Below, one piece after another: positions 1 to 64,000 of a DNA stretch of 64,000 nt. Under the pieces are notes generated by a model, which made no database searches, was not told the origin of the DNA, and worked only from the letters and a program-made list of their open reading frames with translations. Position 1 is the stretch's first letter; every line of letters begins with the position of its first letter. The stretch is from Desulfomonile tiedjei (GTDB lineage: Bacteria > Desulfobacterota > Desulfomonilia > Desulfomonilales > Desulfomonilaceae). Location: the NCBI GenBank assembly GCA_016218715.1, contig JACRDG010000104.1, forward strand, positions 1 through 64,000, read 5' to 3'. The translations under genes were made by a program, and so were the position numbers.

Positions 1-489
1 ATTGTGAATGTCTTTCCCCGGCTGACGGTCTTCGAAAACGTCCAGGCAGCCGTGCTTGCCCATCAGGGAAAGACGTTCAACCTCCTTTCACCCGCCCGCA
101 GGCTGGCCGTGCAGGAGACGACGGAAATCCTGGAAAGTGTGGGCCTGTGCCCTGCCGCTGACCGTGTCAGCGGCTCGCTCTCCCACGGGGAGCAGAAAGT
201 CCTGGAGATAGCGATTGCCCTGGGAAACGACCCGGAGCTTCTCATCCTGGACGAACCTACAGCCGGCATGTCACCTGAAGAGACCTTCGCGACCATCGCA
301 CAGATCAACCGATTGACCTCTCAGCGCGGGCTGACTATTCTGTTCTGTGAGCATGATATGGAGCTGGTCTTCTCCATAGCCGATCAAATCATGGTTATGC
401 ATCAGGGAGTCTCGATCATCCAGGCGTCCCCCTCTGAAGTCAAACAGAACGAAGAGGTCCGAACGGCTTACCTGGGAGGCCCACAGTGA
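1..489 (+). CDS. livG: Branched-chain amino acid ABC transporter ATP-binding protein LivG, 3' part (cut by window edge)
   Basis: C-terminal two thirds of a LIV-type ABC ATPase; the frame is open to base 1, so the Walker A region and the true start lie outside the window. Visible are the Q-loop-side helical region (VFENVQAAV), the ABC signature LSHGEQKVLEIA, Walker B LLILDEPTAG and the switch histidine in EHDMELVF, ending in the LivG-like tail AYLGGPQ. It would energise uptake of branched-chain amino acids or related compounds at the inner membrane. The stop overlaps the start of the next ATPase gene, so both are in one operon whose permease genes should lie upstream. LivG rather than LivF is chosen because of the gene order and the TRTFQ-type downstream segment NVFPRLTVFENV. 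Confidence 0.9.
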   Translation: MVNVFPRLTVFENVQAAVLAHQGKTFNLLSPARRLAVQETTEILESVGLCPAADRVSGSLSHGEQKVLEIAIALGNDPELLILDEPTAGMSPEETFATIAQINRLTSQRGLTILFCEHDMELVFSIADQIMVMHQGVSIIQASPSEVKQNEEVRTAYLGGPQ

Positions 490-1187
490 TGCTCGAGGTG
501 AAATCCGTCCACACGTATTACGGGCTCAGCCACATTCTGTTCGGGGTATCGCTCACTGTGGCCGGCGGCGAGATTGTCTGCATCCTGGGGAGAAACGGAG
601 CCGGCAAGAGCACGATCATGAGGAGTATTATGGGATTGACTCCGCCGCGGCAGGGGTCGATCGTGTTCAAAGGGCAAGATATCGCCGGCAAGAAACCCCA
701 TCTCGTCGCTCGAATGGGAATGGGTTATGTGCCTGACGATCGCCGCGTCTTCGCGGACCTGTCCGTGGACGAGAACCTCGAGATATCAGAGAGAAAAGCT
801 CGGAACCTCTCGCCATGGACCAGAGAAAGGGTCTATCAGTTTTTTCCTCCGTTGAAACGCATCGATTCCCGCAGAGCCGGGTTCCTCAGCGGAGGAGAGC
901 AGCAGATGTTGACCATCGCACGCGCGCTGATGACGAATCCCGAGTTCTTGCTACTGGACGAGCCGACGGAAGGCCTGGCGCCTATCATCGTCGGCATGCT
1001 GGAAGAGCAGATCCTGGCACTCAAAGAGGCAGGCTTGACGGTTCTCCTGGCCGAGCAGAATCAGCGGACCGCCCTGAGATTGAGCGATCGCGGGTACATC
1101 ATCGATAACGGCGTGATCCGCTATCATGGGGGTATCGAAGAATTACGCGAGAATGAAGAACTCCGCCGCAAGTACTTGCTCGTGTAG
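489..1187 (+). CDS. livF: Branched-chain amino acid ABC transporter ATP-binding protein LivF
   Basis: Complete 232-residue ABC ATPase, the normal LivF length. Walker A is GRNGAGKST near residue 36, the signature is LSGGEQQML, Walker B is FLLLDEPTEGLAP and the switch region is LLAEQN, where LivF proteins carry Gln/Asn-rich LxEQN instead of the usual His. The ATG at 489 overlaps the livG stop as TGATG and has GGGAGG nine bases upstream; a GTG three bases earlier is also possible. It forms the second ATPase of the LIV complex. Nothing that looks like the rest of this operon follows: the next gene is a DedA protein after 169 bases. Confidence 0.92.
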   Translation: MLEVKSVHTYYGLSHILFGVSLTVAGGEIVCILGRNGAGKSTIMRSIMGLTPPRQGSIVFKGQDIAGKKPHLVARMGMGYVPDDRRVFADLSVDENLEISERKARNLSPWTRERVYQFFPPLKRIDSRRAGFLSGGEQQMLTIARALMTNPEFLLLDEPTEGLAPIIVGMLEEQILALKEAGLTVLLAEQNQRTALRLSDRGYIIDNGVIRYHGGIEELRENEELRRKYLLV

Positions 1188-1356
1188 GTTACTGCATGGT
1201 GAGCCCAAGATCGGTGGAAATGCGGGACGCTCAGCGGACGGCACGCGACCGTCCCAACATGATGGCAGCGCAGGTTGGTTTTGAATTGAATTCGGCTCCG
1301 GAACGTTGTACAACCCCGGGCCGATGACGAGCTTATTCTACTCAGAGAGGTAGCGC

Positions 1357-1983
1357 ATGGTTGAGAAGTTGGCGATATACTTCACTTATATCATCGAGCA
1401 GTTAGGCTATTTCGGCGCAGGTTTTCTCATGGCGCTGGAGAGCATGGTCGCTCCGGTACCTAGTGAGCTGGTAATGCCCTTCGTAGGATTCCTGGCCGCG
1501 GAGGGGAAATTCTCCCTCGGCCTCGCGATCCTCGTCACATCGGTTGGTTCCGTTATCGGTTCGCTGATCTCCTATTACATGGGCTATCTTGGCGGGAGGC
1601 CTCTCGTGCTGAAAGTGGGCCGTTACCTTCTCCTGAATCGGGAACATCTGGAGTGGACGGAACGATGGTTCGAGCGCAACGGCTCCTGGACTATCTTCGT
1701 GAGCCGTTTTATTCCGGTGGTTCGGCACCTCATTTCCATTCCTGCGGGTCTGGGCCGGATGCGGCTCTTTCCCTTCTGCCTGTACACCCTCATCGGCGCG
1801 ACCATGTGGAACACCTTTCTGTTGATGTGTGGGTACAAGCTGCGACAGAACTGGACGCTGGTCCAGCAATACTCCCACGAACTGGATCTGATAGTGGCTG
1901 CGGTACTGGCGGTGTGCGGCGTCTGGCTTGCCATCATGCACGTGCGACGGGCCAGAGGACTGGTTTCTCCGCCCGCTGAATGA
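1357..1983 (+). CDS. DedA family (SNARE-associated/VTT domain) inner membrane protein
   Basis: 208 residues with several hydrophobic segments and the DedA hallmarks: an N-terminal half with the acidic-containing motif ALESMVAPVPSELVMPFVGFLA and a second motif with the conserved arginine region FVSRFIPVVRHLISIPAG. DedA/VTT proteins are inner-membrane transporters implicated in undecaprenyl phosphate or phospholipid flipping and proton-dependent envelope homeostasis; the substrate cannot be read from sequence. The ATG is preceded by GAGAGGT six bases upstream. It stands alone between livF and the hydrolase gene, all on the plus strand. Confidence 0.9.
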   Translation: MVEKLAIYFTYIIEQLGYFGAGFLMALESMVAPVPSELVMPFVGFLAAEGKFSLGLAILVTSVGSVIGSLISYYMGYLGGRPLVLKVGRYLLLNREHLEWTERWFERNGSWTIFVSRFIPVVRHLISIPAGLGRMRLFPFCLYTLIGATMWNTFLLMCGYKLRQNWTLVQQYSHELDLIVAAVLAVCGVWLAIMHVRRARGLVSPPAE

Positions 1984-2088
1984 CGGCGGGAGAGAGTTGC
2001 AAAGACGATTCCCCGTCCGAGTCTCCTCGAGGACGGTTGACTGACTAGCCAACGAGCATCCTTGCACAGGGTTTTAGGTGACCGCTGC

Positions 2089-3012
2089 ATGTCCGGCGTC
2101 GAAATTCTACCTGACCTGTTCTTCTTCCAGCGAGGATATCTGAACGGGAATCATTTCGTCTATCGAAATGAAGAGCCGATCCTCATCGACACTGCCTACA
2201 AGGCAGACTTCGAGATTACCGAGAGAATCATCGCCCGGGTCGGCGTTGACCTTGGCCGCGTCCGCCTCATTGTCAACACCCATTGTCATTGCGACCACGT
2301 CGGAGGGAATCGGACTATACAGGAGAGGTCCGGCTGCGACATTGCGATGCACAAGATCGGGAAGCATTTCATCGACACGCGAGACGATTGGGCCACGTGG
2401 TGGCGTTACTACGTGCAGGAGGCGGATTTCTTCACCTGTACGCAGGCGTTCGAAGACGGAGACTCGATTTCTGTCGGCCCCCACGAGTTTCAGGTCATCT
2501 ACACACCCGGCCATTCAGCCGACGGAATTGTGCTCTACCATCGTGAGGCCAAGATCCTGCTTTCATCCGACACGCTGTGGGAACACGACATGGCAGCTCT
2601 GACCATGCGGGTTGAGGGGAGCAGGGCGGTATTCTCGCTACTGGAGTCGCTCGAAAGGCTGCGAGGCCTCGACGTCCGGATGATCTATCCCGGACACGGT
2701 GCACCATTCACCGGCCTGGACGCTGCGGTGCGCAAGGCTGTCAGACGACTCGAAGGATATCTGGAAGACGGAACCAGAATCGGGGACGATCAGCTGAAGA
2801 AGATCATCGTCTACACCCTGATGATGAAACGAGGGGCGAATGAGGAGACCTTTTTCGACTACCTGATGACCACCCCATGGTTCGTAGAGACCATCGATCT
2901 TTATTTCCGCAAGGAATACCGCACCAAGTACGATCACATCATGAAAGGGTTTCTCCGAAAGGGGATCGTCAAGAGAGAGCACGGACGGGTCTTCACCACG
3001 GTGACCCCCTGA
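2089..3012 (+). CDS. Metallo-beta-lactamase-fold hydrolase
   Basis: 307-residue MBL-fold protein. The metal-binding motif is NTHCHCDHVGGN, followed by YTPGHSADGIVLY (third His), the Asp in LLSSDTLWEHD and the final His in IYPGHGAPF, so all expected zinc ligands are present. About 90 C-terminal residues form a helical extension (YFRKEYRTKYDHIMKGFLRKGIV) that looks like a winged-helix-type tail seen in LACTB2/glyoxalase II-like MBL proteins. The substrate is unknown. A TTG nine codons earlier is possible, but ATG 2089 has AGGTG eight bases upstream. The gene converges on the liv binding-protein gene, with a perfect stem-loop between the two. Confidence 0.88.
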   Translation: MSGVEILPDLFFFQRGYLNGNHFVYRNEEPILIDTAYKADFEITERIIARVGVDLGRVRLIVNTHCHCDHVGGNRTIQERSGCDIAMHKIGKHFIDTRDDWATWWRYYVQEADFFTCTQAFEDGDSISVGPHEFQVIYTPGHSADGIVLYHREAKILLSSDTLWEHDMAALTMRVEGSRAVFSLLESLERLRGLDVRMIYPGHGAPFTGLDAAVRKAVRRLEGYLEDGTRIGDDQLKKIIVYTLMMKRGANEETFFDYLMTTPWFVETIDLYFRKEYRTKYDHIMKGFLRKGIVKREHGRVFTTVTP

Positions 3013-3076
3013 AACAAGTACTTGGTTGACCGCGCGGTTGTGGATCGTGCAGGTTCGGACACAGGCTGGGGCGGAT

Positions 3077-3101
3077 GCCAGCGGGGCTTTCACCCGCTGG
3101 C
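3077..3101. terminator. Stem-loop between convergent genes
   Basis: Perfect 9-bp inverted repeat (GCCAGCGGG / CCCGCTGGC) with a 7-base loop, in the 129-base gap between the MBL hydrolase (plus) and the liv binding protein (minus). There is no T-run on either side, so it may act as a bidirectional 3'-end hairpin and not as a classical intrinsic terminator. Confidence 0.55.
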
Positions 3102-3141
3102 GCTACCCGTCTCGTAATTCTCGACTTTGAAAGAATCTGGC

Positions 3142-4305
3142 CTACTTCGCCAGATGCCATTTCCCTTTGTCGATGCCGACGATGATCATCGAATCCGTAC
3201 CCAGCCCGTTATGGTCCTCGGGCGTCAAATTATAAATACCGCTGATACCGACGTAATCCTTGGTCTGTTCGATGGCCTCACGCAGCTTCTCGGGATCGGT
3301 CCCCGCCTTTTTCATGGCATTGGCGACGATGTAGATGGCGTCCCAGGCATACCCGGAATGCGCGTTGATGGGGAACTGTTTGTCGTGATGGTACACATCG
3401 TTGTACAGGTGGATGAAGTCCTTGATCACTTTCTTCTGGGGGTCGGTGTCGGGGAGCTGCTCCCATGCCATCAACTTGGTAGAAGGCATCTTGTTCCCGT
3501 CCGAGGCGGCTCCCGCCAGTTCGACGTACTTCGGGTCGGGCAATCCGTGGCACTGGAAGAGCGGGGTCTGAATGTTCAACTGCTTGACGTTCTTGGCTAC
3601 GATGGCCCCTGCGGGTCCGATCGTCCAGCAGACGATCCCTTCAGGCTTTGCCGCAGAGATCTTGGAAAGCTGCGCGGTCATGTCCGTGTCCTTCGGGTTG
3701 AAGGATTCATCAGCCACGATGGTCAGCCCGAACTTCGGAGCGAGTTTTTCCAGCCACCCCTTGCCGTCCTTGCCGAATCCGTCGGAAGCAGTAATCAGGG
3801 CGATCTTCTTGACGTTGTTCTTCTGGAGGTGTCCGTACAGGGTCTCCACGGCGACGGAGCTGCGCTGAGGCGACTTGAAGACCCACTTGAACGTCCCTAG
3901 CGGACCGCCTCCCATGATGACCGGATCTCCTCCGACGCACATGAAAGTCGGGACCCCTGCTTCTTCGATCAGCTTCTTCACCGCCATCCCGAGGTCGGTT
4001 CGGTCAGGGCCTATGATCGCTGCCACCTTGTCCACATTGATGAATTTCTTGGCCACCATGACCGCCTTGGTGGGCTCGGATTCCGTGTCTCCAAGTACCA
4101 GCTCGATCGGTCGGCCGTTGATGCCCCCTTCCTTGTTGATCTTTTCTACAACCATCTCGGTGACGAGTTTGGTGGGAGTGCCGATTGCGGCTGCCGGCCC
4201 GGACAAGGAATAGAAAGCGCCGATCTTGATGGGCTCGGCAGCGTTGGCAATGCTCACACTCAGGAGTAGCAATCCTGCCAAAAGGAATGCTCCAAATCTT
4301 TTCAT
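3142..4305 (-). CDS. Branched-chain amino acid ABC transporter substrate-binding protein (LivJ/LivK type)
   Basis: 387-residue periplasmic binding protein. The Sec signal peptide is MKRFGAFLLAGLLLLSVSI with a likely cut after ANA, then the family start EPIKIGAFYSLSGPAAAIG and the internal GRPIELVLGDTESEP segment typical of the Peripla_BP_6 family. The start at 4305 is fixed by AAGGAGG seven bases upstream; the frame remains open further 5' but without signal-peptide character. It lies downstream of livH-livMG-livF on the same strand, separated from livF by 279 bases, an arrangement that lets the binding protein be made in larger amounts. Ligand specificity is not known: LIV, aromatic compounds, amides and urea are all carried by this family. 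Confidence 0.93.
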   Translation of the reverse strand: MKRFGAFLLAGLLLLSVSIANAAEPIKIGAFYSLSGPAAAIGTPTKLVTEMVVEKINKEGGINGRPIELVLGDTESEPTKAVMVAKKFINVDKVAAIIGPDRTDLGMAVKKLIEEAGVPTFMCVGGDPVIMGGGPLGTFKWVFKSPQRSSVAVETLYGHLQKNNVKKIALITASDGFGKDGKGWLEKLAPKFGLTIVADESFNPKDTDMTAQLSKISAAKPEGIVCWTIGPAGAIVAKNVKQLNIQTPLFQCHGLPDPKYVELAGAASDGNKMPSTKLMAWEQLPDTDPQKKVIKDFIHLYNDVYHHDKQFPINAHSGYAWDAIYIVANAMKKAGTDPEKLREAIEQTKDYVGISGIYNLTPEDHNGLGTDSMIIVGIDKGKWHLAK

Positions 4306-4488
4306 CGCGACCTCCTTGAATCCCCGCATGTCGCGGGCCGAATGGACACAAGGCATAACGCCCTGGTTTGCTGTTATGTACCGCGGCACAAGGCAGGGGC
4401 CCTTGCCCAGCTGTTCTGAGACGTCACCCGCAGCCAGCGTCCCTCCCCCCTTTCTTGCCGAGTGCAGCGCCTCCATGTAAGGTGTCCA

Positions 4489-4514
4489 AGTGAGAGCGAA
4501 ACAGCGGTCTCACT
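4489..4514. repeat. Inverted repeat between livF and the binding-protein gene
   Basis: AGTGAGA and TCTCACT form a perfect 7-bp inverted repeat around a 12-base loop, in the 279-base spacer between livF (4585) and the binding-protein start (4305). On the transcript of the minus operon this hairpin would fall between the two genes and could stabilise or separate the 3' message. No T-run is present. Confidence 0.4.
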
Positions 4515-4584
4515 CAGTTGCAACCGAAATCCCCAGGTGAAACCTCGACAGTAAAGAGTCGGCGGCTGCTCCGCGGCAAAGGCA

Positions 4585-5310
4585 TCACCCGGTCACCTGT
4601 TGCCCCAGGAACGCACTGCGGACCCGGTGGTCTTGCATGAGAGCGGAGGCTTCGCCGCACAGCGTCAAACGCCCGGTTTCAAGAACGTACGCTCGATCCG
4701 AAATGGCCAAAGCTCCCAATGCATTTTGCTCGACCAACAGGATGGTCCGTCCTTCCTGCTTAAATTCCTTAATGATACGAAAGATTTCACGCACAACCAG
4801 TGGAGCCAACCCCAGTGATGGCTCGTCCAGCAGCAACAGACGAGGATTCGCCATGAGGCCTCGGCCGATCGCGACCATCTGCTGCTCACCTCCCGACAAG
4901 GTGCCGGCCAACTGTTTGCGCCGGTTGCTCAGCGGGGGAAAACGGTCGTAGATCGCTTCCATCTCTCGCTTCAGGTCCGCGGCACTCATGCGTGACGCCC
5001 TGAGGTACGCGCCCATCTCAAGGTTTTCCTCGACGGTCATGGGACCGAAGAGTTGCCGATTCTCGGGTACCTGTACGATACCCAACCTGACCCGCGCCTG
5101 AGATGCCGCGCGCGAGACATCCCTACCCTCGAAGGAGACGATCCCTGACCAGTCAGGATGCACAGCGGAGATGCAATTGAGCAGCGTCGTCTTGCCCGCT
5201 CCGTTCGCGCCGATCAGGCAGACGATCTCTCCCGCCCGCACCTCCAGAGAAACACTTTTCAGCGCCCGATTACCGCGATAGTAAGCCTCGAGGTTCTCTA
5301 CCCTGAGCAT
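4585..5310 (-). CDS. livF: Branched-chain amino acid ABC transporter ATP-binding protein LivF
   Basis: 241-residue ABC ATPase with Walker A GANGAGKTT, signature LSGGEQQMVAIGR, Walker B LLLLDEPSLGLAP and the LivF-type switch LLVEQNALGAL. The start codon follows the stop of the fused livM-livG gene with no spacer, so it is translated from the same message and provides the second nucleotide-binding domain. It is only moderately similar to the LivF at 489-1187, so the two liv systems are distinct paralogues and not a recent local duplication. Confidence 0.94.
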   Translation of the reverse strand: MLRVENLEAYYRGNRALKSVSLEVRAGEIVCLIGANGAGKTTLLNCISAVHPDWSGIVSFEGRDVSRAASQARVRLGIVQVPENRQLFGPMTVEENLEMGAYLRASRMSAADLKREMEAIYDRFPPLSNRRKQLAGTLSGGEQQMVAIGRGLMANPRLLLLDEPSLGLAPLVVREIFRIIKEFKQEGRTILLVEQNALGALAISDRAYVLETGRLTLCGEASALMQDHRVRSAFLGQQVTG

Positions 5311-7143
5311 CTACGCCACGCTTCCCAGGTATGCCGACTGTACTTGTTTATCCTCTTGGACCTCTTGAGGAGTACCCTCTGCGATCTTCCTGCCATAATT
5401 GAGGACAACGACCCTGTCCGATACTCCCATGACCAGATTCATGTCGTGTTCGACGAGAAGCACCGAAACTCCCTGAGATCGCATGCGATCGATGAGGCTC
5501 GCAATCGCAAGCGATTCGGTCATATTGAGGCCGGCAACCGGCTCGTCCAGGAGCACGATCGACGGGCTCGGCACCAGGGCTCGTGCCATCTCGAGGCGTT
5601 TTTGCTGGCCGAAGGAGAGGCTCGCCGCAGGAGCATGCGCTTTGTCCTCCAGACTGAAGAAGGTTAGCATCTCCCACGCCTTCTGTTCAATGAGGTCCTC
5701 CTCTTTCTTGAACCCCGGCAGCCGAAACATGGAACGGAAGAATTCGTTGTGGGTCCCGGCATGCATCCCGACCATGACGTTTTCGAGAACCGTCATGTTG
5801 TCGAAGATCTGTACGTTCTGGAATGTTCGGGTCAGTCCCATTTCCGCAAGGCGGTACGGCCGCAGCCCGGTGATCTGGTTCTGTCGGAAGCGAATCGTGC
5901 CTCCGTAAGGGCGGTAGATCCCAGAGATGAGGTTGATCATGGTGGTCTTGCCGGCTCCGTTGGGGCCGATCAGCGCGGTGACGGACCCGGTGGGGACTTC
6001 GAAAGAGACTTTTGCCAAGGCAGTCAATCCGCCGAAGCTCATGTGCAGGTCTCGAATCCCGAGAATCGGCTCTGCCGCGAGTCGTCGTGTTCTCCCGCCG
6101 ATATCACCAGATCCGTGCGAAGGCTCGATTGCCGCGACGGCCGGCTGGACGGCTTCCTCCGCCTCGGCCTCCGATCCTCTCCGCTGCCGGCTCTCCCGCT
6201 TGGCCAGGACTTTGTTCCGCAGCGCAACGACAACCCCCTCGGGCAGGAAGATCAGTATGAGCACGAAAATAAGACCGTAAAAGATGTCTTTGTACTCGTC
6301 GAAGAAATGGAGGACATTCGGCAGAGAGGTCAAGAAACTCGTGCCAAACAAGACCCCCCAGATGCTCCCCATTCCGCCGACGATGACCATGGTGACTAGC
6401 TCGATGGAAAAGAAGACATCAAAGGTTTTCGGGCTGATAAAGCCGAGGTAATGCGCATGGAGGCTCCCGGCCAGCGATGCGTACACCGCGCTAAGGATGA
6501 AAACCTTCACCTTGTAGCTCTTGATCCGCACACCCAGACAGGCCGCTGCCACTTCGCTCCCGTGCAGGGCGCGTAACCCGCGACCTGCTCTGGAAGCTAC
6601 CAGGTTGAGCGCCACCAGAATCGCGATGAATGCAACCGACCAGATCAAGAAGTACATTTTCATGTCTGAATCGAAGGCCCACTGGCCGACGCTCAGACTC
6701 GGTATCCCGGGAAAGCCGGACGGTCCTCCCGTCAACTGGTCCCACTGCACGATGACGATATTGACGATCAGATTGAATCCGAGGGTGGCCATGACCAGAT
6801 AATGGCCGTGAAGCTTCAATGTAGGAATGCCGATCAGCAGAGCCACCGCGGCCGTAACGGCGACCGCGATTGCCATGGCCAACCAGGGCGACACCTGATA
6901 CGTCACGGTGAGGATGCCGGAAAAATAAGCACCCAAACCGTAGAACGCGGCATGGCCGAGGGAGATCTGCCCAGCAAAACCAATCAACAGGTTCAGTCCC
7001 ACCACAATGATGGTGTTGAGCCCGATGATGTTGGCGACGTTGAGATAGTACGGGTTCGGGATCAGTATGGGAAACAGAACGATTGCCGCCGCCAACGCTG
7101 CCAGGCCAAGCATCGTGTTGCTGCGTGCGAATCTCCCGGCCAC
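5311..7143 (-). CDS. Fused LivM permease - LivG ATPase of a branched-chain amino acid ABC transporter
   Basis: 610 residues combining two proteins that are usually separate. Residues 1-310 are a LivM permease: many hydrophobic segments, the GQISLGHAAFYGLGAY motif near 58-73 and the EAA-like cytoplasmic loop SEVAAACLGVRIKSYKVKVF near 196-215. Residues 311-358 are a charged, Ala/Glu-rich linker. Residues 359-610 are a LivG ATPase: Walker A GPNGAGKT (393-400), signature LSFGQQKRLEMARAL, Walker B IVLLDEPVAGL, switch EHDMNLV. There is no stop or frameshift at the junction. It abuts livH upstream and livF downstream without spacers. Similar fusions are known in some liv systems, and fusion fixes one ATPase to one permease subunit. 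Confidence 0.93.
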   Translation of the reverse strand: MAGRFARSNTMLGLAALAAAIVLFPILIPNPYYLNVANIIGLNTIIVVGLNLLIGFAGQISLGHAAFYGLGAYFSGILTVTYQVSPWLAMAIAVAVTAAVALLIGIPTLKLHGHYLVMATLGFNLIVNIVIVQWDQLTGGPSGFPGIPSLSVGQWAFDSDMKMYFLIWSVAFIAILVALNLVASRAGRGLRALHGSEVAAACLGVRIKSYKVKVFILSAVYASLAGSLHAHYLGFISPKTFDVFFSIELVTMVIVGGMGSIWGVLFGTSFLTSLPNVLHFFDEYKDIFYGLIFVLILIFLPEGVVVALRNKVLAKRESRQRRGSEAEAEEAVQPAVAAIEPSHGSGDIGGRTRRLAAEPILGIRDLHMSFGGLTALAKVSFEVPTGSVTALIGPNGAGKTTMINLISGIYRPYGGTIRFRQNQITGLRPYRLAEMGLTRTFQNVQIFDNMTVLENVMVGMHAGTHNEFFRSMFRLPGFKKEEDLIEQKAWEMLTFFSLEDKAHAPAASLSFGQQKRLEMARALVPSPSIVLLDEPVAGLNMTESLAIASLIDRMRSQGVSVLLVEHDMNLVMGVSDRVVVLNYGRKIAEGTPQEVQEDKQVQSAYLGSVA

Positions 7144-8028
7144 TCAGACCCGCTCCTTTTCACCGTAGCCTAGAATACCGCTCGGTTTGACAAAGAGAAC
7201 CGCTACGAGGATGGTGAAGGCTATCACGTCCTTGTACGCTGATGAGATCATACCGGCCCCCAGCGATTCCAGGACCCCGAGAGTCAGGCCCCCGATCACG
7301 GCTCCCACGCTGTTGCCGTACCCGCCGAGGACCGCCGCGGCAAAACCTTTCAGGCCAAGCATGACCCCGATGTCGTACGACAGCGTGGTGATCGGAACGA
7401 TGATTATTCCGGCAACTGCTCCCAATGCCCCGCTCAAGGCAAAAGAGAACTGGATCATCCGGTTGACGTTCACCCCCATCAGCGCGGCCGCCCGCGAGTT
7501 AAAGGATGTGGCCCGCATGGCTTTGCCGACCCGGGTTCGGGTGAAGAAAAGATGGAGCAAGATTACCACGATGAGGGTGATACTGAGAATCCAGAGGCTC
7601 TGAGGCAGCACCGCAGCCCGGAAAATGATGAGCGGGCTCTCGGACGAGAAATGGGGAAGCGCCATCTGATTCTTGCCCCAGAGGATCTTGAACGTCCCCC
7701 GCATGAGGATGGACACGCCGATGGTTATGAATATCAGGATGATTACGGCACGTGACTTTGCCGGGCGTATCGCGAACCGCTCCACCAACGCTCCGACACC
7801 CGCAACCACGAGGACTGCCACGGCAAACGCCAGCACCAGCGGCAAACCCATCCCGAGGAGGAAGGTGTACATCATCAGTCCTCCGAGCGAGACGAAATCG
7901 ACCTGGGTGAAATTCACGATCCCCGTGGCGTTGTGAATAATGCAGAAACCCAGCGCAATCAGCGCATAAATGCTGCCGGTAGTGAGTCCGGAGACGATGA
8001 ACTGGGCCATTTGGTCTCCGATAGACAT
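7144..8028 (-). CDS. livH: Branched-chain amino acid ABC transporter permease LivH
   Basis: 294-residue hydrophobic permease with the LivH N-terminus (FIVSGLTTGSIYALIALGFCIIHNATGIVNF) and the C-terminal pattern GLKGFAAAVLGGYGNSVGAVIGG. It forms the membrane channel with LivM. It is the first gene of the minus-strand liv operon; AAAGGATC lies six bases before the ATG. A 21-bp palindrome with an outer inverted repeat begins about 23 bases upstream of the start, a likely regulatory site. Confidence 0.94.
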   Translation of the reverse strand: MSIGDQMAQFIVSGLTTGSIYALIALGFCIIHNATGIVNFTQVDFVSLGGLMMYTFLLGMGLPLVLAFAVAVLVVAGVGALVERFAIRPAKSRAVIILIFITIGVSILMRGTFKILWGKNQMALPHFSSESPLIIFRAAVLPQSLWILSITLIVVILLHLFFTRTRVGKAMRATSFNSRAAALMGVNVNRMIQFSFALSGALGAVAGIIIVPITTLSYDIGVMLGLKGFAAAVLGGYGNSVGAVIGGLTLGVLESLGAGMISSAYKDVIAFTILVAVLFVKPSGILGYGEKERV

Positions 8029-8050
8029 GGGATCCTTTCAGGAAGAGGTC

Positions 8051-8088
8051 GGCTCAACCGCGTTCGCTGTCGGACAGCGAACAGAGCC
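8051..8088. promoter_or_regulatory. Palindromic operator or leader hairpin upstream of livH
   Basis: GTTCGCTGTC (8062-8071), one G, then GACAGCGAAC (8073-8082) form a perfect 10-bp-arm palindrome; GGCTC (8051-8055) and GAGCC (8084-8088) add an outer pair. It ends 23 bases before the region next to the livH start, so it lies in the promoter or in the untranslated leader. A dimeric repressor site or a leader hairpin that masks translation are both possible. Confidence 0.5.
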
Positions 8089-8327
8089 GAAAGGTTTTCG
8101 TCGTTGGAAGGCTGACTTGTATCAGTCTCTGGTTTAACCTATTTTGGCCGGTCAGTCCATACGATTTCGCGGCTATCCGATGAACGCGGCCAGAGATCCT
8201 TGGCAACCACTACAAGGCAAGTCAATGAGGAGAGAGGAGGTTAGGCTGTGCAGTCGTTCAGCTCAGGAGCGAGGTGCGATTGTGCCCGGCCGAACTGGTT
8301 TCCGGTGACTCACGACCAGTTGCTTTC

Positions 8328-8387
8328 AAAGAGCTAATCTTGGGAGAATCTCGTTGAACAGAAGGTCCCCCCAAGATTATTCTCTTT
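8328..8387 (-). terminator. Long imperfect hairpin downstream of the exported-protein gene
   Basis: Arms AAAGAGCTAATCTTGGG (8328-8344) and CCCAAGATTATTCTCTTT (8370-8387) are complementary apart from one inserted base and one mismatch, with a 25-base loop. It starts 20 bases beyond the stop of the minus-strand gene ending at 8408 and finishes in a short T-containing run, so it is a candidate terminator for that gene. Confidence 0.55.
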
Positions 8388-8407
8388 GGATTGTGACTTG
8401 CTTGGTA

Positions 8408-9694
8408 TCAGCGGCGGACGCGAGCCGGGGCTGCGTTGCGGGTAAGGGCCGCGGCGTCGGAATTGGGCGGTTCCTTGAGGAAGAATGCAAAGAAGTCCTT
8501 GCTGTACGGCTTGTCGTAGCGGTGCAGTGAGTACTTGGACTGCTCGGGGGAGAGCTGTGCCTTTCGCACAAGATTGCCCATCGGATCACGAATATAGAGG
8601 TTGCTCACGATGTTGTCGGGGTTGGCATCCGCGTGCATCGCTCGTTCGCATCCTGCCAGGACCATCGCCTTCGCCAGGTCTTTCGTACTGATGTGGTGTC
8701 CGATGGCGAATACCAGATTACCGTCTTTGCGTATCCCGAATCCACTCCGATGGGCCACGTACCAGAAATGCTGTCCATCCTGGTCTCGGCCGCCACCACC
8801 AAGCAGAAAACCAAGGCCGATCTCCGAGTCCACCACTTGCTTTCCTCGCGCCACCGCCTGAACGACCATGCCGTCCTTGACGATGAGATGCAAGAGCTGC
8901 CGGGCGTCACTCACTTGGCTGACAGGAATGTCCGAGGTCCATTCCCGCACATCCACCGAACCGTCCTTGTAGACGATCAACGTGGCCATGCCTTCCGTCA
9001 TGGGGTAGAGCGCCTTACCGCGAAAGATGGCTCCAGCTCCCTTCGCGTGCCGCTGCATCCACATTGCGTTCGTGACTGCCATCAAGTGGTCGCGTAGCTC
9101 TGTCGGCACAATTGCCGATGCGGCCTGAGCACCGGGCTCCTGTGAACCGACAAAGTAGGACATCTGGACCTTGTTCATGTCCACGACCATCATGTACACG
9201 ATGGAATTGGGAAACGACACACTCGGCCGGTAGAAGGTACGGTACAGAATGGGCAGGCCGCGCGGATCCCTCGGGCATTCGTTGGTCATCCAGACGCCTT
9301 CGCCCTGCATAGCCGGGGCCGTGTACAGAGGCTTGATGTTGTCGAGAGGGAGAAGGTCCAGTGAGTCGCGCTCTTTGGGATGAAAACCTTTTGTGTCCTG
9401 AAGCGTCGCGGTCTGGGCACTCTCGGACGCGCTCGCCTGGACAGTTCCCGCGCCTTCCAGAGCGATCCTCGGCCCGTGCACCGCTGAGCCCAGCGTTTGA
9501 GCCTCCGAGCGACGGTCCAAGTCCTGCGCGCGAGGCCCTTTGTTGTGGAAAGACGCTCCGGCTCCGGCGGACGGAGCAGCGGCGACGCTGCTTTTCGTTG
9601 TGCCGGGAAGGCTTTCAGCGACTTGTCCGCATGTGAGCGGGGACCAAGAACAAAACAACGAGACTGCAACAACCAGTATGATTACTACACGCAC
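8408..9694 (-). CDS. Exported protein with a weak phosphodiester-glycosidase (NAGPA)-like C-terminal half
   Basis: 428 residues. An N-terminal signal peptide (VVIILVVAVSLFCSWSPLTCG) is followed by about 100 low-complexity residues and a folded part from FYRPSVSFPNSIVYMMVVDM. The later segments TLIVYKDGSVDVREW, GFGIRKDGNLVFAIGHHISTKDLAKAM and AMHADANPDNIV recall the NAGPA fold, but the LDGGG-type motif is replaced by ADANPD, so catalysis as in that family is not supported. GTG 9703 has its AGAGG directly adjacent; GTG 9694 has it eight bases upstream and is preferred. Transcription should start from the near-consensus promoter at 9760-9788. Single gene, function unknown. Confidence 0.65.
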   Translation of the reverse strand: MRVVIILVVAVSLFCSWSPLTCGQVAESLPGTTKSSVAAAPSAGAGASFHNKGPRAQDLDRRSEAQTLGSAVHGPRIALEGAGTVQASASESAQTATLQDTKGFHPKERDSLDLLPLDNIKPLYTAPAMQGEGVWMTNECPRDPRGLPILYRTFYRPSVSFPNSIVYMMVVDMNKVQMSYFVGSQEPGAQAASAIVPTELRDHLMAVTNAMWMQRHAKGAGAIFRGKALYPMTEGMATLIVYKDGSVDVREWTSDIPVSQVSDARQLLHLIVKDGMVVQAVARGKQVVDSEIGLGFLLGGGGRDQDGQHFWYVAHRSGFGIRKDGNLVFAIGHHISTKDLAKAMVLAGCERAMHADANPDNIVSNLYIRDPMGNLVRKAQLSPEQSKYSLHRYDKPYSKDFFAFFLKEPPNSDAAALTRNAAPARVRR

Positions 9695-9759
9695 GAGAGA
9701 CACCCTCTAATCGTTAGTTTTTCATGAAATGTCAGATGCATTCTGGTTGACAATGAAGG

Positions 9760-9788
9760 ATTATATCGCAATCGGCGCTAAATTTCAA
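9760..9788 (-). promoter_or_regulatory. Near-consensus sigma70 promoter of the exported-protein gene
   Basis: On the minus strand TTGAAA (9788-9783), a 17-base spacer and TATAAT (9765-9760). Five of six -35 bases and all -10 bases match the consensus. It lies about 57 bases upstream of the gene starting at 9694/9703. Confidence 0.75.
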
Positions 9789-9958
9789 GGCCAATTCCCC
9801 CAGGTGGGCTTCTGAAGAGCGCGTCCCTTGGAGACCTGCGATCTTAAGTCTGCGAGTGTCGTTTATCGTGTGATGGGCTGGGCCAGCGTGATTGTGTTCA
9901 AGAGGAAAGGGGGCTTTGGTTACGTAGCCGGTGAAAGTGCAGGAGATATGGTCGTGAA

Positions 9959-10768
9959 CTATGTGTTGAAGTGCCTGAGGATTGCTTCCAGGACCGCGCC
10001 TCCCAGTGCCCGGGCTTTCTCCGAGACGGTTTGGCAATACGCGATCTCACCTCTGGGATCGACGTCCCCGATCTTCATCCCCTCCTGTACAAAGGTCCCG
10101 GGCCGGATAAGCCCCCGCAGCATCCCGGTCACCTGGGCTCTGACCGGCTCTGCTCCAACGTGTCCGACGATCTGATCGATTTCCACGGTCCTGCCGATGG
10201 AGACCCCTGACTCAAACACGCCATCTTTGGGCGCTCTGAGGACCCGGCGAATTGTCTCCCCCATGACGACCCCAGGAATCCCCGTGTCGGCCGCGGCCGT
10301 ACCTTCGGAGATCACGCGGCCCAAGTTGTGACCTCTGTTGGTCTCTACTACGAAGTGGACATCTCTTCCTGCGTGGAACCCTGGTCCCAGTCCGATCACC
10401 AGCGGCGCGCAACCGAGAGTCGTCCCCAGATTTCGCTTCGCCAGAATTGCATCGACTATTACGTCCGGTCGCAGGACATCTTTCGAGCGGTTGTCCGCGT
10501 CCACGATTACCGGGATCATCCGCCGGTCCCAGGCAGCGCACGCGCCCGCGGGCTCGGCTATCCTGATAGACTGGACCCCTTCCACGGTCCACGTTCCCGC
10601 ATATACCGCTTCTGAGAAGCTCACCGTGCGCCGGACGGTGAGCGGGTGCTCGATCTCGGTCATGAGGAGCCGGAAAAAACCGGAACGATGGAGACGGCAG
10701 GCCGTTCCTGTGGCCATCTCACCCGCGCCGCGGACGATGATTTTCAGATCGGAGAACTTCACAGGCAT
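9959..10768 (-). CDS. yqeB: YqeB/EF2563-family protein of selenium-dependent molybdenum hydroxylase maturation
   Basis: 269 residues with a Rossmann-type start IIVRGAGEMATGTACRLHRSGF, the segment MIPVIVDADNRSK and the central APLVIGLGPGFHAGRDVHFVVETNRGHNLG, which is characteristic of the EF2563 family. Members co-occur with SelD and labile-selenium molybdenum hydroxylases and are thought to act in their maturation; the exact reaction is not established. It follows the thioredoxin-like gene by 16 bases and is the last gene of the gmhA-priA-trx-yqeB run. No molybdenum hydroxylase or xdhC-type gene is nearby in the window. Confidence 0.85.
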   Translation of the reverse strand: MPVKFSDLKIIVRGAGEMATGTACRLHRSGFFRLLMTEIEHPLTVRRTVSFSEAVYAGTWTVEGVQSIRIAEPAGACAAWDRRMIPVIVDADNRSKDVLRPDVIVDAILAKRNLGTTLGCAPLVIGLGPGFHAGRDVHFVVETNRGHNLGRVISEGTAAADTGIPGVVMGETIRRVLRAPKDGVFESGVSIGRTVEIDQIVGHVGAEPVRAQVTGMLRGLIRPGTFVQEGMKIGDVDPRGEIAYCQTVSEKARALGGAVLEAILRHFNT

Positions 10769-10784
10769 ACAGCGCGCTTCGACA

Positions 10785-11219
10785 TCAAGAACCGGCTTTC
10801 TTGATGGCCTCGATAATCGTCTCTTTGGGGACTACGCCGCGAAAGGATTCTCTTATCTCGCCGTCTTTAACAATCCACACGGCGGGGATCTGGGTCACTC
10901 CAAGGCGCCTCGGGAGGAGGTTCCGTTCGGTGTCGAGTTTCCCGATGACAGCCTGGCCCTCCAGTTCTCGGGCTACCTCTTCGATGATCGGTTCCAGCAT
11001 GCGGCATGGAAAGCACCACGGCGCGTAGAAATCCACCAGGATCGGATGCCGTGTGGAGGCTTCGACCACTTCCTTCTCGAAATTATCATCGGTGAAAACC
11101 CGTACCGCAGCATTTGTATCGCCCAGGCCCCCCCGTTGGTACACCGACCAGCCAACGATCAGACCGCCACATACGAGAAAAGCCGCCACTGAAACAATTA
11201 TCGTTCTGCTCTTGTTCAT
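10785..11219 (-). CDS. Membrane-anchored thioredoxin-like protein
   Basis: 144 residues. A single N-terminal hydrophobic helix (TIIVSVAAFLVCGGLIVGW) acts as anchor or uncleaved signal, followed by a thioredoxin fold: VDFYAPWCFPCRMLEPIIEE with a CFPC active site in place of CGPC, and the cis-proline segment VTQIPAVWIVKDGE. It should act as a periplasmic disulfide reductase or oxidoreductase. The start at 11219 is chosen for GGAGG five bases upstream and not an in-frame start five codons earlier. It sits 87 bases after priA and 16 before yqeB on the same strand. Confidence 0.88.
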   Translation of the reverse strand: MNKSRTIIVSVAAFLVCGGLIVGWSVYQRGGLGDTNAAVRVFTDDNFEKEVVEASTRHPILVDFYAPWCFPCRMLEPIIEEVARELEGQAVIGKLDTERNLLPRRLGVTQIPAVWIVKDGEIRESFRGVVPKETIIEAIKKAGS

Positions 11220-11306
11220 GTTGCCTCCGCACATCTCACTATTCTACTCCAGGGAGGCCATGATGGGAATGAGAGAATGTCACCAGGTGAGCGAAGTACG
11301 GGGGAC

Positions 11307-13547
11307 TTACATGAGGTCGGATGGATCTACATCCACGACGATCTTGAGACCGTGTGCGTGCAGGGATCCCTGAGCGACCAGGGCCTTGACCAGTTCCCTC
11401 AACGGGCCGCGGGTCCGCGCCTTGAAGAGGACCTGCCACCGAAATCGTCCGACAGCTTTCTTCCTCGGAGAGGGGGCGGGCCCCAGAATCATGACGCTTT
11501 TGTCTTTCCCTTTGAGAAGTCGAGCCGCGCGACCTATACTGATGGCCCTCTTTTCGACCCTCTCTTCGGTGTTCCCCTCGATTCGCACGAGAATCAGGTG
11601 CCCGAATGGCGGATAGAGCAGCTCCCGACGAAGTACCGAATCGGTCTGAAAAAAATCCTCATACGCGTGCAACGCGGCGAAGCGAATCGCTTCGTGGTCA
11701 GGGTCGAACGTCTGGAGGATCACGCGACCCGAGTCGCTGGCGCGGCCCGTGCGACCGGCCACTTGGGTGAGCATCTGAAACGTGCGCTCGGTTGCCCTGA
11801 AATCCGGAAAGTGGAGCGACAGGTCGCCGCAAAGGACCCCGACGAGGGAGATCCCCGGAAAATCATGACCTTTCACGATCATTTGGGTTCCGGTGAGGAT
11901 GTCGATCTCTTTCTTCCTGAATCGCTCCAGGATTTCCTCCAGTTCGTGGCGTTTCCTCGTGGAGTCCCGGTCGAGCCGTTCGATGCGCGCGGTTGGGAAG
12001 ACGGCAGCCAATTCCTCCTCGACCTTTTGCGTTCCGACGCCTCCGAAATAGATCTTTTCGCTGGAGCACTGAGGGCAGAGCGGAGGGGAGAATTGAGAAA
12101 ACCCGCAGACGTGGCACCGAAGGGCTCGAGCCCGCTTGTGGTGCGTCAGGCTGACATCGCAATTGGGGCACTTGAAGACGTGCCCGCAGGATCGGCACTG
12201 CGCGAAGGTGTCAAACCCCCTCCTGTTGAGGAAGAGAACCACCTGCTCGCGCCTTGCGAGTGTCTCTTCCACCGATCGAATCAGGGGCGCGGTCAAGAAC
12301 GCTCCGCGACTGCCCTTGATCTTTGTGGTCCTCAGATCGACGATCTCAACAGCAGGGAGCCCGCCGCCGTGATGCCGCGAAGGGAGATCCAGCCTCTTGA
12401 TCTTTCCGTTCTGTGCGTTGACGAAGGTCTCAAAGGAGGGGGTTGCACTCCCCAGGACCACGACCGCTCCTTCCAGCTTTGCCCGGGCCAGGGCCATGTC
12501 GCGGGCGTTGTACGGGCAGCGGTCTTCCTGCTTGAATGAGGGGTCGTGTTCTTCGTCCACTACGATGAGGCCCAAATTCTCTAAAGGCACAAAGATGCCG
12601 GATCGCGCGGCGATGACGACATTGACCCCTCCTGAACCGATGCGCCGCCACTCGTCGAGTCGTTGCGACGGAGTCAAACCACTGTGGAAAAGTGCGACCC
12701 CACCTCCGAGGCGCCTCAGGAACCGGCGGGCCAGTTGCGGCGTCAACGCAATCTCGGGAACTAGCACCAGTGCCCGGCGACCTCGCTTCAAGGTCTCGTC
12801 GATTATGCGAAGGTAGACCTCCGTCTTACCGGAACCCGTCACGCCGAAAAGCAGGAACGGAGAGAACCCGCCGGTCTCTGCAGCGGTCGAGATCGTGTCG
12901 ACGGCAACGGCTTGATCGGGGGTCAGTTCTGGTGGAGTCTCAAGTGAATCGAGTCGTGCGCCCGCGGGGGTCAGGAGTTCTGGCAGGTGGGTTCTCCGGA
13001 GCCGGATTCGCGGCCGAGCTATGCGCTCCTCAATAGACAGCCAATCGCGCTTGATCGCCTCCTGGATCCTTTCCGGCCCAAGAGCCACGCTCAGTTCCCG
13101 CAACTGCATGAATCCATGACGGAGAAGTTTCCGAGGCAGCGATAGGCCGGTTTCATCGCCCGTGCCGCCGAACCATCGCCGCCCCTCCGGCGTCAGGATC
13201 GCCCACGGTTGCGATCGCTTATCCGATCCTCGTGGAAGCGCGGTCTTCAGGACAAGTCCGAGTGGCACCAGATAGTAGTCGGCCAACCAGCGGAGAAAAT
13301 CCCAGAGGGCCGGAGTAAGGTACGGCGGTTCGTCGGGGATATCGCCGATAGTCTTGACGTCGTCCGCTGAAAGATCGGCCGATGAAGTTCCGACAATGAA
13401 GCCGGATCGGATCTTGTTTCGGAACGGCACCAGCACGCGGCGACCCGTCTCCACCATGGGAGCCAGATGCTCCGGCACGCGGTACGTGAAGAGGGTGTCA
13501 ACCGGTAGCGGTATCGCCACATCGACGAGGTATTGTGGTCGGCTCAT
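11307..13547 (-). CDS. priA: Primosomal protein N' (replication restart helicase PriA)
   Basis: 746 residues, the normal PriA size. The N-terminal 3'-DNA binding domain (VDVAIPLPVDTLFTYRVPEHL) is followed by a superfamily 2 helicase core with Walker A GVTGSGKTEVY, DEEHD box and VVLGSATPSFET, and the PriA zinc region with eight cysteines (CRSCGHVFKCPNCDVSLTHH, then CHVCG and CPQC). It reloads the replisome at stalled forks. An in-frame TTG eight codons upstream is possible; ATG 13547 matches the family N-terminus. It is 50 bases downstream of gmhA on the same strand. Confidence 0.97.
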   Translation of the reverse strand: MSRPQYLVDVAIPLPVDTLFTYRVPEHLAPMVETGRRVLVPFRNKIRSGFIVGTSSADLSADDVKTIGDIPDEPPYLTPALWDFLRWLADYYLVPLGLVLKTALPRGSDKRSQPWAILTPEGRRWFGGTGDETGLSLPRKLLRHGFMQLRELSVALGPERIQEAIKRDWLSIEERIARPRIRLRRTHLPELLTPAGARLDSLETPPELTPDQAVAVDTISTAAETGGFSPFLLFGVTGSGKTEVYLRIIDETLKRGRRALVLVPEIALTPQLARRFLRRLGGGVALFHSGLTPSQRLDEWRRIGSGGVNVVIAARSGIFVPLENLGLIVVDEEHDPSFKQEDRCPYNARDMALARAKLEGAVVVLGSATPSFETFVNAQNGKIKRLDLPSRHHGGGLPAVEIVDLRTTKIKGSRGAFLTAPLIRSVEETLARREQVVLFLNRRGFDTFAQCRSCGHVFKCPNCDVSLTHHKRARALRCHVCGFSQFSPPLCPQCSSEKIYFGGVGTQKVEEELAAVFPTARIERLDRDSTRKRHELEEILERFRKKEIDILTGTQMIVKGHDFPGISLVGVLCGDLSLHFPDFRATERTFQMLTQVAGRTGRASDSGRVILQTFDPDHEAIRFAALHAYEDFFQTDSVLRRELLYPPFGHLILVRIEGNTEERVEKRAISIGRAARLLKGKDKSVMILGPAPSPRKKAVGRFRWQVLFKARTRGPLRELVKALVAQGSLHAHGLKIVVDVDPSDLM

Positions 13548-13597
13548 GGGGACCGGGCTCTCATCCTGCAAAGGTCGGAGCGGTTGTCACGACTAGC

Positions 13598-14203
13598 CTA
13601 TTTAACGAGGAGAGCAAGGTAATTTGATATGAGGTGATCCAACACCATGTGCACGTCCTCGGCCGGTCCATACTCTCCCGGGTTCGTCTCCACGTGAATC
13701 ACGTGCCGAGCGACCTGTTTCATCTTTCCTCCGTCAAATCCGACGATGGCCACCGGAATGCCGCCTTCCTTCTCCGCATATTCGAGGGCCTTGACCACGT
13801 TGGGAGAGTTGCCGCTTGCTGAGATGCCCACGACGACATCGCCGGGCTTCATCAGATTCCTCAGTTGCCAGAAGAAGACATTTTCGTACCCAATGTCATT
13901 GGCCAGGCAGGTGATGAATGCATTGTTGGCCGTCAGGCTCAAAGAACGGAACGGTTTGCGGCCTTGCGGTGACGCACAGAAGCCGAGATCGTTGGCAAAG
14001 TGGGATGCGGTCGCGGCACTCCCGCCATTCCCAAAGAAGAACAGGGTGGCGTCCTGTCGACGGGCCTCCAGGAAAACGTCGACAACTTCTGCCACCGCGT
14101 CGAGGTCCAGGCGGCTCAGGATGGCCGTCAGGCGCTGCACATACGCCCGAGCGAAGTCTTTCGGGAGAATGATTTCCGCCGCGCTCTCCTCGGTTGTGCT
14201 CAT
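13598..14203 (-). CDS. gmhA: Phosphoheptose isomerase (sedoheptulose 7-phosphate isomerase)
   Basis: 201-residue single SIS-domain protein: LFFFGNGGSAATASHFANDLG near the N-terminus, SLTANNAFITCLANDIGYENVF in the middle and the SIS phosphate-binding run GDVVVGISASGNSPNVVKALE. It converts sedoheptulose 7-phosphate to D-glycero-D-manno-heptose 7-phosphate, the first step of LPS inner-core heptose synthesis. GAGAGGAG seven bases before ATG 14203 supports this start over upstream in-frame Met codons. The other heptose genes are not in the window. Confidence 0.9.
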   Translation of the reverse strand: MSTTEESAAEIILPKDFARAYVQRLTAILSRLDLDAVAEVVDVFLEARRQDATLFFFGNGGSAATASHFANDLGFCASPQGRKPFRSLSLTANNAFITCLANDIGYENVFFWQLRNLMKPGDVVVGISASGNSPNVVKALEYAEKEGGIPVAIVGFDGGKMKQVARHVIHVETNPGEYGPAEDVHMVLDHLISNYLALLVK

Positions 14204-14584
14204 GGAGTCGCTCCTCTCGGTCTTCCGGGACGCTTTCGCCACGTAGGTACAGAACGTCATCATGCGTCCAATGGATTGGTGATCCTCGGCCACCCTTGAG
14301 CGCCGGGCGAAGACTGTTGCGGCCCAAACGGCCCCGGTGGCGAAGTGTAGTGGAAAGGCTTCATACAGTCAAGAAATGCGGAGCGACCTATCGCAGACCC
14401 ACTCTGGATCGTGGCAGGTTGATAAACCTCGGGGAAAGTCGTGAAACATTGGAACGAATACACGACCGTATTTTTGACATGGAGTGGGAAAAACGAAGTG
14501 GATGGAGACCGTCCGATGCACAGGAACGGCGTCGGAGAAAGGGTATCGGGAAGGAGGACCGGGTTGGTCCCCCTCCCTGTGAAA
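14204..14584. other. Intergenic region upstream of gmhA
   Basis: 381 bases between the end of the Fe-S protein gene and the gmhA start. It holds the gmhA ribosome binding site. I see no convincing ORF, RNA gene or strong promoter; the open frames here are short or antisense extensions of neighbouring genes. Confidence 0.5.
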
Positions 14585-15970
14585 TTAGAGAACGATCGCT
14601 GGAGAAAGCAACTCCGCGAGGTTCATGACTTTGGCTTTGATTCCGTAATGATCGACGATCTCTTTCAATTGGTCCGTGCAGTTGTGGCACGACTGGAGGC
14701 AGTGGTCAGCTCCGGTGGCCCGAATCTCGTCAGCCTTGATTTTGCCGGCGGCGATCCGCCGCTTGGCAAACTCGGGCATGGCAAGGGCACCGCCACCCCC
14801 GCCACAGCAGAAACTCTGCTCCCTATTGTGCTCCATCTCGACGAAATCATTCACCGCGGCACGGATGATTATCCTTGGTTCTTCCATGACGCCGCCTGAC
14901 CTCGCGATGTTGCAGGAATCGTGATAGGTGAACCGGTGGCCGTCCCACACCGATTTATCCAGCTTGATCCGTCCATCCTGGACAATCTTGGCCATCAATT
15001 CCATCATGCTCGTGATCTTGAAGGGGACTCCGCCAACCCAGTTCGGGGATTCCCAGCGCAATGCTCGATACCCATGACCGCATTCGCCTGCGAGGAGGTA
15101 CTCGCATCCGAGCCTCTTGACGTCGTCAACTTGCCATTGCGAGAAGAGTTTCGCGTCGGGGTCGCATCCGTTGAACAAGGCATAGTTGGTGAGATCCCAA
15201 TACCGTGACGAGATCGTGAAGTCCACCCCTGCCGCGTTCAGCACTTTGGCGCTGGCCTGTATCGTGAGCGGGTAATACTTCGGTTCCCTGGGATTCAGGG
15301 TCAGGAAATACCGAGCTCCCTTCTTGTCCACGGGAATCTTGAAATTCTCGCACCCATCTTCGGACTGAAGTTCCTCTTCTATCCACTCGATGGTCTCTAC
15401 GAACTCGTCCTGAGGAACGGCCATGTTGTTCCCATGGTTGTAGTGCGTGTCTACCGTATCCTGCAGGTTTTCCGGGACTCGTCCGACTTGCGTCAGGATA
15501 CCTCTGGCACCCCTGACCATCAGACCGTAGTCCACACCCATGGGGCAGTTGAACGTACAACGCCGGCACATGGTGCATCCGCCGAAGAGCTTATCGTACA
15601 TGTCTTCGGCCAATTCCTTCGTAAGAGGTTTCGCTCCTACAAAGGCCGGAAAGATCCTGCCCATCCAATCGAAACGATACTTGTACCATTTCCTGAAACG
15701 ATCTGCTTTGTACGCGGGCAGAAGGGTCTTGTCCTCCGGTATGGACACGCTGTAGTGGCAGGCATCACTGCACATCCCGCAATGGATACAGCCCGCCAAC
15801 GAGGCGGCCACCGCACGGGAAAGCTTGGTAGGGAGCAGCTTCTCCATTTCCTGCAACATTTCGGGGGTGAACTCGCTCTTTACGTGCCACTTCCTCTCTA
15901 CCGGAGCACCGAGCTTCTCCGTTTTTGTCGATTCTGCAGGAGCCACGGCAGGCTCTGGACTATTTGACAT
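14585..15970 (-). CDS. HdrD/DsrK/TmcB-like iron-sulfur protein with CCG domain
   Basis: 461 residues. Two CxxCxxCxxxC [4Fe-4S] motifs lie at Cys61/64/67/71 (CIHCGMCSDAC) and Cys132/135/138/142 (CTMCRRCTFNC). The C-terminal half has one clear CCG cysteine set: HDSC, then FCCGGGGGALAMPEFAKRR, then CLQSCHNC, the kind of site that binds the noncubane cluster of heterodisulfide reductase HdrB/HdrD. The first CCG half is only partly kept (GECGHG). GGAGG lies six bases before ATG. It is 41 bases downstream of the b-type membrane subunit, so the pair should form a membrane complex passing electrons between quinone and a cytoplasmic thiol or disulfide carrier. Confidence 0.88.
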   Translation of the reverse strand: MSNSPEPAVAPAESTKTEKLGAPVERKWHVKSEFTPEMLQEMEKLLPTKLSRAVAASLAGCIHCGMCSDACHYSVSIPEDKTLLPAYKADRFRKWYKYRFDWMGRIFPAFVGAKPLTKELAEDMYDKLFGGCTMCRRCTFNCPMGVDYGLMVRGARGILTQVGRVPENLQDTVDTHYNHGNNMAVPQDEFVETIEWIEEELQSEDGCENFKIPVDKKGARYFLTLNPREPKYYPLTIQASAKVLNAAGVDFTISSRYWDLTNYALFNGCDPDAKLFSQWQVDDVKRLGCEYLLAGECGHGYRALRWESPNWVGGVPFKITSMMELMAKIVQDGRIKLDKSVWDGHRFTYHDSCNIARSGGVMEEPRIIIRAAVNDFVEMEHNREQSFCCGGGGGALAMPEFAKRRIAAGKIKADEIRATGADHCLQSCHNCTDQLKEIVDHYGIKAKVMNLAELLSPAIVL

Positions 15971-16011
15971 GACGTTCCTCCGTTAAATTCTTGAGCGAGG
16001 CTTTCACAAGG

Positions 16012-16704
16012 TTACCGTGGAAGCCACTTAATATCGGTCTTGTTCCGGTTCAGCACGCCCCGGCCCCCGAAAATCTGACCAAAGATCACTCTATTGAAGG
16101 GGTAGAGGACATAGTGAGAGATCTTGCTGAAGGGGACATAGAGCAGGAAGAATGTGGTCATGAGGAAGAAAATCCACATCCAGCCGGTCTCGGGCTTCCC
16201 TTCGAGCCACAGCGACATCGTGACGAAGCCCACACCGAAGAATGTCGTCATCAGGATGATCGCGAAATAGTCATCCGGAGAGCTGATGATCCGAATCTCC
16301 GGAGCGGTGAACCGTCGGTAGATTCGTCTCAGACCGATAAGGAAGGCCAGCCCCATGAAGAGCATAATTACCTTTGTCACCACAGGCGTCATTAATGTCG
16401 GGAAAAGGGGGATGAAGAAGGTCGACCCGATGGTCAGGACCACCGCAATGTGAAACACAAGGAATTCCAAATAGAAATACGGATTCTTACTCGTGCTTTC
16501 CATGCCCCACGGTCTGAGCACATTGAGCAGGGAGTGGATCGCTCCGGCGAACCGATCTCCTTTCAGTTCAGCCTTTTCCGGTGGCCCGGGCTTCTTCATG
16601 AGAGTGTAGATCTTGATGGCGTACATGCTTGCCATGGCGAGAAGGCAAATGTACTGAACCGGTTCTTGGAGTACCCATAGGGCGTACCCTACCTTGTTCT
16701 CCAT
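16012..16704 (-). CDS. NarI/DsrM/TmcC-like cytochrome b membrane subunit
   Basis: 230 residues with about five to six membrane helices (around 13-32, 78-100, 104-126, 146-168 and 176-195). His57, His85 and His197 lie in contexts typical for haem b ligation in the NarI/DsrM group (FHIAVVLTIGS; FSKISHYVLYPFNRVIFG). It is the first gene of a two-gene minus-strand operon with the HdrD-like protein. This is the minimal DsrMK/HdrED arrangement; no dsrJOP, tmcA or multihaem cytochrome gene is adjacent. AGGGAG lies upstream of the ATG. Confidence 0.85.
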   Translation of the reverse strand: MENKVGYALWVLQEPVQYICLLAMASMYAIKIYTLMKKPGPPEKAELKGDRFAGAIHSLLNVLRPWGMESTSKNPYFYLEFLVFHIAVVLTIGSTFFIPLFPTLMTPVVTKVIMLFMGLAFLIGLRRIYRRFTAPEIRIISSPDDYFAIILMTTFFGVGFVTMSLWLEGKPETGWMWIFFLMTTFFLLYVPFSKISHYVLYPFNRVIFGQIFGGRGVLNRNKTDIKWLPR

Positions 16705-17450
16705 ATCGTGCGTCTCCCTTCTTTCTATTCGGTGTCCTTGAGAGGACTTATTCCAACCGCCATCGGTATCGGGCAGTCGTGCGTATTCGCCCCGCGGTTC
16801 GCGGGATGAGCAATAACCGGTCGTCCCCTACTAGTATGCGCTTCGTCACGTAAGCCGAGCGATATCTCGCTTCCATTGCCTACGCTGGACCTATCTTCCT
16901 CCAGGACGCATGGCGCCGGCCCGCATATAGGCTACTTCGCAGGCCCCACATCGGCCTCGGATCTCATCTCTCGTGATGCAAGAAGATCGAATGCCCGTCT
17001 GCCTCAAGTCAGGATATTAAGCCACACAAAGCTTGTCAAGAACTTTCTCTCAGATTCTTTAGCAACTAATTGTCCTGCAAGTGGCCGAAGATGCCCGAGC
17101 AAATGCTTAGGAAAACTACTTCATCGCGCACGAGAGTTCATGACCAAGATAGTCGATCTTTTCCTCGGCCATCTTTCGGCAAAGCGTACTGACCAAGCTG
17201 TTGGCAATATCCGCTCCGGGGAGACCGCGCTGGTTTTGAGATAATCTGTTGCCGTTCAGAGGATCTTCATTGTATGGTCACAGGAGAGTTCGACGGCCGG
17301 GCATGGCCTCCCGCTCGGCGCCTCGCCGAAATGCATGTCCGCTTTCTCTGCTGCGGCGCATGCCTGAAGCGACGTTGATTCTCCAACGAGATGGTCGGGA
17401 CCTTATCCGCCATGCTTGGATGTGGCAGAGGTCTCCCTGGGATTGAGCAC
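16705..17450. other. Intergenic region between the cytochrome b gene and the ElyC-like gene
   Basis: 746 bases that should contain divergent promoters. No ORF has family support. One minus-strand frame (17277-17116) reads like protein but lacks a standard start codon. The rest shows stretches of lower GC around 17020-17060 and no clear repeat. Confidence 0.5.
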
Positions 17451-18245
17451 ATGGACTGGGCACTGTTTCTTACGAAGAAAGTCGTGAGCATTCTCGTGTA
17501 TCCGTTGGGGACGGCACTCTTCCTGTGGCTGGTCGGTGCTGTTCGGTGGCTTCTTCGGCCTCGCAGTCGCGCCGGTCTCTTGTTGGTTTGCTGCGGCGCA
17601 TTGTGGTTGCTTGTGATGTCCTTCCCCGTGACCGGCTTCTACCTGCTGCACTCGTTGGAAGTCCGCGCCGGAGCGTACGCTGATCCTGCGGCGTTGCGAA
17701 ACAAGGGGGTGAAGTTCGTCGTGGTATTGGGTGGCGACCTCCGAGGAGGCGACGTTACTGCGGCGGATCGCGTGGCCTACACGTCTCTCGTGCGCCTCAT
17801 GGAAGGGGTGCGGCTGTGGAAAGCGATTCCTGGCGTCAAGCTGGTCCTTTCCGGAGGCACGTACTCATCGGACGTCATGAATTGTGCAGAAGCCATGGCG
17901 ATGATGGCCGGCCAACTGGGAGTGCCTGCCGAGGCTATGATTCTGGAGAGCGGGTCATGGGACACCCAAGACGAGGCTCGCTATCTGAAACCAATTCTCG
18001 GCAAGGAAGCCTTTGCCATGGTCACGACTGCGAGCCATATGCCGCGGGCGGTGATGGCTTTCGTGAGAGCGGGACTCAGGCCGATTCCGGCACCGGCTGA
18101 TTTCGAAACGAAGAGTTTTACCCTTGACTACCGGGCCTTTCTCCCGGAGGCGCGGGGCCTCGTGACCTCTCAAAAGGCTCTGCACGAGTATTTCGGAATG
18201 ATGGCTCTTTTCATGAAGCGATTGGTCGCGGTGAGCGGCTCATAG
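17451..18245 (+). CDS. ElyC/SanA/YdcF family membrane protein (DUF218)
   Basis: 264 residues. Two N-terminal hydrophobic segments (SILVYPLGTALFLWLVGAV and LLLVCCGALWLLVMSF) are followed by the DUF218 domain: VVVLGGDLRGGDVTAADRV, LVLSGGTYSSDVMNCAEAMA, then ILESGSWDTQDEARYL and TTASHMPRAVMAF. ElyC affects undecaprenyl phosphate metabolism and envelope integrity in Escherichia coli; the reaction is unknown. ATG 17451 gives the usual N-terminus directly before the first helix; earlier in-frame starts would add a non-conserved extension. The stop is two bases from the next start. Confidence 0.88.
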   Translation: MDWALFLTKKVVSILVYPLGTALFLWLVGAVRWLLRPRSRAGLLLVCCGALWLLVMSFPVTGFYLLHSLEVRAGAYADPAALRNKGVKFVVVLGGDLRGGDVTAADRVAYTSLVRLMEGVRLWKAIPGVKLVLSGGTYSSDVMNCAEAMAMMAGQLGVPAEAMILESGSWDTQDEARYLKPILGKEAFAMVTTASHMPRAVMAFVRAGLRPIPAPADFETKSFTLDYRAFLPEARGLVTSQKALHEYFGMMALFMKRLVAVSGS

Positions 18246-18247
18246 AG

Positions 18248-18946
18248 ATGCCCAGGTTCGTGCTCTTTGACATTGACGGCACCTTGATTGATCCCGGCGG
18301 CTCAGGAAGGATGGCTCTGAACCGCGCCCTTGAGGACCTCGCAGGCATCAACGACGGGTTCCAGGGGGTCCACTTCGCGGGCAAGACCGACCTGCAAATT
18401 ATCAGGGAAACATTGGCAAAGCATGGTATGAGATTCAACCGGGCGCTCGGGGCCGAATTCCGCTCCCTCTACGAGGACCACCTGCGTCGAATCGTTTCCC
18501 AAGGGCTCGGTCAGGTCAAGCCAGGAGTTTGCACCCTGCTGGAGGCGCTTCAGACCGATTCGGAGTTCTATCTGGGACTCCTGACCGGAAACACCGAGGA
18601 AGGTGCGAGAATCAAGTTGGAGCCCTTTTCCTTGAACCAGTACTTTCCGGTGGGAGCATTCGGAAGCGATGAAGAAGACAGAAACCGTCTTCTTCCGTTT
18701 GCCGTACGCCGGTTGGCGCACACGACGGGCATTTCTATTGACTTTGCCGACTGCGTGGTTGTGGGCGACACGCCCAAGGACGTTGAATGCGCCAAGGTGC
18801 ATGGTGCTCATTCCATTGCCGTGGCAACAGGCCCGTACGGCCTGCCCGCTCTGGCAGAGACTCAAGCCGATCTGATCCTCGATGACCTTGCTGATGCCGC
18901 ACGTATCTTGTCATGGCTCAGAAGAGATCTGCGCCCTGCTCAATAG
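18248..18946 (+). CDS. HAD-superfamily phosphatase (phosphoglycolate phosphatase-like)
   Basis: 232 residues with all HAD motifs: FDIDGTLIDPGG (nucleophile and acid/base Asp), LLTGNTEEGA (motif II Thr), a Lys in motif III and VVGDTPKDVECAKVHG (motif IV Asp pair). The helical cap lies between residues 18 and 85 (subclass I). Substrate is unknown; phosphoglycolate or pyrophosphate are common for this type. It overlaps closely with the ElyC-like gene in one transcription unit and is followed by a GC-rich stem-loop. Confidence 0.88.
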   Translation: MPRFVLFDIDGTLIDPGGSGRMALNRALEDLAGINDGFQGVHFAGKTDLQIIRETLAKHGMRFNRALGAEFRSLYEDHLRRIVSQGLGQVKPGVCTLLEALQTDSEFYLGLLTGNTEEGARIKLEPFSLNQYFPVGAFGSDEEDRNRLLPFAVRRLAHTTGISIDFADCVVVGDTPKDVECAKVHGAHSIAVATGPYGLPALAETQADLILDDLADAARILSWLRRDLRPAQ

Positions 18947-19047
18947 CCGTGATTCCTTGTCTTTACGCCGCCGGCGCTCGGCCCAAGGAGTGAATCTGTT
19001 GACCGGTCGCACACTCGCAGGACGTAGGCGGGGTCCAATTTGTGACA

Positions 19048-19066
19048 GGCCCCGAGCCGCGGGGCC
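19048..19066. terminator. GC-rich stem-loop between convergent genes
   Basis: GGCCCCG and CGGGGCC form a 7-bp stem with a 5-base loop, in the 163-base gap between the HAD phosphatase (plus) and the twin-CX3C gene (minus). No T-run on either strand. Confidence 0.45.
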
Positions 19067-19109
19067 ATGGTCGGGCAACCCGTAGGAGCGAGGGAACGAC
19101 CGTGCGGAG

Positions 19110-19463
19110 CTACTGACCGCGCTGCAAGTCGTCCATGTTCTTGTCAAACTCTTTCCAGAACCTGTCGTTGCAATTCTGAATGCACTGAGCGTAGGCATAG
19201 TACATCCCGCTGTCCCCGCCGCGCCACTGAAGGGAAGCATCGCTGCGGGAGTAAGGGTCTACCCCGAAGCGCGACCGGCACTCCTGCTGGCAGGCTGCCA
19301 GGTCAGGGCCGGTCCCGCTCTGTGCAGGAATCATCAGCGGGTCCTCGTCGGCGCACACGGTCCCTTGGATCCCACCCGCGGCTGACGACCAGCCCCCGTA
19401 CCAAACCACGAGGGCCATTACCAACAGTGCGGATATTGCTGTGGCCCAATGTTTGCGTTTCAT
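19110..19463 (-). CDS. Small secreted protein with twin CX3C motifs
   Basis: 117 residues: a signal peptide (KHWATAISALLVMALVVWYG, cut near SSA-A or SAAG) and a mature part of about 90 residues with Cys37 plus two CX3C pairs, Cys58/62 (ACQQEC) and Cys94/98 (CIQNC). Both pairs sit in charged, probably helical segments, so the mature protein could be a disulfide-locked helical hairpin. GAGGAGGG eight bases before ATG 19463 fixes the start. I do not recognise a family. It is monocistronic and convergent with the phosphatase gene. Confidence 0.65.
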   Translation of the reverse strand: MKRKHWATAISALLVMALVVWYGGWSSAAGGIQGTVCADEDPLMIPAQSGTGPDLAACQQECRSRFGVDPYSRSDASLQWRGGDSGMYYAYAQCIQNCNDRFWKEFDKNMDDLQRGQ

Positions 19464-20401
19464 AGGTGTCCCTCCTCTTTCGGTTCCTGAGCGGTCGGAA
19501 CAACTTTCGTGCGACATCATACGCCCGCTCACGCGATGCTGCCGGTTCTCTTGGACAAGCGCGATCTCGCCGGGGATCGGCCGTCCCGCCAGCCTAGGAT
19601 CTCTTCGGGTGAAGGACAGGAACTTTCGATCGTCCAGACACCACACCCGAACTGTGTTATATATTTGGATGCATCATAATGCATTTGGTTCTTACAAAAA
19701 AAGTCTTCTTCGTTCTGCGAGGGAAGCGCGCGATGGAACCCTGACCGTTCTGTCGGTGACCCAGGAGCCTGTCGCGTAGCCCCACACACCGGACATATGA
19801 TGGCATATCGGCGCATGACCGCACACTCTGCTTCGGTCGGGAGGCTCCTATGAGGCTGACATACTAAGCTTTTCAGGTGGCGCCATTGACGAAGCTCTGT
19901 CGCAATCGACACCATCGTGCCACGATTTCTGGAAAGCATTGCGTTACGCAACAGCCTCAACGTCCGGAGCATGCGGCGGCGTTTCGCGATCGGGCATCCA
20001 GTTCGAGAACCCGGTTGAGGGCCTTGCGGCACGACTATGCCACTTGACATTCACTCTGGACAGGGTAAGACTACGACACGGCTACGCTGTTTCGGTCGGC
20101 CAAGGCTGAGGACTTCACAGACGCTTCAGAGGCAGAGGCGCTGAATTCAGTGGGCTCGTGAGGCGCCGGAACGATCGGCCCGCAGGGAAAGGCCGATTCG
20201 TGGGCTACGAGGCTGTTGAGAACAGCATTCGCTTGCGCGGTAGGCTGCGCGCCGTGCGCCGAATCGGGCTATGATCGAAAGAACCGCTGGGGCGCCGCTG
20301 ACGAACCTCGTTGAAGCGAGTTGCGACTCGTGCAGCGAGAACTCTTTGTTGTTTCCCTCCCGGGTAGAGCGGGTAGAGAAGGGAAAGGAAGGTCCTGCAC
20401 C
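19464..20401. other. Long intergenic region upstream of the acyl-CoA synthetase gene
   Basis: 938 bases with one possible small gene (19529-19816, minus) and an AT-rich stretch near 19650-19710 that contrasts with the GC-rich surroundings and could carry a promoter. The last part should hold the acs promoter and leader; the ribosome binding site GGAAGG lies before 20402. No RNA gene was recognised. Confidence 0.5.
19529..19816 (-). CDS. Possible small cysteine-containing protein
   Basis: 95-residue candidate starting MRRYAIICPVCGATRQ, with a CPVC pair, a later Cys in DFFCKNQMHYDASKY and the segment ITQFGCGVWTI. The first 75 residues have a protein-like composition and a zinc-ribbon-like CxxC start; the tail is Arg/Ser-rich. 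It lies upstream of the twin-CX3C gene on the same strand, 65 bases away. The ribosome binding site is weak, and the frame extends further upstream without a better start. No family is recognised, so this is a tentative call. Confidence 0.35.
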   Translation of the reverse strand: MRRYAIICPVCGATRQAPGSPTERSGFHRALPSQNEEDFFCKNQMHYDASKYITQFGCGVWTIESSCPSPEEILGWRDGRSPARSRLSKRTGSIA

Positions 20402-22369
20402 ATGGATAAGCCCCCTGAGCGGTACGACGCCCATTTGACGGATTTCAAAGGCATAGCATACATCGAGGGCATCGACAGGTATCAGGATCTCTACACCCGA
20501 TCGATCGAGGATGTCGAAGGCTTCTGGGCAGAACAGGCCAGGGAATACCTTTCCTGGGAGAAGGAGTGGGACTCCGTTCTCCACTACGATTTCGAGGCGG
20601 GAAACGTCGAATGGTTCCGGGGGGCCGTTTTGAATGCGAGTTTCAACTGCCTGGACCGGCACCTTGGCAAAGGCGACAACCGGGTCGCCTATTACTGGGA
20701 GGGGGACGACCCTGCCGAATCGCGGCAGGTTACGTTCCGGGAACTGTATCGGCAAGTGAATCGTTTTGCCGGTGTACTGAAAAGCCGAGGGGTGCGCAAA
20801 GGGGACCGGGTAGTCATCTACCTGCCGATGATCGTTGAGCTTCCGGTAGCGATGCTGGCCTGCGCCAGGATTGGTGCGGTTCACTGCGTGGTATTCTCGG
20901 GATTCGGGAGCGAATACCTCACTGACCGCATCCGAGATTCCAGGGCGCGTACGGTGGTGACCGCGGACGGGTCGTCTCGGGGTGGATCGATAATTCGTTT
21001 GAAGGAAAACGTGGACCATGCGGTTCAGAGGTGCCCGGATGTCGATACCGTGATCGTCTTTGACCGATGTGGTCTGAAACCTGCTCTTGACGGCCGGCGA
21101 GAGATATGGTGGCACGAGGCTGTCGCTCAACCATCTATCCCGGACCACGTCGCTCCGGAACCTATGGAAGCCGAAGACCCTCTTTTTCTGCTCTACACGA
21201 GCAGCAGTACCGGAAGACCTCTCGGTTTGGTTCATACACACGGCGGCTATCTTCTCTACGCGGCAATGACGACTCATCTGAGCTTCGACCTGAAGCCGCA
21301 CGAGACGTTCTGGTCCACCCCCGACGTAGGGTGGATCACGGGTCACACTTATGGCGTATACGGTCCCCTCCTCAACGGGCTTACCAGCGTACTGTTCGAG
21401 GGGGTGCCGAGGTACCCGGATTTCGATCGCTATTGGTCGATCGTGGCCAAGTATCGAGTGAACAAGTTCTATACCGCTCCAACGGTGATTCGGTTGCTTG
21501 CTCAGCACGGGACCGAGAACGTGACCAAACACGACACCTCTTCGCTCAAGCTGCTCGGCAGCGTCGGCCAACCCATCGATCCGGAGGCGTGGATGTGGTA
21601 CCACCAGTACCCCGGCCGCGGCGTTTGCCCGATCATCGACACGTGGTGGCAGACGGAGTCGGGGGGGCACATGATTACGCCGTTGCCCGGCGTCGCGGCA
21701 ATCAAGCCCGGATCGTGTTCCTTTCCTTTCATGGGGGTCGACCCGGTTCTGATCGATCCCGACACCGGAGATGAGGTGAGATTTCCCAACCAGGAAGGAG
21801 CGCTCTTCATACGAAAACCCTGGCCCGGGATGGCTCGGACTGCCTTTGAAGATCACGAGAGATTCCGGGAAACATACTTTGCCCGGTTCCCCGGCCTATT
21901 CTTCACCGGTGACGCTGCAAAGAGGGACGAAGACGGTTACTACTGGATCACCGGGCGCATCGATGAGGTCATCAACGTTTCGGGGTACCGAATGGGACCC
22001 GCAGAAGTGGAGGCCGCTCTGGTACTTCATCCTCAGGTCACCGAGTCGGCCGTGGTAGGATTCCCCCATCGTTTAAAAGGTCAGGGGATCTACGCCTTCG
22101 TAACCCTGGCAGCGGGCAGCTCGAAGTCGGACAAGATTCGAAAAGAACTTATTGACTTGGTCCGCACCAAAATCGGCCCCATCGCTACCCCCGAGGCTAT
22201 CCAATGGGCGGACGGGTTGCCCAAGACTCGCAGTGGAAAGGTGCTCAGACAGCTCCTGCAAAAGATCGCGGCAGGGAACTTTGACAACCTCGGCGACACC
22301 TCAATTATCTCAGAACCCGCGATTATCGAGAACTTGATAAGAGAGCGGATGGGAATCGATGCCTCCTGA
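20402..22369 (+). CDS. acs: Acetyl-CoA synthetase-like AMP-forming acyl-CoA synthetase
   Basis: 655 residues, full Acs length. Acs landmarks are present: DVGWITGHTYGVYGPL, TWWQTESGGHMITP (including the Trp that limits chain length), FTGDAAKRDEDGYYWITGR, DEVINVSGYRMGPAEVE and the adenylation lysine in PKTRSGKVLR. The A3 P-loop at 266-275 reads TSSSTGRPLG where Acs normally has TSGSTGKPKG, so a Gly and a Lys are replaced. The enzyme would activate acetate or a close short-chain acid to the CoA thioester, but this substitution could lower or alter adenylation. ATG 20402 has GGAAGG upstream; the open frame continues 27 codons further 5'. Single gene. Confidence 0.85.
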   Translation: MDKPPERYDAHLTDFKGIAYIEGIDRYQDLYTRSIEDVEGFWAEQAREYLSWEKEWDSVLHYDFEAGNVEWFRGAVLNASFNCLDRHLGKGDNRVAYYWEGDDPAESRQVTFRELYRQVNRFAGVLKSRGVRKGDRVVIYLPMIVELPVAMLACARIGAVHCVVFSGFGSEYLTDRIRDSRARTVVTADGSSRGGSIIRLKENVDHAVQRCPDVDTVIVFDRCGLKPALDGRREIWWHEAVAQPSIPDHVAPEPMEAEDPLFLLYTSSSTGRPLGLVHTHGGYLLYAAMTTHLSFDLKPHETFWSTPDVGWITGHTYGVYGPLLNGLTSVLFEGVPRYPDFDRYWSIVAKYRVNKFYTAPTVIRLLAQHGTENVTKHDTSSLKLLGSVGQPIDPEAWMWYHQYPGRGVCPIIDTWWQTESGGHMITPLPGVAAIKPGSCSFPFMGVDPVLIDPDTGDEVRFPNQEGALFIRKPWPGMARTAFEDHERFRETYFARFPGLFFTGDAAKRDEDGYYWITGRIDEVINVSGYRMGPAEVEAALVLHPQVTESAVVGFPHRLKGQGIYAFVTLAAGSSKSDKIRKELIDLVRTKIGPIATPEAIQWADGLPKTRSGKVLRQLLQKIAAGNFDNLGDTSIISEPAIIENLIRERMGIDAS

Positions 22370-23019
22370 GACCTCCGTTAAGGTCCCGGTAGGGGTTTTC
22401 CCCTGGGGAGGCCTGTTGCGGCACGACCCATGCCAAACACAGGCGAGTACGAGCGGGCTATCTTTCCGGCCGCACTTTTACTTGACGCCGTGGCACGTTT
22501 TTCTTCCGCCGTTACAGACGGCCGGACAGCCACTGCGCATGGTTTCCGGGCGTCACACTCTCCGCGGACGGTTCCCGCGTCCCCATCGTTCTTCTTGACC
22601 CGTGCCACTCCGTTCCTTATCATAGGGATCAAGTACTGGTTGAGACCCTTCTCACTTTTCCGCCATTGAATCAGATCAACCGGTACAGGCATGACGGGCC
22701 GATTATTGTGGCTCGAACGCCGGTGGAAACGTGCAATGAGCCATAGTCGGGCCTCGTCCACGAGGGCATGTGAGCGAATGTGACTTCCGAGTCTGTGGGC
22801 CGTCGCGCTTGTAATGTTGCGCTTTTCCCTTCTGCCGGGTCGCCCGTGGAGGCAGTGCCCTGCAGGAACGCCCGCCGCCTATCAACGGTCGTGAGCAATC
22901 GCCGGCAATAAATTACTGTCTCGTGGTGACGCGCGCCTTTTCTGTGCCCGAATTACCGTTTCGTTTGAGAAGGGCTTGTCGCGATTAGTTCCGCAGACAG
23001 GCCGACCAGAAGGATAGAA
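22370..23019. other. Intergenic region between the synthetase and sugar dehydratase genes
   Basis: 650 bases without a supported gene. A short plus frame at 22430-22669 begins in a protein-like way (MPNTGEYERAIF) but lacks a ribosome binding site and becomes Arg/Ser-rich. The last bases include AGAAGG ahead of the next gene. Confidence 0.5.
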
Positions 23020-25029
23020 ATGCCGGGAACCGAATGGAAACCTGCCGACGAGGGTTGGCTCCCAAAGCTCGAGCAAGTCGTCAAAGCGGCCGCACCGTAC
23101 ATTCGCTTGAATCACGTCCTCCTTATAGCGGTCTTCGTGCTGGCAGGGGTCAGCTTTTGGATCTCCTATGAACTCCGCTTCGATTTTCGCGTCCCGAGGG
23201 TCTTCGCGGATCAACGTTTGCTCTTCCTTCCGTACGTGGCGTTTCTCAAGCTGTCTATATTCTATATCCTTCGGGGCCACTCCGCGAACTGGAAATACTT
23301 CGGCCTGCGAGACATCCCACGGTTGCTGTTCCATGGTGCGGCGAGCAGCCTGGCGGTTTTCCTTATGTCGGCTCTCTCCGATGATCTCTGGATTCCACGA
23401 GGAGTCATCGTTATTGACTGCCTGACGAGCACCATGCTGATCGGTGGCGCTCACGTGACCATGAGGCTCTTTCGGGAGACGCTTCGCGACCTCTTTCGCA
23501 ACGGCAAGTCACCCGGGCGCAAAGATGCGGTAGTGCTGGGTGCCGGCGACGCGGGTGAAATGATTGTCCGAGAGATACTCCGCAATCACAATTATGGGGT
23601 GCGGGTCCGGGCCTTTTTCGACGACGATCGTCGCAAACAAGGCCTGTCCATCCACGGAATCAGAGTGGAAGGAGGAATAGACGATGTCCCGTTCTACGTC
23701 CAGCACAATCCCGTGCAGATGGCCATCATAGCAATCCCTTCCGCGACGAACGCTCAGATGCGCAGCTTTTACAGCATCTTGAAAGATCTGAACCTCTCGG
23801 TGAAGACCCTCCCCTCGCTTCACGAAATGATGGAAGGGTTCTCTCAACTGCCTCAGCTCAGGGAGATCAACATTACCGACCTACTCGGGCGGGAAGAGGT
23901 GCGTATCGACACCGAACAGGTGAGGAACCTGATCCGGGACAGAGTGGTCCTGGTCACCGGGGCCGGCGGGAGCATCGGATCGGAACTCTGTCGACAGGTC
24001 CTCAAGCGGGGTCCGAAGCAACTCCTCCTGATGGAACGATCGGAGAACAATCTCTTTCACGTTCACAGGCAACTTTCGGCATTGAGCGTCAACGTTCCCG
24101 TTGTACCGCTGTTATGCGACGTAACTGACGCCGCCCGCGTGGACCACGAGTTCCTCAAGTTCAGACCTGACCTGGTCTTCCATGCTGCAGCTCACAAGCA
24201 TGTCCCCTTGCAGGAGATCAACGCCGCTGAGTGCTTCAGGAACAACATTCACGGCATTCAAACACTTGCGAGGGCCGCGGACAGATTCGGAGTGGACCGG
24301 TTCCTGCTCATTTCCACGGACAAGGCGGTGAATCCCACCAGTGTGATGGGTGCGACCAAAAGGGCATGCGAGATTTACTGTCAAGCCTTCGCTCAGGTAA
24401 GTGCTACGAAGTTCCTGTCGGTACGCTTTGGGAACGTGCTTGCATCTGAGGGGAGCGTCATTCCGATATTTCTGGAACAGATCGAGAAGGGCGGACCCGT
24501 CACCGTCACCCATCCGGAGATGCGGCGATATTTCATGACCATTCCGGAAGCGGTGACCCTGGTTCTTCAGGCCACCGCCCTGGGAGAATCGGGCCAAATC
24601 ATGATGCTGGACATGGGCAAGCCGATGAAAATCGTCGACCTCGTGCAGCAGCTTATCCAACTTGCCGGAAGACAACCGGCAGAAATTCCGATTGACTTCA
24701 TCGGCCCGAGGCCGGGGGAGAAGCTCTTTGAGGAACTGAGCTGCGACAGCGAGGTATGCGTTCAAACCGCGCACGAAAAGATTAAGGTCTTCAATCAAGA
24801 CGGCAAGGTCCCGAAAGATCCCCTCGGCACCATCAACGCAGCCGTCGACTCACTACGTCCGGACACCTCAAATCAGGAAGTTCGGCAGAAGTTGAAGGCC
24901 GTTGTGCCCGAATATGAGATAAGTAGCGAGGCGCTCAGCCCTGAAGAAACGTCCGGCGTAATCCCGCGACATCTGCTCGGTACCATGGGAACCAGTACGC
25001 TTGCGCTGTCAAACAAGAGAAATGCTTGA
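23020..25029 (+). CDS. Membrane-anchored nucleotide-sugar 4,6-dehydratase (FlaA1/CapD/WbpM type)
   Basis: 669 residues. Hydrophobic N-terminal segments (around 28-50, 65-90 and 110-145) are followed by a CoA-binding-like Rossmann region with GAGDAGEMIVREIL and then a short-chain dehydrogenase/epimerase domain from about residue 305 (VLVTGAGGSIGSELCRQVL). The catalytic area reads LLISTDKAVNPTSVMGATKR, where the family has a Met-Lys pair in place of the usual Tyr-x-x-x-Lys. These enzymes convert UDP-GlcNAc to a 4-keto-6-deoxy sugar for surface polysaccharide or glycan synthesis. It stands alone and converges on ispD. Confidence 0.92.
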   Translation: MPGTEWKPADEGWLPKLEQVVKAAAPYIRLNHVLLIAVFVLAGVSFWISYELRFDFRVPRVFADQRLLFLPYVAFLKLSIFYILRGHSANWKYFGLRDIPRLLFHGAASSLAVFLMSALSDDLWIPRGVIVIDCLTSTMLIGGAHVTMRLFRETLRDLFRNGKSPGRKDAVVLGAGDAGEMIVREILRNHNYGVRVRAFFDDDRRKQGLSIHGIRVEGGIDDVPFYVQHNPVQMAIIAIPSATNAQMRSFYSILKDLNLSVKTLPSLHEMMEGFSQLPQLREINITDLLGREEVRIDTEQVRNLIRDRVVLVTGAGGSIGSELCRQVLKRGPKQLLLMERSENNLFHVHRQLSALSVNVPVVPLLCDVTDAARVDHEFLKFRPDLVFHAAAHKHVPLQEINAAECFRNNIHGIQTLARAADRFGVDRFLLISTDKAVNPTSVMGATKRACEIYCQAFAQVSATKFLSVRFGNVLASEGSVIPIFLEQIEKGGPVTVTHPEMRRYFMTIPEAVTLVLQATALGESGQIMMLDMGKPMKIVDLVQQLIQLAGRQPAEIPIDFIGPRPGEKLFEELSCDSEVCVQTAHEKIKVFNQDGKVPKDPLGTINAAVDSLRPDTSNQEVRQKLKAVVPEYEISSEALSPEETSGVIPRHLLGTMGTSTLALSNKRNA

Positions 25030-25061
25030 AGACTGTTCGACCCTCGCCAAGGGGAATTGCT

Positions 25062-25089
25062 CGGGGGCCGAGGTCGGGAGCCTCCCCCG
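25062..25089. terminator. Bulged stem-loop between convergent genes
   Basis: CGGGGGCCGAGG and CCTCCCCCG pair with an internal bulge around a 7-base loop, in the 63-base gap between the sugar dehydratase (plus) and ispD (minus). No T-run. Confidence 0.4.
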
Positions 25090-25092
25090 TCA

Positions 25093-25854
25093 TCATTTCG
25101 AGGGACCGCGCGCGTCCGGCTGAATGACCACGGGACGGCTCTCCCGGTCCTCGTCACGTGCCGGTGAATCGAGACCGGCCGTAGCACCAAGCCAGAATCT
25201 TGCCACAGCCAGATCCGCGGGCGTGGTGATCTTGATGTTTTCTTCGGTGTCTTCCACGATTTCCACTTCGTGCCCGAGCCGTTCCACCAGCGCCGCATCA
25301 TCGGTGCCCCGGAAGCCTTCGCTCAGGGCTCTTCGGTGAGCATCCCATATGAGCGCGGTGCGGAAAGCCTGAGGGGTGCGGGCCAGCCAGAGGTCCGAAC
25401 GAGGAATCGTTTCCAGGTGGGCCCCGATCCGTTTCTTGACCGTCTCTCGAACGGGGATTCCGGCAGCAGCCGCTCCTACCTGTTCGGCCGCCTGTATGGT
25501 TCGGGTAATGACCTCCGGAGAGACCAGCGGGCGAACTCCGTCGTGGATGGCAACCAAATCGGTGTGCGTCAGTCTCTCCAGTCCATGGTACACCGATGCC
25601 TGACGGTCGGCCCCGCCGGCAACCACCTCCGCCACTTTGCGCAGGTTGTGCCGAACGACGATTTCCTTGAGACAGAATTCCTCGTCTCCGGGCGGCACAG
25701 TGACCACAATGGTGTCGACGAGTGGGTGCGCTTGAAAGATGAGAAGGGTTCTGGCAAGCACCGGCAAGCCGTTCAGATCGAGGTATTGCTTCGGGAAACG
25801 GCTCCCCATCCTGGTTCCGTGCCCGCCTGCGGTGACAAGGGCTGCTCGGATCAT
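25093..25854 (-). CDS. ispD: 2-C-methyl-D-erythritol 4-phosphate cytidylyltransferase
   Basis: 253 residues. The nucleotidyltransferase start ALVTAGGHGTRMGSRFPKQYLDLNG holds the CTP-binding glycines, Arg and Lys; later AGGADRQASVYHGL, IHDGVRPLVSPE and GTDDAALVERLGHEVEIVE with the final Lys in NIKITTPADL complete the IspD pattern. It makes CDP-methylerythritol in the non-mevalonate isoprenoid pathway. The first motif reads AGG where most IspD have AAG. An extra C-terminal tail of about 25 residues (SPARDEDRESRPVV) is not conserved. It is divergent from the polyprenyl synthase gene, which uses the pathway's products. Confidence 0.92.
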   Translation of the reverse strand: MIRAALVTAGGHGTRMGSRFPKQYLDLNGLPVLARTLLIFQAHPLVDTIVVTVPPGDEEFCLKEIVVRHNLRKVAEVVAGGADRQASVYHGLERLTHTDLVAIHDGVRPLVSPEVITRTIQAAEQVGAAAAGIPVRETVKKRIGAHLETIPRSDLWLARTPQAFRTALIWDAHRRALSEGFRGTDDAALVERLGHEVEIVEDTEENIKITTPADLAVARFWLGATAGLDSPARDEDRESRPVVIQPDARGPSK

Positions 25855-26176
25855 ACTCTGCTCGCTCGGCCTGAAACAGTATATGCCTTTTATAACACGG
25901 ATCGGCTCAGGAATCACCTATCGAGCCATCTCCATCCGGCGTGGCCGCGGGGGCGTGGAGCTTGCGACTGGCAAGGTAAAGTGATAGAGTTTCCGAGCAC
26001 GCACGCGTCCGGGCTCGACGAGCGTTGTCACCGCTTCGCATAGCCGTGAAGGAGCGTTCGCGGTTATATCGTCCGCCTGTGCCGCGGTTGACAGGCAGCG
26101 TGTTCCGGCACCGGCCGGGTACAAACCCGGATGCCCTGCCGAACCTTGGTATTGCGTCTCATTCGGGAGGAGAGGC
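25855..26176. other. Divergent promoter region between ispD and the polyprenyl synthase gene
   Basis: 322 bases between two divergent isoprenoid genes. The strong ribosome binding site GGAGGAGAGG lies directly before 26177. I see no convincing ORF; promoters for both directions are expected but no close consensus match stood out. Confidence 0.5.
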
Positions 26177-27142
26177 TTGGATCTGCTCGATTCAATTCAA
26201 TCTGATATGCAGCGCCTGGAAAAGGAACTCATCGTCCGCCTCCAGAGTCGCGTTCCGGCCGCGTTCGAGATAGGCGCTCACATCATGAACAGCGGCGGTA
26301 AGAGAATCAGGCCTCAACTGACCATCCTGGCCGCTCGGATGGGCGGGTATCTGGGGCCGGATGCGGTCACACTGTCCGGAGCGATCGAGTGCATCCACAC
26401 CGCCACCCTCCTTCATGATGACGTTGTGGACAAGGCCGACACGCGGCGTGGCCGGCCTGCGGCAAACACGTTGTGGCCGAACGAGATGTGTGTCCTTGGC
26501 GGCGACTTCATATTTGCCAAGGCGTTCTCAGCTCTCACTTCGCTGAAGAATCTCCGCCTCCTGTATATCGTGTCGGTCGCGACCGAGCGATTAAGCGAAG
26601 GCGAACTCTTTCAAATGATGAATATCGGAAATATCGACGTAACGAGCGAGGACTATTTTCGTATCATCGCGGACAAGACCGCGATCCTCATGGAGACCGC
26701 TTGTCGAGGCGGAGCAATTCTGGGCGGATTGGACGGCGACCGCGAAGAGGCTTTGGCCCGGTTCGGCTTCAACCTGGGAATGGCTTTTCAGATGACCGAC
26801 GACGTGATCGATTATCAGTCCGACCGAAAAACCATGGGAAAAAACCCCGGCAAAGACCTTGAAGAGGGCAAGCTCACCCTGCCTTTGATCGCTGCCCTGA
26901 CCAGAGCAAGCGGAGAGGAGAGGGCACGACTATCGCGAATAATTACCGGGCGGCACCTCGCGGATGGAGATTTCGAATGGGTCAAAGATTTCCTGCATCG
27001 ACGGGGAGGCATAGAGGACACCCTCAGCCTGAGCCGCACGTACCTGAACGACGCAGCGAAAGATTTGGAGACCTTTCCCGATTCCGAGGAGAAGAGGGCT
27101 TTGGCGAGACTTGCCGAGCGAATTCTTCACAGGACTTATTGA
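26177..27142 (+). CDS. Trans-polyprenyl diphosphate synthase (octaprenyl/heptaprenyl type)
   Basis: 321 residues with the first Asp-rich motif LLHDDVVDKADTRRGRPAAN, the second MTDDVIDYQSD and the substrate Lys/Arg region NSGGKRIRPQLTIL. It condenses isopentenyl diphosphate units, most likely to the side chain of menaquinone or ubiquinone. The start is TTG at 26177 with GGGAGGAGAGG immediately upstream, and no ATG lies nearby in frame. Length and motifs fit IspB/HepT; chain length cannot be set from sequence alone. Confidence 0.92.
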   Translation: MDLLDSIQSDMQRLEKELIVRLQSRVPAAFEIGAHIMNSGGKRIRPQLTILAARMGGYLGPDAVTLSGAIECIHTATLLHDDVVDKADTRRGRPAANTLWPNEMCVLGGDFIFAKAFSALTSLKNLRLLYIVSVATERLSEGELFQMMNIGNIDVTSEDYFRIIADKTAILMETACRGGAILGGLDGDREEALARFGFNLGMAFQMTDDVIDYQSDRKTMGKNPGKDLEEGKLTLPLIAALTRASGEERARLSRIITGRHLADGDFEWVKDFLHRRGGIEDTLSLSRTYLNDAAKDLETFPDSEEKRALARLAERILHRTY

Positions 27143-27368
27143 CGTCAGAGGTCCCGCGGACACCGGTTTCCCCGCGAAGACACCGTGCCAGGAAAGTTGA
27201 TGCGTTCCTGTCCTCATGAGGCAGCAGTCTTATCGCTCCGTTGAGACGAATGGTCATTAACCGATAGCATTCCACTGTCGCCCCGGGAGCACAGTGAATT
27301 AGTCGAACCGGGTAAGCGGCGGCCAATGAAAAGCCCCACTCCGTTTGGGTCAGGGCAGAGAGCAGCCC

Positions 27369-27397
27369 TTGACAGGGGTGCCTTGGCCTGTTACAGA
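27369..27397 (+). promoter_or_regulatory. Sigma70-type promoter upstream of the BamD-like gene
   Basis: A perfect -35 TTGACA (27369-27374), a 17-base spacer and TACAGA (27392-27397) as -10, 39 bases before the GTG start at 27436. Confidence 0.55.
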
Positions 27398-27435
27398 CAC
27401 GACTCGGGGAGAAAACGTACCAAAGGTTTCGTATC

Positions 27436-28089
27436 GTGAAAACCGTACTTCACATAGTCGTACTGATGATGGCTGGCGCGTGTCTCGGCGGCTGCCCCTC
27501 CTTTTGGAACACCGTTCAGGTTCCGAAGGAATCGAATGCGGAGGCGCTATACAAGCTGGCCGAGCAGCAGTACAAGGATGGCCAGTTCACCGAAGCGGCG
27601 GAGAGCTACGAGCAACTCAAGTCGGGTCACCCGGAATTCAAGGAGATGCCATCGGTATGCGTGAAGATCGGTGATGCCCTCTACGCGGCCGGAAATTACG
27701 ATCGGGCGATCTCCAGGTACCTTCAGTTCCTGGAACTGTATCCCACCCACCGGTTTGTGCCTCGGGCGAAGTATTACGTTGCACTTTCCTACTTCAGTCA
27801 GATCAAGAAGACGGACCTGGATAACGCGCTCATCAAGAGGGCGGAGCAATCCTTCGGCGAGCTTGCTGCGGATCCGAAGGGGGGCGAATGGGCGAAAAAG
27901 GCCGAGGAAAAGCAGCGAGAGTGCAAGCGGATGCTGGCTGAGAAGGAGTTCGACAAAGCCAACACCTATTACAAAATGGGCAATTACTCGGCGGCACGTG
28001 TGGCAGCCAAGCGGGTTCTTGAGGAATATCCGAAGCTTGGGTTCGACGATCAGGCCAAAGACATCGTCGACCGCGTCAAAGCGGAGTAG
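27436..28089 (+). CDS. BamD-like outer membrane assembly lipoprotein
   Basis: 217 residues with a lipoprotein signal peptide and lipobox LGGC (Cys20), then tetratricopeptide-like repeats: NAEALYKLAEQQYKDGQFTEAAESYEQL, IGDALYAAGNYDRAISRYLQFLELYPTHRFVPRAKY and KANTYYKMGNYSAARVAAKRVLEEYP. This is the BamD/YfiO architecture (outer membrane lipoprotein of the BAM complex that inserts beta-barrel proteins), at the expected size. The start is GTG. It converges on murJ with five bases between the stops. A YbgF-like periplasmic TPR protein is a less likely alternative because of the lipobox. Confidence 0.85.
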   Translation: MKTVLHIVVLMMAGACLGGCPSFWNTVQVPKESNAEALYKLAEQQYKDGQFTEAAESYEQLKSGHPEFKEMPSVCVKIGDALYAAGNYDRAISRYLQFLELYPTHRFVPRAKYYVALSYFSQIKKTDLDNALIKRAEQSFGELAADPKGGEWAKKAEEKQRECKRMLAEKEFDKANTYYKMGNYSAARVAAKRVLEEYPKLGFDDQAKDIVDRVKAE

Positions 28090-28094
28090 CGGTA

Positions 28095-29687
28095 TTAGAC
28101 GGCTCGTTTCTTGATCAGCGACACGACGGATCTTAGTTCTCCGCAACGGAAAAGCCAGGCAGACCCTGCAAACACCACCAACCCACCCAGAATGCATCCG
28201 AGAAGAACCATGCCGTTGTGTGTGGTAAGCCCGAACCCCCACTCTCCGAGGGTCCTTCCGTAGACGAGCAATCCCCCCATCACGAGCGAAGCTGCGAGAA
28301 TCCTGGCCAGCGACGCGGTGAAATGTGCCAGCGGAAACTGGCCGAGGCGCCGCGTCAGCAGAACGAAAAGGAGCGCCACATTAATTGCCGCAGCCAGCGA
28401 CGTGGCCAGGGCCAGCCCTCCCTGTGCCATCGGCCCCATCAGGAGCAACCCTGCCACAAGATTGACCACAACCGAAACTACCGAGGCCTTCACCGGGGTT
28501 TTGGTGTCTTTTAGCGAGAAGAATGCCTGGGTAACGACCTTGAGCCCGGAGAACGCCCAGAGCCCGAGGGTATAGTAGAGCAGGGCGTACGCGGTCGCTT
28601 CCGTGTCCGCAACGCTGAAGAGCCCTCTTTGAAAGAGAACCGCAACGATCGGTTCTCGAAGGACTACCAAGGCAACCGACGCTGGAATAGTAAAGAATGC
28701 GATGACCCTCAGCGAAAAAGAGACCGACCGGATTAACGCTGCTATATCTCCGTTGGCAGCCTGGCGGGACATCGACGGGAGGACCGCTGTCCCCAACGCG
28801 ATGGCAAATATGCCGAGCGGAAGTTCCACAATACGGTCTGCGTACCATAACCAGGAGACGCCTCCGGCCGGGAGCAGCGAGGCAAGCATGGTGCCGACCA
28901 ACACGTTTATCTGATAGACCGCGCCGCCAAGAGCGGCCGGTACAAACAGGCGTCCGACCCTCTTGAGGGGCGGATAGCTAAAGTGAAAATCCGGCCGGAG
29001 CCTCACCCCGAGGAGCGACATGAAGGGGAGTTGCAGCGCCAGTTGGAGGATTCCTGCTGCGAACACCGCCCATGCCAGGGCGTAGACCGGCTCCACGGCA
29101 AAATGAGTGCAAAATACCAGCACCCCACCTATCATGCACAGGTTGAGGATCACAGGGGCGGCCGCAGGTGCCGAGAAATGGCCCAATGAATTCAGTACGC
29201 CCGATGCCAGGGCCACGAGCGATATGAAGAAGATGTATGGGAACATGATCTGGTTCAGACGAACGGTGAGGTCGAACTTCTCCGGGTACTCTATGAAGCC
29301 AGGTGCGAACAGGCGCACGATCCACGGACTGGTGATGATGCCCAGCACCGTCACCACTGCGAGGACGATCGCAACAAACGTGAAGGCGATTCTGGCCAGG
29401 CGAGCCGCCTCCGACCGGCCCTCCTTCTGGAGCGTTTCCACATAAGTGGGCACGAAGGCGGCGGAAAACGCACCTTCGGCGAACAGACGCCTCAGGAGGT
29501 TGGGAATCCGGAAAGCGACGAAGAAGGCATCCGCGCCCAATCCGGCTCCGAGGAACAGCGCGGTTACTACGTCCCTGGCAAAGCCGAGAATGCGGCTCAA
29601 CACCGTCCACATGCCGACGACGCCGGCGGCTCGCGTCATTGCCTTCTCTTCGGAAAAGGATTGACTTTCGGTCCGGTTGTCTGCCAT
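28095..29687 (-). CDS. murJ: Lipid II flippase MurJ (MviN)
   Basis: 530 residues with about 14 membrane helices. The N-terminus VVGMWTVLSRILGFARDVVTALFLGAGLGADAFFVAFRIPNLLRRLFAEGAFSAAF is the MurJ signature, including the Arg residues lining the cavity. It flips lipid II across the inner membrane for peptidoglycan synthesis. It is divergent from rpsT (125 bases between starts), a neighbour pair common in proteobacteria. Confidence 0.95.
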   Translation of the reverse strand: MADNRTESQSFSEEKAMTRAAGVVGMWTVLSRILGFARDVVTALFLGAGLGADAFFVAFRIPNLLRRLFAEGAFSAAFVPTYVETLQKEGRSEAARLARIAFTFVAIVLAVVTVLGIITSPWIVRLFAPGFIEYPEKFDLTVRLNQIMFPYIFFISLVALASGVLNSLGHFSAPAAAPVILNLCMIGGVLVFCTHFAVEPVYALAWAVFAAGILQLALQLPFMSLLGVRLRPDFHFSYPPLKRVGRLFVPAALGGAVYQINVLVGTMLASLLPAGGVSWLWYADRIVELPLGIFAIALGTAVLPSMSRQAANGDIAALIRSVSFSLRVIAFFTIPASVALVVLREPIVAVLFQRGLFSVADTEATAYALLYYTLGLWAFSGLKVVTQAFFSLKDTKTPVKASVVSVVVNLVAGLLLMGPMAQGGLALATSLAAAINVALLFVLLTRRLGQFPLAHFTASLARILAASLVMGGLLVYGRTLGEWGFGLTTHNGMVLLGCILGGLVVFAGSAWLFRCGELRSVVSLIKKRAV

Positions 29688-29812
29688 AAAGAAGAATTCC
29701 TGGAGGGAGCAGCCGCCTCGGTCGACCGGCGGCCGGCCCTGTATTGAGCCAAGAAGCGCAAGATGCTGGATAGTGCTGCTACTCGGAAGACTTAGATTGT
29801 AAGGAGCTGTGC

Positions 29813-30070
29813 ATGGCGAATCATCCCTCAGCCTTAAAAAGGATGCGACAGAGCGAAAAAAAACGACTGCGTAACATGTCGTACCGCTCGCAGGTCCGGT
29901 CTGCAGTGAAAAAATTCCTTATCGCGGCCGACGAAAAGACCCCGGAAGTCGCCGAGCTTTTCCGCCTGGCCGAATCCCTGCTTCAACGAGGCGTTTCCAA
30001 AGGCATATTCCACCGAAATACCGCCTGCCGAAAAGTGTCGAGACTCGCCCAGAAGCTGCCCCCGGTCTAA
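29813..30070 (+). CDS. rpsT: 30S ribosomal protein S20
   Basis: 85 residues, Lys/Arg-rich and helical, starting ANHPSALKRMRQSEKKRLRN as in S20 and ending GIFHRNTACRKVSRLAQKL, the conserved C-terminal helix. It binds 16S rRNA early in small-subunit assembly. TAAGGAGCT lies six bases before the ATG. A strong hairpin follows 21 bases after the stop. Confidence 0.97.
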   Translation: MANHPSALKRMRQSEKKRLRNMSYRSQVRSAVKKFLIAADEKTPEVAELFRLAESLLQRGVSKGIFHRNTACRKVSRLAQKLPPV

Positions 30071-30091
30071 AGGAACGGCTGTATCACCTTG

Positions 30092-30112
30092 GGCGGCCTC
30101 ACCGAGGCCGCC
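30092..30112. terminator. Strong bidirectional hairpin after rpsT
   Basis: GGCGGCCTC, ACC, GAGGCCGCC: a perfect 9-bp GC-rich stem with a 3-base loop, placed between the convergent rpsT and CHAT-like genes. It lacks a T-run but is the most stable hairpin noticed in the window. Confidence 0.65.
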
Positions 30113-30134
30113 GGCACCGTCCAGCCGCCAGGCA

Positions 30135-32144
30135 TTATCGTGTCTCACTCTGCTGCGCGGCAACCGGCGCGGCAGGCGCTGACCCTCTCGCGTCGTACGG
30201 GTCCCCCATGAGAATCCAACCGGTCCATGAAGGGGGTTTGCCGGCAAAGGAAGAGTCCAATCCTGCGGGCATCTCTCGCGGGTACGCTCCCAGCGCCTCG
30301 TAGGAGGCGCCTTTGGTCGCTATCCGTTTCAGGACCGAAAGCAGAAACGGGTCGTCAGCTCCCCAGTTCTGGTCCGAATAGTTCACCAGGCACAACTTCA
30401 CGCCGGAGTATGCCAATGCCAGGTTCAGCAGAAGCGGTCCCTCACCGCCGGGAATTTCGACTCCACTAAGATCCAGCCAGGACACGGGCAAAACCACGAG
30501 CCTCGCTCCCGTCGGAAGAGCAAACAGCCGGCTGACGGATAGCTTTCTCCGCGCTTTGTTGTCCGGAGCGAAAAAGAGAGTCGGTTGGCGTTCCGGGCTC
30601 ACCGTATCCGTCATGGCAAGCGGCACCGCGAAAATAGCCACGTGATCTCCCCGGCCTTTGTACTGGACGAGCTTGTCCAAGGTTGCCGTCGACCCGATCC
30701 ATACGTCGAACTTCTTGAAGATCTTCTGAATGCTGACGACGATATCCGACGGTTTCGGGTAGACGGGATTCGCGAGGATGAGTCGCTCGATTTTGTCCTC
30801 TTCAGACTGGGGCGCTTTCTGGCCGGCTTGATCGTGAGACGAGGCTTTTCGAGCATCCCCCTCGGGGATCCACGGGATCGCTTCGAACAGCAGCAGGTCG
30901 CCAGTGAATTCGGGCGCCGGAGGCTTCCCGTGGGATGACCGCAGGAACCGCACCACATCTGCCGATGGGGTGAGCGAAATCACGCGATCGCGACCGAAAG
31001 GGCGGTCTTCAGTATCCAACATCACAGAGAAAGGAAGGTACCAGAGTGCTCCATCCGGTATGACCAGTATCCTTGTTTTGTCGGCCGGAAGGGGCGGGAG
31101 CTTTCCCAAGAGGGTTCGGTAGACGCGGCGAGCCGGTTCTCGCCAGGCATGTCCCATGAACGTCGCTGCCTCGCCGAGGGCGAACTCTCGGAGCTTGTCC
31201 TGAAGGTGCAGGATCCCTCGCTCGATGTCGCCTCTCGTGGTAGGCACCTGGTAATACGTCGCCTTCTCGTTGGTGATCACGCCGACGATCATGCGATCGG
31301 CCAGCAGATTGAAATCCAGAATCAGCTCGTCCTTCCCCAACAACTCTCGTTGGACTTCGGCGAGCGTCAACGGCAAACCCTTGCGGAGGAACGCGTACCT
31401 CGGAGAACTCTTCTGCAGAGACTTGCGTACGTCCGAGAGCTTGGTCGCCAGCGCCTCTTCCTCCTGTCGCGTGGAAGGAGACCCGATCTCTCCTTTGACT
31501 TCGAGCATCTTGCGTAAGACGTCCGCCTCCTCCTTGAGGAGGGCGGCGGACACGTCAAGGAACTTGATCGGGCCGGCTTTCTTCAGTACGTAGTTTCTCC
31601 AGCACAGCCGCCGTTTTTCCATGAGGTGGAAGATCCGGGCAGAGACGTCCTCCTGCGGCTCCAAGTGAGCGGGTCCCATGATTTTGGTTGCGAGTTCGTC
31701 AAATATCTGGAAGCGCTCCTTGATTTCGTTGAGGAGCGGGTCGCCCGGCGGAACGTCCCCCAACGCGGACTCAAGATTGTCCAACACGCTTCGGTACTTG
31801 AGAATCGCGTTCTCAATCTCACCGGCGAGATATAATCTGCGGGCTTCCTTGATCTGGCGGTCGAGTTTCTGCAGAATCGTCGCGGGGTCGGGCTCTGGAG
31901 ACGGCTGGGGTTCGACGCGTTCCTTGAAGAGCCAGCGGTACTTGGACTTCGCATCGTCCTGGCCACGAGCGTCGGTCTTCTCCGAGTCAGACCCAGCGGT
32001 TCCCGCGTCCTGCCCGCGGCCGCCCGGTTCCTGGCCGAATGCATCATTCCGACCTGTCTGAAACACCACCACCAGCGCGACCGTCGCGATACTCAGGAAG
32101 GTCAGGAATGCTTTAGCGAAGCGACGGCCCGGCAAGCACTTCAT
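30135..32144 (-). CDS. Exported or anchored CHAT-like protein without the catalytic His-Cys pair
   Basis: 669 residues. A hydrophobic segment (FLTFLSIATVALVVVFQTG) after a basic start predicts a signal anchor and periplasmic location. A helical middle (residues about 85-260, KEARRLYLAGEIENAILKYRSVLDNL) resembles TPR repeats. From about 290 the order of segments follows a CHAT domain: LILDFNLLADRMIVGVI, RILVIPDGALWYLPFSVML, DVWIGSTATLDKL, and a C-terminal SWTGWILMGDP. At the places where active CHAT proteases have HG and SACxTG, this protein reads IFAVPLAM and VLPVSWLDLSG, so the dyad seems absent. ATG 32144 overlaps the stop of the HD-domain gene (ATGA), implying translational coupling. Confidence 0.7.
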   Translation of the reverse strand: MKCLPGRRFAKAFLTFLSIATVALVVVFQTGRNDAFGQEPGGRGQDAGTAGSDSEKTDARGQDDAKSKYRWLFKERVEPQPSPEPDPATILQKLDRQIKEARRLYLAGEIENAILKYRSVLDNLESALGDVPPGDPLLNEIKERFQIFDELATKIMGPAHLEPQEDVSARIFHLMEKRRLCWRNYVLKKAGPIKFLDVSAALLKEEADVLRKMLEVKGEIGSPSTRQEEEALATKLSDVRKSLQKSSPRYAFLRKGLPLTLAEVQRELLGKDELILDFNLLADRMIVGVITNEKATYYQVPTTRGDIERGILHLQDKLREFALGEAATFMGHAWREPARRVYRTLLGKLPPLPADKTRILVIPDGALWYLPFSVMLDTEDRPFGRDRVISLTPSADVVRFLRSSHGKPPAPEFTGDLLLFEAIPWIPEGDARKASSHDQAGQKAPQSEEDKIERLILANPVYPKPSDIVVSIQKIFKKFDVWIGSTATLDKLVQYKGRGDHVAIFAVPLAMTDTVSPERQPTLFFAPDNKARRKLSVSRLFALPTGARLVVLPVSWLDLSGVEIPGGEGPLLLNLALAYSGVKLCLVNYSDQNWGADDPFLLSVLKRIATKGASYEALGAYPREMPAGLDSSFAGKPPSWTGWILMGDPYDARGSAPAAPVAAQQSETR

Positions 32145-32740
32145 TTCTCGCTCTTCTCCTGTCGATCGGCCGATACCCACCACTCGTCGTCCTTTTCCTT
32201 GAACCACCAGGCTGAGAAGTCCGTATTCAGGATGCTCCGAGCCAGGCGCTTGCCATCATCAGTACGGAGCCGCTTCACTGCAGAGGAAATCCAGTCCCGC
32301 GCGTACCGGTTGCCGAGGTCACCGAGTTCCTTGAGTTGGAGAATCATCTCGATCTGATCCGCGTCGTTGGCGGCTTCGGCTTCCGGTGTGGCGCGCGCGT
32401 TGAATTCTTCGGTCAACTCTCTGATCTCGTCGCCGAAGTGTAGTGCTCCGGTCATGTCCCGTACCGCTGCGTTCTCGTCAGCTTTCACGTACCGCTTGTT
32501 CACATAATTGAGGTCTCCGGTTCGTGCTTCGACCAGGTCATGAAACAGGCACATAAGAACGACCCTGTTCCCGTCAAGGGTTTTCGACACGCGTGCCAGC
32601 ACGTACCCGATTACCGCGCAGCGGAAGCTATGCTCGGCAACGGTCTCCTGACCGGTTCCCAGAAACTGGAACCCGGACCGGGGCGTGCGCTTGAGCATTC
32701 CGACCTCGAAAAGAAAATCTGCAAGTGCATTAAATTCCAC
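32141..32740 (-). CDS. HD-domain protein (YfbR/HDDC2-like 5'-deoxynucleotidase)
   Basis: 199 residues with the HD metal motif: EHSFRCAVIGYVLA (first His), VVLMCLFHDLVEARTGDLNYVNKRYV (His-Asp) and an Asp near NDADQIEMILQLKEL. The pattern matches the YfbR/HDDC2 group, which dephosphorylates deoxyribonucleoside 5'-monophosphates. GTG 32740 with GAGG seven bases upstream is preferred over TTG 32746. Its stop overlaps the start of the CHAT-like gene, and it diverges from the methyltransferase gene. Confidence 0.85.
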   Translation of the reverse strand: MEFNALADFLFEVGMLKRTPRSGFQFLGTGQETVAEHSFRCAVIGYVLARVSKTLDGNRVVLMCLFHDLVEARTGDLNYVNKRYVKADENAAVRDMTGALHFGDEIRELTEEFNARATPEAEAANDADQIEMILQLKELGDLGNRYARDWISSAVKRLRTDDGKRLARSILNTDFSAWWFKEKDDEWWVSADRQEKSEK

Positions 32741-32945
32741 GTCCAAACCTCACTGGGCTTTCCCGAGTCGCAGGCTTCACTACCACGATTCTCCTTTTCT
32801 ATCAAGGGGCTTCCACGGATTGCGCCCGGTTTCGCAGAGAAGCGACCGACTGGCCGAGCTTCAGTCCGAGAAAGAAAAAGATTCCTTCCCGCACACCCTT
32901 TTCGCATAATGCTCGATGTCGTATCCTGGAGCCTGAGGTGTCGGC

Positions 32946-33791
32946 GTGACACGAGTCGAGTGGGTTACAATCAGTTGCGATGTTTGCGGGTCCGCTGACC
33001 ATCGCCTCCTGTTCGTCAAAGAGGGCTTCCGCCATGTGCGGTGCGAAACGTGCGGCATGGTGTTCGTGAACCCGCGGCTCGCAGGCCACCTCGATTTCCA
33101 GGCGTCCTCCGGGACCGGCTCCATGGGCGACGATTCCCTCTCGCCGCCACAGCGGCAGCGGCTCAGGAAGGAACTCTCCTCCATGGAACCGTTCCGCCGC
33201 CTGAACCGCATCATGGAAGTCGGGGCCGGTCGAGGATGGTTCTTGCTGGAAGCCTCTCGCGCGGGCTGGGAGACGTGGGCGGTGGAGATCAACTCCAGCG
33301 CGCTCGATTACTTGCGAAAAATCCCCGTGAATAACCTCGTGGTTGAGCCGGCCGAGGAGTTTCATGCGCCCGCAGCATCGGTTGACGTGGTGAGAATGTG
33401 GGACGTCATCGAACACCTGGAATCGCCTCGGCGGGCTGTCGCCCACATCCATCGCGTGTTGCGGCCCGGCGGTCTGCTTCGCCTTGCTACCACCAATTTT
33501 GCCTCTCTGTCCCGCAAGGTGAACGGCCCAGAGTGGGTGTACCTGAACGGTTCCGACCACATCTTCCTCTTCGAACCCGACACGATACGAAAGCTCCTCG
33601 CGGACGCAGGATTCTGGGACGTGAAGATTCGCACGAGGTCGTTCAACCTGCGGAGAAAACTCTACCACCCGGAACATGAACCGGCTTTGCGCTGGAGCCT
33701 GTGGCGCCCTTTCAGAAAACTGATCGACGAGACCATACGATTGACCTCGTTCGGACACCAGATGATCGTCACCGCGGTGAAGCCCGAATAG
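32946..33791 (+). CDS. SAM-dependent methyltransferase with N-terminal zinc ribbon
   Basis: 281 residues. Two CxxC pairs at the start (CDVCGSADHRLLFVKEG and VRCETCGMVFVNPR) form a zinc ribbon, followed by a class I methyltransferase: RIMEVGAGRGWFLLEASRAGW (motif I), EINSSAL, VDVVRMWDVIEHLESP and LRPGGLLRLATTNF. The layout matches methyltransferases that modify sugars or quinone-like small molecules; the substrate is unknown. The start is GTG 32946 with GAGGTG upstream. Confidence 0.85.
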   Translation: MTRVEWVTISCDVCGSADHRLLFVKEGFRHVRCETCGMVFVNPRLAGHLDFQASSGTGSMGDDSLSPPQRQRLRKELSSMEPFRRLNRIMEVGAGRGWFLLEASRAGWETWAVEINSSALDYLRKIPVNNLVVEPAEEFHAPAASVDVVRMWDVIEHLESPRRAVAHIHRVLRPGGLLRLATTNFASLSRKVNGPEWVYLNGSDHIFLFEPDTIRKLLADAGFWDVKIRTRSFNLRRKLYHPEHEPALRWSLWRPFRKLIDETIRLTSFGHQMIVTAVKPE

Positions 33792-33903
33792 GATCCATTC
33801 ATCCCCCTCCCGCTCGGTCCCACAAATATTTATGGAAAAAGCTGAACGGACGATGTTATAAAGAAGTCTTTCGCAAAAAATGTGGGGTCATGACCGATTC
33901 GCC

Positions 33904-33932
33904 TTGACTTGTTAACCATTTTACCATAGCTT
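33904..33932 (+). promoter_or_regulatory. Candidate promoter upstream of argB
   Basis: TTGACT (33904-33909), 17 bases, TAGCTT (33927-33932) in an AT-rich pocket 40 bases before argB. The -35 is good and the -10 weak; TATCAA five bases on is an alternative -10. It would drive the whole arg run. Confidence 0.45.
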
Positions 33933-33971
33933 ATCAATAGGTTGCTAAATAAACTTAAAGTGGATTCGCCG

Positions 33972-34877
33972 ATGCCTGACGCCACCCAACCCGATATCAA
34001 CCCGGCCCAGCGGGCCAAATTCCTCGCCGAAGCCCTTCCATACATCAGACAGTTCAGCGGCAAGCGAATTGTCATCAAGTACGGCGGCAGCGCGATGACC
34101 GACGAACGCCTGAAGAACGATTTTGCCGCGGATGTCGCGCTCCTCGGCTTTATTGGCATACGGCCGATCATCGTCCACGGCGGCGGGCCGCAGATCGGGG
34201 AGCTCTTGAAACGACTCGGGAAAGAGAGCCGGTTCGTCAAGGGACTGCGAGTTACCGACGAGGAGACCATGGACGTCGTGGAAATGGTTCTCGTCGCGAA
34301 GGTCAACAAGGACGTGGTCTCCCTGATCAACGTCCATGGGGGCCGCGCGGTGGGGATTTCGGGCCGAGATGGAGGCCTCATCCAAGCCAGGAAAGCCAGA
34401 CCGGCACGACTGGCGGGGATCGATGAGGACCTGGGGCTGGTGGGGGAGGTGGACCATATCCATCCAGAACTGATTTCTTCGCTGGAAGGCGGTGGATTTA
34501 TTCCCGTGATCGCACCGGTAGGTGCGGGTCCGGGCCAGAAGCCCTACAACATCAATGCAGACACGGCCGCTGGCGCCTTGTCCGCATCGCTTGAAGCGGA
34601 GAAGTTCATTCTCCTGACCGATGTGCCGGGAGTTCTTGGCCCCGACGGGTCGCTCTTCTCCAGTTTGCCGGAAGAAGAGGCGGACCGGCTCATCCGCGAA
34701 GAAGTCGTGTCGGGCGGCATGATTCCCAAGCTCCGGTGCTGCCTCAACGCACTGCGCGGAGGAGTGCCCAAGGCGCACATCATTGACGGGAGAACTCCCC
34801 ACGCACTGCTCCTCGAGCTGCTCACCGACGAAGGGATCGGGACCGAGATCGTCCGCGAACGAGCCCCCGGGTTCTGA
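33972..34877 (+). CDS. argB: Acetylglutamate kinase
   Basis: 301 residues of the amino acid kinase family: [53 protein letters not shown] and [29 protein letters not shown]. It phosphorylates N-acetylglutamate in arginine synthesis. A TTG ten codons upstream exists, but ATG 33972 gives the usual N-terminus. The N-terminal helix [12 protein letters not shown] before the kinase core is of the type found in arginine-inhibited hexameric forms, so feedback inhibition is plausible. First gene of argB-D-F-G-H. Confidence 0.95.
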
Positions 34878-34936
34878 ATCGTAGCGCAGATTCTTGGTTA
34901 TCATTCGCAGCTTAGTCTCTGAAGAGAGGTCTCAAT

Positions 34937-36136
34937 ATGGAATCGATGGATTTCTTGGCAATGAACGGCAGGTACCTGTTCAACACGTACGGCCGTAATC
35001 CGGTCATGCTGGTGGAAGGGACCGGCTGCCGGGTCCGGGACAGCGAGGGAAAGGAATACCTCGATTTCATAGCAGGTCTGGCAGCCTGTATCTTGGGACA
35101 CGGCCACGAGCGATTGGCCGACGCGATCTGCAAGCAAGCGCGGAAATTGGTCCATGTCTCCAACCTATTTCATATAGAACCGCAGATCCGGCTGGCCAAG
35201 TTGCTGACCGAGCATTGCTTTGCCGACAAGGTCTTTTTCTGCAATTCCGGTGCTGAAGCCAACGAAGGGGCAATCAAACTCGCGCGGAAGTACTTCCATG
35301 AACGTGGGGAACACGACCGATACCACATTATTACGATGGACAACTCATTCCATGGGCGGACGCTGGCTACTCTGGCAGCGACCGGGCAAACCAAGTACCG
35401 AAAGGGCTTTGAACCGGACGTACAGGGTTTCTCGCACGTGCCCTTCGGAGAATTCGAGACCCTTGAGCGAGCCGTCTCCTCGACGACGGCCGCAGTCCTG
35501 GTCGAGCCGATCCAGGGGGAAGGGGGAGTGCGGGTGCCTCCTTCCGATTTCTTGCCGAATATCAGCAAATTGTGTGACGACACCGGCTGCTTGCTCATCC
35601 TCGACGAGGTCCAGACCGGCATGGGGCGTACGGGAAAGTTCTTTGCACACGAGCATTTCGGCATGACCCCGGATATCATGACCGTGGCCAAGGGGATGGC
35701 GGGGGGCGTAGCTATTGGCGCTCTCCTCGCTACCGATCGGGTTGCGCAGGCATTCGTGCCCGGGAATCACGCGTCTACGTTCGGTGGCAATCCGCTGGCT
35801 TGCGCAGCGGGGCTTGCGGTCACGGATGAGGTTCTCTCCGACGGATTTCTCAAGCATGTGGAGGCACGGGGTCGGCACCTCGAGTCGCGACTGCAGTCAC
35901 TGGCACAGCGGCACGACATGATCCGAGAAGTTCGCGGCATCGGCCTGATACAAGCCATCGACCTCGACCGGCCAGGTGCAGCCTTCGCTTCAACAATGCG
36001 CGACAAAGGTGTTCTTATCAATTGCACGGCAGAGACGGTGCTCAGGTTCTTGCCACCCCTGATTGTTACGGATGCGGAGATAGACGAGATGATTGCCGTG
36101 CTGGATTCGGTTTTGATGGATGGGCGAGGTAGTTGA
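34937..36136 (+). CDS. argD: Acetylornithine aminotransferase
   Basis: 399-residue class III PLP aminotransferase: FCNSGAEANEGAIKLARKYF, NSFHGRTLATLAATGQ, LILDEVQTGMGRTGKFFAHEHFG (Asp for the PLP ring nitrogen) and the Schiff-base Lys in TVAKGMAGGVAIGA. The fold and length match ArgD; the same enzyme often serves as succinyl-diaminopimelate aminotransferase. GAGAGG lies seven bases before ATG. The stop is one base before the argF start. Confidence 0.95.
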   Translation: MESMDFLAMNGRYLFNTYGRNPVMLVEGTGCRVRDSEGKEYLDFIAGLAACILGHGHERLADAICKQARKLVHVSNLFHIEPQIRLAKLLTEHCFADKVFFCNSGAEANEGAIKLARKYFHERGEHDRYHIITMDNSFHGRTLATLAATGQTKYRKGFEPDVQGFSHVPFGEFETLERAVSSTTAAVLVEPIQGEGGVRVPPSDFLPNISKLCDDTGCLLILDEVQTGMGRTGKFFAHEHFGMTPDIMTVAKGMAGGVAIGALLATDRVAQAFVPGNHASTFGGNPLACAAGLAVTDEVLSDGFLKHVEARGRHLESRLQSLAQRHDMIREVRGIGLIQAIDLDRPGAAFASTMRDKGVLINCTAETVLRFLPPLIVTDAEIDEMIAVLDSVLMDGRGS

Positions 36137-36137
36137 G

Positions 36138-37034
36138 ATGCAGAAGCCAAGGCACTTCCTGACCCTGGATGACTGCTCCCGAGAAGAACTGCTTGGGCTT
36201 CTCAAGCGGACAGGAGAGTTGAAGTCGGGAATCCCCCGCTCCGGTAAGGCCAAACCTCTCGAAGGTCGGTACGTGGGGATGATTTTTGAGAAGCCCTCGA
36301 CCCGGACGCGCGTGTCGTTTCACGTGGGCATCTCTCAGCTAGGCGGTCAGGCGATATTCCTGAATTCGCGAGAAATCCAGATCGGGCGAGGCGAGCCGAT
36401 CCGTGACACGGCACGAGTCCTCTCGCGGTATCTCGATGCGATTATTATACGGACCTTCGGCCACAACGTGCTGGAGGAATTTGCCCGGTGGTCTTCCATT
36501 CCGGTGGTCAACGGCCTGTCGGATTCACATCATCCGTGCCAGATCCTGGGCGACCTGTTTACCTTGCAGGAGCGGGGTGTGGATGTGCTGACGATGAAGG
36601 CCGCCTGGGTCGGCGACGGAAACAACGTCGCCAACTCGTGGATCGAGGCTGCTTCGATTTTGGGGTTCAGCCTGAAGCTTGCCTGTCCTGAGGGGTACGA
36701 TCCACAGCTCACCGGCGATTCGGGGAAGGTGACCCTCGTACGGGACCCGTCTGAAGCGGTCCAGGACGCAGACGTCGTTTCTACCGATGTCTGGGCCTCC
36801 ATGGGACAGGAGGATGAAGCGGACGTCCGGCAGGAGGTCTTTCGCGGATATCAGGTGAACAGCGAACTGCTCAAGGGTGCGAGGAAAAACGTTTACGTTC
36901 TCCACTGCCTTCCGGCCCATCGAGGTGAGGAGATCACCGAAGAGGTGATGGAGTCGGCTCACTCGCTTGTGTGGGACGAGGCGGAGAACAGACTTCATGT
37001 GCAGAAGGCTATCCTGGAGATGCTTGTGGAATAG
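36138..37034 (+). CDS. argF: Ornithine carbamoyltransferase
   Basis: 298 residues. The carbamoyl phosphate site FEKPSTRTRVSFHVG (STRTR), HPCQILGDLFTLQE and the ornithine loop HCLPAHRGEEITEEVME are all present, as is DVWASMGQEDEAD. It makes citrulline from ornithine. ATG 36138 with GAGGT upstream is preferred to ATG 36120, which overlaps argD by 17 bases. Confidence 0.96.
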   Translation: MQKPRHFLTLDDCSREELLGLLKRTGELKSGIPRSGKAKPLEGRYVGMIFEKPSTRTRVSFHVGISQLGGQAIFLNSREIQIGRGEPIRDTARVLSRYLDAIIIRTFGHNVLEEFARWSSIPVVNGLSDSHHPCQILGDLFTLQERGVDVLTMKAAWVGDGNNVANSWIEAASILGFSLKLACPEGYDPQLTGDSGKVTLVRDPSEAVQDADVVSTDVWASMGQEDEADVRQEVFRGYQVNSELLKGARKNVYVLHCLPAHRGEEITEEVMESAHSLVWDEAENRLHVQKAILEMLVE

Positions 37035-37131
37035 AGAAACCGCCTTCTGATAGGCGGATGTCGCGGTATTGTCCGACCAATCGCACCGATATTGCTTGGG
37101 TGCGAAGAGATTCCAGGGAATCGGAGGCTTC

Positions 37132-38343
37132 GTGAAGGAGAGAAAGGTCAGCAAGATCGTACTGGCGTACTCGGGTGGACTGGACACGTCTGTAATCCTC
37201 AGGTGGCTTATCGAGCAATACGACTGCCCGGTGGTCGCGTTCGCGGCTGATGTGGGCCAGGGTGAGGAACTTGAGCCTCTGCACGAAAAAGCAAAGGCCA
37301 CCGGGGCCGAATCGGTCCATGTTGTCGACGTGCGCGAAGAGTTTGTGAGGGATTTCGTCTTCCCCATGTTCAGGGCTAACGCCGTGTACGAGGGGACTTA
37401 CCTTCTCGGAACGTCGATCGCCCGTCCCTGCATCGCGAAGGCCCAGATGGAACTCGCGGCTGCGGTCAAGGCGGACGCGGTCAGTCACGGCGCCACGGGT
37501 AAGGGGAACGACCAGGTGAGGTTCGAGTTGACCTACTTCTCCATGGACCCGGAGATCGTGGTTATCGCTCCCTGGAGGGTGTGGGACATGCATTCGCGCT
37601 CGGACCTCATCGCGTACGCGAAAGCGAAGGAGATCCCGATCACCGTTTCTGCGGCGAAGCCGTACAGCATGGATCGGAACCTGCTCCATCTGAGCTTTGA
37701 GGGAGGCATTCTGGAAGATCCGTGGGCCGAACCGCCGGCGGATATGTTCGTACTGACCGTGGACCCCCGCAACGCGCCGGACACCCCTGATGAGCTTGTG
37801 TTGTCATTTGAAGCCGGCGATCCGGTGGCCATCGACGGCCGGCGGCTTTCTCCCGCGGAGATTCTTGGAGCGCTCAACTCGATGGCAGGTCGTCACGGGG
37901 TAGGGCGGGTGGACATGGTGGAGAACCGCTACGTCGGAATGAAAAGCCGGGGCGTGTACGAGACCCCAGGAGGAACGGTGATTCACGCGGCGCGGCGAGC
38001 GCTGGAATCCCTGACTCTGGACCGCGAGGTCATGCACGCGAAGGACGAATGGATTCCGCGGTATGCGTCGCTCGTGTATAACGGGTACTGGTTCTCGCCG
38101 GAGCGATACATGCTCCAGGCTGCCATCGACGAGGCCGCCCGCGCGGTGACCGGCGATGTGAGGTTGAGGTTATACAAGGGGAGTGTGACGGTGACCGGTC
38201 GCCGATCCGACCGGTCGTTGTACGACGCCCGGTATGCGACCTTCGAGGCCGACCAGGTGTACTCCCAGGCCGACGCGGAGGGTTTCATCAGGCTGAATGC
38301 CCTGCGTTTGCGCATTCGATCGCTGGTGGAACGCGGGAAATAG
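37132..38343 (+). CDS. argG: Argininosuccinate synthase
   Basis: 403 residues with the ATP-pyrophosphatase loop [50 protein letters not shown] and the C-terminal [18 protein letters not shown]. It joins citrulline and aspartate. The start is GTG 37132 with GGAGG four bases upstream; the frame upstream of it is not conserved in this family. Confidence 0.96.
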
Positions 38344-38386
38344 GTATCATCCAACCGGCCTTGGCAACGAACCGGTGGAGAGATCC

Positions 38387-39823
38387 ATGCGGAAAGGACG
38401 GATCAGCAAAACACGAGGAGAATCCAGGAAACCTGCCGGAGTGCGGAGAGGCAGGTTCAAGGCCGGAATGGATCCGCTCTTCGCCAGTTTCAACGCCTCG
38501 ATATCCTTCGATAAACGATTGGTCACCGAAGACGTGCGCGGGAGCATTGCCCACGCGAGGATGCTGGGCAGGCAGGGGATCATTCCCGCAGACGACTCCG
38601 CCGTCATAGAGGCAGGGTTGAAGGAAGTGCTGGCCGATATTCAGCAGGGGAAGCTGCAATTCCGTGAAGAACTGGAGGACGTCCACATTAACATCGAGGA
38701 GGCGCTTCGGGAAAAAGTCGGGGATGCCGCAGGCAAGCTCCATACCGCGAGGAGCCGCAACGATCAAATCGCCCTTGACCTCCGACTGTACTTGCGAGAA
38801 CAGATCCGCCTTATTCTCGCGGATCTCATGAATCTTGCCGAGGCATTGGTGGACAAAAGCGACGCGTGCCTGGACGTAATCATGCCCGGATACACGCATT
38901 TGCAGCGAGCACAACCGGTGCGGGTTTCCCATCACCTCATGGCGTACTTTCAGATGGTTCGCCGGGACGCAGAGCGTTTCGCGGACTGCCTCGGCCGGCT
39001 CGACGGGATGCCCCTCGGATCGGCAGCGCTGGCGGGGACCACGTTCCCCATCGACAGAGGGTTCGTGGCTGCTGAGCTGGGTTTTTCCCGGGTTTGCGAG
39101 AATTCCCTGGACGCGGTTTCGGATCGGGATTTTGCCCTGGAGTTTCTCTTTGATGCAGCCATGGTGATGATGCACCTTTCGCGGCTTGCCGAGGAGCTGG
39201 TGATCTGGTCCTCCTCGGAATTCGGGTTCTGCACCTTGCCCGACGAATACTGTTCAGGATCGAGCATCATGCCGCAGAAGAAGAACCCGGATGCATGCGA
39301 ACTGATCCGAGGAAAGACCGGCAGGGTGTACGGTGATCTGGTGGCCTTGCTCACGACGATGAAGGCCCTGCCACTAACCTACAACAAGGACCTTCAGGAA
39401 GATAAGGAACCCGTCTTCGACGCGGTCGATACCGTGCGGGGTTCGGTGCGGATCATGGCGGGGTTGCTGCCGGGCGTCGCATTTCACGCGGAAACGATGC
39501 TCCGGGCCGCGTCCGACCCGTCTCTGGCCGCCACCGATATTGCGGATAGGCTCGTACGGGAAGGTCTCCCGTTCAGAGAGGCTCATGCACGGACGGGAGA
39601 ACTCGTGCGCGCTCGTCTTCAGAGGACGAGTACCGAGATCACGGTGGATTCGGTCCCGGGCCCCGAAGAGATGGTCGAGGCGCGAAACCATATTGGCGGA
39701 ACATCCAGGGATCGGGTGATCGAGCAGATCCGTGCAGCGCGGTCGTTCCTGAAGGAGCACGGGCACGCTCGGTCCGGAAGGCGCGGCAGAGCCAAAAGAG
39801 GAAACGTTGAGGAGAGCATGTAG
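38387..39823 (+). CDS. argH: Argininosuccinate lyase
   Basis: 478 residues of the fumarase/aspartase superfamily with the loop GSSIMPQKKNPDACELIRGKTGR (catalytic Ser region), LHTARSRNDQIALDLRL and GYTHLQRAQPVRVSHHL. It releases arginine and fumarate. The first 25 residues are basic and non-conserved (RKGRISKTRGESRKPAGVRR), so translation might begin at ATG 38468 (MDPLF) instead; GGAGAG before 38387 supports the longer form. It overlaps the next gene by 17 bases. Confidence 0.95.
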   Translation: MRKGRISKTRGESRKPAGVRRGRFKAGMDPLFASFNASISFDKRLVTEDVRGSIAHARMLGRQGIIPADDSAVIEAGLKEVLADIQQGKLQFREELEDVHINIEEALREKVGDAAGKLHTARSRNDQIALDLRLYLREQIRLILADLMNLAEALVDKSDACLDVIMPGYTHLQRAQPVRVSHHLMAYFQMVRRDAERFADCLGRLDGMPLGSAALAGTTFPIDRGFVAAELGFSRVCENSLDAVSDRDFALEFLFDAAMVMMHLSRLAEELVIWSSSEFGFCTLPDEYCSGSSIMPQKKNPDACELIRGKTGRVYGDLVALLTTMKALPLTYNKDLQEDKEPVFDAVDTVRGSVRIMAGLLPGVAFHAETMLRAASDPSLAATDIADRLVREGLPFREAHARTGELVRARLQRTSTEITVDSVPGPEEMVEARNHIGGTSRDRVIEQIRAARSFLKEHGHARSGRRGRAKRGNVEESM

Positions 39824-40850
39824 CGGAATTTGCTGCCTTATCGTCTGCTGCATCCTGTCTGCTTGCGGCTACAAAACGGTCCCACGCCCATCGGCTGCAA
39901 CCGTCCCCGGAGAAATCGGACTGGTGGACGTTCATTGCTACCCGGACCGCGTGGTGCTCAAGTGGGAAACGCCCCTCTCAAATACGGACGGCTCCGCCTT
40001 GAAGGACGTATCGGGATTCAAGGTCTATCGAGCCGATCAAAAGACAGGCGAAGAGTGCGACGACTGTCCACACGAGAAGAAGATGCGAGCCAACATCGAC
40101 TATCAAGCTCCTACCAATGCGATTATCAACGGTCGAGAGGTGACTTATGTGGACAAGGCAGTCTCGATTGGGAACACCTATACCTACTCCGTGACAGTCT
40201 ATAACTTCAGAGCGAGAGAAGGAGCCCCAAGTCCCGATGTCACTGTGGTCCTGGACGAACCTCCTGCCGCGCCGACCGGGTTGCGTGAGGAGCCGTTCGC
40301 TGCAGGCGTGAATCTGCAATGGAACGCGCCGTCGAGTCCTGCGGGTATCCGCGGCTATCGAGTGTACCGCGCCGAATCGGACAAGGCGGACGAAATGAAG
40401 GCCATCGGCGGTACGAAATGGGCCGAAACCTCATTCACAGACAAAGATGTCCAGCAAGGGAAGACCTATTACTACCAGGTGAGGTCTCTGCGCATCAGTC
40501 GCGGCATTCCGCTCGAATCGTACCCGTCACAAACAGTGAAGGCGGTGATAACCAGATTGGCTTTCCCGGCACCTGAAAATGTAGACACCGCGCCGGTCGA
40601 CGATGGCATTCGTGTGATCTGGGACCCAGTGAAGGTTCCGGGCACCGCGATCCGCTACAATGTGTACCGGTCCGAGTCCGGAGGCATTTTTTCGAGGGCG
40701 AATCGCGAGCCGCTGGAAGGAGCGCCATTCGTTGACAGAGATGTAACGCGAGGCAAGACATACCGCTACGCGGTGACGGCATTTCCTGAAGGCAAACCGG
40801 ATGAAGAATCGAGTCGGACCGCTTCGGAAGCCGTGAAATTCGGCCCGTGA
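39807..40850 (+). CDS. Lipoprotein with fibronectin type III repeats
   Basis: 347 residues. The signal peptide ends in the lipobox LSAC (Cys20), followed by GYKTVPRPSA and two to three fibronectin type III domains, each with the Y-x-V-Y-R strand (SGFKVYRADQK, RGYRVYRAESDKA, IRYNVYRSESGG) and a Y-x-Y-x-V strand (NTYTYSVTVYNF, KTYYYQVRSL, KTYRYAVTAF). The start is TTG with GAGG upstream inside argH. Its place between argH and lysA is where many proteobacteria carry a short LptM/YifL-type lipoprotein; the CGYKTVP start resembles that family, but this is an inference. Envelope role unknown. Confidence 0.8.
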   Translation: MRRACSGICCLIVCCILSACGYKTVPRPSAATVPGEIGLVDVHCYPDRVVLKWETPLSNTDGSALKDVSGFKVYRADQKTGEECDDCPHEKKMRANIDYQAPTNAIINGREVTYVDKAVSIGNTYTYSVTVYNFRAREGAPSPDVTVVLDEPPAAPTGLREEPFAAGVNLQWNAPSSPAGIRGYRVYRAESDKADEMKAIGGTKWAETSFTDKDVQQGKTYYYQVRSLRISRGIPLESYPSQTVKAVITRLAFPAPENVDTAPVDDGIRVIWDPVKVPGTAIRYNVYRSESGGIFSRANREPLEGAPFVDRDVTRGKTYRYAVTAFPEGKPDEESSRTASEAVKFGP

Positions 40851-40862
40851 TCGGGAAGTACT

Positions 40863-42143
40863 ATGCACCATTTTCATTACATAACTGACGAACTTTATTG
40901 CGAAAACATCCCCGTGAAGCGCATATGCGAGGAGGTGGGGACCCCTGTCTTCATCTACAGCCGCGGTACGCTGGAAAGACACTTCAATATCTTTCAGGAA
41001 CCGTTTGTCTCGACGGATCATTTGATCTGTTATTCACTCAAGGCTTGTTCCAATATCGCCATCCTGAGGATTTTCGGCAATCTGGGCGGAGGTTTGGACA
41101 TCGTTTCCGGCGGCGAACTTTTTCGCGGACTCAAGGCAGGCATCGATCCGTCACGGATCGTCTACTCCGGAGTCGGCAAGAAGGTTTCGGAAATCGATGA
41201 AGCGTTGGCTGCGGATATCCTCATGTTCAACGTGGAGTCCGAAGAGGAGCTTGTTCTGCTCGATCGGCGCGCGAGAGAGATGGGGAAGAAGGCCCGTATG
41301 GCGTTGCGGGTGAACCCGGACGTGGATCCGCTCACTCACCCCTACATCGCTACGGGTCTGAAGAAGAGCAAGTTCGGCATCGACATCAGCCGGGCGATCG
41401 AGATCTATCAGCGTGCACGGGAGATGAAAGGAATCGAACCGATCGGGGTCGACTGCCATATAGGCAGCCAGTTGACGGAACTCTCGCCGTTTCTCGACGC
41501 ATTGGAGCGCCTCAAGAAGCTCGTCTGGGAACTCTCACACCAGGGAATCGAGATCCGCTGCCTCGACCTCGGCGGCGGCCTCGGGATACCCTATGAAGAT
41601 GAGATTCCCCCCTTGCCCGCGGTGTACGGCGGTGCCATCGTGGAGCAGTTGGCCGACATGAAGTTGAAACTGATTCTCGAACCCGGGCGGCTTCTTGTAG
41701 GAAACGCGGGAATCCTTGTGACCAGCGTGCTGTACCAGAAGCAGGGGGGTGAAAAACGCTTCATTATTGTAGACGCGGCCATGAACGACCTCATTCGTCC
41801 CAGTCTGTACCGTGCGCATCATGCACTCTGGCCGGTTCACCGGAAGGTCCCCGTCGGCGTTGCGAACGGAAGAGTCCTCGCCGATGTGGTGGGCCCTATC
41901 TGTGAATCGGGTGACTTTTTGGCTCAAGAGCGGTATGTGGAAGCCGTCCAGACTGGAGACCTGCTCGCGTTCATGAGCGCGGGGGCGTATGGATTTGCCA
42001 TGTCGTCAAACTACAATTCGCGTCCGCGGGCATGTGAGGTCCTGGTTGACGGCGACGACTATTTTGTCATTCGGGACCGAGAGACATATGCTGACCTGAT
42101 CCGCGGGGAACGCGTACCCGAGCGCATTCAGCAAGCAAGCTAG
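40863..42143 (+). CDS. lysA: Diaminopimelate decarboxylase
   Basis: 426 residues, alanine-racemase fold type III PLP enzyme: the PLP Lys in CYSLKACSNIAIL, GGGLDIVSGGELFRGLKAG, VDCHIGSQLTEL, DLGGGLGIPY and the second-subunit Cys region VGPICESGDFLA. It makes lysine from meso-diaminopimelate. GGGAAG lies upstream of ATG 40863. The neighbours dapA and dapB supply its precursor. Confidence 0.96.
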   Translation: MHHFHYITDELYCENIPVKRICEEVGTPVFIYSRGTLERHFNIFQEPFVSTDHLICYSLKACSNIAILRIFGNLGGGLDIVSGGELFRGLKAGIDPSRIVYSGVGKKVSEIDEALAADILMFNVESEEELVLLDRRAREMGKKARMALRVNPDVDPLTHPYIATGLKKSKFGIDISRAIEIYQRAREMKGIEPIGVDCHIGSQLTELSPFLDALERLKKLVWELSHQGIEIRCLDLGGGLGIPYEDEIPPLPAVYGGAIVEQLADMKLKLILEPGRLLVGNAGILVTSVLYQKQGGEKRFIIVDAAMNDLIRPSLYRAHHALWPVHRKVPVGVANGRVLADVVGPICESGDFLAQERYVEAVQTGDLLAFMSAGAYGFAMSSNYNSRPRACEVLVDGDDYFVIRDRETYADLIRGERVPERIQQAS

Positions 42144-42155
42144 AGGAGGGCAAGA

Positions 42156-43028
42156 ATGTTTTCAGGAGCCTTTACTGCAATTGTGACACCCTTCAAGGAC
42201 GGCCGGGTCGATGAAGAGGCCCTCAAGAAGCTGATTCGTTACAATGTCGACGGAGGAGTCAGTGGGCTCGTCCCGTGCGGAACCACCGGCGAGTCGCCTA
42301 CCTTGAGCCACGAAGAGCACAAGCGAGTGATCGAGCTGACCGTCACAGAGGTGGCAGGCCAGGTGAAAGTGATTGCCGGAACCGGCTCGAACAGCACCGA
42401 TGAGGCCATCGAACTGACCCGCTTTGCCCGGTCCGTCCATGCCGATGCCGGTCTCATGGTAACCCCGTACTACAACAAGCCCACCCAGGAGGGCCTGTTT
42501 CAGCATTTCAGCGCGGTCGCCAGCGCGGTCGACCTTCCGATTGTGGTCTACAATATCCAGGCCCGGACTGCGGTGAATATCGAGAATTCCACTATGGAGC
42601 GCCTTTCCCGGATACCGAATATTGTCGGAGTGAAAGAGGCCTCAGGCTCCATCCTCCAAATGAGCGAGGTTATTCGCCTGTGCGGTCCGGATTTCGACGT
42701 CCTATCGGGGGACGACCAGATGACCTTCCCCCTCATGGCCCTCGGCGGCAAGGGCGTGATCTCCGTGGTGACCAACATCGTCCCGCACAAGATGACTGCT
42801 CTGGTGCAACACGTGCTGGACGGAAACATCGAGCAGGCGAGGGCCGTGCACTTTGAGATCTATGAACTCTGTCAGGCGATGTTCATCGAGACCAATCCTA
42901 TACCGATCAAGGCGGCGCTCGCACTCATGGGCAAGGTACAGATGGAGTACCGGCTCCCTCTGTGTCCTCCGGCCCCGGCGAATCTGGACAAGCTAAGAAC
43001 CGTCCTGGAGAAATATCAGATCCTGTAG
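42156..43028 (+). CDS. dapA: 4-hydroxy-tetrahydrodipicolinate synthase
   Basis: 290-residue (beta/alpha)8 aldolase: GLVPCGTTGESPTLSHEEH with the Thr-Thr pair, YNIQARTAVNI with the catalytic Tyr (most DapA have VPGRT here, so the Gly is replaced by Ala), and the Schiff-base Lys in VGVKEASGS. It condenses pyruvate with aspartate semialdehyde. AGAGGAGGG precedes the ATG. Thirteen bases separate it from dapB. Confidence 0.96.
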   Translation: MFSGAFTAIVTPFKDGRVDEEALKKLIRYNVDGGVSGLVPCGTTGESPTLSHEEHKRVIELTVTEVAGQVKVIAGTGSNSTDEAIELTRFARSVHADAGLMVTPYYNKPTQEGLFQHFSAVASAVDLPIVVYNIQARTAVNIENSTMERLSRIPNIVGVKEASGSILQMSEVIRLCGPDFDVLSGDDQMTFPLMALGGKGVISVVTNIVPHKMTALVQHVLDGNIEQARAVHFEIYELCQAMFIETNPIPIKAALALMGKVQMEYRLPLCPPAPANLDKLRTVLEKYQIL

Positions 43029-43041
43029 AGCGGAGGCGAAC

Positions 43042-43842
43042 ATGAAGCTAGCTGCTTCCGGTGCGGCCGGTCGCATGGGAAAAAGGATTCTCGCATTGGC
43101 TCACGCGCTTCCGGAGGTTGAGATCTCCGGAGCTCTGGAAGCTCCGAGCAGTCCGTTCCTCGGACTGGATGCGGGCGAGACCGCGGGGATAGGCAAGCTC
43201 GGCGTGCCGGTGACGTCAGACGTTGATGCGGTTCTCCAGGCGTGCGACGTGCTGGTGGATTTCTCCGCGCCCGTGGCTTCGGTGGCCCACGTTCAGGCCG
43301 CAGCAGCAAACGGTAAAGCGATCGTGGTGGGGACAACCGGTTTCTCCGAAGACCAGAAGAAGACGCTGCACGAGGCAGGAATGCGCACGCGATGCCTCAT
43401 CGCTCCCAACATGAGCATGGGGGTGAACCTCCTTTTCAAGATCGCGGAGACGGTCGCGCGAGCGCTCGGTCCTGAATACGACGTGGAGATCGTGGAAGCC
43501 CACCACCGCATGAAAAAGGACGCTCCCAGTGGTACGGCCGACAAATTGGCTCAGGTGATAGCCGGGGCATTGAATCGGGATCTGCGCACCGCTGGGGTGT
43601 ACGGCCGACAAGGACAGGTCGGAGAAAGAAAACCCGAAGAAATCGGCATCATGGCGGTCAGAGGCGGTGATATCGTCGGCGAGCATACCGTCATGTTCGT
43701 GACCACCGGCGAGCGCATCGAATTGATCCATCGGGCTCACAGCCGTGACGCCTTGGCAAAAGGGGCAGTCCAGGCAGCTGTCTGGCTGGTTTCGCAACCG
43801 AACGGTATCTACGACATGCAGGACATGCTCGGACTGAAGTAA
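43042..43842 (+). CDS. dapB: 4-hydroxy-tetrahydrodipicolinate reductase
   Basis: 266 residues: Rossmann ASGAAGRMGKRIL, VGTTGFSEDQKK, and the catalytic EIVEAHHRMKKDAPSGTADKLA with the His-His and Lys residues. It reduces the dapA product. The next step normally encoded nearby in this lineage (dapL aminotransferase) is not found in the window. The stop is five bases from the FAH-family gene. Confidence 0.96.
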   Translation: MKLAASGAAGRMGKRILALAHALPEVEISGALEAPSSPFLGLDAGETAGIGKLGVPVTSDVDAVLQACDVLVDFSAPVASVAHVQAAAANGKAIVVGTTGFSEDQKKTLHEAGMRTRCLIAPNMSMGVNLLFKIAETVARALGPEYDVEIVEAHHRMKKDAPSGTADKLAQVIAGALNRDLRTAGVYGRQGQVGERKPEEIGIMAVRGGDIVGEHTVMFVTTGERIELIHRAHSRDALAKGAVQAAVWLVSQPNGIYDMQDMLGLK

Positions 43843-43847
43843 GAACC

Positions 43848-44582
43848 ATGAAACTGATACGCTTTTCAGCCGATGGCCGGATCTTTGCGGGGAGACTCGA
43901 GGGAGACCTGATACACCCGCTCGACGACAGACCTTTCCCCAGGGACTGCCGCTTGGATCAAGTCCAGTTGGAGCCACCGTGCGTCCCGACCAAGGTTGTG
44001 GCGGTCGGCCTCAACTATCGCGACCACGCTGCGGAACTGGGACTCAAGCTCCCTGAGGAACCGTTGCTCTTTCTCAAACCTGCGTCGAGCGTGATCGGTC
44101 CGGGTGCGCGGATACTCCTGCCGCCTCAGAGCACCAGAGTGGACTATGAGGCGGAACTGGGTATCGTGATCGCGAAGACCGCGAAGAACGTCACCCGCGA
44201 GGCCGCCGCGGAGCATATCCTTGGGTACACCTGCCTCAACGACGTAACCGCTCGTGACCTCCAGAACAAGGACGGGCAATGGACCAGGGCGAAGGGATTT
44301 GACACGTTTTGCCCCTTCGGTCCATGGATCGAAACCGACGTGAACCCCGCTAACCTGGCGATCGAGCTGTACCTGAACAGCGAACGGAAGCAGCGGTCAC
44401 GGACATCGAACCTGATTTTTTCTCCTGCGGAGCTGGTGGAATTCGCCTCAGGCGTGATGACCCTCTTTCCGGGAGATGTGATAGCCACGGGGACCCCATC
44501 CGGCATCGGCCCTATGAAACACGGCGACACGGTGGAGGTCCGAATAGAAGGTGTCGGCTCCCTCGTGAACACCGTCTGGTGA
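43848..44582 (+). CDS. Fumarylacetoacetate hydrolase family protein
   Basis: 244 residues with the FAH metal site VDYEAELGIVIAKTAKNV (Glu-x-Glu), then YTCLNDVTARDLQNKDGQWTRAKGFDTFCPFGPW and GDVIATGTPSGIGPMKHGD. Family members are hydrolases, decarboxylases or isomerases of 2-oxo acids, for example oxaloacetate or acylpyruvates. It follows dapB closely and overlaps the region of the folK start, suggesting cotranscription, perhaps in metabolite repair. Confidence 0.9.
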   Translation: MKLIRFSADGRIFAGRLEGDLIHPLDDRPFPRDCRLDQVQLEPPCVPTKVVAVGLNYRDHAAELGLKLPEEPLLFLKPASSVIGPGARILLPPQSTRVDYEAELGIVIAKTAKNVTREAAAEHILGYTCLNDVTARDLQNKDGQWTRAKGFDTFCPFGPWIETDVNPANLAIELYLNSERKQRSRTSNLIFSPAELVEFASGVMTLFPGDVIATGTPSGIGPMKHGDTVEVRIEGVGSLVNTVW

Positions 44583-44590
44583 GTCTTGGA

Positions 44591-45121
44591 ATGAGCGCAT
44601 TGGCGTATGTTGGTTTCGGAGCGAATCTTGGGGACAGACGCGCCAAGTTCCACGAGGCGGTTGCTGCACTGACAGATCTACCCCGAAGCACGCTGATGGG
44701 GTGTTCGCGTCTGTACCGGACCGAGCCGGTCGGTCTCGTCGATGATGGGAATGCGTTCCTCAACGCAGTGATCGCGATCGAGACGGAACTGTCACCAAGG
44801 GCACTGGCGGAATCCATGAGGAAGATCGAGCGCGATCTCGGAAAGTCACCGGCTCATCGGAGTGACCGGTCGAGGACCATAGACCTCGATCTTCTGCTGT
44901 ACGGCGAAGAGATCATCAAGGAGACCGATCTGATTGTACCGCACCCTCGCATGCACGAGCGTGCGTTTGTCCTGGTCCCGCTCGCCGAACTGGCACCTGA
45001 TGTTCGAATCCCCACGGCAGCGTGCACGGTTGCAGCACAACTCGGCACGTTGCCGAAGACAGAACTAGAAGGAGTGCGCGTTTTCGCGACGGAAACGCCT
45101 GAGCATCCACGATGTTCCTGA
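44591..45121 (+). CDS. folK: 2-amino-4-hydroxy-6-hydroxymethyldihydropteridine pyrophosphokinase
   Basis: 176 residues: YVGFGANLGDRRAKFHEAVAAL, SRLYRTEPVG, NAFLNAVIAIETEL and the catalytic RSRTIDLDLLLYGEEI followed by VPHPRMHERAFVLVPLAELAP. It is the pyrophosphokinase of folate synthesis. ATG 44591 is preferred; a GTG at 44579 overlapping the previous stop is also possible. The 3' end overlaps the next gene by ten bases. Confidence 0.94.
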   Translation: MSALAYVGFGANLGDRRAKFHEAVAALTDLPRSTLMGCSRLYRTEPVGLVDDGNAFLNAVIAIETELSPRALAESMRKIERDLGKSPAHRSDRSRTIDLDLLLYGEEIIKETDLIVPHPRMHERAFVLVPLAELAPDVRIPTAACTVAAQLGTLPKTELEGVRVFATETPEHPRCS

Positions 45122-45384
45122 GAATCGTGCTCATAGCCGCTGCAGCATACTTCAGCATCAAGGCATTGATCTGGCTGAGACGCTATGTGAGGGCGCAAAT
45201 CGCGCGTGCCCGAGTTCGCGATCGCAGAGAAGATCCGGCTCTGGGTGCCAATGAAATGGTACGAGACCCTGTGTGCGGGGTCTACATTTCGGCACGGGAT
45301 GCTCTCCCCGCAACTGTGAACGGAGTCACCGTCTTCTTCTGTTCGCAAGAGTGCCTGAAATCATTTGTCGAGCGCAGAGGATGA
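45112..45384 (+). CDS. Small membrane-anchored protein with a YHS/TRASH-like cysteine finger (PP0621-like)
   Basis: 90 residues. One N-terminal hydrophobic helix (LRIVLIAAAAYFSIKALIW), a basic stretch, then RDPVCGVYISARDALPATVNGVTVFFCSQECLKSFV, with the DPVCG and FCSxxC pattern of YHS/TRASH metal-binding fingers. The family role is not established; metal sensing or cofactor handling at the membrane is possible. It overlaps folK and lies eight bases from the sensor kinase gene start. Confidence 0.75.
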   Translation: MFLRIVLIAAAAYFSIKALIWLRRYVRAQIARARVRDRREDPALGANEMVRDPVCGVYISARDALPATVNGVTVFFCSQECLKSFVERRG

Positions 45385-45391
45385 GCCAAGG

Positions 45392-46927
45392 TTGAGCGCA
45401 AAGGAAGAAAACGCCAAGGTCCTGATCGCGGAGGACTCGGAGATCCTGAACAATATGCTTCGAGACGTCTTTGAAGAAAACGGCTACGAGGTGGTTCAGG
45501 CGTTCGACGGTGCGGAGTGCAAGCTCGCGTTCCTTCGGGAGAATCCGGACGTGGTGTTCATGGACATCCAGATGCCGAAGGTGGGGGGAATCGAGGCGCT
45601 TGGCTTTATCAAAGAGAAGCAGCAGCGGACTATCGTCGTGGTGATGACGGCATGGGGGAGCGAGCAACTCGCGGTGAAGGCGATGAAGGCCGGCGCGGAC
45701 GACTACATCAACAAGCCGTTCAGCATGCAGGATGTCTTGAGTTTGACTGCCAAGCTCCTGGAGAATCGCCGGGTCGCTGAAGAGAACGTAAAGCTGCGAA
45801 ACAAGATCCGCCGAAACGAGAAGTACCTCGCGCACCTGACTACGATCATTGGCGAGGCGCTCATCACCACCGATGCCAAGGGGCGCATCCAGTTCGTCAA
45901 CCGCGCGGCCTCCGAGATGTGGGGATATTCGCTGGAAGAGCTTGTGGACAAGGATATTCATTTCCTTATCCGAGGAGAAGCCCACACCTTGCTCTACCGC
46001 GATCTTGTCAAGGATACGATCCAGGAAGGGAGATTGGGAGGCGAGTTTTACTTCCGGAAAAAGGACAAGACCACATTTCCGGGCTACCTCTCGTCGTCTG
46101 TGATTGCGGAGGACCAGGGCCGCGTCACGGGGATCGTCCTCGTCGTGGCAGACCTCACGCGGCTGCACGCGGTGGAGCGGCGGCTCAAACAGTCGGAAAA
46201 GCTGGCCTCGCTCGGCAAAGTGGTGGAGGGGGTTGCTCATGAAGTGCGCAACTGCCTGACGTCGCTGGGGGGATTCGCGCGACGGCTCCAGGGCAAGCTT
46301 GCGGATGACCCGATTTGCACGCAGTACACCAAGGTCATGCTCGACGACGTCTCACGCCTCGAACGCATGGTTCGGGAAATCGAAGATTACGTCCGTTTCT
46401 CGAAATTCTATTCCTTCCATTTCAGAAAGGCCGACGTTGCGGCGGTGATCAATGCGGCCAGAGAGAGAGTTCTGCAACGTGTCTCTCCCCGTCACGCCAA
46501 TTCCGTATCGTTCGTCCTCAAGGTTGACAAGGATCTTCCCGCTATCAGCGCGGACTCGCCTGCGCTGGAGGAGGCCTTCTACAATCTCCTACTGAACGCG
46601 TACGAGGCGATGCCCAACGGCGGAAAACTCAAGGTGACGGCCACGAACATGGCCTCCGCTGTTTCCGTCTCCTTCGCCGACACAGGGATGGGGATCGACA
46701 ATCAGGATCTCACGGAGATATTCAACCCCTTTTTCACCACCAAGACCGTGGGCGCGGGAATGGGATTGAGCAAGGCGTACCTGCTCGTCGAAGAGCACGG
46801 CGGGGCCATCAACGTGAAGTCCACGCTGGGCAGAGGCGCAACTTTTGAGGTTTTCCTGCCGGTCGACCGATTGATGACCGGCTTGCATTCGTGGGAGGCC
46901 GTGTCGCGCGGGGCACCACCTACGTGA
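45392..46927 (+). CDS. Histidine kinase with N-terminal receiver and PAS domains
   Basis: 511 residues, no membrane segment. A receiver domain (residues about 6-122; VLIAEDSEIL, phospho-Asp in VVFMDIQMPKVGG, Lys in INKPFSM), a PAS domain (about 145-260; LITTDAKGRIQFVNRAASEMWGYS), a HisKA helix with VAHEVRNCLTSLGGFARRL and an HATPase domain with N-box FYNLLLNAYEAMP, G1 DTGMGI and G2 TVGAGMGLSKAYL. It is a soluble kinase that takes input through REC. The start is uncertain: TTG 45392 or TTG 45365, which would overlap the previous gene. No partner regulator is adjacent. Confidence 0.88.
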   Translation: MSAKEENAKVLIAEDSEILNNMLRDVFEENGYEVVQAFDGAECKLAFLRENPDVVFMDIQMPKVGGIEALGFIKEKQQRTIVVVMTAWGSEQLAVKAMKAGADDYINKPFSMQDVLSLTAKLLENRRVAEENVKLRNKIRRNEKYLAHLTTIIGEALITTDAKGRIQFVNRAASEMWGYSLEELVDKDIHFLIRGEAHTLLYRDLVKDTIQEGRLGGEFYFRKKDKTTFPGYLSSSVIAEDQGRVTGIVLVVADLTRLHAVERRLKQSEKLASLGKVVEGVAHEVRNCLTSLGGFARRLQGKLADDPICTQYTKVMLDDVSRLERMVREIEDYVRFSKFYSFHFRKADVAAVINAARERVLQRVSPRHANSVSFVLKVDKDLPAISADSPALEEAFYNLLLNAYEAMPNGGKLKVTATNMASAVSVSFADTGMGIDNQDLTEIFNPFFTTKTVGAGMGLSKAYLLVEEHGGAINVKSTLGRGATFEVFLPVDRLMTGLHSWEAVSRGAPPT

Positions 46928-47050
46928 CGAACCGCGCAGGGCTGACGAGATGCCTTCTCTATTCTGGTTCAGGGGTTTGGTTTGCCGGGCAGGCGTTGTC
47001 GTGACCCTGCCACCCCGAGACAACTGTTTGACTCTTAGAGGAGACGCACG

Positions 47051-47683
47051 ATGCGGTTCTGCATAGCACTTCTCGTCGTAGTGGGGCTGGCTGTCAGTGT
47101 GTTCGCTCCGCTGGCCGGCGCCGAGATCTACGTCCGAACTCAGAAAGAAGGCCAGAAGGAGTTCACCAATCGCCCGTCGGGCACGGGATGGCTGTTCTAT
47201 GCGAGCGAGCAGGGGTACGTGCCGACCATCAGGTTCGAGAAAGAGGGCAAGCCCAAGAACCTGGACGAGATCGTGGAGGAAATCGCGGACAAGTTCAATA
47301 TCAACGCTAACTTGGTGAAGGCGATCATTGTTGCCGAATCGAACTCCAACCCCTCGGCAATTTCTCGGAAGGGGGCTCAGGGACTGATGCAACTGATGCC
47401 GCAAACGGCCAAGAAGCTCAATGTTTCCAAGCCATTCGACCCACGGGAGAATATCCTTGGAGGCGTGAAGTACATCAAGGGTCTGATGGCTTCGTATGGC
47501 GATCTCCGCCTCGCTCTTGCCGCGTACAACGCGGGTCCGGCCGCGGTCGCCAAGCATGCCGGCATACCCCCTTACCGAGAGACGATCAATTATGTTAAGA
47601 AAGTCATTTACTACTACAAGAAATTCACGAATGACCCAACCCTGCGAGTGGCGGGTGTGGCAACTGGAGCAGGCTCAAAATAG
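47051..47683 (+). CDS. Lytic transglycosylase with SLT domain
   Basis: 210 residues. A signal peptide (FCIALLVVVGLAVSVFAPLAG), a short DUF4124-like strand region (EIYVRTQKEGQKEFTNRP) and an SLT domain with the catalytic Glu in IIVAESNSNPSAIS, GAQGLMQLMPQTAKKL, and LALAAYNAGPAAVAKHAGIPPYRETINYVKKV. It cleaves peptidoglycan glycan strands in the periplasm. AGAGGAG precedes the ATG. The stop is directly followed by the pgsA start. Confidence 0.94.
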   Translation: MRFCIALLVVVGLAVSVFAPLAGAEIYVRTQKEGQKEFTNRPSGTGWLFYASEQGYVPTIRFEKEGKPKNLDEIVEEIADKFNINANLVKAIIVAESNSNPSAISRKGAQGLMQLMPQTAKKLNVSKPFDPRENILGGVKYIKGLMASYGDLRLALAAYNAGPAAVAKHAGIPPYRETINYVKKVIYYYKKFTNDPTLRVAGVATGAGSK

Positions 47684-48259
47684 ATGAAGAAACACCTCCC
47701 CAATTTCTTGACGCTGGGCAGGCTTGTCATGGTCCCACCGATTGTAATCCTGCTCTTTTTTCCAGGTAGACTACCGTCGGCGGTTGCTGGCTGCATCTTT
47801 TTCGTCGCGTGTCTGACTGACTTTCTCGATGGATTCTTTGCCCGGCGGTTCAGGCTGGAATCGTCCTTCGGCCGATTTCTTGACCCCATTGCCGACAAGG
47901 TTCTCGTCACTTCCGCGCTTATCATGCTCATTTCGCTGGGTCGCGTACAGGCTTGGATCGTAATGCTCATCATTTCCCGGGAGGTTGCCGTCAGTGTTCT
48001 GCGCGCCATAACGAAAAGCTGGAACACCACCCTGCAGCCGAGCCCCATTGGCAAACTGAAAGCGGTATTCCAGTTCGCGGCAATCGTTCCGCTTATCGTC
48101 CACTACGAATACAGGCTGCTCATCCCCATCGACTTCCATCTGATCGGCACGGTCCTGATCTATATGGCGCTGGCGCTGACCCTCTGGTCGGGCGTGGATT
48201 ATTTCATCAAATTCTACAGGGAATACCAAGTTACTGAAGACGAAGAGAGTTCGCTGTAA
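47684..48259 (+). CDS. pgsA: CDP-diacylglycerol-glycerol-3-phosphate 3-phosphatidyltransferase
   Basis: 191-residue membrane enzyme with the CDP-alcohol phosphotransferase signature DFLDGFFARRFRLESSFG followed by RFLDPIADK (DGxxAR, then G, D, D). The N-terminus PNFLTLGRLVMVPPIV is typical of PgsA. It makes phosphatidylglycerophosphate, the precursor of phosphatidylglycerol and cardiolipin. It begins immediately after the transglycosylase stop. Confidence 0.93.
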   Translation: MKKHLPNFLTLGRLVMVPPIVILLFFPGRLPSAVAGCIFFVACLTDFLDGFFARRFRLESSFGRFLDPIADKVLVTSALIMLISLGRVQAWIVMLIISREVAVSVLRAITKSWNTTLQPSPIGKLKAVFQFAAIVPLIVHYEYRLLIPIDFHLIGTVLIYMALALTLWSGVDYFIKFYREYQVTEDEESSL

Positions 48260-48523
48260 CGTCCCGGACACCTTGTGCGCGACAGATGACAATGCGCTCA
48301 TAAACAGGTGAGGTTTTAGAGATCTGCTGAGGTCTCCTGGTAGGTCTCCTTCATTGAGAACGGCACGCCCTAACGGTGCTCCCCCCCGGAGACCCGTCCC
48401 AAGGAACAGGTGCCATGGCTGTCGTTTGGGAATAACCTGGCGCGATGACCAGTTTTTCTCAATCGGACTTTGGTAGGCTTACCGGGGGACCGGGTCAGGC
48501 AGATCGCTGGGAAAATCGGCACG

Positions 48524-48609
48524 TGGCGGAGGGAGAGGGATTCGAACCCCCGGACCTTTCGGTCAACGGTTTTCAAGACCGCCGCCTTAAACCACTCGGC
48601 CATCCCTCC
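48524..48609 (-). tRNA. tRNA-Ser (anticodon UGA)
   Basis: 86-base tRNA with an encoded CCA. Acceptor stem GGAGGGA pairs with TCCCTCC; D arm GCCGAGTGGTTTAAGGC; anticodon loop CTTGAAA with anticodon TGA at 48575-48573; long type II variable arm (TGACCGAAAGGTCC); T arm with GGTTCGAATCC. These are the features of a UCA-reading serine tRNA. It lies 33 bases after the S66 peptidase gene on the same strand. Confidence 0.97.
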
Positions 48610-48642
48610 GGCATCAAATCTAGCCCAGGAAAATGTGCCGTG

Positions 48643-49644
48643 TCAAGGCGATTGGCGAGCCGTTCCGGGCCGAGCCGACACCTCGGCCTGATCCGCGTTG
48701 AGCCGAACATGCGCCCCGTGCGGTAGGGTGAGATTCGGCAGATCGTGGCCGTGCGGATACGCGGATACAACAGGAACAGATCTGTCTCCAATCAGACCCA
48801 GAAGGATGTTTTCTACATCGAGGCGCCGATCTGCGCTTTCGTTGTCGACAAAGTGACCGAGGACGAAGCCGGCAACCGAATCCAGAATCCCAGCTAGTTT
48901 GAGCTGCGTGAGCATCCTGTCGACCCGATACAGGGGCTCGTGCACATCTTCCAGGAGCAGAACCGCTCCTGCAAGGTCAGGAACGTGTGCCGTTCCCAGC
49001 AGCGCGGTGATCAATGAAAGGCAGCCGCCCATCAAGGGTCCTGAAGCCCCCCCGGGCCTGAGCACCCTAATCGGATGGTTGTCCGGTATCAGGTTCCGCT
49101 CATAAACCGGTTCGGTGAGTGCCCGGGAGAACCACTCTTCGGAAAGGAGGTCCAGTCCCTCACCCACCTGAGCGGCAAGCATGGGACCTGTCCAGGTCAT
49201 GAGCCGACACCGGCCGTATAACGAGAGCGCCAGCGCGGTGAGGTCGCTCATGCCGACGAGGATTTTCGGATCCTGGCGAATCTCTTCGGTCCGTACGTCT
49301 TCGATCAGCCGCATTACACCGTACCCTCCGCGAGCGAACAAAATGCCGCGCACGTCTGGATTGGACAGCATGCTGTTCAGATCGTCCGCCCTCTGGCGAT
49401 CCGTGCCGGCCAGGTAGTCATTCCGTTCATGCAGATGCCGGCCCAGTCGGATACGAAAACCGAATCGATTGAGGAACCGGAGCCCTTTTTCGAGGGCGTC
49501 AGGAAGGACGGGCCCGGACGCTGCAACCACGCCAACAATGTCGCCTCTCTTAAGCGGCTGAGGAACCAGAAGATCGGGTTGGCTGTTTGAGACTGCCAGA
49601 GCGAGCATACCGCGAGTCACCCCTCCGAGTTCGTTAGTTGCCAT
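48643..49644 (-). CDS. S66 family muramoyltetrapeptide LD-carboxypeptidase
   Basis: 333 residues: LKRGDIVGVVAASGPV, ILFARGGYGVMRLIEDV with the following nucleophile Ser in VGMSDLTALAL, the Glu in LLLEDVHEPLYRVDRML and the His in VSAYPHGHDLPNLTLPHG, which together form the S66 Ser-Glu-His triad. It removes the terminal D-Ala from muramoyl tetrapeptides during peptidoglycan recycling; immunity proteins such as MccF share the fold. ATG 49644 is chosen; the ribosome binding site is weak, and ATG 49608 is possible. The gene precedes the tRNA-Ser on the same strand. Confidence 0.9.
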   Translation of the reverse strand: MATNELGGVTRGMLALAVSNSQPDLLVPQPLKRGDIVGVVAASGPVLPDALEKGLRFLNRFGFRIRLGRHLHERNDYLAGTDRQRADDLNSMLSNPDVRGILFARGGYGVMRLIEDVRTEEIRQDPKILVGMSDLTALALSLYGRCRLMTWTGPMLAAQVGEGLDLLSEEWFSRALTEPVYERNLIPDNHPIRVLRPGGASGPLMGGCLSLITALLGTAHVPDLAGAVLLLEDVHEPLYRVDRMLTQLKLAGILDSVAGFVLGHFVDNESADRRLDVENILLGLIGDRSVPVVSAYPHGHDLPNLTLPHGAHVRLNADQAEVSARPGTARQSP

Positions 49645-50117
49645 GGGCAATTATCAGTCATTGTTTTCAAGGTCAATCGCTTAGTAGACCACTTCCTGAA
49701 TACGATAGCGGATTTTAGGTTTGTTGGTGGGACAGGCATCTTGCCTGTCACTTCTTAATGGACCGGCACGATGCCGGCCCCACTGAACAGCCAAGAACAG
49801 AGCCTCCAAGCGAGACCGTATTTATGAAAACGAGTAATTAGGCCCGCCGATCGTTCCCGTCAAGTCGTTCGGCGATTTGGCGCTCGGATGGTGAACTTGG
49901 CCGACCCTCATCCTGTCCCGAGGGGATGAGAAGACTCTGAGTGGCGCCGGCATCTTACGGGTGATTTCCCTCTCCTTCTGGGGAGGGTTTGGGCTGAAGG
50001 CGTCAGGATGCCTCGTTCGACACTCCATGCGTATCAGACGAGGTTGTCTTCCCGGTTGATTTTTTCTCGATTGCCCCGGTCTCGCAGGGGTGATAGAATC
50101 GCGGGACAGGAGGGTAA
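49645..50117. other. Intergenic region with dispersed-repeat-like DNA
   Basis: 473 bases between divergent genes. It holds the 57-bp cruciform-like element at 49727-49783 and, near 49968-49993, a segment CCCTCTCCTTCTGGGGAGGG with internal dyad symmetry that looks like a second short dispersed repeat. AGGAGGG precedes the response regulator start. No ORF is supported. Confidence 0.6.
49727..49783. repeat. Composite palindromic (REP/MITE-like) element
   Basis: Outer arms GTGGG (49727-49731) and CCCAC (49779-49783) enclose two hairpins: GACAGGCA-TCT-TGCCTGTC and CCGGCA-CGA-TGCCGG. This nested design, with a 13-base spacer, is that of short dispersed extragenic repeats and is not expected for a single-gene terminator. 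Confidence 0.6.
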
Positions 50118-50477
50118 ATGGCCGTAATCCTTCATGTGGAAGACGAGGGGTCCGTAAGATTTCTGTACAAGGAAGTCTTCGAGGAACTGGGTCACCGGGT
50201 CGTCCCTGCCATCTCCGGGGAAGAAGCGCTTGCGATTCTCCGGAAGAGTCGTCCTGACCTCATCATACTCGATCTGAAGATGCCGGTCATGGGAGGAAGA
50301 GGATTTCTGGAACGATTTCGCCGCATGAAAATGAAGATCCCTGTCGTGATCAGCACGGCCTATCCTTACCTGGCATCAGACCAGGTGACCGACAGTGCCG
50401 AAGCATATGTTGTCAAGTCAGGGGACTTGGACGAACTCGTGCAGAAGGTGCAGGGCCTCCTGGGCAATACCCGCTAG
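50118..50477 (+). CDS. Single-domain response regulator
   Basis: 119 residues, only a receiver domain: acidic pocket VEDEG, phospho-Asp in LIILDLKMPVMGG, Thr region VISTAY and Lys in YVVKSGDLDEL. No output domain follows, so it works as a CheY/Spo0F-like phosphate carrier or binding protein. The kinase at 45392-46927 is a possible partner only by distance. AGGAGGG lies upstream of ATG. A hairpin follows right after the stop. Confidence 0.93.
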   Translation: MAVILHVEDEGSVRFLYKEVFEELGHRVVPAISGEEALAILRKSRPDLIILDLKMPVMGGRGFLERFRRMKMKIPVVISTAYPYLASDQVTDSAEAYVVKSGDLDELVQKVQGLLGNTR

Positions 50478-50478
50478 A

Positions 50479-50498
50479 CGGTCGTGCCGGAACGACCG
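50479..50498. terminator. Hairpin between the response regulator and trmL
   Basis: CGGTCGT, 6-base loop, ACGACCG: a perfect 7-bp stem between convergent genes, followed by GGCCGTTT on the plus strand. Confidence 0.5.
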
Positions 50499-50531
50499 GC
50501 CGTTTCAACGTACGTGTCCCCTGTCTCGTGT

Positions 50532-51023
50532 CTATCCTGCCTCTGGGGTCGGTAGCGTCTGCTCACCGGGCAAGGCACCGGTCTGCCGCAGAGCTTCGTA
50601 CACCACGATGCCCGCCGAGGTTGACAAATTCAGGCTGCGAACCTTGCTCAGGTCGATCGGAATTCTTGCCACCCGCAACGGAAACCGCGCGAAAAGCTCG
50701 GGGGGGAGACCGGTCGTTTCCGGACCAAAGAGTATGTGATCGTCAGGACGAAACCTGATGCGATGGTACGCATCCCCGCGTTTGCTGCCGGTGAGGACAA
50801 GGCGCTCTGGTGGCACTGAGGAGAGATACGCCTCCAGGTCGTCCCACACCACGAGGTCGAGTTTGTCCCAATAGTCAAGTCCCGCACGCTTGAGGGACCT
50901 GTCATCGATGTGAAACCCCAAGGGTCTGATCAGATGAAGCGTGGCGCCGACCGCGCAGCACAACCTGCCAATATTCCCTGTATTGGGCGGGATCTCCGGA
51001 TGCACGAGAACTACGTTCAACAT
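50532..51023 (-). CDS. trmL: tRNA (cytidine(34)-2'-O)-methyltransferase
   Basis: 163-residue SPOUT (TrmL/YibK) methyltransferase: NVVLVHPEIPPNTGNIGRLCCAVGATLHLIRPLGF at the start, then HILFGPETTGLPPELF and the knot sequence IPIDLSKVRSLNLSTSAGIVVYEALRQ. It methylates the wobble base of tRNA-Leu isoacceptors. It is the last gene of a three-gene minus operon, 13 bases after the phosphodiesterase gene. Confidence 0.94.
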   Translation of the reverse strand: MLNVVLVHPEIPPNTGNIGRLCCAVGATLHLIRPLGFHIDDRSLKRAGLDYWDKLDLVVWDDLEAYLSSVPPERLVLTGSKRGDAYHRIRFRPDDHILFGPETTGLPPELFARFPLRVARIPIDLSKVRSLNLSTSAGIVVYEALRQTGALPGEQTLPTPEAG

Positions 51024-51036
51024 TGCTCAGCCACCC

Positions 51037-52389
51037 TCACGAGGCGCGCAATCCAAGCCCACCCACTCTTCGCTGCCCTCGCAGGACTTCCAGGGCTAGT
51101 CCGGCGACCTCGGCAATCTCCGGCTGCGGCAGCCGCCGCTTGGCGAGCGGGTCGTCTACGATGAGAAACGCGTCGTCATGGGTGTGCATTCCGGTGAATA
51201 TGTCCCGGGAGGTCGCGGCCGAAGCCCTCAGGCTCGCCTTGACGTCGTACCCACGGCGGGGAACCACCACCAGGTCCGGGGCCAATTCGGAAGCGCCCCC
51301 CCGGTAGATCTCCTCCTGCACGAGGATTCGGTCGAACAGGGGTTCGTCGGCGTCGGTGCCGGGCATGACCCGAATCCCTACATCCGCAAGTCTCATTCTT
51401 TCCAGATCGTGCTTGAGCCGGCCGCGCAGCTCTGTGCATGCCGCGGGACTGAGCGTTCCTGACCTGAAGCGCTCTCGGCTGTGGAGGTAGATCCGTGTCG
51501 GGTCCATGGCAAACGCGAGCGAACGACGTGCAATATCAGCGGGCGATTGCGGGTTCGCGCGTGAGAAGTAAAGAACCCCGAGCGTTCTCAGGATATAATT
51601 GAGTTGGACATCGCAATGGAGGCGGGTGAAGCCGTGATCGGACAGAACGATCACCCTGCAATTCGGTCCGATCCGATCCAAGAGTCGCCCGATCTCAAAG
51701 TCGATCGCCCGGTAATAGTCGATGAAATCCCGGAAAAACGGATGCGACGGATTGTCATGAGCATCGAACAGGAAATGGTGCAGGCGATCCGTGCCGGTCA
51801 CGACGCCGATGAACAGGTCCCACGGTTCCCTGGCGAGGAGGGCCGACATCACCTCCGCGTGCACGTGCAGGGTGTCGAACAGATCCCTGATCAAGACACG
51901 GCGGTCTTCCCGCGCAGCTACCGAATCGACATCCGTCCGGTACTTCATTGACCGCAACCACGGGATGAGACGCGGCGGGTACACGGCTCGCTCGAACACA
52001 GGCGCGACGAACCCTGCAACCAAGACACCGTCCAGCGGCCGCGCCGGATAGGTAAACGGGAGATTCACCACCACCGATTTCTTCGTACCTGCCTGTTGCC
52101 AGAGCGGCGCGCATTGAACGTCGTCAAACGAGGGGAGACGCAGCGCGATCTCACCGCTCTTGAGGTCCGTGAATCCGTAAATGCCGTGTTCACCGGGATT
52201 GGTTCCGGTCATGAAGGAGGTCCATGCGACCGAGGAAATCGCGGGGAGGGTGCTCTGCATCTTCACGAAAGTCCCTCGATCTGCCATCTCCGCAAGCCGC
52301 GGCAGGTATCCTTCCGCGAAGAAGCGCTCCAGGAGCGAAAACGGAACTCCGTCCAATCCGATAATCGCGACTTTGTCTGGGACAGTCAT
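51037..52389 (-). CDS. Alkaline phosphatase-superfamily phosphodiesterase (type I nucleotide pyrophosphatase-like)
   Basis: 450 residues. Metal and nucleophile region: VAIIGLDGVPFSLLERF, then STLPAISSVAWTSFMTGTNPGEHGIYGF; a later metal pair in VIVLSDHGFTRLH and a final His in TGMHTHDDAFLIV. There is no signal peptide, so it is likely cytoplasmic. Substrates of this family include nucleotide and lipid-linked phosphodiesters; none is indicated here. ATG 52389 has GAGGTG nine bases upstream. Operon with the PHP gene (26-base gap) and trmL. Confidence 0.85.
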   Translation of the reverse strand: MTVPDKVAIIGLDGVPFSLLERFFAEGYLPRLAEMADRGTFVKMQSTLPAISSVAWTSFMTGTNPGEHGIYGFTDLKSGEIALRLPSFDDVQCAPLWQQAGTKKSVVVNLPFTYPARPLDGVLVAGFVAPVFERAVYPPRLIPWLRSMKYRTDVDSVAAREDRRVLIRDLFDTLHVHAEVMSALLAREPWDLFIGVVTGTDRLHHFLFDAHDNPSHPFFRDFIDYYRAIDFEIGRLLDRIGPNCRVIVLSDHGFTRLHCDVQLNYILRTLGVLYFSRANPQSPADIARRSLAFAMDPTRIYLHSRERFRSGTLSPAACTELRGRLKHDLERMRLADVGIRVMPGTDADEPLFDRILVQEEIYRGGASELAPDLVVVPRRGYDVKASLRASAATSRDIFTGMHTHDDAFLIVDDPLAKRRLPQPEIAEVAGLALEVLRGQRRVGGLGLRAS

Positions 52390-52415
52390 ACCGTCGGCAC
52401 CTCTTTGCATGCTGA

Positions 52416-53321
52416 TCAGGAGGCCAAAAGTCCGTTGGGTGCGGGTCTCCGGGGAGAGGGGGCATCAGGGGGTGGAGAGGTTCGAGTCACCGCCTCTTTC
52501 AGGCACTCGAGGATGCGATAGGGGAGGGGGCCGCCATGCGGGATGACTCCCAGTTCGACTCCAGGCTTGTTTGCTCCGTGGAAATCGCTCCCGCCGGTGA
52601 TCACGAGGTCAAGCCTGCGTGCCAGATCGAGGTAGGTTCCTGTCTGCTTCAGGGTGTGCCTCGAGTAGTAGGCTTCCAATCCCATGAGGCCATATTCCAT
52701 CAAGGCTCGGACAATCTCTTCCAGGCGGTGCGGATCCTCCTCTCCCAGGGAGTAGGGATGGGCCAAGACCGGCACTCCTCCTGCTTTGCGAAGAACCTCG
52801 ATAGCGTCTTGCGGCGCCAATTTCACCTTCTCGACGTACGCAGGTGCTCCTTTCTTTAGAAACCGGTCGAATGCTTCTTGCCGCGCGCTCACGTACCCTT
52901 TTCTGAGCATGATTGCAGCAAGATGGGGCCTGCCCGGGACACCGCCGACAGCTTCACTTTCGACTTCGTCGTTGCTGACGAACACGTCATTTCGTTCAAG
53001 TTTGGATAGTATCTTGGGAATCCGTTCCCGCCGTCCGCGGCTCAGGAAGTCCAGCGACTCCAGCAGATCAGGTTCATCAATCCGGACAAAATACCCGAGA
53101 ATGTGCAGGATTCCTCGCTCGGAGTGGGCGCTCAACTCCACGCCGGGGACCACTTCGAGGCCCAGGTGTCTCCCCTCGTCCTGAGCCGGAGCAACCCCCG
53201 CAACGGTATCGTGATCCGTCACGGCTATCGCCTTGAGGCCTCTCTTCGACGCGAGTCGGACCACGTGTTGCGGAGAGAACGTGCCGTCAGAGATGACGGT
53301 GTGAACGTGAAGATCGATCAT
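52416..53321 (-). CDS. PHP-domain phosphoesterase (YciV/RnaAM-like)
   Basis: 301 residues: the metal motif MIDLHVHTVISDGTFSPQHVV, AIAVTDHDTVAGVAPA, VPGVELSAHSERGILHILGYF, GVPVLAHPYSL and a terminal GSDFHGANKPGVELG. This is the complete PHP set found in RNase AM/YciV, which acts on 3',5'-nucleotide bisphosphates and RNA 5' ends. The long frame extends 113 codons upstream but without homology; ATG 53321 begins exactly at the conserved motif. First gene of the operon. Confidence 0.88.
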   Translation of the reverse strand: MIDLHVHTVISDGTFSPQHVVRLASKRGLKAIAVTDHDTVAGVAPAQDEGRHLGLEVVPGVELSAHSERGILHILGYFVRIDEPDLLESLDFLSRGRRERIPKILSKLERNDVFVSNDEVESEAVGGVPGRPHLAAIMLRKGYVSARQEAFDRFLKKGAPAYVEKVKLAPQDAIEVLRKAGGVPVLAHPYSLGEEDPHRLEEIVRALMEYGLMGLEAYYSRHTLKQTGTYLDLARRLDLVITGGSDFHGANKPGVELGVIPHGGPLPYRILECLKEAVTRTSPPPDAPSPRRPAPNGLLAS

Positions 53322-53825
53322 AAGGGCTACCTGAAGTGGTAGTTTCAAATCGTTCCTACAATAGGTCCCGTCAGCCAGTGCGTCAACTCCAATTGAATGC
53401 ACGCGCGCTGACGGCAGGAAGCCAGATCGACCGAGATGCCCAATGGGGGCAGCGGGCCTGCAAAAAATATTGTAAAGGTGAAAGTGCGGTGGTATATTTA
53501 TTAATTCATCTTCGGTTCCATCGTCACGGGAGACCCGAATGAGAGGAGCACACGTGTCCATCCCGGCTGCAAATCCGTCCCCGACGGTGAACAGCGTCAT
53601 CCTGTCGCACGCCTCAGCCTTCTCTCCGGCCGAGTACTGCTTCGCTTGTTCTCTCATCACACTTGGACCCGATTCTCAGTCTCGCACACGCGCCTTATAT
53701 TCCCGGTTGGGGCCGCGTGCGGGTTCAGCGATGTATCTGCCGAGCAAAGAGGAGCCGCGACCACGATCGAGTCAGCCGGCAAGCGGGGAAAACCAATTGG
53801 CCCAGGGATTTTCGAGGTAGCGGAC
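53322..53825. other. Intergenic region between the PHP gene and glmM
   Basis: 504 bases with divergent promoters. A good plus-strand promoter is at 53470-53498, leaving a leader of roughly 320 bases before glmM. A 93-codon frame at 53539-53820 starts with ATG and ends just before glmM but has Ser/Pro/Arg-rich composition without family support; it could be a leader peptide or chance. Confidence 0.5.
53470..53498 (+). promoter_or_regulatory. Sigma70-type promoter upstream of glmM
   Basis: TTGTAA (53470-53475), a 17-base spacer and TATATT (53493-53498) in an AT-rich pocket; four and five matches to the consensus boxes. Confidence 0.6.
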
Positions 53826-55178
53826 ATGGCGAAGAGACTCTTTGGCACCGACGGCGTGCGAGGGGTTGCCAACCTGGAACCCATGACGGCCGAGACGGCT
53901 CTGAAACTCGGTCGAGCCATCGCTTATGTGGCTCGGGAACAACCCTGCGTTCGGCATCGGGTGCTCGTTGGAAAAGACACGCGGCGATCCTGCTACATGC
54001 TCGAGCACGCGCTTTGCGCCGGGATATGTTCGATGGGGGCCGACGCCCTGCTCGTCGGGCCCATGCCCACCCCTGGGATAGCCTTTCTGACTGCCAACAT
54101 GAGGTGCGATGCAGGCGCGGTGATCTCCGCATCGCACAACCCGTTTCAAGACAATGGGATCAAGTTTTTCGGTAGTGACGGGTTCAAGCTTTCCGATGAA
54201 CGGGAAGAAGACATTGAAAGGCTCATCGGCTCCCCACGCCTCGATGAGATTCGACCGACTGCAGCGGAGATCGGAAGAGCTGTACGGATCGACGACGCTC
54301 TGGGCCGATACATAGTCTACGCGAAGAACAGTTTCCCCGGCAGCATGACGCTCGACGGGGTCAAAATGGTTTTAGATTGCGCCAACGGAGCAGCCTATCG
54401 GGCGGCCCCCCTCGTCTTCGCGGAATTGGGCGCGGACGTGAGGCCGCTGGGAGTGCATCCAGACGGACTAAACATCAATCACAATTGCGGTTCCCTGTAT
54501 CCTCAGGTGATGTGCGATGCGGTGAGGCAGTCTCACGCGGATCTAGGCGTCGCGTTGGATGGAGACGCGGACAGGGCTATCTTTTCAGACGAGAAAGGGA
54601 ACGAAGTCGACGGTGACCAGATCATGTGTCTCATCGCCTCAGACATGATGGTGCGCGGGCTTCTCCAGAAGAACACGCTCGTGGCGACGGTGATGAGCAA
54701 CATTGGGCTTGAGATAGCCATGCGGGAGATGGGGGGAACCCTGGTGCGCACCCCCGTTGGCGACCGGTACGTGGTGGAGCACATGCGGCAAGGCGGATAC
54801 AATTTCGGGGGCGAGCAGTCCGGGCATCTTATCTTTCTGGACCACAGCACGACCGGTGACGGAATCCTCGCTGCACTGCAGGTAATGAGAGTCATGCAGG
54901 AGACCGGCAAACCTCTCTCGGAGTTGGCTTCCCGCGTAAAGAAGTTTCCTCAGTTCTTGAAAAACGTCGAAGTCAGGACTAAGAGAAATCTGGACGAGAT
55001 CCCGGAACTGCGGAAGGTCATCCGAGAGTCCAACGAGAGACTCAAAGGGAATGGGAGACTTCTCGTACGGTATTCCGGCACGCAACTCCTCTGCCGAGTA
55101 ATGGCTGAAGGGGAGAACGAGGACGAAGTACGATCCTTGGTGGATACGGTGGCCGATGCAATCTCAAAGCATTTGTGA
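53826..55178 (+). CDS. glmM: Phosphoglucosamine mutase
   Basis: 450 residues: [20 protein letters not shown], the phosphoserine loop [25 protein letters not shown], the metal loop [35 protein letters not shown] and the C-terminal [15 protein letters not shown]. It converts glucosamine 6-phosphate to glucosamine 1-phosphate for UDP-GlcNAc. The frame is open upstream to 53646, but ATG 53826 with GAGGT upstream matches the family start. It overlaps the next gene by 23 bases. Confidence 0.96.
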
Positions 55179-56154
55179 CCCGGCAATGCCCGCGGTTGAC
55201 ATCGCGCGGCGGGTCCTCGAAATCGAAATCGAAGCGATCCGTGGCGTGATGGGCAAGCTCGACGAGAGTTTCGACCGGTGTGTGAACCTGCTCTATGGGC
55301 TGCGCGGCAGAATCATCATTACCGGCGTGGGGAAGTCGGGGCTCATCGGGCGTAAGATAGCCGCGACGCTCACCAGCACGGGATCTCCCGCGATATTTGT
55401 GCATCCGCTGGAAGGACTTCACGGCGACCTCGGCATCATCAGCAGAGATGATGCGTTGATGGCGATCTCCAACAGCGGTGAAACCCCGGAGATTACCTCC
55501 TTGGCCGCGACGGTCAAGAAACGGGGCTCGCTCATTATGGCAATGACGGGCCGGGCATTTTCGAGCCTGGCTCGCATGGCGGACCTGGTGTTAGACTGCC
55601 GCGTTCAGCGGGAGGCATGTCCTCTGAACATGGCCCCCACCGCCAGCACGACCGCTACGCTGGCGCTGGGGGACGCGCTAGCGATCGCACTCATGACCCG
55701 GCGGGATTTTCGGAGAGAGGATTTCCTCGCACATCACCCCGGCGGGAGCCTTGGAGAAAGACTCAATCGCCCGATACGCGACGTCATGCTGGATCGTGCA
55801 GCGATTCCCCAGGTGCACGACGATGCTTCCCTGGCGGAAGTTTTGCAGTCTATAAGCAGACCGAATCTCGGGTTTACTGTGGTCACGTCGGGCGACCGCT
55901 TGCTGGGAATCATTACCGACGGTGACCTCAGACGAGCGTTGGAGAAGAACCTCAACATCTATGAAACCCGGTCCAGGGACTTGATGACGCGCAGCCCCTT
56001 GACCATTTCCGATCACAGAACCGCGGCGGAAGCCCTGGAAATCATGGAGAGCAAGATGATCACCGCACTGGTGGTACTCCACGACGACGGTGGTCTGGCC
56101 GGGATCGTGCACCTTCATGACCTGTTGGGCCGCGGTGAGATCCGATTCACGTAG
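55156..56154 (+). CDS. kdsD: D-arabinose 5-phosphate isomerase
   Basis: 332 residues: an SIS domain with [56 protein letters not shown] and [26 protein letters not shown], then two CBS domains ([36 protein letters not shown]). It makes arabinose 5-phosphate for KDO, the LPS inner-core sugar. ATG 55156 overlaps glmM; ATG 55186 is an alternative start. Together with glmM it links two envelope precursors. Confidence 0.93.
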
Positions 56155-56296
56155 TCGAGCCCCGGGATGCCCGGCAGCGTTGCTCAACGGGAGCGACGAT
56201 TGCCCCAAATTCCCCGACAGATCTCACTTTAGATCGATCGGTGGAGACCAATCGGGCAGCGCGGCCGGGTCCGCGGGACGAGCATAGGAGGAGCGA

Positions 56297-56674
56297 ATGA
56301 TGAAGCTTAAAAAGGAGGACCTCGATTACTTCCAGGGGTTACTTCAAAAGCAACTGGATGAGTTGGTCAAAGGAGCGGGCAGAACAGTTGACGAGATGAC
56401 TCTGTCTGAAGGGAATGCTGCGTTCCCTGATCCCACTGATCGCGCCTCCATGGAGTCGGGTAGAAACTTCGAACTCAGAATACGCGACAGAGAGCGGAAA
56501 CTCATCAACAAGATCAAGAAGGCCCTGGAGAAGGTTGAGGACGGCACGTTCGGTTTCTGTGAAGTGTGCGGTGAGCCTATTGACTTTAAGCGACTTGAGG
56601 CGCGGCCGGTGACAACACATTGCATCGAGTGTAAAACCTCCGAAGAGGAAGAAGAAAAAATACGAAAATTGTAA
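56297..56674 (+). CDS. dksA: DksA/TraR family C4 zinc finger transcription factor
   Basis: 125 residues: a coiled-coil pair with the DxxDxA-type tip (FPDPTDRASMESGRN) and the zinc finger CEVCGEPIDFKRLEARPVTTHCIECK, with four Cys. It binds RNA polymerase through the secondary channel and tunes stable RNA and amino acid promoters with ppGpp. TAGGAGGAG precedes the paired ATG codons. Confidence 0.93.
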   Translation: MMKLKKEDLDYFQGLLQKQLDELVKGAGRTVDEMTLSEGNAAFPDPTDRASMESGRNFELRIRDRERKLINKIKKALEKVEDGTFGFCEVCGEPIDFKRLEARPVTTHCIECKTSEEEEEKIRKL

Positions 56675-56987
56675 TCTGCGACATGCTAATTCTCCCGGTA
56701 AGGGATTGACATCTTTGGTTGACCGGCGTTACACTGAAGTAGTCTCCCTCTGGAATTCAAGAGTCTCTATTGACTATCTGGCTCTGACCGGCATTGGGCC
56801 CGAGTCGAAGCGGTTTCGAGAGGCGCCGACAATTGTCGAGTTGTGTAGTCATCGTGAATCCTGGAGAGCCTTGTTTATCCCCCCGCGGTCTAGGTATGCC
56901 TCCTGAATGCCGACTTCCGTGAGATTGTTCCCGGCACGTATACGCCGATTGATATCCGGTTTTCTTTCACTGGCGAGGTTCTAGGAC
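56675..56987. other. Intergenic region downstream of dksA
   Basis: 313 bases with no supported ORF, RNA or strong repeat. The ATG at 56988 is preceded by GAGGTTCTAGGAC. Confidence 0.5.
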
Positions 56988-57911
56988 ATGAAACGCGCTA
57001 AAGTACTTCTCGGGCCGGTCACATGCACTGGTTCAACACACTACGGATTGAGTGCCGAACCGCGAATCAAGATTTGCGGTGACACGGCAGCGTTGGCTGA
57101 AGCAGCGATGGAAACATCACCTGCTGCAGGAGCCGTGGTGATATCTCCCTGTTTGGGCGAAGTGGCCCTTGCCGCGCACAACGACAATTGCCGGAGAAAA
57201 GCTGAACTCGTTGAGGAACTCTCAGGCCAGAGCTTCACTGCGCCTGTGTTGTCATCCGATTGCGCGAAGACTGCAATTCCCAGTCTCAGAAGAACGCGAC
57301 TGAGAGTTGAGGGATCGGTTCCGAGAATCCTCGCGCTCAAGAAACGGACTTCGACGGCTACCCTGGCGGAGGCTAAGGCGTTGAACTCCAAAGACCCGGA
57401 ATCAAGAGCAACAGAATCAAGAATCGCTCAGCTCAAGACTCAAGAGCTCAGAACCCGGGAGCCCAAGACTCGGGAACCGCGACCAGTTGAGCCGCGAATC
57501 CCTGAAGTGAAGCCCCCGTCGCCGCGCAGATCCGAAGCAAAATCACTGGATTTTAAGGCGGAAAAGCCGAAGCGACCGGCACGGAAAATACCAAAGGCCG
57601 ACGATGTTCTGCCCGAACCGATCAAGTTGGAAACGTTGGCCGAAAGGGCGCTCGAGCCCGAGCGGCCGGTTCGGCTGGAGATACCGGCCCACGTAGCAGT
57701 GAAGGTCATACCGACACCCCGGAAGCGGGAAACGAAACAGGCTGAAGCGGTGGTGCAGCCGCCCCCGGAACTTCCCGCGACACGGCCGCTGAAAGTCATA
57801 AGAAAGCGGAGAGAGGAAGCCCCCAAGGTCTTCGAGACCATCGCGACATCCGTTCCTCAGGCTATGCTGGCCGGAATAGCCACACTGAGAGACGAGGGGG
57901 AGCCGAAATAG
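56988..57911 (+). CDS. Orphan protein with a Pro/Arg/Glu-rich repetitive region
   Basis: 307 residues. The first 120 residues look folded, with five spaced Cys (VTCTGST, IKICGD, ISPCLGE, NDNCRRK, SDCAKT). From about 125 the chain is a highly charged run of degenerate repeats based on T/S-R-E-P or K-x-x-E (TREPKTREPRPVEPRIPE), followed by more Pro/Arg-rich sequence to near residue 290. It has no signal peptide or membrane helix. No family is recognised; a disordered, RNA- or protein-binding tail is plausible. The gene lies between dksA and the DUF4416 gene on the same strand. Confidence 0.6.
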   Translation: MKRAKVLLGPVTCTGSTHYGLSAEPRIKICGDTAALAEAAMETSPAAGAVVISPCLGEVALAAHNDNCRRKAELVEELSGQSFTAPVLSSDCAKTAIPSLRRTRLRVEGSVPRILALKKRTSTATLAEAKALNSKDPESRATESRIAQLKTQELRTREPKTREPRPVEPRIPEVKPPSPRRSEAKSLDFKAEKPKRPARKIPKADDVLPEPIKLETLAERALEPERPVRLEIPAHVAVKVIPTPRKRETKQAEAVVQPPPELPATRPLKVIRKRREEAPKVFETIATSVPQAMLAGIATLRDEGEPK

Positions 57912-57982
57912 CATCACCGTTTCCTGCGGAGATCCCAGACAATAGTCCCCGAGAAACGTCGAATCTGTCGGGAGGGTGGGCT

Positions 57983-58528
57983 GTGAGTGTGCCCGGTACG
58001 CCTGAATACGCCCAGGTGGTGGTGAGCATTCTCACTCCCCATGACGGCATGCCTGGGAAGGTGGCTCGCCTGCTCACTCCGGAACTCGGTCCTGTAGAAG
58101 AGGAGATAGGCCCGCTTGCGTTCGATTACAGTACGTATTACGAAACCGAGATGGGAACGGGAATACGCAGATGGGTCTGGGCGCTCTCGGATCTCGTGGA
58201 CAGGAGCCACTTGGCGCGCATCAAGCTCTTCACGAATAAGCTGGAGCAAACCTTTTCCCGAGACGGCAAGCGGACCGTCAACCTTGACCCCGGCCTGTTG
58301 ACGCTGGGGAATTTTGTCCTGGCCACTGGCAAAGACAACGCGCACCGGATATACTTACAACAGGGGATCTTCGCGGATCTTACGCTCATCTTCCGCGGAG
58401 GAAGCTATCGCCCCCTGGAATGGACCTATCCGGATTACGCGGATCTGCCGATGATACAACTTCTCAATCGGCTACGGGAGACGTACAAATGGAAGCTCCG
58501 TCCGGCAACGGATCGCAAAAAGCCTTGA
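57983..58528 (+). CDS. DUF4416 family protein
   Basis: 181 residues: AQVVVSILTPHDGMPGKVARLLTPELGPVEEEIGPLAFDYSTYYETEMGTGIRR is typical of DUF4416, with the later RTVNLDPGLLTLGNFVLATGKDNAHRIYL and [21 protein letters not shown]. The family is common in Desulfobacterota and Thermodesulfobacteria, often next to yicC, and its function is unknown. The start is GTG 57983. The end overlaps the yicC start by 40 bases. Confidence 0.88.
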   Translation: MSVPGTPEYAQVVVSILTPHDGMPGKVARLLTPELGPVEEEIGPLAFDYSTYYETEMGTGIRRWVWALSDLVDRSHLARIKLFTNKLEQTFSRDGKRTVNLDPGLLTLGNFVLATGKDNAHRIYLQQGIFADLTLIFRGGSYRPLEWTYPDYADLPMIQLLNRLRETYKWKLRPATDRKKP

Positions 58529-59400
58529 AAAGCATGACCGGCTTCGGCAGGAGCCGGCGGGTCGCGGGCAGCGTCGAAATTGTCACGGAAATCCGTGCAG
58601 TGAACCACCGGTTTCTCGACGTCTCCGTCAGATTGCCCAAGATCTACTCGCTTTTCGAGCCGGAGATCAGAAAGATCGTCTCAGACGCGATCGATCGGGG
58701 AAAGATCGATGTGGTGGTCACCCGATCCGGGGGGAAGAGCGGTCTCGTCGATGTCATGCTGGACGAGGAGCTTGCCCAGAGCTACCATGCGTGCCTCCTG
58801 CGCCTCAGAGAAAGGTTCCGGCTGGCGGGGGAAATATCTATTTCAGACATGCTGACCTTCCATGATCTCCTCGTGCCCGTCGAGCGCGAGGATGTCCTCG
58901 AGCAAGAATGGCCGGAGGTCGAGCAGTGCTTGAGAGAAGCCCTGGCCGCTCTCGACCACATGCGCAGGACCGAGGCCGTCGCACTCTGGGCCGACATGTC
59001 GTCGAGGATTCGGTCCATTGCTGACAGAACGGCGCACATCAGGACCATGGCCGAGACCGTGAGCCTCGCGGCTCGTGAGCGACTGGAGAAGAGGGTGCGG
59101 GAATTGACGGGCGGGCTTGAACTGGACCAGAACCGCCTGCACCAGGAGGCCGCACTGATAGCCGATAGAAGTGACGTCACGGAGGAGCTTACTCGGATCA
59201 ACAGTCACGCTGAGCAGTTTCTCTCGCTCGGTCCGCAAGGGTCACCGGTGGGCAGAAAGCTCGATTTTCTCTTGCAGGAATTGCTCAGAGAGACTAATAC
59301 CGTGGGGGCAAAGTCCGCGTCAACGGACATCGCATCCCATGTGGTGAACATTAAGGTTGAGTTGGAAAAGATACGCGAACAAATTCAAAACATAGAATAA
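58489..59400 (+). CDS. yicC: YicC family endoribonuclease
   Basis: 303 residues with the YicC core [37 protein letters not shown] and C-terminal DUF1732 region [46 protein letters not shown]. YicC proteins are metal-dependent endoribonucleases. ATG 58489, nine bases after GGGAG, is chosen; it gives 18 extra residues before the usual start, and ATG 58534 is an alternative. It is 17 bases before rpoZ; the guanylate kinase gene often found at this place is absent. Confidence 0.92.
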
Positions 59401-59417
59401 CCGGAGAGAGAGGTCGG

Positions 59418-59663
59418 ATGGCACGGGTAACTGTTGAAGACTGTCTAGAAAATGTAGAGAACCGGTTCGCCCTGGTGGTTCTTGCAGCGAAGAGAACCAA
59501 GGAACTCAAGCGGGGCGCGCCTCTTTTGGTCCACGACCGGGACAACCGAGAGGTTGTTATGGCTCTGAGGGAAATCGCCGCTTCCAAGGTGCGCGCCCGA
59601 CGGCTTCTGCCCGACGAATTGGCGGAAAAGCAAGAAGTGCAGGTCAAGAAGAAGCCCGATTGA
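59418..59663 (+). CDS. rpoZ: DNA-directed RNA polymerase omega subunit
   Basis: 81 residues: [29 protein letters not shown] is the omega signature, followed by [17 protein letters not shown]. It assists RNA polymerase assembly and ppGpp response. GAGAGAGG precedes the ATG. The stop overlaps the TTG start of rlmB. Confidence 0.94.
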
Positions 59664-60442
59664 ACAGGAAGAAACCTGCAGACGTTTCCAAGTCCGTGAT
59701 ATACGGGATCCATCCGGTCCTCGAGACCTTAAAGGCCGGTAAGAGACGCGTCGAGGAGATCTACAGCGCGCGAGAGGATTCGCTTGACGAGGGGATAAGC
59801 GCCCTTATCAAGGAAAAAACGATCCCCGTGACGCAGGTTCCGCAGGCTCAACTCCTCGCCGTGGCCGGATCGCCCCACCATCAGGGGCTGGCCGCGCGAG
59901 TCGGGCCGTTCCCGTATGCCGATCTCGAGGATATTCTATCCCCCCGGCTACCGGCAACAGGCCCCATACTTCTTCTGGATGAAGTTCAGGATCCGGCAAA
60001 TCTGGGTAACATCCTTCGGGCCGCTGAGTGCCTTGGAGCCGAGGCTCTGGTGTTGACCAAGGATCGCTCAGTCCCGATTACCGCCGTTGTGGAAAAGGCC
60101 GCTGCCGGCGCTTCGGCTCATATAGCAGTGGCAAGGGTGGTGAATCTGGTGCGCGCCATCGAGATGCTCAAGGCGTCCGGGTACTGGGTTTACGGCACCG
60201 CTCCCGAAGCGAAGGCCAGCCTCTACGATCTGGAATTGAAGGGACAGCTTGCGTTTGTTCTCGGTTCGGAGGGTAAGGGCATGCGACGACTTGTGCGCGA
60301 GAAATGCGATCAGCTCGTCGTGGTGCCCATGAGCGGCAAGACCGCGTCTCTGAATGTATCCCAAGTGGCCACCATCCTTCTGGCAGAATCGCTTCGCCAG
60401 CGCTTGGAGAAGCCTATTACGGACCGGAGCGATCGTTCGTAA
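59660..60442 (+). CDS. rlmB: 23S rRNA (guanosine(2251)-2'-O)-methyltransferase RlmB (TrmH family)
   Basis: 260 residues: the N-terminal RNA-binding domain ([34 protein letters not shown]) and a SPOUT domain with [53 protein letters not shown] and [22 protein letters not shown]. It methylates the ribosomal P-loop. The start is TTG 59660, overlapping the rpoZ stop, so the two are translationally coupled. Confidence 0.94.
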
Positions 60443-60475
60443 TCGCATGCTGTTTCGTGATTCGGTCGCGTCGGA

Positions 60476-60886
60476 GTGCATTTCTTGTCGGACATGAGAC
60501 TCCTTGTGGATCCGTCACCGCAGCTTCCAGTCTTCAGTGAAGGATTGGAACTCGTCATATGCGTCGACGTGGACGCAATCCCTGAAATCTACCTTAAACT
60601 AGGCGTACCGAAGCCGGATCGCCATCTCGTGCTGGGAATCATGCAAAGTGCTTCCATGGCTGTCTCCGAGAGCGATCCGGAATTGATGACCTTTCTGGAA
60701 CCCGTCACGGTCGTTCTGAGCAGGAGTGATGGCTCATCCAAGAAGCTCGGCGCCGGCCTGATCGTCGTACGGTCCGAAGACGGCCACCTCGGCGTTCTTT
60801 CCGCTGTCGATCCACCTCAGGCCCGGCGCCTCGCGAGAGAAGCGCTCCGCTGGTTCACGGGAACCATTCGCCTCGATATCCCCTGA
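60476..60886 (+). CDS. Hypothetical protein downstream of rlmB
   Basis: 136 residues with a compact alpha/beta composition (LELVICVDVDAIPEIYLKLG; LVLGIMQSASMAVSESDPEL; TVVLSRSDGSSKKLGAGLIVV) and no signal peptide or membrane segment. No family is recognised. Start uncertain: GTG 60476 or ATG 60494. It follows rlmB by 33 bases and could be the last gene of the DUF4416-yicC-rpoZ-rlmB operon. Confidence 0.55.
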   Translation: MHFLSDMRLLVDPSPQLPVFSEGLELVICVDVDAIPEIYLKLGVPKPDRHLVLGIMQSASMAVSESDPELMTFLEPVTVVLSRSDGSSKKLGAGLIVVRSEDGHLGVLSAVDPPQARRLAREALRWFTGTIRLDIP

Positions 60887-61267
60887 AGGATTGCTGCAGG
60901 AAGCGCGTGAGCCAATGCGAGTCCGGTGCCATATACCCATATATATTCGGTTGGTTATGCAGTTACCCCCAAAAAAGATGGAACAAGATCGGCTTCCTGG
61001 CTACTCATACAAGTGAATGCCGCGGGGAGAACCGCGGCGAAGGTGAATGGATTGGCATAATGTGGTAGCTTGGATCACCAGGAGAGACGGAGAGCCGGCG
61101 TGCGTGGATTTACGGATCGCGAAATGTCTTGCTGCTTACGGCCCTGTTCGCGCCTCATGTCGGCGAAGGATCTCCGAGAGACCGAAAGCCTTGATGTTGA
61201 GTGATTCTGATGTCGATCGGCGCGTGAGTCTGCCATGCCTCACACGCCTCGAAAGGGGGCTCGTTCA
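60887..61267. other. Intergenic region with a perfect stem-loop
   Basis: 381 bases. A lower-GC stretch near 60930-60985 could hold a promoter. GCCGCGG-GGAGAA-CCGCGGC (61019-61038) is a perfect 7-bp hairpin flanked on both sides by the sequence GTGAATG. No ORF is supported. Confidence 0.5.
61019..61038. repeat. Perfect stem-loop flanked by GTGAATG copies
   Basis: 7-bp GC-rich arms around a 6-base loop; GTGAATG occurs immediately before and a few bases after the hairpin. It is 133 bases downstream of the hypothetical gene and may be its terminator or a regulatory site for the next gene. Confidence 0.4.
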
Positions 61268-61627
61268 GTGGCAAGGAATATGATTATGGTATCGCTGTTG
61301 GCGACACTGCTCGTGTCCATGTGCATGCCCGCTGCTGCTGCGAATTGGAATGCGACGGGCAAGTGGGAAGCGGACGTGATGGGCGCCAAAATCCACGCGA
61401 ATCTCGTTCAGGAGGGTGAAACGCTTAAAGGAATCGTAGACGTGTACGATCCCTGGGGCAAGAAAGACCGGTACACGGTTCGCGGAACCGTCCATGGAGA
61501 CCAGCTTCAAGCCGCTCATTACAGCGGGCACTCCTTCTCCGGGCGCTTCGCACCGAACGGACAGTTGGTTGGTACCCTGCGGACCAATGGCGGTCATAGC
61601 GTGAAGATTTCTGCGCGGCGTCGCTAG
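61268..61627 (+). CDS. Small exported protein, probably beta-rich
   Basis: 119 residues. A signal peptide (MIMVSLLATLLVSMCMPAAAA) is followed by a mature domain of about 95 residues with alternating strand-like segments: NWNATGKWEADVMGAKIHANLVQEGETLKGIVDVYDPWGKKDRYTV type pattern and SFSGRFAPNGQLVGTLRTNGGHSVKISARRR. The strand pattern with Gly turns resembles small lipocalin-like or beta-barrel periplasmic domains. GTG 61268 has AGGGGG upstream; an ATG at 61280 is the alternative. Family not recognised. Confidence 0.65.
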   Translation: MARNMIMVSLLATLLVSMCMPAAAANWNATGKWEADVMGAKIHANLVQEGETLKGIVDVYDPWGKKDRYTVRGTVHGDQLQAAHYSGHSFSGRFAPNGQLVGTLRTNGGHSVKISARRR

Positions 61628-61643
61628 GGAGGACCTCGGATTG

Positions 61644-61907
61644 ATGAAAGACACACCATGGTCTCGGACGCTGACCGAAATCAAAACCGTGTGCTTCCTC
61701 GCGGCCATGATACCGGTGCTCGCGGCCGTTGCGGTCGCCGGCCTCGCGCTGTTGGTGGTCCTGACACCCCAGGCGATCTATGAGAGAATCCGCGGAAGAT
61801 CCCCGAAGCGCCCGTGGCACAGTTCTCGCGTTCGTGGATACGGAGATCAGGCGGATCCCAGCCCCCGTTTCGTTGCAGAACGGCAGTCCAATCGGCGTCC
61901 CTCATAG
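61644..61907 (+). CDS. Small membrane protein
   Basis: 87 residues with one or two hydrophobic segments (VCFLAAMIPVLAAVAVAGLALLVV) and a basic, probably disordered C-terminal tail (RIRGRSPKRPWHSSRVRG). GGAGG lies 11 bases before ATG 61644 (8 before TTG 61641). It follows the small exported protein by 16 bases and is probably cotranscribed. Function unknown. Confidence 0.55.
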   Translation: MKDTPWSRTLTEIKTVCFLAAMIPVLAAVAVAGLALLVVLTPQAIYERIRGRSPKRPWHSSRVRGYGDQADPSPRFVAERQSNRRPS

Positions 61908-62264
61908 CGTCGGTCAAACGTCGGGGCTGCATGAGAATCCCCACCCCTCGTAAAGGGGGGAAGAGGGGATTTTGCATCTTCTGCCCAGGCTGAATTCAGG
62001 GCATTACTCTTGGCAAGGGGTATATCACTGCGGACAGACGTAGCAGATCGGCCTGTCGAGGATCGAAGTGATCGAGAGTCGGTTCTATAACGTTGCCGGT
62101 GTGAAGTGGGAAGCGCGCTTCTTTCGAAAAGGAGAAGAGTTTCCCGACACAGACAGGAAAGCGCCCCGGCAAGGGGTATGGGCGCGGCCCATGCATCAGG
62201 GCTGGGATCGATCGCGCTTTGTGGCTGATTCCTGGCGCTTCGTTAATATAGACCCGGACACGCT
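61908..62264. other. Region between convergent genes
   Basis: 357 bases with a terminator-like nested hairpin at 61936-61973 and a tentative small ORF at 62068-62292 that runs slightly into the 3' end of the lipoprotein gene on the opposite strand. Confidence 0.5.
61936..61973 (+). terminator. Nested hairpin with short T-run
   Basis: Outer arms AATCCCC and GGGGATT and an inner CCCCT/AGGGG pair, followed by TT on the plus strand (GGGGATTTTGC). It lies 28 bases after the small membrane protein gene and is the best intrinsic-terminator candidate in this stretch. Confidence 0.55.
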
Positions 62265-62292
62265 CTACCTCGGCGAACGGGTCGAACGGTGA
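62068..62292 (+). CDS. Possible small protein of 74 residues
   Basis: GTG-started frame reading IESRFYNVAGVKWEARFF at the start, then RKAPRQGVWARPMHQGWDRSRF and DSWRFVNIDPDTLYLGERVER. The composition is protein-like (aromatic and acidic residues, no low complexity), but there is no clear ribosome binding site and no recognised family, and the last 28 bases overlap the convergent lipoprotein gene. Tentative. Confidence 0.35.
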   Translation: MIESRFYNVAGVKWEARFFRKGEEFPDTDRKAPRQGVWARPMHQGWDRSRFVADSWRFVNIDPDTLYLGERVER

Positions 62293-63275
62293 CTGAGTTT
62301 GGAAAGATCCGGAGATTCGGCAGCCGCCAGGTCCGCCGTGAAGCCTAATCGGCAGAGCAATGACTGCGCCCATGTGGGCATCGCGAGGGGGAAGGTGGCG
62401 GGGGCCTGAGGCTCGGAACGGTCCCGACCGGCTGTTGCCGTCAAGGCGAGGACGGGACTTCGTTCAGGCATGATGCGGCTCAACCGCTCATCGAGCTGCT
62501 GGATATCCGGGTGGTCCGATGCCAACGCCTGCCAATCCTGGAAGATGGTTTCGTCTCGGTTACCGTCTTTGAACAGGAGCGTGACCTTTCTGATCTGTCC
62601 CGATTCATTGAGGACGAGCGTCACGCGTTCGATGCGCTCGAAATAGCGTTGCCCTCTGGGTTCACCCTGCACCAGGAGCGAGGGTTCCTCCTCGATAGCT
62701 TGCACGGCTCGGAATTCGCGGAGCCCTCCGTTACCGATACTCTCGATCAAGGCCATGAGAGGATCTGCGAAGCGCGCGATATCTCGGTCCCCTTGGACTT
62801 CGAACGTCTCCCTGTCCCGCTGATCGTGAATCACCGTAATCCGGGCTCCGTCGGATAGGAGTTCGACGTTTACATCGCCCGTCATGGTCAATTGAAATTT
62901 ATTCGGCTTCTGGAAGACGAGGGATCCGCGGATGGTGAGCGCGCGGTTAAAGACGTCGGAAAGCCGTGTCTTCACGAAAGTTGTTTTGAATCGGTCCACC
63001 AGACGGGATTTCGCTTCCATGCTCTGGACGAGATCCTCGAAATCGGAAACCCGCACCGGACCGGTGCCGCTGCAAGCGCCCAAGAGCGCGGCACAGAGCA
63101 CCAGGAGGGCCGGCGATCGGAGGTAGGGAAGCCCCCCCTGTCGGCGGCGCGACTGGGCTCTGTCGAAGTCCCTGCCGACACCCTCTCCCCTGGAGGAGGG
63201 GCTGCGCGGGAGTAAACGTCCCAGCGACGTCGCGATGCAGGTCAGGCGAAAACGAAGTTCCCGGATAACCCTCAA
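62265..63275 (-). CDS. LolA-like outer membrane lipoprotein
   Basis: About 336 residues as annotated. A lipobox follows a short hydrophobic run (SPALLVLCAALLGAC), then a domain with LVQSMEAKSRLVDRFKTTFVKT, LTIRGSLVFQKPNKFQLTM, VNVELLSDGARITVIHDQ and ERVTLVLNESGQIRKVTLLFKDGN, which follows the strand order of LolA/LolB-like carriers. The start is unclear: TTG 63275 has GAGGGTGG upstream but leaves a long, basic N-terminus before the signal peptide, and no standard start codon lies close to it. An unusual start or a sequence disturbance in 63130-63240 is possible. Likely role in outer membrane lipid or lipoprotein transport. Confidence 0.65.
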   Translation of the reverse strand: MRVIRELRFRLTCIATSLGRLLPRSPSSRGEGVGRDFDRAQSRRRQGGLPYLRSPALLVLCAALLGACSGTGPVRVSDFEDLVQSMEAKSRLVDRFKTTFVKTRLSDVFNRALTIRGSLVFQKPNKFQLTMTGDVNVELLSDGARITVIHDQRDRETFEVQGDRDIARFADPLMALIESIGNGGLREFRAVQAIEEEPSLLVQGEPRGQRYFERIERVTLVLNESGQIRKVTLLFKDGNRDETIFQDWQALASDHPDIQQLDERLSRIMPERSPVLALTATAGRDRSEPQAPATFPLAMPTWAQSLLCRLGFTADLAAAESPDLSKLSHRSTRSPR

Positions 63276-63543
63276 AACCACCCTCAATCGGAATTGGACG
63301 ACGTAAGATGAATCACGTTGAAATCTTGAGAACAACCCCCTTGAACAATCATAACACACGATGGGGTTCTCGATCCAGCGAAACCGGCACGAGCAGGAAC
63401 TATGCGGCCGCTTGTACGAATCGATTCCAGGCCCTGTGCATCCATAATTAGGGAAGCGTGGTCGAGAATCCCTTGAAGTGCAAAACCGGGTCTGATAATT
63501 TTCGACTGCACAGCCGATCGTATCAGCCAAAGTTGAGGTGCCC

Positions 63544-64000
63544 ATGTGGGAATACAGCGACAAGGTTAAGGACCATTTTTTCAATCCGAGAAACGTCGGT
63601 GCTCTCGAAGACAGTAACGCGGTCGGAGAAGTAGGTTCTCTTGCCTGTGGGGACTCTTTGAAGCTCTTTCTCAAGGTCGATCCGGATACCGATCGTATCA
63701 TTGACGCGACCTTTCAGACCTTCGGATGCGGCAGCGCGATCGCTTCCAGCAGTGCGCTGACCGAGATGCTTAAAGGTAAGACCGTCCAGGAGGCCATGGA
63801 TATAACAAATAAGGATATTGCGGACTTCCTGGGTGGCCTTCCCAAGGAAAAGATGCACTGCTCGGTTATGGGCCGAGAGGCGCTTCACGCGGCTATCGCC
63901 CACTATCGTGGACAGCCGTCCCCCGCGGAACAGCTCGAAGGTGAGCTCGTCTGCCAGTGCTTCGGCGTCACGGACCTCCAGATCAAGCAGGTGGCCACGG
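63544..64000 (+). CDS. nifU: NifU iron-sulfur cluster scaffold, 5' part (cut by window edge)
   Basis: 152 codons open to the window end. Residues 1-123 are an IscU-type scaffold with Cys35 ([15 protein letters not shown]), Cys62 ([17 protein letters not shown]) and Cys106 ([17 protein letters not shown]). The start of a BFD-like [2Fe-2S] domain follows ([17 protein letters not shown], Cys137/139), so this is the multi-domain NifU type and not a stand-alone IscU. GAGGTG lies five bases before ATG. In anaerobes this type serves general Fe-S assembly as well as nitrogenase; a nifS-like cysteine desulfurase would be expected just outside the window. Confidence 0.94.

Follow-up and report, generated by a model that had tools for sequence, protein, structure and literature searches.

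The stretch of DNA analysed here (the window) comprises 64,000 nucleotides from Desulfomonile tiedjei, the genome of which is 5.55 Mb in size. Two of its genes form the sole minus-strand pair between a convergent plus-strand gene at 29813–30070, which we take from its sequence to be rpsT (ribosomal protein S20) and which is kept in all 16 family loci that reach that far, and a divergent plus-strand gene at 32946–33791, presumably, again from its sequence, a class I methyltransferase. The upstream member of the pair (32141–32740, with an alternative TTG start at 32746) encodes a nucleotidase-type phosphohydrolase of the HD_3 family, similar to HDDC2 and AF1432. The downstream member (30135–32144) encodes a 669-residue TPR-CHAT protein that is predicted to be exported and, as set out below, appears to be a pseudoprotease; we refer to it as the pseudo-CHAT. 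The last letters of the HD frame are ...GAGAAATGA, the ATGA of which contains the CHAT start codon at 32144, so the stop and start codons overlap by 4 bases, as the original prediction had stated. Scanning the region for promoters and terminators gave no more matches than shuffled sequences give, and Rfam matched nothing in the window but a tRNA gene at 48527–48609 on the minus strand.

The assignment of the downstream product as CHAT-like is borne out by a match to Pfam family PF12770 that scores 48.2 bits (cut-off 24) and covers residues 336–648 and profile positions 2–289 of 289; NCBIfam has no model for the protein. An AF2 model built from 15 aligned sequences has moderate overall confidence (mean pLDDT 72.5, pTM 0.77, with residues 1–67 and 72–87 below 50) and displays paired helices from residue 90 onward, in keeping with the TPR-like helices that had been proposed. 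Structure comparison gives Csx29 as the best match (7y9x; Z 25.3, 416 residues, 3.5 Å), with Z scores of 20.6–25.3 across Csx29/TPR-CHAT chains and 15.5–21.6 for separases. The transmembrane anti-sigma factor DdvA (PDB: 8rot, 8rw5) is matched with Z 16.3–16.4 over 349–360 residues. Further matches with Z 16–17 are to axonemal central-pair chains that, from their length and the matched range, we take to be CFAP46-like; if so identified, they would represent another structural use of the CHAT-type fold. The model suggests that the window protein has a CHAT/separase fold in the TPR-CHAT architecture of Csx29 and separase. Searches of PDB sequences with the pseudo-CHAT profile, the window protein and an intact-CHAT profile returned no convincing relative.

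The residues that define a CHAT protease active site are, however, missing. Intact CHAT proteins of the same genome carry ATHG or GTHG at the catalytic His and LTAC, LIAC or LSSC at the catalytic Cys. Opposite ATHG the window protein has A-V-P-L, with Pro508 in place of the His (A-V-P, residues 506–508; 30621–30629, minus strand), and opposite L-S/T-A/S-C it has L-P-V-S, with Ser555 in place of the Cys (V-S-W, residues 554–556; 30477–30485, minus strand). The same residues were brought together by MAFFT alignment with the genome's own intact CHATs and by hhalign comparison of two profiles (probability 99.4). Among the 16 family orthologues that cover the site (G009 and G013 are fragments missing both positions), position 508 is invariably Pro, position 555 is Ser in 10, Ala in 4 and Cys in 2, and position 556, directly beside it, is Trp in all 16. 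This tally was not drawn from the A3 profile search, which often ends before the dyad in pseudo-CHATs and is shifted by 1–2 residues in G003 and G006. The His-Gly and Ser-Ala-Cys sites are thus absent, as originally noticed, and the window protein does not have the His and Cys that an active CHAT protease requires at the aligned positions.

In a tree of CHAT domains the pseudo-CHAT orthologues form one clade with support of 100/100, on a stem of 3.15 changes per column. Because this stem is so long, the nearest paralogue cannot be named from the tree. The Cys persists in just two orthologues, those of G010 and G001, which diverge early in the clade (midpoint root, one fork with support of 95/76); the His was therefore probably lost before the Cys. 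Related proteins of ~424 residues from another family of the phylum (L139 in G091 and L144 in G054) keep the His but carry Asp or Pro in place of the Cys; judged by these residues, they would be another pseudo-CHAT lineage.

Orthologues of the pseudo-CHAT gene are present in 18 of 18 Desulfomonilaceae genomes and in 0 of 24 genomes of the sister family. Among 395 genomes of the phylum they occur only in the window's genome and 4 other sampled members of the family, G307 having been matched via an ordinary CHAT protein only. An alignment- and pattern-based contig scan found 15 loci, on contigs that, judging by their titles, lengths and matches, belong to genomes of the same family, whereas a contig search with the single window protein found no matches. 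The frame of the CHAT region is open in every genome with a complete gene. In three close pairs among G014, G016 and G011, dN/dS is 0.060, 0.062 and 0.058 for the pseudo-CHAT gene, the HD gene giving 0.036, 0.054 and 0.053; in more distant pairs dS is saturated. A ratio of ~0.06 indicates that the pseudo-CHAT gene is maintained under strong purifying selection and is not dying. Stepwise loss of the dyad could also be read as the decay of a paralogue without function, but the low dN/dS, the open frame wherever the gene is complete and its presence in all 18 genomes refute this, and we give the idea virtually no credence. The pseudoprotease reading, by comparison, is backed by both alignments, by the 16 orthologues, by the fold prediction and by the dN/dS values.

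The original prediction had given the protein a membrane anchor. A hydrophobic N-terminal segment is indeed present, both in the window protein (residues 1–37; 32034–32144, minus strand; located by hydropathy) and in all orthologues with a readable N-terminus, but it is more likely to be a cleavable signal peptide than an anchor: many orthologues have a small-x-small, cleavage-like site after it (AQA, SLA, CQA or AFG, read by eye), and in the window protein cleavage might occur after AFG and before QE. Positive charge precedes the segment in the window protein and several orthologues, and the intact CHAT paralogues also have a hydrophobic N-terminal stretch. We infer from these features that the pseudo-CHAT is exported by the Sec route and is periplasmic. 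Beyond this segment, in a tail predicted to be disordered, lies the motif KYRWLFK (residues 68–74; 31923–31943, minus strand), in which alignment shows Y69, W71, L72 and F73 to be invariant. YxWLF was absent from the other CHAT paralogues scanned and is restricted to the pseudo-CHAT clade, making it a candidate short binding motif.

Many other polar and aromatic residues away from the former dyad are invariant in the family orthologues, among them H332, R339/R340, W556 and N588-Y589. H332 falls within an invariant F-M-G-H-A-W stretch (residues 329–334; 31143–31160, minus strand). Such conservation would be expected if the CHAT fold had acquired a new catalytic or ligand-binding site near H332 (MGHAW), R339/R340, W556 or N588-Y589. 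The same residues may equally be structural, and we know of no precedent for a new active site in the CHAT fold, so we regard this as unlikely.

We turn now to the HD neighbour. Its product matches HD_3 with 115 bits and has the metal residues H39, H69-D70 and D128/D130 (identified by eye, including in the alignment with AF1432). In both sequence (E 8e-19 to AF1432, 3e-15 to HDDC2) and metal residues it is like the HDDC2/AF1432 HD_3 phosphohydrolases. The earlier description of a YfbR-like HD nucleotidase is right as to the HD phosphohydrolase but not as to the subfamily, because YfbR is matched only in part and the score for YfbR proper (29 bits) falls well below the NCBIfam equivalog cut-off of 122.

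The overlap had also been taken as a sign that the HD and CHAT genes are a coupled pair, and they could be imagined as one functional system in which a nucleotide signal acts on a caspase-like effector, with translation coupled through the ATGA. In all 18 family genomes the HD gene does lie directly upstream of the CHAT gene and codirectional with it, including where murJ or the methyltransferase is displaced, so the two are not separate genes in most relatives. Yet an in-frame start that permits overlap exists in just 7 of the 18 (G000, which is the window's genome, G004, G005, G006, G009, G010 and G012); in the other 11 the first possible CHAT start lies 25–172 bases past the HD stop, and the overlap is lineage-specific. 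The neighbours of the pseudo-CHAT gene are murJ, rpsT, the HD gene, the methyltransferase and argBDF, of which rpsT, the methyltransferase and argBDF also hold their places in most of the family genomes. Because these surrounding housekeeping genes are also syntenic, the adjacency of HD and CHAT is mostly background synteny. The HD link is slightly more persistent than that of the methyltransferase, which is the next gene in most genomes, is 5 kb off in G010 and is not found within 1.5 kb in G014. Outside the family, five HD homologues (in G042, G049, G051, G056 and G058) have unrelated neighbours, and their genomes yielded no pseudo-CHAT orthologue. Furthermore, the products are predicted to be in different compartments, the CHAT protein periplasmic and the HD protein cytoplasmic, as the placement on opposite sides of the membrane in the original prediction implied, and neither protein matches a PADLOC defence model at E 0.01. 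What survives of the coupled pair is adjacency, and a joint HD-CHAT system seems very unlikely to us. The HD gene looks like an ordinary cytoplasmic neighbour that shares a transcript at most.

A second core CHAT gene, new here, was found beside lgt. It encodes a TPR-CHAT protein of ~1700 residues that is likewise predicted to be exported, and is present in 16 of 18 family genomes; it was not found in G001 and G017 (82% and 85% complete). In the window's genome it lies at G000:C62:38749-43833 (L084:2750-7834, minus strand), with orthologues at L149–L160. Wherever that flank is covered (13 of 13 loci), it directly follows genes that, from their sequences, we take to be lgt and a TrmJ-like gene. 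His and Cys are kept in 10 of 16 second CHATs. In one genus (g5) the His is replaced by Tyr in 6 of 6 genomes where the gene was found and readable, and in G011, G014 and G016 of that genus the Cys is additionally replaced by Ile. Elsewhere the dyad is rarely altered: 32 of 34 non-core CHAT matches, counted with those having one dyad column uncovered left out, keep both His and Cys (all but G007 C46 and G004 C114), so dyad loss is concentrated in the two core genes. The number of CHAT genes itself varies, with strong expansion in G004 (19 matches) and G007 (16) compared with 2 in several relatives.

Only the two core CHAT genes are retained in nearly the whole family (18/18 and 16/18), both products are predicted to be exported, and together the two genes are the sole CHAT matches in G005, G010, G011, G014 and G016. 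This would suit a pseudoprotease-protease pair in which the pseudo-CHAT regulates an active, lgt-linked TPR-CHAT protease. Vertical inheritance alone would give equal co-occurrence, however, and the genes are on different contigs or far apart; the second gene is also missing from G001 and G017 in our search. Such regulation is further weakened because the second CHAT is dead too in one genus: with no His in its six genomes, G011, G014 and G016, in which the two core genes are the only CHAT matches (G011 is 97% complete, the others 82–83%), are left with no CHAT protease to regulate. We regard regulation of this kind as possible but doubtful. Tentatively, and with no greater conviction, the family may instead keep two ancient exported TPR-CHATs that are turning successively from proteases into pure binders, as parts of a periplasmic scaffold or sensing complex without proteolysis. 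The murJ/rpsT-side protein would then be dead family-wide and the lgt-side protein dead in one genus, with His lost before Cys both times.

For the pseudo-CHAT gene itself, which is one of the core genes of Desulfomonilaceae, we think it probable that the product is a TPR-CHAT pseudoprotease that is exported to the periplasm and works by binding in the envelope. Its helical N-terminal part and predicted CHAT fold are retained and the dyad is lost, probably His first and Cys later. With the fold kept and the dyad gone, the protein most likely binds a peptide or protein of the envelope and may have a scaffolding, adaptor or regulatory role there. The second exported CHAT beside lgt is a possible target of such regulation, an idea drawn from the retention of both genes and the compartment predicted for both products.

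Proteolysis in immunity and cell death is the role usually assigned to CHAT domains. A CHAT protein that occurs throughout a clade under strong selection, has no dyad, is predicted to be periplasmic and lies beside housekeeping genes in free-living anaerobes would point to a second, non-proteolytic use of the fold. Additionally, the loss of His and then Cys in the second CHAT of genus g5 offers a natural series for studying what the CHAT fold does after cutting stops. Searches of the open-licence literature turned up no report that links 'CHAT domain' with 'pseudoprotease', and no Desulfomonile paper describing a CHAT pseudoprotease.

Several known systems bear comparison. DdvA has the TPR-CHAT fold in common with the pseudo-CHAT; its CHAT part is reportedly periplasmic with an incomplete His-Cys site, and its membrane helix is preceded by a sigma-binding domain in the cytoplasm. 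The pseudo-CHAT has just ~10 residues before the hydrophobic segment and so does not have this anti-sigma layout, and no sigma factor gene was recognised among its nearest neighbours. Csx29 of the type III-E CRISPR Craspase resembles the pseudo-CHAT in having TPR-like helices followed by CHAT. It is a protease that requires H615 and C658 (PMC10028731) and acts with Cas7-11. The pseudo-CHAT differs in its missing dyad, its predicted export and the lack of any CRISPR gene seen adjoining it; the Craspase partners Cas7-11 and Csx30 are not among its neighbours. A connection between a CHAT protein and cell envelope machinery is provided by HetF, which interacts with FtsI (PMC8406250). HetF, as described there, is cyanobacterial with an N-terminal CHAT domain (aa 1-555), and our analysis gave no evidence of a division link for the pseudo-CHAT. 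A further parallel is found in the pseudo-orthocaspases, caspase-fold proteins that have lost the His-Cys dyad and are conserved across whole clades (PMC6426788). They carry Tyr/Ser at the dyad of a p20 domain, as compared with Pro and Ser, Ala or Cys in the CHAT domain of the pseudo-CHAT, and their replacement of His by Tyr is the same change that the second CHAT shows in genus g5.
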